This document shows, piece after piece, positions 1 through 8,218 of a stretch of DNA of 8,218 bases (position 1 is its first letter; each line of letters begins with the position of its first letter). The position numbers were made by a program, and so were the translations under genes. Location of the stretch: the NCBI GenBank assembly GCA_031263435.1, contig JAISFT010000231.1, forward strand, positions 1 to 8,218, in the 5' to 3' direction. Under the pieces are notes generated by a model, which did not search any database, was not told the DNA's origin, and saw only the letters and a list, made by a program, of their open reading frames with translations. Source of the DNA: Treponema sp. (GTDB taxonomy: Bacteria; Spirochaetota; Spirochaetia; Treponematales; Breznakiellaceae).

Positions 1-18
1 ACAACGTACCATAGGGCC

Positions 19-333
19 ATGACCGATTCCACCAGCAGGATCATCAAAGCCCTTCAGACTGTCCCCCGGGGCAGGGTTTCCTCGTACCGCGACATCGCCC
101 GGGCGGCGGGACTCCCCAACGGGGCCCGGCAGGTAGTACGGGTACTGCACTCCATGGGGGAAAAATACGCGCTCCCTTGGCACCGGATCATCCGCGCCGA
201 CGGCTTCATTGCCCTGGAAAGCCCCGGCAGGGAACTACAGATCAGCCTGCTGCGGACCGAAGGGGTCCAGGTCTCCAAATTTGGCAGGGTAGACCTGGAA
301 ATTTACGGCTGGACCCGCCCAGAGGAAGCGTAA
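19..333 (+). CDS. Alkyltransferase-like protein (ATL), MGMT-fold DNA-lesion sensor
   Basis: The 104-residue protein matches the DNA-binding half of O6-alkylguanine-DNA alkyltransferases. It has SSYRDIA (about 21-27, containing the base-flipping Tyr23), NGARQVVR (34-41, with the helix-turn-helix arginine finger Arg37) and PWHRII (53-58). In true methyltransferases the last motif is PCHR; here Trp54 replaces the alkyl-accepting cysteine. Family knowledge then says the protein cannot remove alkyl groups but binds O6-alkylguanine and flags it for nucleotide excision repair. The length fits ATL proteins (about 100-130 residues). The ATG at 19 gives the usual N-terminus. The frame stays open to the window edge, so a longer start cannot be fully excluded, and only a weak AGGG (13-16) precedes it. 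The gene converges with the minus-strand methyltransferase gene. Family is confident; the lesion-sensing role is inferred. Confidence 0.9.
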   Translation: MTDSTSRIIKALQTVPRGRVSSYRDIARAAGLPNGARQVVRVLHSMGEKYALPWHRIIRADGFIALESPGRELQISLLRTEGVQVSKFGRVDLEIYGWTRPEEA

Positions 334-361
334 AGCTCAAACAGCAAAAGGGGGAAAGCTG

Positions 362-378
362 CGGCAGCTATGCTGCCG
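362..378. repeat. 7-bp palindrome with TAT loop
   Basis: CGGCAGC (362-368) pairs perfectly with GCTGCCG (372-378) around a 3-nt loop. It lies in the gap between the convergent ATL and trmJ-like genes. No T-run follows on either strand, so it is not an obvious intrinsic terminator. It fits the triloop-hairpin clusters seen in the other intergenic regions of the window. Confidence 0.6.
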
Positions 379-383
379 ACCCC

Positions 384-424
384 CCGCTCCATAAAAACGC
401 TTGCGCGTTTGTTATTCCGCTTCC
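384..424 (-). repeat. AGCG-boxed hairpin overlapping the trmJ-like stop codon
   Basis: Read on the minus strand, a GAAGCGGA box (416-423) is followed by a 10-bp stem with one bulged C (ATAA-C-AAACGC, 405-415, pairing with 391-400). The loop is GCAA (401-404), and a GGAGCGG box (384-390) follows. The layout of box, bulged stem, short loop and box resembles the better-preserved copies at 1375-1431 and 6717-6773, although no outer stem is evident here. The TAA stop of the trmJ-like gene (412-414) lies in the stem, and its last sense codons are the AGCG box. A neighbouring 5-bp hairpin, GGGGC-tcc-GCCCC, at about 435-447 lies in the same coding tail. Confidence 0.5.
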
Positions 425-1275
425 CCCTTCCCCTGGGGCTCCGCCCCAAACCCCGCAAAGGGCGTTTTTTCAGGAGGGGACGCACCCCGGAGGGCAAGCC
501 GGGCGGCCTTGGCAAAAAGATCCCCCAGGTAGTCCCCCTCCCGCATGGAAAGGGCGGCCCGGGAAATCAGATCCCGGATAAACCGGGTCTGCGCCTCCCG
601 TCCGGGGTGGCGGTAAAAGCCCAGGCTTTCCAGATTCCCCACGATAGAGGCGGTCAGGGCCTCCGCCCCACGGCGGTCCAGGGGTATCCAGGCCCCCTTA
701 ACCTCCCCGGCCGGCGGGGCGGCGCGATCCGGCATCCCCGCCGTTAAGGCATCCATCATCAAAGCGCTGGGAGTTTCCGGCCCCAGGGCGCGAAACAGCT
801 CATAGCCATAAATCTGAACCGCGTGGGAAAGGTTAAGGGAGGGGAAGGCCCCGGATACGGGGATGTGGGAGGCAATGTTGCAGAGGGCCAGTTCTTCATC
901 GTCCAGGCCGCTCCGCTCATTGCCAAAGGCCAGGGCCGCCTTTCCCGGTCTGCCGCGGAGCCAAAGGGCAAGTTCCCGGCAGTCCATGGTTACGTCCTTC
1001 CGTTTCCGGCCCCGCCGCCGGGTAGTCCCGGCAAGGATACTACAGTCCGCCGCGGCCGCTTCCAGGGTTTCAAAATACCCGGCCTCCTCCCAAATTCCGG
1101 CGGCGTGGACCGCACGGGACCGGATCTCCCCCTCAAAGGGGGCAAGATCGGCCCCGGAAAGACCCGTTATCCTTAGTTTTGACAGGCCCATGTTCATCAT
1201 GGCCCGGCAAACCGCCCCGATATTGCCCGGGTCCCCGGGCCGGCAAAGGATTACAACGATTTCCCGCAGTTCCAT
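412..1275 (-). CDS. trmJ: TrmJ/SpoU-type tRNA (cytidine/uridine-2'-O-)-methyltransferase
   Basis: The 287-residue protein has the three SPOUT-knot motifs in order. Motif 1 is NIGAVCRAMMNMG (residues 18-30, with Arg24 as the likely catalytic arginine). Motif 2 is AFGNERSGL (116-124) and motif 3 is IPVSGAFPSLNLSHAVQIY (138-156). The start MELREIVVILCRPGDPGN is typical of TrmJ, which methylates the 2'-OH of nucleotide 32 in tRNAs using S-adenosylmethionine and acts as a knotted dimer in the cytoplasm. E. coli TrmJ is about 246 residues. The extra length lies in the C-terminal part, and roughly the last 15 residues (up to GKGEAE) read through a palindromic repeat that also supplies the stop codon. 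Only a weak AGG precedes the ATG, and an AT-rich TATATGAT lies about 15 nt upstream. The SPOUT family call is firm. The exact target (TrmJ rather than another SpoU enzyme) is less so. Confidence 0.85.
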   Translation of the reverse strand: MELREIVVILCRPGDPGNIGAVCRAMMNMGLSKLRITGLSGADLAPFEGEIRSRAVHAAGIWEEAGYFETLEAAAADCSILAGTTRRRGRKRKDVTMDCRELALWLRGRPGKAALAFGNERSGLDDEELALCNIASHIPVSGAFPSLNLSHAVQIYGYELFRALGPETPSALMMDALTAGMPDRAAPPAGEVKGAWIPLDRRGAEALTASIVGNLESLGFYRHPGREAQTRFIRDLISRAALSMREGDYLGDLFAKAARLALRGASPPEKTPFAGFGAEPQGKGEAE

Positions 1276-1313
1276 CGCCTGGAATCATATATCGTCTGTT
1301 TGCCCCGTCATAG

Positions 1314-1342
1314 GGGAGTTTGGGGCAAAGCCCCAAACTCCC
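1314..1342. repeat. 13-bp perfect palindrome with AAA loop
   Basis: GGGAGTTTGGGGC (1314-1326) pairs with GCCCCAAACTCCC (1330-1342) around AAA. It lies about 40 nt upstream of the minus-strand trmJ-like start and is the first of a run of stacked hairpins ending at about 1456. No T-run follows on either strand. Confidence 0.75.
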
Positions 1343-1344
1343 AA

Positions 1345-1367
1345 GGCGAAAGCCGCAGGCTTTCGCC
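1345..1367. repeat. 10-bp perfect palindrome with GCA loop
   Basis: GGCGAAAGCC (1345-1354) pairs with GGCTTTCGCC (1358-1367) around GCA. It sits immediately before the 99-nt element at 1369-1467. The apex CC-GCA-GG is the same as in several other hairpins of the window, while the arms are unrelated. Confidence 0.75.
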
Positions 1368-1368
1368 C

Positions 1369-1467
1369 GCGCACGGGATAGAAGCGGTATCCTTTTTTGC
1401 CGCAGGCAAAAAAGATACAAGCGGATAGCCCGGTCCCCCGGCCCGCAGGGCCGGGGATGCGCCCAAA
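1369..1467 (+). repeat. Dispersed hairpin element, copy A (99 nt)
   Basis: This element is repeated in inverted orientation at 6682-6779. Bases 1375-1434 are identical to the other copy. In order it contains GGGATA (1375-1380), GAAGCG (1381-1386) and GTATC with a bulged C. Then come TTTTTTGCC-gca-GGCAAAAAA (1393-1413), GATAC (1414-1418), AGCGGA (1420-1425) and TAGCCC (1426-1431). The ends GGGxTA and TAxCCC can pair. A second hairpin follows: a 9-bp CCCCGGCCC-gca-GGGCCGGGG (1436-1456). Its outer bases differ from copy B on both arms in a complementary way. There is no coding potential. I infer a structured mobile or dispersed element of the MITE/REP type, or a structured transcript end. I recall similar sequences in other treponemes and Bacteroidota but cannot confirm this here. 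Confidence 0.85.
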
Positions 1468-1586
1468 ATAAGAAGAAAATGCCTATGCTCTTGACCTGGC
1501 CGCCGGGGATGTCTTATTGAAAAATTGCCAAAAAACGGCTAATATAGTGATAATAGCTTATGCCGGTTACAGTCCAAGTGTTACGT

Positions 1587-1615
1587 TTGACAAAATGCTT
1601 CTAAACGGTTAAGAT
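1587..1615 (+). promoter_or_regulatory. Sigma70-type promoter for the STAS/PspA unit
   Basis: A perfect -35 box TTGACA (1587-1592) is separated by exactly 17 nt from TAAGAT (1610-1615), which matches 4 of 6 bases of the -10 consensus. Transcription would begin near 1622, giving a leader of about 34 nt before the ATG at 1656. A second, weaker pair, TTGCCA (1525-1530) and GATAAT (1549-1554) with an 18-nt spacer, lies upstream and could be an additional promoter. Confidence 0.6.
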
Positions 1616-1655
1616 ACGGGAGCGTACCTGTCAATGGGGCGGCTAAGGGAGCGTC

Positions 1656-2204
1656 ATGACAAATAATGAGATAGTCCCTGGTTTCGATGATGAAAAGGAT
1701 GAAAGCCTTAAAATACAACTCCAGAAGGTGGACGGAGTAGAAGGGTGTCTGATTCTCTATCTGAATGGGTATATTGATACCTATAACTCAAATTACTTTC
1801 AAAAAAGGGTTGCCAGGGCGATTGAAAAGGGGTTTACCAAGCTTATTTTCCAGTGCAACGGGCTGAACTACGTTTCTTCTACCGGTATTGGTTCTTTTAC
1901 GGCCTTTCTTAAATCGGTAAAGCCCCGGGGCGGGGACTTGGTGCTGCTGGAAATCCAGCCCAAGGTGTACGAGGTGTTCCAGCTTCTTGGTTTCTCCCAG
2001 TTTTTTAATATCCGGGAAAATCTGGATGAGTCGGTGAATTACTTCCAGTCCGGCGTTGCCGAGTCGGTGTCTCTGTTCCCCAAGGTCTTTGCCTGTCCTA
2101 TCTGTAACAAGAAACTTAAAGCCCTTAAGCCCGGCCGTTTTCGTTGTTCCGAGTGTAAAACTATCCTTGCCATTGATAATGGAGGCCAGGTTTTCCTGGG
2201 TTGA
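1656..2204 (+). CDS. STAS-domain protein with C-terminal zinc ribbon
   Basis: The 182-residue protein has two parts. Residues about 17-125 form a STAS (anti-sigma-factor antagonist) domain, with a strand-rich start (CLILYLNGYID) and the loop NYVSSTGIGSF (71-81). In SpoIIAA/RsbV-type proteins this loop reads DS(S/T)G and carries the serine phosphorylated by a partner kinase. Here Ser75/Thr76 are in place but the preceding Asp is Ser. Residues about 144-174 form a zinc ribbon with paired cysteines CPIC (147, 150) and CSEC (164, 167). The likely role is a protein-protein switch, perhaps with an anti-sigma factor or phosphatase elsewhere. No kinase is in the window. A clear ribosome site AAGGGAG (1645-1651) supports the start. 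The next gene begins 3 nt after the stop, so the two are probably co-transcribed and coupled. Confidence 0.85.
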   Translation: MTNNEIVPGFDDEKDESLKIQLQKVDGVEGCLILYLNGYIDTYNSNYFQKRVARAIEKGFTKLIFQCNGLNYVSSTGIGSFTAFLKSVKPRGGDLVLLEIQPKVYEVFQLLGFSQFFNIRENLDESVNYFQSGVAESVSLFPKVFACPICNKKLKALKPGRFRCSECKTILAIDNGGQVFLG

Positions 2205-2207
2205 CGC

Positions 2208-2903
2208 ATGGGTATCTTCTCCAGACTCAAGACCCTTATTTCGGCCAATATTAACCACCTGATCAACAAGGCCGAAAAACCGGAAAAGATGCTGAACCAG
2301 CTTGTTATCGAGATGAACGAGCAGTTGATTCAGTCCAAACAGGCTGTGGCCCAGGCTATTGCCGATGAGAAACGGCTGGAGCGGGACCTGAACAACCAGT
2401 TGGGCCAGGCCGCCGAGTGGGAGCGGAAGGCTATGCTGGCGGTGGAAAGGGGGGAGGACGATCTTGCCAAGGAAGCTTTGCTGCGCAAGCAGGAGTACGA
2501 TAACGCCGCCCTGGAGTACCGTAAGCAGTGGGAGGCCCAGAAGGCCGCGGTTACCAGGCTGAAAGAGGACCTGAGGGGGCTTTCGGATAAGATCGAAAAG
2601 GCCCAGCGGCAGAAGAACCTTCTTATCGCCCGGGCCAAGCGGGCGGAGGCCCAGCAGAAGATACAGAACACTATTTCCACCGTGTCGGGGAACCGCAGCG
2701 CCTTTGACGCCTTTGATCGTATGTCCCAAAAGGTGGATGAACTGGAAGCCCAGGCGGACGCGGCCAAGGAATTGGAAGATTTTTCCAGTAACAGCGATCT
2801 TGAAAAGCGGTTTGCCGCCCTTGAAAAGTCGGATGGCTCCGCCGATAACCTGCTGGCGGACCTTAAGGCAAAGATGAAGGCCCTGCCGGAGCAGCCTTCC
2901 TAG
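2208..2903 (+). CDS. pspA: PspA/IM30 (Vipp1) family membrane-associated protein
   Basis: The 231-residue protein is almost wholly alpha-helical and coiled coil, as expected for PspA/IM30 (E. coli PspA about 222). The start MGIFSRLKTLISANINHLINKAEKPEKML has the amphipathic membrane-binding helix followed by the family's conserved turn. The RGEDDLAKEAL stretch (about 80-90) and the long heptad-rich segments (about 25-190) also fit. The family polymerises on the inner membrane, protects it under stress and in some bacteria restrains a stress activator. A short acidic C-terminal region (about 190-231) ends the protein. No pspB, pspC or pspF homologue is nearby; the partner here is instead the STAS/zinc-ribbon protein. 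No strong ribosome site precedes the ATG, consistent with translational coupling. The family call is strong; the symbol is by homology only. Confidence 0.88.
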   Translation: MGIFSRLKTLISANINHLINKAEKPEKMLNQLVIEMNEQLIQSKQAVAQAIADEKRLERDLNNQLGQAAEWERKAMLAVERGEDDLAKEALLRKQEYDNAALEYRKQWEAQKAAVTRLKEDLRGLSDKIEKAQRQKNLLIARAKRAEAQQKIQNTISTVSGNRSAFDAFDRMSQKVDELEAQADAAKELEDFSSNSDLEKRFAALEKSDGSADNLLADLKAKMKALPEQPS

Positions 2904-2909
2904 CTTTTT
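2876..2909 (+). terminator. Possible intrinsic terminator overlapping the pspA-like 3' end
   Basis: GAAGG (2876-2880) and CTGC (2883-2886) can pair with GCAG (2891-2894) and CCTTC (2895-2899), with two bulged C and a CGGA loop. A five-T run (2905-2909) follows shortly after. The hairpin lies in the last codons of the pspA-like gene and the stop codon falls between hairpin and T-run. The bulge and short T-run make it moderate at best. Confidence 0.4.
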
Positions 2910-2924
2910 CGGCCTCCTGCCCGG

Positions 2925-3027
2925 TTTTTCAGAGTTTTTTTGGATATTCTTCCGGAGTTTTGGGGTATTCTTCCGGAATTTTTTCAGAGTTTTTGTGGTG
3001 TTTTTCCGGATCGAGCGGCTTTTTTTA
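2925..3027 (+). repeat. T-rich imperfect direct repeats with TTCCGGA sites
   Basis: This stretch is dominated by T-runs. TTTTTCAGAGTTTTT occurs twice (about 2925-2939 and 2981-2995). GGTATTCTTCCGGA-type units occur at about 2943-2956 and 2964-2977. The 7-mer TTCCGGA occurs three times, starting at 2950, 2971 (as the palindrome TTCCGGAA) and 3004, so the first two are 21 nt apart. A frame through it repeats ILPEF, but it has no ribosome site and ends in low-complexity sequence. Function is unknown; a protein-binding or transcription-termination region is possible. Confidence 0.55.
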
Positions 3028-3157
3028 GAATTCCCACCCAATATTCACAAGTTATCAACAAGACTGACATAGTAAATTCCCCTTGCGGGGTTCTCTCTTT
3101 TGAAAATTTTCATTTCTCCGGCGGAGCCGGGGTTAAATTCATTTTATAAAGTGATCG

Positions 3158-3182
3158 TAATTCCTTACAGGATAAGGAATTA
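3158..3182. repeat. 10-bp palindrome with CAGGA loop
   Basis: TAATTCCTTA (3158-3167) pairs perfectly with TAAGGAATTA (3173-3182) around a 5-nt loop. It is AT-rich, unlike the CC-GCA-GG hairpins elsewhere, and no T-run follows. It may be an operator-like palindrome or a remnant of another repeat; no downstream gene lies within 600 nt. Confidence 0.6.
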
Positions 3183-3507
3183 GAAGAATTGCCCCCGGCA
3201 TGGTTCCCGGAGGGGCGGCGGCACTGTATGAAAAGGGATACAGCCGGGGTAATTCCCCAAGTTATTAACATTTTTTCCCCAGCGCCCCCGATCACCCCCG
3301 CACATCCCCGGCGATGGCGATGGCAATGGTGGCGGCGATGGTGGTGGCAACGGTGAAAAGAGGAAAAAAAAGGGGGGAAAGATGATGAAAAGGCGGATAA
3401 AAGATAGGTGAAAGAGGGGGAAAAGCGCCGGGGGTTTTGCCGCAGGGTTCCTGCATTCACTTTCGCTGAGAGAACATAGGCCGCCCGGAGGACGAAAACC
3501 CTCTTGG

Positions 3508-3659
3508 GCGCAAGGGATAGGAGGGGCGCGTGTCCACCGCAGGTGGACTTGCGTTCCCGAAGCGTGGCAGCCGGAGGCTGCCTTAGCGGAGGGAAGGGAG
3601 CGCGGCCGCCGCAGGCGGCCTTGGCGGAACCCTGGCAACCTGCGGTTGCCTTGATAGCC
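3508..3659 (+). repeat. Array of four 7-3-7 hairpins with element-type ends
   Basis: The left end GCGCAAGGGATA (3508-3519) and right end GATAGCC (3653-3659) match the corresponding parts of the 98-99 nt element copies. Between them, instead of one hairpin, there are four 17-nt palindromes, each with a 7-bp perfect stem and 3-nt loop: GTCCACC-gca (3532-3548), GGCAGCC-gga (3566-3582), GGCCGCC-gca (3604-3620) and GGCAACC-tgc (3634-3650). Each is followed by TT, and their starts are 34, 38 and 30 nt apart. GCG-containing boxes flank them (GAAGCG 3559-3564, AGCGGA 3585-3590, GGCGGA 3623-3628). Outer stems can also form: TTCCC (3554-3558) with GGGAA (3591-3595), and AGGG (3595-3598) with CCCT (3630-3633). 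I see a noncoding structured element; its role is unknown. Confidence 0.75.
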
Positions 3660-3680
3660 TGAGTTTTTTGCGGCAAAGAA

Positions 3681-3697
3681 GCGCCGCTTTACGGCGC
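3681..3697. repeat. 6-bp GC hairpin with CTTTA loop
   Basis: GCGCCG (3681-3686) pairs with CGGCGC (3692-3697). It follows the four-hairpin array and a TTTTTTGCGGCAAAG stretch (3664-3678) that resembles a decayed version of the TTTTTTGCC-gca-GGCAAAAAA hairpin. No T-run follows on the plus strand. Confidence 0.5.
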
Positions 3698-3774
3698 ATT
3701 GAAGAGCAAAAAATGCGCAAAAAATGACTGAAGAAAAGTAAATCCATCCGCCCTGGGCTTTGCCGGAACCGCGC

Positions 3775-3803
3775 TTGCATTAGCAATAGCCCCATGCTAG
3801 GCT
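3775..3803 (+). promoter_or_regulatory. Weak promoter-like sequence before the membrane-protein pair
   Basis: TTGCAT (3775-3780) lies 17 nt from TAGGCT (3798-3803), which is preceded by TG in the extended -10 position (3795-3796). The -10 matches only half of the consensus. If used, transcription would start at about 3810, almost exactly at the ATG at 3811, giving a leaderless message. Confidence 0.3.
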
Positions 3804-3810
3804 TTTTAGG

Positions 3811-4731
3811 ATGAAAAATGTTGCCCGGCTGGCGCTTTTTTTCACTATTTCCTTTGCCGCTGTCTTCATTTCGGCCGCCCTTGTCCATTTTTTGCGTATA
3901 CGGATCGATGTAATCCGCTCCATGCCCCCCCAAAATGGACATCTTGGGGTGGAATTGCTGGCGGCGTTCCGCTGGGCCCTGCCGGTTTCCCTTTATTCCT
4001 CCCTGCTTTTCAGCCTTAGCTACACGGTAAGACGCCGGATCTTCGCCCCCGTGGCTATGCTTTGCCTTTTTATCCTGGGTTCCGCCATTTGTCTGGGCGT
4101 TACCGTGGGGGCGGAAGGCTTTTCCCGGCTTGCGGAGTACTTTGCCCCCTCAAAATCCCTGGGAAATCCCGGCCTTATCCTGACCCAGGCGGACAACGCC
4201 ATCGTGCTTATCAAGGACCCTTCGGATCCCTGGGGGCCGCGGGTAGCGTCCATTCCCGGCCGGCCCCTGCTCTACCAGGAACTGCCCCGGGGACCGGACA
4301 ACAAGCCTATCGGTCTGCCTCCCATTCCCTTCAGGACCGGTACGGCCTGGATTCTGCAAAGTTCTATTATCGATTTTTCCCTTGTAAGCGGGGAACTGGT
4401 ACGCCGTTTTGCCTCCCCCGGGGGAATCCGGCCCTTCCTTATCTATACCTGCGCCCTGGTCTTCTTCCTTGTTTCCCTGCGTTTTGCCCTGGGTTTGAGT
4501 AACTGGCCGCTGGCTAATCTCTTTTTGGGGGCCCTCCTTTTCCGGGCCATCCTGACCATGGAGGTCTTTTTCAGGGACCCGGAAACGGAGAAGATTCTGG
4601 ACAGTCTGTTGGGGGGCCTTATTCCTCCCCTGTATATCACCCCTCTGATCTTCCTGTTCCTGGGTTTCCTGGTTTGTCTTTATACCTTCCTGAGTTTTCT
4701 AGCCCGGAGAAAGGATACCTATGAAAGCTAA
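3811..4731 (+). CDS. Polytopic membrane protein with LptF/LptG-like 3+3 topology
   Basis: I do not recognise a close family. The 306-residue protein shows six probable membrane helices in two groups of three. The first group is at about 8-29, 54-72 and 78-100. Then come about 105 non-membrane residues (101-205), followed by helices at about 207-227, 233-254 and 270-297. A three-helix, extracytoplasmic domain, three-helix layout is the hallmark of the permeases LptF and LptG. LPVSLYSSLLF before helix 2 and the C-terminal IPPLYITPLIFLFLGFLVCLYTF also resemble those proteins. The cytoplasmic coupling loop between helices 2 and 3 is very short (YTVRRR), so this would be a divergent member. The start is poorly supported: only an AGG (3799-3801) lies at a usual distance. 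The 3' end overlaps the next gene by 11 nt, implying one operon and a joint complex. Confidence 0.6.
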   Translation: MKNVARLALFFTISFAAVFISAALVHFLRIRIDVIRSMPPQNGHLGVELLAAFRWALPVSLYSSLLFSLSYTVRRRIFAPVAMLCLFILGSAICLGVTVGAEGFSRLAEYFAPSKSLGNPGLILTQADNAIVLIKDPSDPWGPRVASIPGRPLLYQELPRGPDNKPIGLPPIPFRTGTAWILQSSIIDFSLVSGELVRRFASPGGIRPFLIYTCALVFFLVSLRFALGLSNWPLANLFLGALLFRAILTMEVFFRDPETEKILDSLLGGLIPPLYITPLIFLFLGFLVCLYTFLSFLARRKDTYES

Positions 4732-6646
4732 AAAGGAGATCCTGCTTGCTCCCCCGGCTTTGTTTGTGTATTACATGCTGGCCTCCTCCCTGGTAATCAT
4801 GGGTTTCCGCTCTTTCTTTCCCAGCCAGGAAGCGCCCCTTGCCATTTTTTCCCGGGACTGGCGGTTTACCCTGGGAATTTTGGAAATCCTTTCCCTGTTC
4901 CCCGCCCTGGCCTTTAGCGCCCTGGTTTTTCCCTTTGGGTTTCGGATCTACTACAACGAGTACAAAAGTTTTTCCCCCCATTTTCTGGATCAGTTCAGGG
5001 GGACCATGATCACCGCCATCCTGGCCGCCATTGTTTATGCCCTGCTCTTCTTTCTGGTTCAGCCGGTATTCCAGGATAAGCGGATTGATATGACGTACCG
5101 GGGCAATATGTACCGCCTGGCCCGGGACCTGGCCGCAGACCGGATTGAGCAGGGGGCCTGGGAGTCGGCGGCCGGATTCCTGCGTATCGCCGGGCATATC
5201 TGGCCCTACAGCCCGGAACTTACGGGAATTCGGGAAAAGACCGAAATCGAACTGGAAGCAAGGCGGATCCGAAGGGAGGGGGAAGAGCGGGCCGCCCTGA
5301 ATGAGGCCAGGGACAGGGATCGCCGGGCCAGTCCGGCTTTCCAAAACCGCGGCATCCCCCAGATAGCGTCTCCCCTTTCCCCGGAACAGCGGCAGCCCCT
5401 GAATACCCCGGAAGCCCTGGATATGGCCGCCGCGGCCATGCAGGAAGAACGTTACTATGATGCCCACTGGCTTGCGACCCTGGGTACACAGCTTGCCCGG
5501 ACAGGGAGCCCGGAGGCGGCCGCCGCGTCAAGAGCCGCAGCCCTGGCCTGGGACAAGATTTCTTCCCTGGCCCCCAATACGCGGGAAACGGAACTCTACG
5601 ACCGCTTTAAGCTTAAGCAGTCCGGTTACGAGGCCATGGTGGCGGAGGACTGGATCAGGGCCTATTACATCTTCCGGGAACTATCGGAACAAAGCCCCGG
5701 CGATCCCGATGTCCGGAATTTTCTTCTAAAAAGCGAAGAGGGCATCCAAAGCATTGCCTTTTTTACCGATGAACTGACCCGCGGCGCGGGGAGCATCATA
5801 ACCAACGCGGTTTTTTCCCTGCCCTACCAGCCTTTGGGGGGCGGGGCGGGGCGGGGAATCATCCGGTTCACCTCGATTTCCCTGCACCAGGACTTTGGCT
5901 ACGGCCTGGGGGTCGAATTTATCTGTTTTGACAGCGAAAACCTGCCGGAAACCCGTTTCCAGGCCCCCTACGCCAAAATTATACCCATGACCCTGGGGGG
6001 GCGGCCCCGGGTGGTGGTATTGATGCAGACCTTGGATCGTAACGATGGAAACCGGCGCTGGGAGCCGGTGTGGAGTTCCCTGGAAAACCCCGCCCGCCGT
6101 CCCCTGCCCGCCGTGGATAAGCCCGGGGCCCAGGGGGGCTTTCTCCGTTCAGTCATCGGGGACAACCAGTTAATGCTGGATCTGGACTTTGAGAGCTTTG
6201 TCCTACTCTGCTATACCTGGCGCGGCCTGGCGGCTCCCCCCGGTTCAACGGACTATATGCCGCCTCTGGACGGATTCTCCCTGGGGGATCTCCTTGCCGG
6301 GGCCCGGGCCCTAAGCCCCTACGGTTATGTGCCCCAGGTCTTTGAGGCGGAGATCATCTACCGGCTCTGCGAACCCCTGTTTTTCCTGCCCATGGCGATT
6401 ATCTTTATCATTGCCGGCTGGCGGTTCCGGGCTCTTTCCCATGCCCGGCTTGTCTTTGTTCCCATGCTTTTCATATTGCCCCTGATTTTCTATGGGCTGC
6501 TCTACTTTTACCGGCACATCCTTAACATTCTGGGCGTTTTTTCGGTGCTGAACCTGGGCTTCTCCCTTACCCTGATCATCTACTGCCTTGGCGCGGGGAT
6601 TCTCTTTGTCCTTTCTCTTATCGTTTTTGTGTCCCAGCATAGCTAA
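4721..6646 (+). CDS. Large LptF/LptG-like permease with helical-repeat insert
   Basis: The 641-residue protein has membrane helices at about 10-30, 49-75 and 95-117, a long extracytoplasmic region (about 118-548), then helices at about 550-567, 576-596 and 612-637. Residues about 130-345 look like TPR-type helical pairs (for example WIRAYYIFRELSEQSPGDPDVRNFL at 311-335), with a charged, Arg/Glu-rich linker at 175-205. Residues about 355-500 look beta-rich. RGIIRFTSISLHQ (378-390), then GVEFICFDSENLPETRFQA (397-415), resembles the jellyroll of LptF/G. FSLGDLLAGARALSPYGYVPQVFEAEIIYRL (519-549), leading into helix 4, resembles the conserved pre-helix segment of that family. Known LptF/G proteins (about 360 residues) extract lipopolysaccharide from the inner membrane with the ATPase LptB. 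No ATPase gene is in the window. AAAGG (4710-4714) is a good ribosome site. The assignment comes from layout and motif resemblance only, not an alignment. Confidence 0.65.
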   Translation: MKAKKEILLAPPALFVYYMLASSLVIMGFRSFFPSQEAPLAIFSRDWRFTLGILEILSLFPALAFSALVFPFGFRIYYNEYKSFSPHFLDQFRGTMITAILAAIVYALLFFLVQPVFQDKRIDMTYRGNMYRLARDLAADRIEQGAWESAAGFLRIAGHIWPYSPELTGIREKTEIELEARRIRREGEERAALNEARDRDRRASPAFQNRGIPQIASPLSPEQRQPLNTPEALDMAAAAMQEERYYDAHWLATLGTQLARTGSPEAAAASRAAALAWDKISSLAPNTRETELYDRFKLKQSGYEAMVAEDWIRAYYIFRELSEQSPGDPDVRNFLLKSEEGIQSIAFFTDELTRGAGSIITNAVFSLPYQPLGGGAGRGIIRFTSISLHQDFGYGLGVEFICFDSENLPETRFQAPYAKIIPMTLGGRPRVVVLMQTLDRNDGNRRWEPVWSSLENPARRPLPAVDKPGAQGGFLRSVIGDNQLMLDLDFESFVLLCYTWRGLAAPPGSTDYMPPLDGFSLGDLLAGARALSPYGYVPQVFEAEIIYRLCEPLFFLPMAIIFIIAGWRFRALSHARLVFVPMLFILPLIFYGLLYFYRHILNILGVFSVLNLGFSLTLIIYCLGAGILFVLSLIVFVSQHS

Positions 6647-6681
6647 CAGCCAGACATGATTCAAACTGAGGATTTTTTTAC

Positions 6682-6779
6682 TTTGGGCGCATTTCCGGCC
6701 CTGCGGGCCGGAAACCGGGCTATCCGCTTGTATCTTTTTTGCCTGCGGCAAAAAAGGATACCGCTTCTATCCCTTGCGC
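6682..6779 (-). repeat. Dispersed hairpin element, copy B (98 nt, inverted)
   Basis: Reverse-complemented, this matches 1369-1467 with 60 identical bases in a row, one mismatch near the left end (GCGCAAGGG against GCGCACGGG), one 1-nt indel and changes in the second hairpin. On the plus strand the hairpins are TTTCCGGCCC-tgc-GGGCCGGAAA (6692-6714, 10 bp) and TTTTTTGCC-tgc-GGCAAAAAA (6735-6755, extended by GTATC/GATAC). The core module runs 6717-6773. It lies 35 nt after the stop of the large membrane-protein gene and may also affect the 3' end of its transcript. Confidence 0.85.
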
Positions 6780-6780
6780 T

Positions 6781-6805
6781 GCTCAACGCACTTTGTGCGT
6801 TGAGC
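6781..6805. repeat. 11-bp perfect palindrome with TTT loop
   Basis: GCTCAACGCAC (6781-6791) pairs with GTGCGTTGAGC (6795-6805) around TTT. It abuts copy B on the same side on which the 10-bp palindrome at 1345-1367 abuts copy A, but its sequence is unrelated. A smaller TTCGC-ttt-GCGAA hairpin follows at 6814-6826. Confidence 0.75.
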
Positions 6806-6855
6806 TGGGGAGTTTCGCTTTGCGAAGTTTCGCGTTTAGGGCAGCCCTTTTGGAG

Positions 6856-6880
6856 AAAAACCGGTCAAGGCCCGGTTTTT
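6856..6880 (+). terminator. Possible bidirectional terminator
   Basis: AAAAACCGG (6856-6864) pairs with CCGGTTTTT (6872-6880) around a 7-nt loop. The GC core is only 4 bp, but an A-run on one side and a T-run on the other are the usual form of a bidirectional intrinsic terminator. It would separate the membrane-protein operon from the dehydratase gene. Confidence 0.45.
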
Positions 6881-6898
6881 CCACTAAATTTCAAGGCA

Positions 6899-6929
6899 GC
6901 TGTTCCAAAAACTGAAGTTTTGGAACAGC
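6899..6929. promoter_or_regulatory. 12-bp palindrome in the dehydratase leader
   Basis: GCTGTTCCAAAA (6899-6910) pairs perfectly with TTTTGGAACAGC (6918-6929) around ACTGAAG. It ends 15 nt before the ribosome site (6945-6951). Its A/T part is at the apex and no T-run follows, so it is not a classical terminator. An operator, an RNA leader hairpin or another repeat are the options. Confidence 0.5.
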
Positions 6930-6959
6930 CTCGACTGAATACTAAAGGGAGAGGCTGCG

Positions 6960-8218
6960 ATGCTGGAAAGTCAAAAGGTACGGGCCATTGCGCCGGAAAT
7001 GGACCCCCTGCGGATGGGGATGGGCTGGACGGCGGAGGACCTGGGAAAGCCGCAGATTCTGGTGGAAAGCACCTTCGGCGACAGTCATCCGGGGAGCGCC
7101 CACTTGCTGGGCCTGGTGGAACGGGTGACGGCCGCGGTGGGGGCTGGCGGCGGCAGGGGGGCCCGCTACTTTGCCACGGATATTTGCGACGGCATGGCCC
7201 AGGGTCACGACGGTATCAACTACTCTCTGGCAAGCCGGGACACGATCTGCGCCCTTATCGAGATCCACGCCAGGGCTACCACCTTTGACGGGGCGGTGCT
7301 GCTTTCAAGCTGCGATAAGGCGGTCCCCGCCCACCTGATGGCTATCGGGCGGCTCAACATTCCGGCCATCCTGGTGCCCGGCGGGGTCATGGACGCGGGG
7401 CCGGAGCTTCTTACCCTGGAACAGATTGGGACCTACAGCGCCATGGAACGGCGGGGGGAGATTACCGGGGAACAACTGGACTACTACAAGCAGCACGCCT
7501 GTCCTTCCTGCGGGGCCTGTAGTTTTATGGGGACCGCCTCTACCATGCAGATCATGGCGGAGGCCCTGGGGCTGGCCTTTCCCGGCAGCGCCCTTTTGCC
7601 CGCCCTGGGCGGCGATCTGCGGGACGTGGCGGCCCGGGCGGGGGAGCAGATCGTCCTCCTGGCCCGGCAGGGGCTTAAGGCCCGGGACATCGTGACCGCC
7701 CGGAGTTTTGAAAACGCAATCCTGGTCCACGCGGCCATCTCCGGCTCCTCCAATTCCCTGATCCACCTGCCCGCCATTGCCCGGGAATTCGGGGTGGAAC
7801 TGGATGCGGAGAGCTTTGACCGTATCCACCGGGGGGCCCGCTACCTTTTGGACATCCGCCCTGCGGGAAGGTGGCCGGCCCGGTACTTCCACGCCGCCGG
7901 GGGGGTCCCCCGAATCATGGAGGAGATCAAGGACCGGCTGCACCTGGACGCCCTGACCATTACCGGTAAAACCCTGGGGGAAAATCTGGAGGAACTGCGG
8001 CGGAGCGCCTACTACGAAGACTGCGAGCGGGATTTGCGGGAATCCTCCGGCCGGGCGGGGCTTAGTATCAGCCGCACCGATGTTATCCGCGGCATTGACA
8101 AGCCCATGGGCAGCGACGGCGCTATCGCGGTCCTGAAGGGGAACCTGGCGCCGGAGGGGGCGGTGGTAAAACATTCGGCGGTCCCCAAGGAAATGTTCCA
8201 CGCCGTCCTGCGGGCCCG
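6960..8218 (+). CDS. IlvD/Edd-family dehydratase (3' end outside the window)
   Basis: The frame is open from the ATG at 6960 to the window edge (419 codons; the family is usually about 550-600). ICDGMAQGHDGINYSLASRD (75-94) contains a metal-binding Asp77. SCDKAVPAHLMA (117-128) holds Cys118, Asp119 and Lys120, the lysine position carbamylated in studied dihydroxy-acid dehydratases. CPSCGACSFMGTASTMQIMAEALGL (181-205) holds the cluster cysteine(s). The segment HPGSAHLL (43-50) has Gly where [2Fe-2S] members have Cys, as in the E. coli IlvD type. Enzymes of this family dehydrate dihydroxy-acids (branched-chain amino-acid synthesis) or sugar acids. Which substrate applies cannot be told here, and no ilv or sugar genes are visible. 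The ribosome site AAGGGAG (6945-6951), 8 nt upstream, fixes the start. Confidence 0.88.
   Translation, partial: MLESQKVRAIAPEMDPLRMGMGWTAEDLGKPQILVESTFGDSHPGSAHLLGLVERVTAAVGAGGGRGARYFATDICDGMAQGHDGINYSLASRDTICALIEIHARATTFDGAVLLSSCDKAVPAHLMAIGRLNIPAILVPGGVMDAGPELLTLEQIGTYSAMERRGEITGEQLDYYKQHACPSCGACSFMGTASTMQIMAEALGLAFPGSALLPALGGDLRDVAARAGEQIVLLARQGLKARDIVTARSFENAILVHAAISGSSNSLIHLPAIAREFGVELDAESFDRIHRGARYLLDIRPAGRWPARYFHAAGGVPRIMEEIKDRLHLDALTITGKTLGENLEELRRSAYYEDCERDLRESSGRAGLSISRTDVIRGIDKPMGSDGAIAVLKGNLAPEGAVVKHSAVPKEMFHAVLRA

Follow-up and report, generated by a model that had tools for sequence, protein, structure and literature searches.

Flavo-1 as a probable palindrome-rich mobile DNA repeat: two inverted copies in a Treponema contig and their relatives

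We propose that Flavo-1, a family in Rfam (RF01705), is a dispersed, non-coding, palindrome-rich mobile DNA repeat similar to REP and MITE elements, mis-filed as an sRNA, whose hairpins are renewed by template switching. We put the probability of this reading at about 0.6, and we doubt the sRNA type that Rfam gives to the family. Flavo-1 is multi-copy, appears in both orientations and is patchy among related genomes; it has sharp ends and no target-site duplication, and its junction and internal loops are conserved. The P2 tip and P3 rarely have the same sequence in two copies, yet they stay near-perfectly Watson-Crick paired, with few wobbles and no strand preference among them, and these wobble data favour DNA over RNA. 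The two copies in the stretch of Treponema DNA analysed here (8,218 nucleotides, hereafter the window) extend a family already known, and what is new is how we read the family. The consulted literature passages that name Flavo-1 do not describe it as a mobile DNA repeat. A review names it where it deals with the most abundant small RNAs of bacteria (PMC9029176), and if Flavo-1 is a DNA repeat, such abundance counts are not counts of sRNA genes.

Two inverted copies and a three-way junction

Copies A and B are opposite in orientation, about 5.2-5.3 kb apart, and identical over a 60-nt core. They appear as two inverted repeats, 1369-1443/6705-6779 (75 nt, 93% complementary) and 1438-1474/6675-6711 (37 nt, 89%). 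Of all 58 inverted pairs that the window contains, these two rank highest, and the next has 37 nt at 76%. Membership in Flavo-1 is decided by a covariance model score of at least 42 bits, the Rfam gathering score, and both copies pass, A with 48.3 bits (match 1360-1439) and B with 45.1 bits (match 6709-6787). A mere local inverted duplication would explain why 60 bases are identical at a distance of 5.3 kb, but it is refuted by the family match and by the copies in many other genomes, and we give it practically no weight.

On folding, both copies form a three-way junction of helices P1 (GCGC...GCGC), P2 and P3. The junction of copy A spans 1369..1464 on the forward strand (from the Rfam match and folds), with P1 pairing 1369-1373 to 1458-1462; that of copy B spans 6685..6779 on the reverse strand (from the inverted repeat, the Rfam match and the fold). 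P2 corresponds to the Rfam core; its internal loops are rich in purines and its tip is long. Its core helix with two 3x3 internal loops is present, the second loop being altered in the subtype of the window. P3 is the 3' hairpin. In copy A (1436..1456, forward strand) it reads CCCCGGCCC-GCA-GGGCCGGGG, with 9 bp and one extra unpaired C, and in copy B (6692..6714, reverse strand) it reads TTTCCGGCCC-GCA-GGGCCGGAAA, with 10 bp and outer pairs TTT/AAA where A has CC/GG. A preliminary description, made from the letters of the window, had reported the inverted twins with 60 shared bases, and the paired change of CC/GG to TT/AA in a hairpin of 9 bp in one copy and 10 bp in the other with a 1-nt indel; the inverted-repeat list, the core comparison and the P3 sequences bear out both. 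By itself, one double change between two copies is weak evidence. The same description had placed the elements at 1369-1467 and 6682-6779. The copies are real, and the element extends farther than these ends on the 5' side. Two further perfect hairpins are found 5' of copy A on the forward strand, one at 1314..1342 (13 bp, loop AAA, by DNA fold), whose GAGTTT...AAACTC portion is similar to the second TD-2 hairpin of Rfam, and one at 1345..1367 that abuts P1 (10 bp, loop GCA, by fold and hairpin search). Copy B has at least one, at 6781..6805 on the reverse strand, also abutting P1 (11 bp, loop AAA, by hairpin search). The DNA fold of 1300-1470 has -61.6 kcal/mol and a z of -9.8, equalled by none of 200 shuffles.

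Most of this structure is outside the Rfam model, which pairs the P2 core only and does not cover P1, P3 or the 5' hairpins. The full repeat would comprise Rfam Flavo-1 together with P1, P3 and optional TD-2-like 5' hairpins. We collected 89 core matches and reduced them to 81 distinct copies by removing one chance match (L007), two without the end motif (L060, L063) and five duplicates. The junction is present in all 81 of these Treponema copies versus 6.6 in shuffles, in a set that was itself cut by the P1 motif. Another 22 copies come from Paraclostridium plasmids, two viral contigs and four other spirochaete genomes; by a simple rule for P1 and P3, 19 of the 22 have the junction (shuffled mean 4.4, maximum 8), some of these passes resting on weak or implausible hairpins. 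P1 varies by lineage (GAGTT, CGGAC, GCGAA, GCGAT, GCGTT) with matching partners. Individual folds are better than shuffles for L091, L032 and L023 (z of -2.7, -2.0 and -5.2), and not clearly so for L183, L185 and L095 (z about -1).

A hairpin abuts P1 on the 5' side in 26 of the 78 copies with sufficient upstream sequence, versus 0.4 in shuffles. At two of the 20 loci scanned (L008 and L026), Rfam TD-2 (RF03162) adjoins Flavo-1 directly on the 5' side, on the same strand and with an overlap of about 10 nt, and the hairpin abutting P1 is the last hairpin of the TD-2 match. The same layout, TD-2 then Flavo-1, is found elsewhere in the match tables of both families. TD-2 differs from Flavo-1 in that it occurs in 85 of 195 genomes, including ones without a Flavo-1 match, and it is not called at the window copies, where the Rfam scan gives no TD-2 covariance-model match at E up to 5. 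One prophage-like contig (L220, G159:C20) has seven or more TD-2 copies, on the same strand and for the most part intergenic, and its genome has no Flavo-1 match at E 0.001. Integron cassettes were considered as an explanation for TD-2 arrays and rejected on inspection of one contig, a prophage-like run with TD-2 antisense in the gaps, where nothing suggests cassettes.

Copy A lies between a reverse-strand ORF at 412..1275, which we take to be a TrmJ/TrmH-like methyltransferase and use as a flank in the empty-site comparison below, and a forward ORF at 1656..2204, presumably a STAS-domain protein. Copy B has an unnamed forward ORF of 641 aa upstream (4721..6646), and downstream another forward ORF that is open at the window end (6960..8216), by our assumption an IlvD/Edd dehydratase. 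The window also includes other repeats. Its perfect short hairpins number 21 versus 2.3 in block-shuffled sequence, those of locus L001 number 18 versus 0.9, and those of L004 and L005 are at or below the block-shuffled level. At 3508-3660, a GCGCAAGGGATAGGAGGGG start similar to the 5' end of Flavo-1 is followed by a series of four palindromes, each perfect over 7 bp and with a 3-nt loop; the Rfam scan gives no match for them, and one internal motif has no convincing relative among the loci searched. At 2937-3011, after a gene ending at 2903, there are three direct 21-nt repeats of the TTTTTGGATATTCTTCCGGAG type, with 71-100% identity.

Covariation and strand symmetry of the hairpins

The preliminary description had suggested a search of relatives, and this search finds many copies, and covariation among them. 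In the 61 copies of the 81 that were aligned, five of the twelve P1/P2 pairs change on both sides with 98.8% of the cells paired, a result reached by none of 500 shuffles. For example, one pair is A-T in 47 copies, T-A in 12 and G-C in 2. On four of five covariation measures no shuffle comes up to the real alignment, on the fifth (further pair types) 13 of the 500 do, and slid controls are lower on every measure. Together with the near-perfect hypervariable hairpins, this supports the earlier suggestion of selection on, or active correction of, the hairpin shape, be it in DNA or in RNA.

Across the 81 copies, P3 occurs in 76 different sequences. In genome G116, all 16 P3 sequences are distinct, and there are 14 distinct cores. 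In the arms of P3 and the P2 tip we count 1298 Watson-Crick pairs (96%), 10 G-T, 15 A-C and 25 others, where 11 of the 81 P3 strings gave arms of at most 4 bp, mostly mis-cut by the end motif or by a 1-nt offset, and added few pairs. The control, 33 distinct tRNAs from 30 loci in three carrier genomes, has 659 Watson-Crick pairs, 44 G-T and no A-C, as called by ARAGORN, which may itself favour allowed pairs. A stem selected as RNA would tolerate G-U on its own strand. The Flavo-1 arms fail this RNA-type pairing test, and the lack of a strand preference points to palindromes that are maintained in the DNA, rather than to selection on one RNA strand. Compensatory change is usually taken as proof of a functional RNA, and here it is accompanied by strand symmetry. 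A count of G-U versus A-C could thus be a cheap test of which entries in a motif collection are DNA palindromes and which are RNAs.

The rival reading is that Flavo-1 is a functional structured RNA, either an independent sRNA or an mRNA element, with compensatory changes that result from selection for its folding as RNA. The strong covariation, the conservation of the purine-rich internal loops and the Rfam type (Gene; sRNA) are what such an RNA would have, and the main point for it is that the RNA fold scores better on the Rfam strand, with z of -4.8 and -4.2 for the two window copies, versus -2.8 and -3.6 on the opposite strand. However, G-T is 0.7% of the pairs in the Flavo-1 arms and is not above A-C, while it is 6.3% in the tRNAs, where A-C is 0. 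The copies have no bias relative to genes, the neighbouring genes being balanced in orientation on the left (28/27) and on the right (37/35) for the 81 copies under mechanical ORF calls, and one genome has at least 74 matches. The part of a transcriptome study that treats Flavo-1 also speaks against an RNA, as it reports matches in sense or antisense alike, without strand preference, and many of them outside transcribed regions (PMC9723704). We find the RNA reading unlikely.

Under the DNA repeat reading that we prefer, template switching at replication would rewrite the hairpin tips by copying one arm onto the other, so that paired changes appear together and without wobble intermediates. Template switching can change both arms of a hairpin in one step, according to the portion of the literature that presents a model of stem evolution (PMC8794818), and we infer it here from the scarcity of intermediates. 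Selection on pairing alone could also produce a variable P3 in which pairing is kept. The hypervariable and near-perfect hairpins of Flavo-1 amount to many natural trials of that template-switch model (PMC8794818).

Distribution, sites and ends

The region orthologous to the window is present in seven Treponema MAGs, which have at least 74, 16, 5, 3, 0, 6 and 9 Flavo-1 matches at E 0.001; five of the seven are above the Rfam cut-off. Of the 195 Treponemataceae genomes, 69 give a Flavo-1 match at E 0.001 and 43 score above the cut-off, compared with none of 14 controls, and at the stricter E of 1e-7 a match is found in 14 of 392 Spirochaetota genomes. Copy counts are lower bounds, since they come from the best 150 scored candidates per genome for the seven MAGs, the best 23 for the 195 genomes and the best 11 for the 392. 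Other sources list Spirochaetes for Flavo-1. The section of PMC2864571 that names the family lists it for Bacteroidetes, while the range found here also includes Bacillota plasmids. Five plasmids of Paraclostridium bifermentans carry Flavo-1 by blastn, with which cmscan agrees in all five regions, and three of the five regions include a second, inverted copy. In L093, L094 and L095, the two inverted copies flank an amidase gene. Around one plasmid copy, some 945 nt without an annotated gene are 85% identical between NZ_CP079741 and CP124692.

For viral contigs, a two-part pattern search gives no hit. The AGCGGATAGCCCGGT pattern gives 46 stretches with a core-like match only in L138 (by regular expression), for which blastn against plasmids and phages finds nothing. 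The AAGATTGNAGCGGAAAG pattern also gives 46 stretches, and two of them (L183 and L185) look like true Flavo-1, again by regular expression. Neither copy A nor the Rfam consensus has a blastn match in phages. In four loci from three one-contig genomes of 2.7-2.8 Mb (L309-L312; G367, G478, G226), the P2 tips are long and P3 is mostly long and perfect. In L309 and L311, which come from two of these genomes, six of six copies are in or across the frames of repeated genes, in one orientation, and some of these genes look Rhs-like by eye.

The genes that flank copy A are 380 bp apart in the window, and 216, 256, 156, 150, 223 and 225 bp apart in L002-L007; the alignment shows no element at this site in L002-L006. 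In L001, the same interval has, in the same orientation as A, a diverged composite of TD-2, recognised by Rfam, and Flavo-1, recognised by a regular expression and below the Rfam cut-off, which implies that site A was filled before that split and later changed, or else was filled twice. For site B, the right-hand gene is not beside B in the loci of the relatives. L023 and L032 match in both flanks (71-73% identity) and have the element in the same orientation, with a swapped pair in P2 and unrelated P3 sequences. From the copy in the same interval of L001 and the orthologous copies of L023 and L032, some copies must be old or re-inserted, which speaks against the mobile reading. For G116, whose genus is represented by two genomes, we looked for an empty site at base level in the second, a close relative, which matched only in short pieces. 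As no filled and empty pair was seen at base level, we infer movement from the distribution. Cores are 90.5% identical within genomes versus 78.2% between them, a difference that none of 500 label shuffles reaches, and 46 of 64 copies have their nearest core neighbour within their own genome; kinship is uncorrected in this test, and 16 copies come from one genome.

These comparisons also bear on a third explanation, in which Flavo-1 is a chromosomal protein-binding or cruciform site, for supercoiling, termination or partition, that is under selection and has little mobility. The orthologous copies of L023 and L032 fit such a site, as does the retention of a copy by each of the five Paraclostridium plasmids. 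It is at odds with the 126 of 195 Treponemataceae genomes without a match at E 0.001, with the similarity of the cores within genomes, and with copy numbers that, within a single genus, differ between 0 in one genome and at least 74 in another. We regard it as improbable.

The ends are sharp. Beyond GCGCAAGGG on one side and GCGCCC on the other, conservation drops, and the bases that follow GCGCCC show a weak bias to A/T. Direct repeats of at least 3 bp flank two of the 81 copies, where 1.6 are expected. There is no neighbouring transposase among the 25 commonest of 116 Pfam families, found in 131 of 172 flanking ORFs; the largest of these 25 is a transporter family with five members. Both results agree with the preliminary description, which had seen neither a target duplication nor a transposase. 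A point against a mobile repeat is that 18 of the 81 copies are inside mechanically called ORFs, and another is the placement of the six copies of L309 and L311.

Search for a mobiliser

If the preferred reading is right, Flavo-1 would multiply within genomes as a non-autonomous mobile element, like a REP or a MITE, and without a known transposase. MITEs are short, non-autonomous, dispersed elements, and Flavo-1 is like them in these respects; it is unlike them in having no target-site duplication and no long terminal inverted repeats, the ends being GCGCAAGGG and GCGCCC. The only inverted ends are the strands of P1, of 4-5 bp. Between close inverted pairs in six genomes (G106, G114, G095, G100, G116, G007) we see no autonomous relative, no recurring gene and no obvious transposase, judging mechanical ORFs by eye.

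REP and BIME repeats with a RAYT share with Flavo-1 dispersed palindromes and a lineage-specific copy number, as the relevant parts of PMC3733652 and PMC6006769 describe them. Flavo-1 differs in that no GTAG tag and no flanked RAYT gene was found, in its three-way junction of about 95 nt, and in its rare wobbles. By comparison, the section of PMC3733652 on GTAG repeats reports that GT pairing is often observed. CGTC-tagged repeats, which that source places in Bacteroidetes and Spirochaetes without an associated transposase, have instead a single stem of 8-9 bp with a CGTC tag, and the Flavo-1 consensus has no CGTC at one end of such a stem.

The REP comparison suggests a specific mover, a RAYT-type Y1 (HUH) transposase, perhaps TnpA-REP subclass 2.6, which the consulted part of PMC6006769 describes as flanked by atypical structures in Bacteroidetes. 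The palindromes and the absence of target-site duplication are compatible with it, and Y1_Tnp (PF01797), present in 119 of 195 genomes, is somewhat commoner in Flavo-1 carriers (51/69) than in the others (68/126; Fisher p 0.009, uncorrected for kinship). G001, G116 and G095 have at least 23 scored copies each, and G095 has 12 Y1_Tnp matches. Against it, Y1_Tnp was not found in G001, G116 or 16 further carriers amongst the 195 Treponemataceae genomes; MAG incompleteness could explain some of these absences. At 20 Y1 loci, cmscan finds no Flavo-1 (0/20). The other 17 of the 37 loci were viewed by regular expression only; such matches at Y1 loci (up to 3 mismatches per 12-mer) look like chance, and cmscan was used in their place. 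Neither a CGTC tag nor a conserved GTAG or GGAG tetranucleotide was found at the hairpin foot or the element ends. Across 195 genomes and 20 loci, RAYT/IS200 as the mobiliser is not supported, and we consider it quite doubtful.

What would be moved, under the mobile repeat reading, is a folded single strand or a cruciform, the likely substrate of a putative mobilising enzyme, and by reading folded DNA this enzyme may keep the core, the junction and the loops constant. The conservation of the core between phyla counts against a mobile repeat, as a purely selfish one would need a conserved partner. In a more far-reaching version, which we hold tentatively as possible and short of probable, Flavo-1 would be a mobile ssDNA or cruciform junction common to Bacteroidota, Spirochaetota and Bacillota, with a mover outside the known Y1/RAYT group, and the outer hairpins of each copy would be rewritten and re-made palindromic by replication-linked templating. 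With members in three phyla and no known mobiliser, the family gives a search a concrete target.

Other repeats are found near Flavo-1 copies or in the same genomes. In G116, a second dispersed repeat of about 267 bp (L240, G116:C57, 199-465 and elsewhere) has many full or partial copies. In G001, the sequence upstream of the Flavo-1 copy of L026 has an apparent IS200 remnant in a nest of palindromic repeats.
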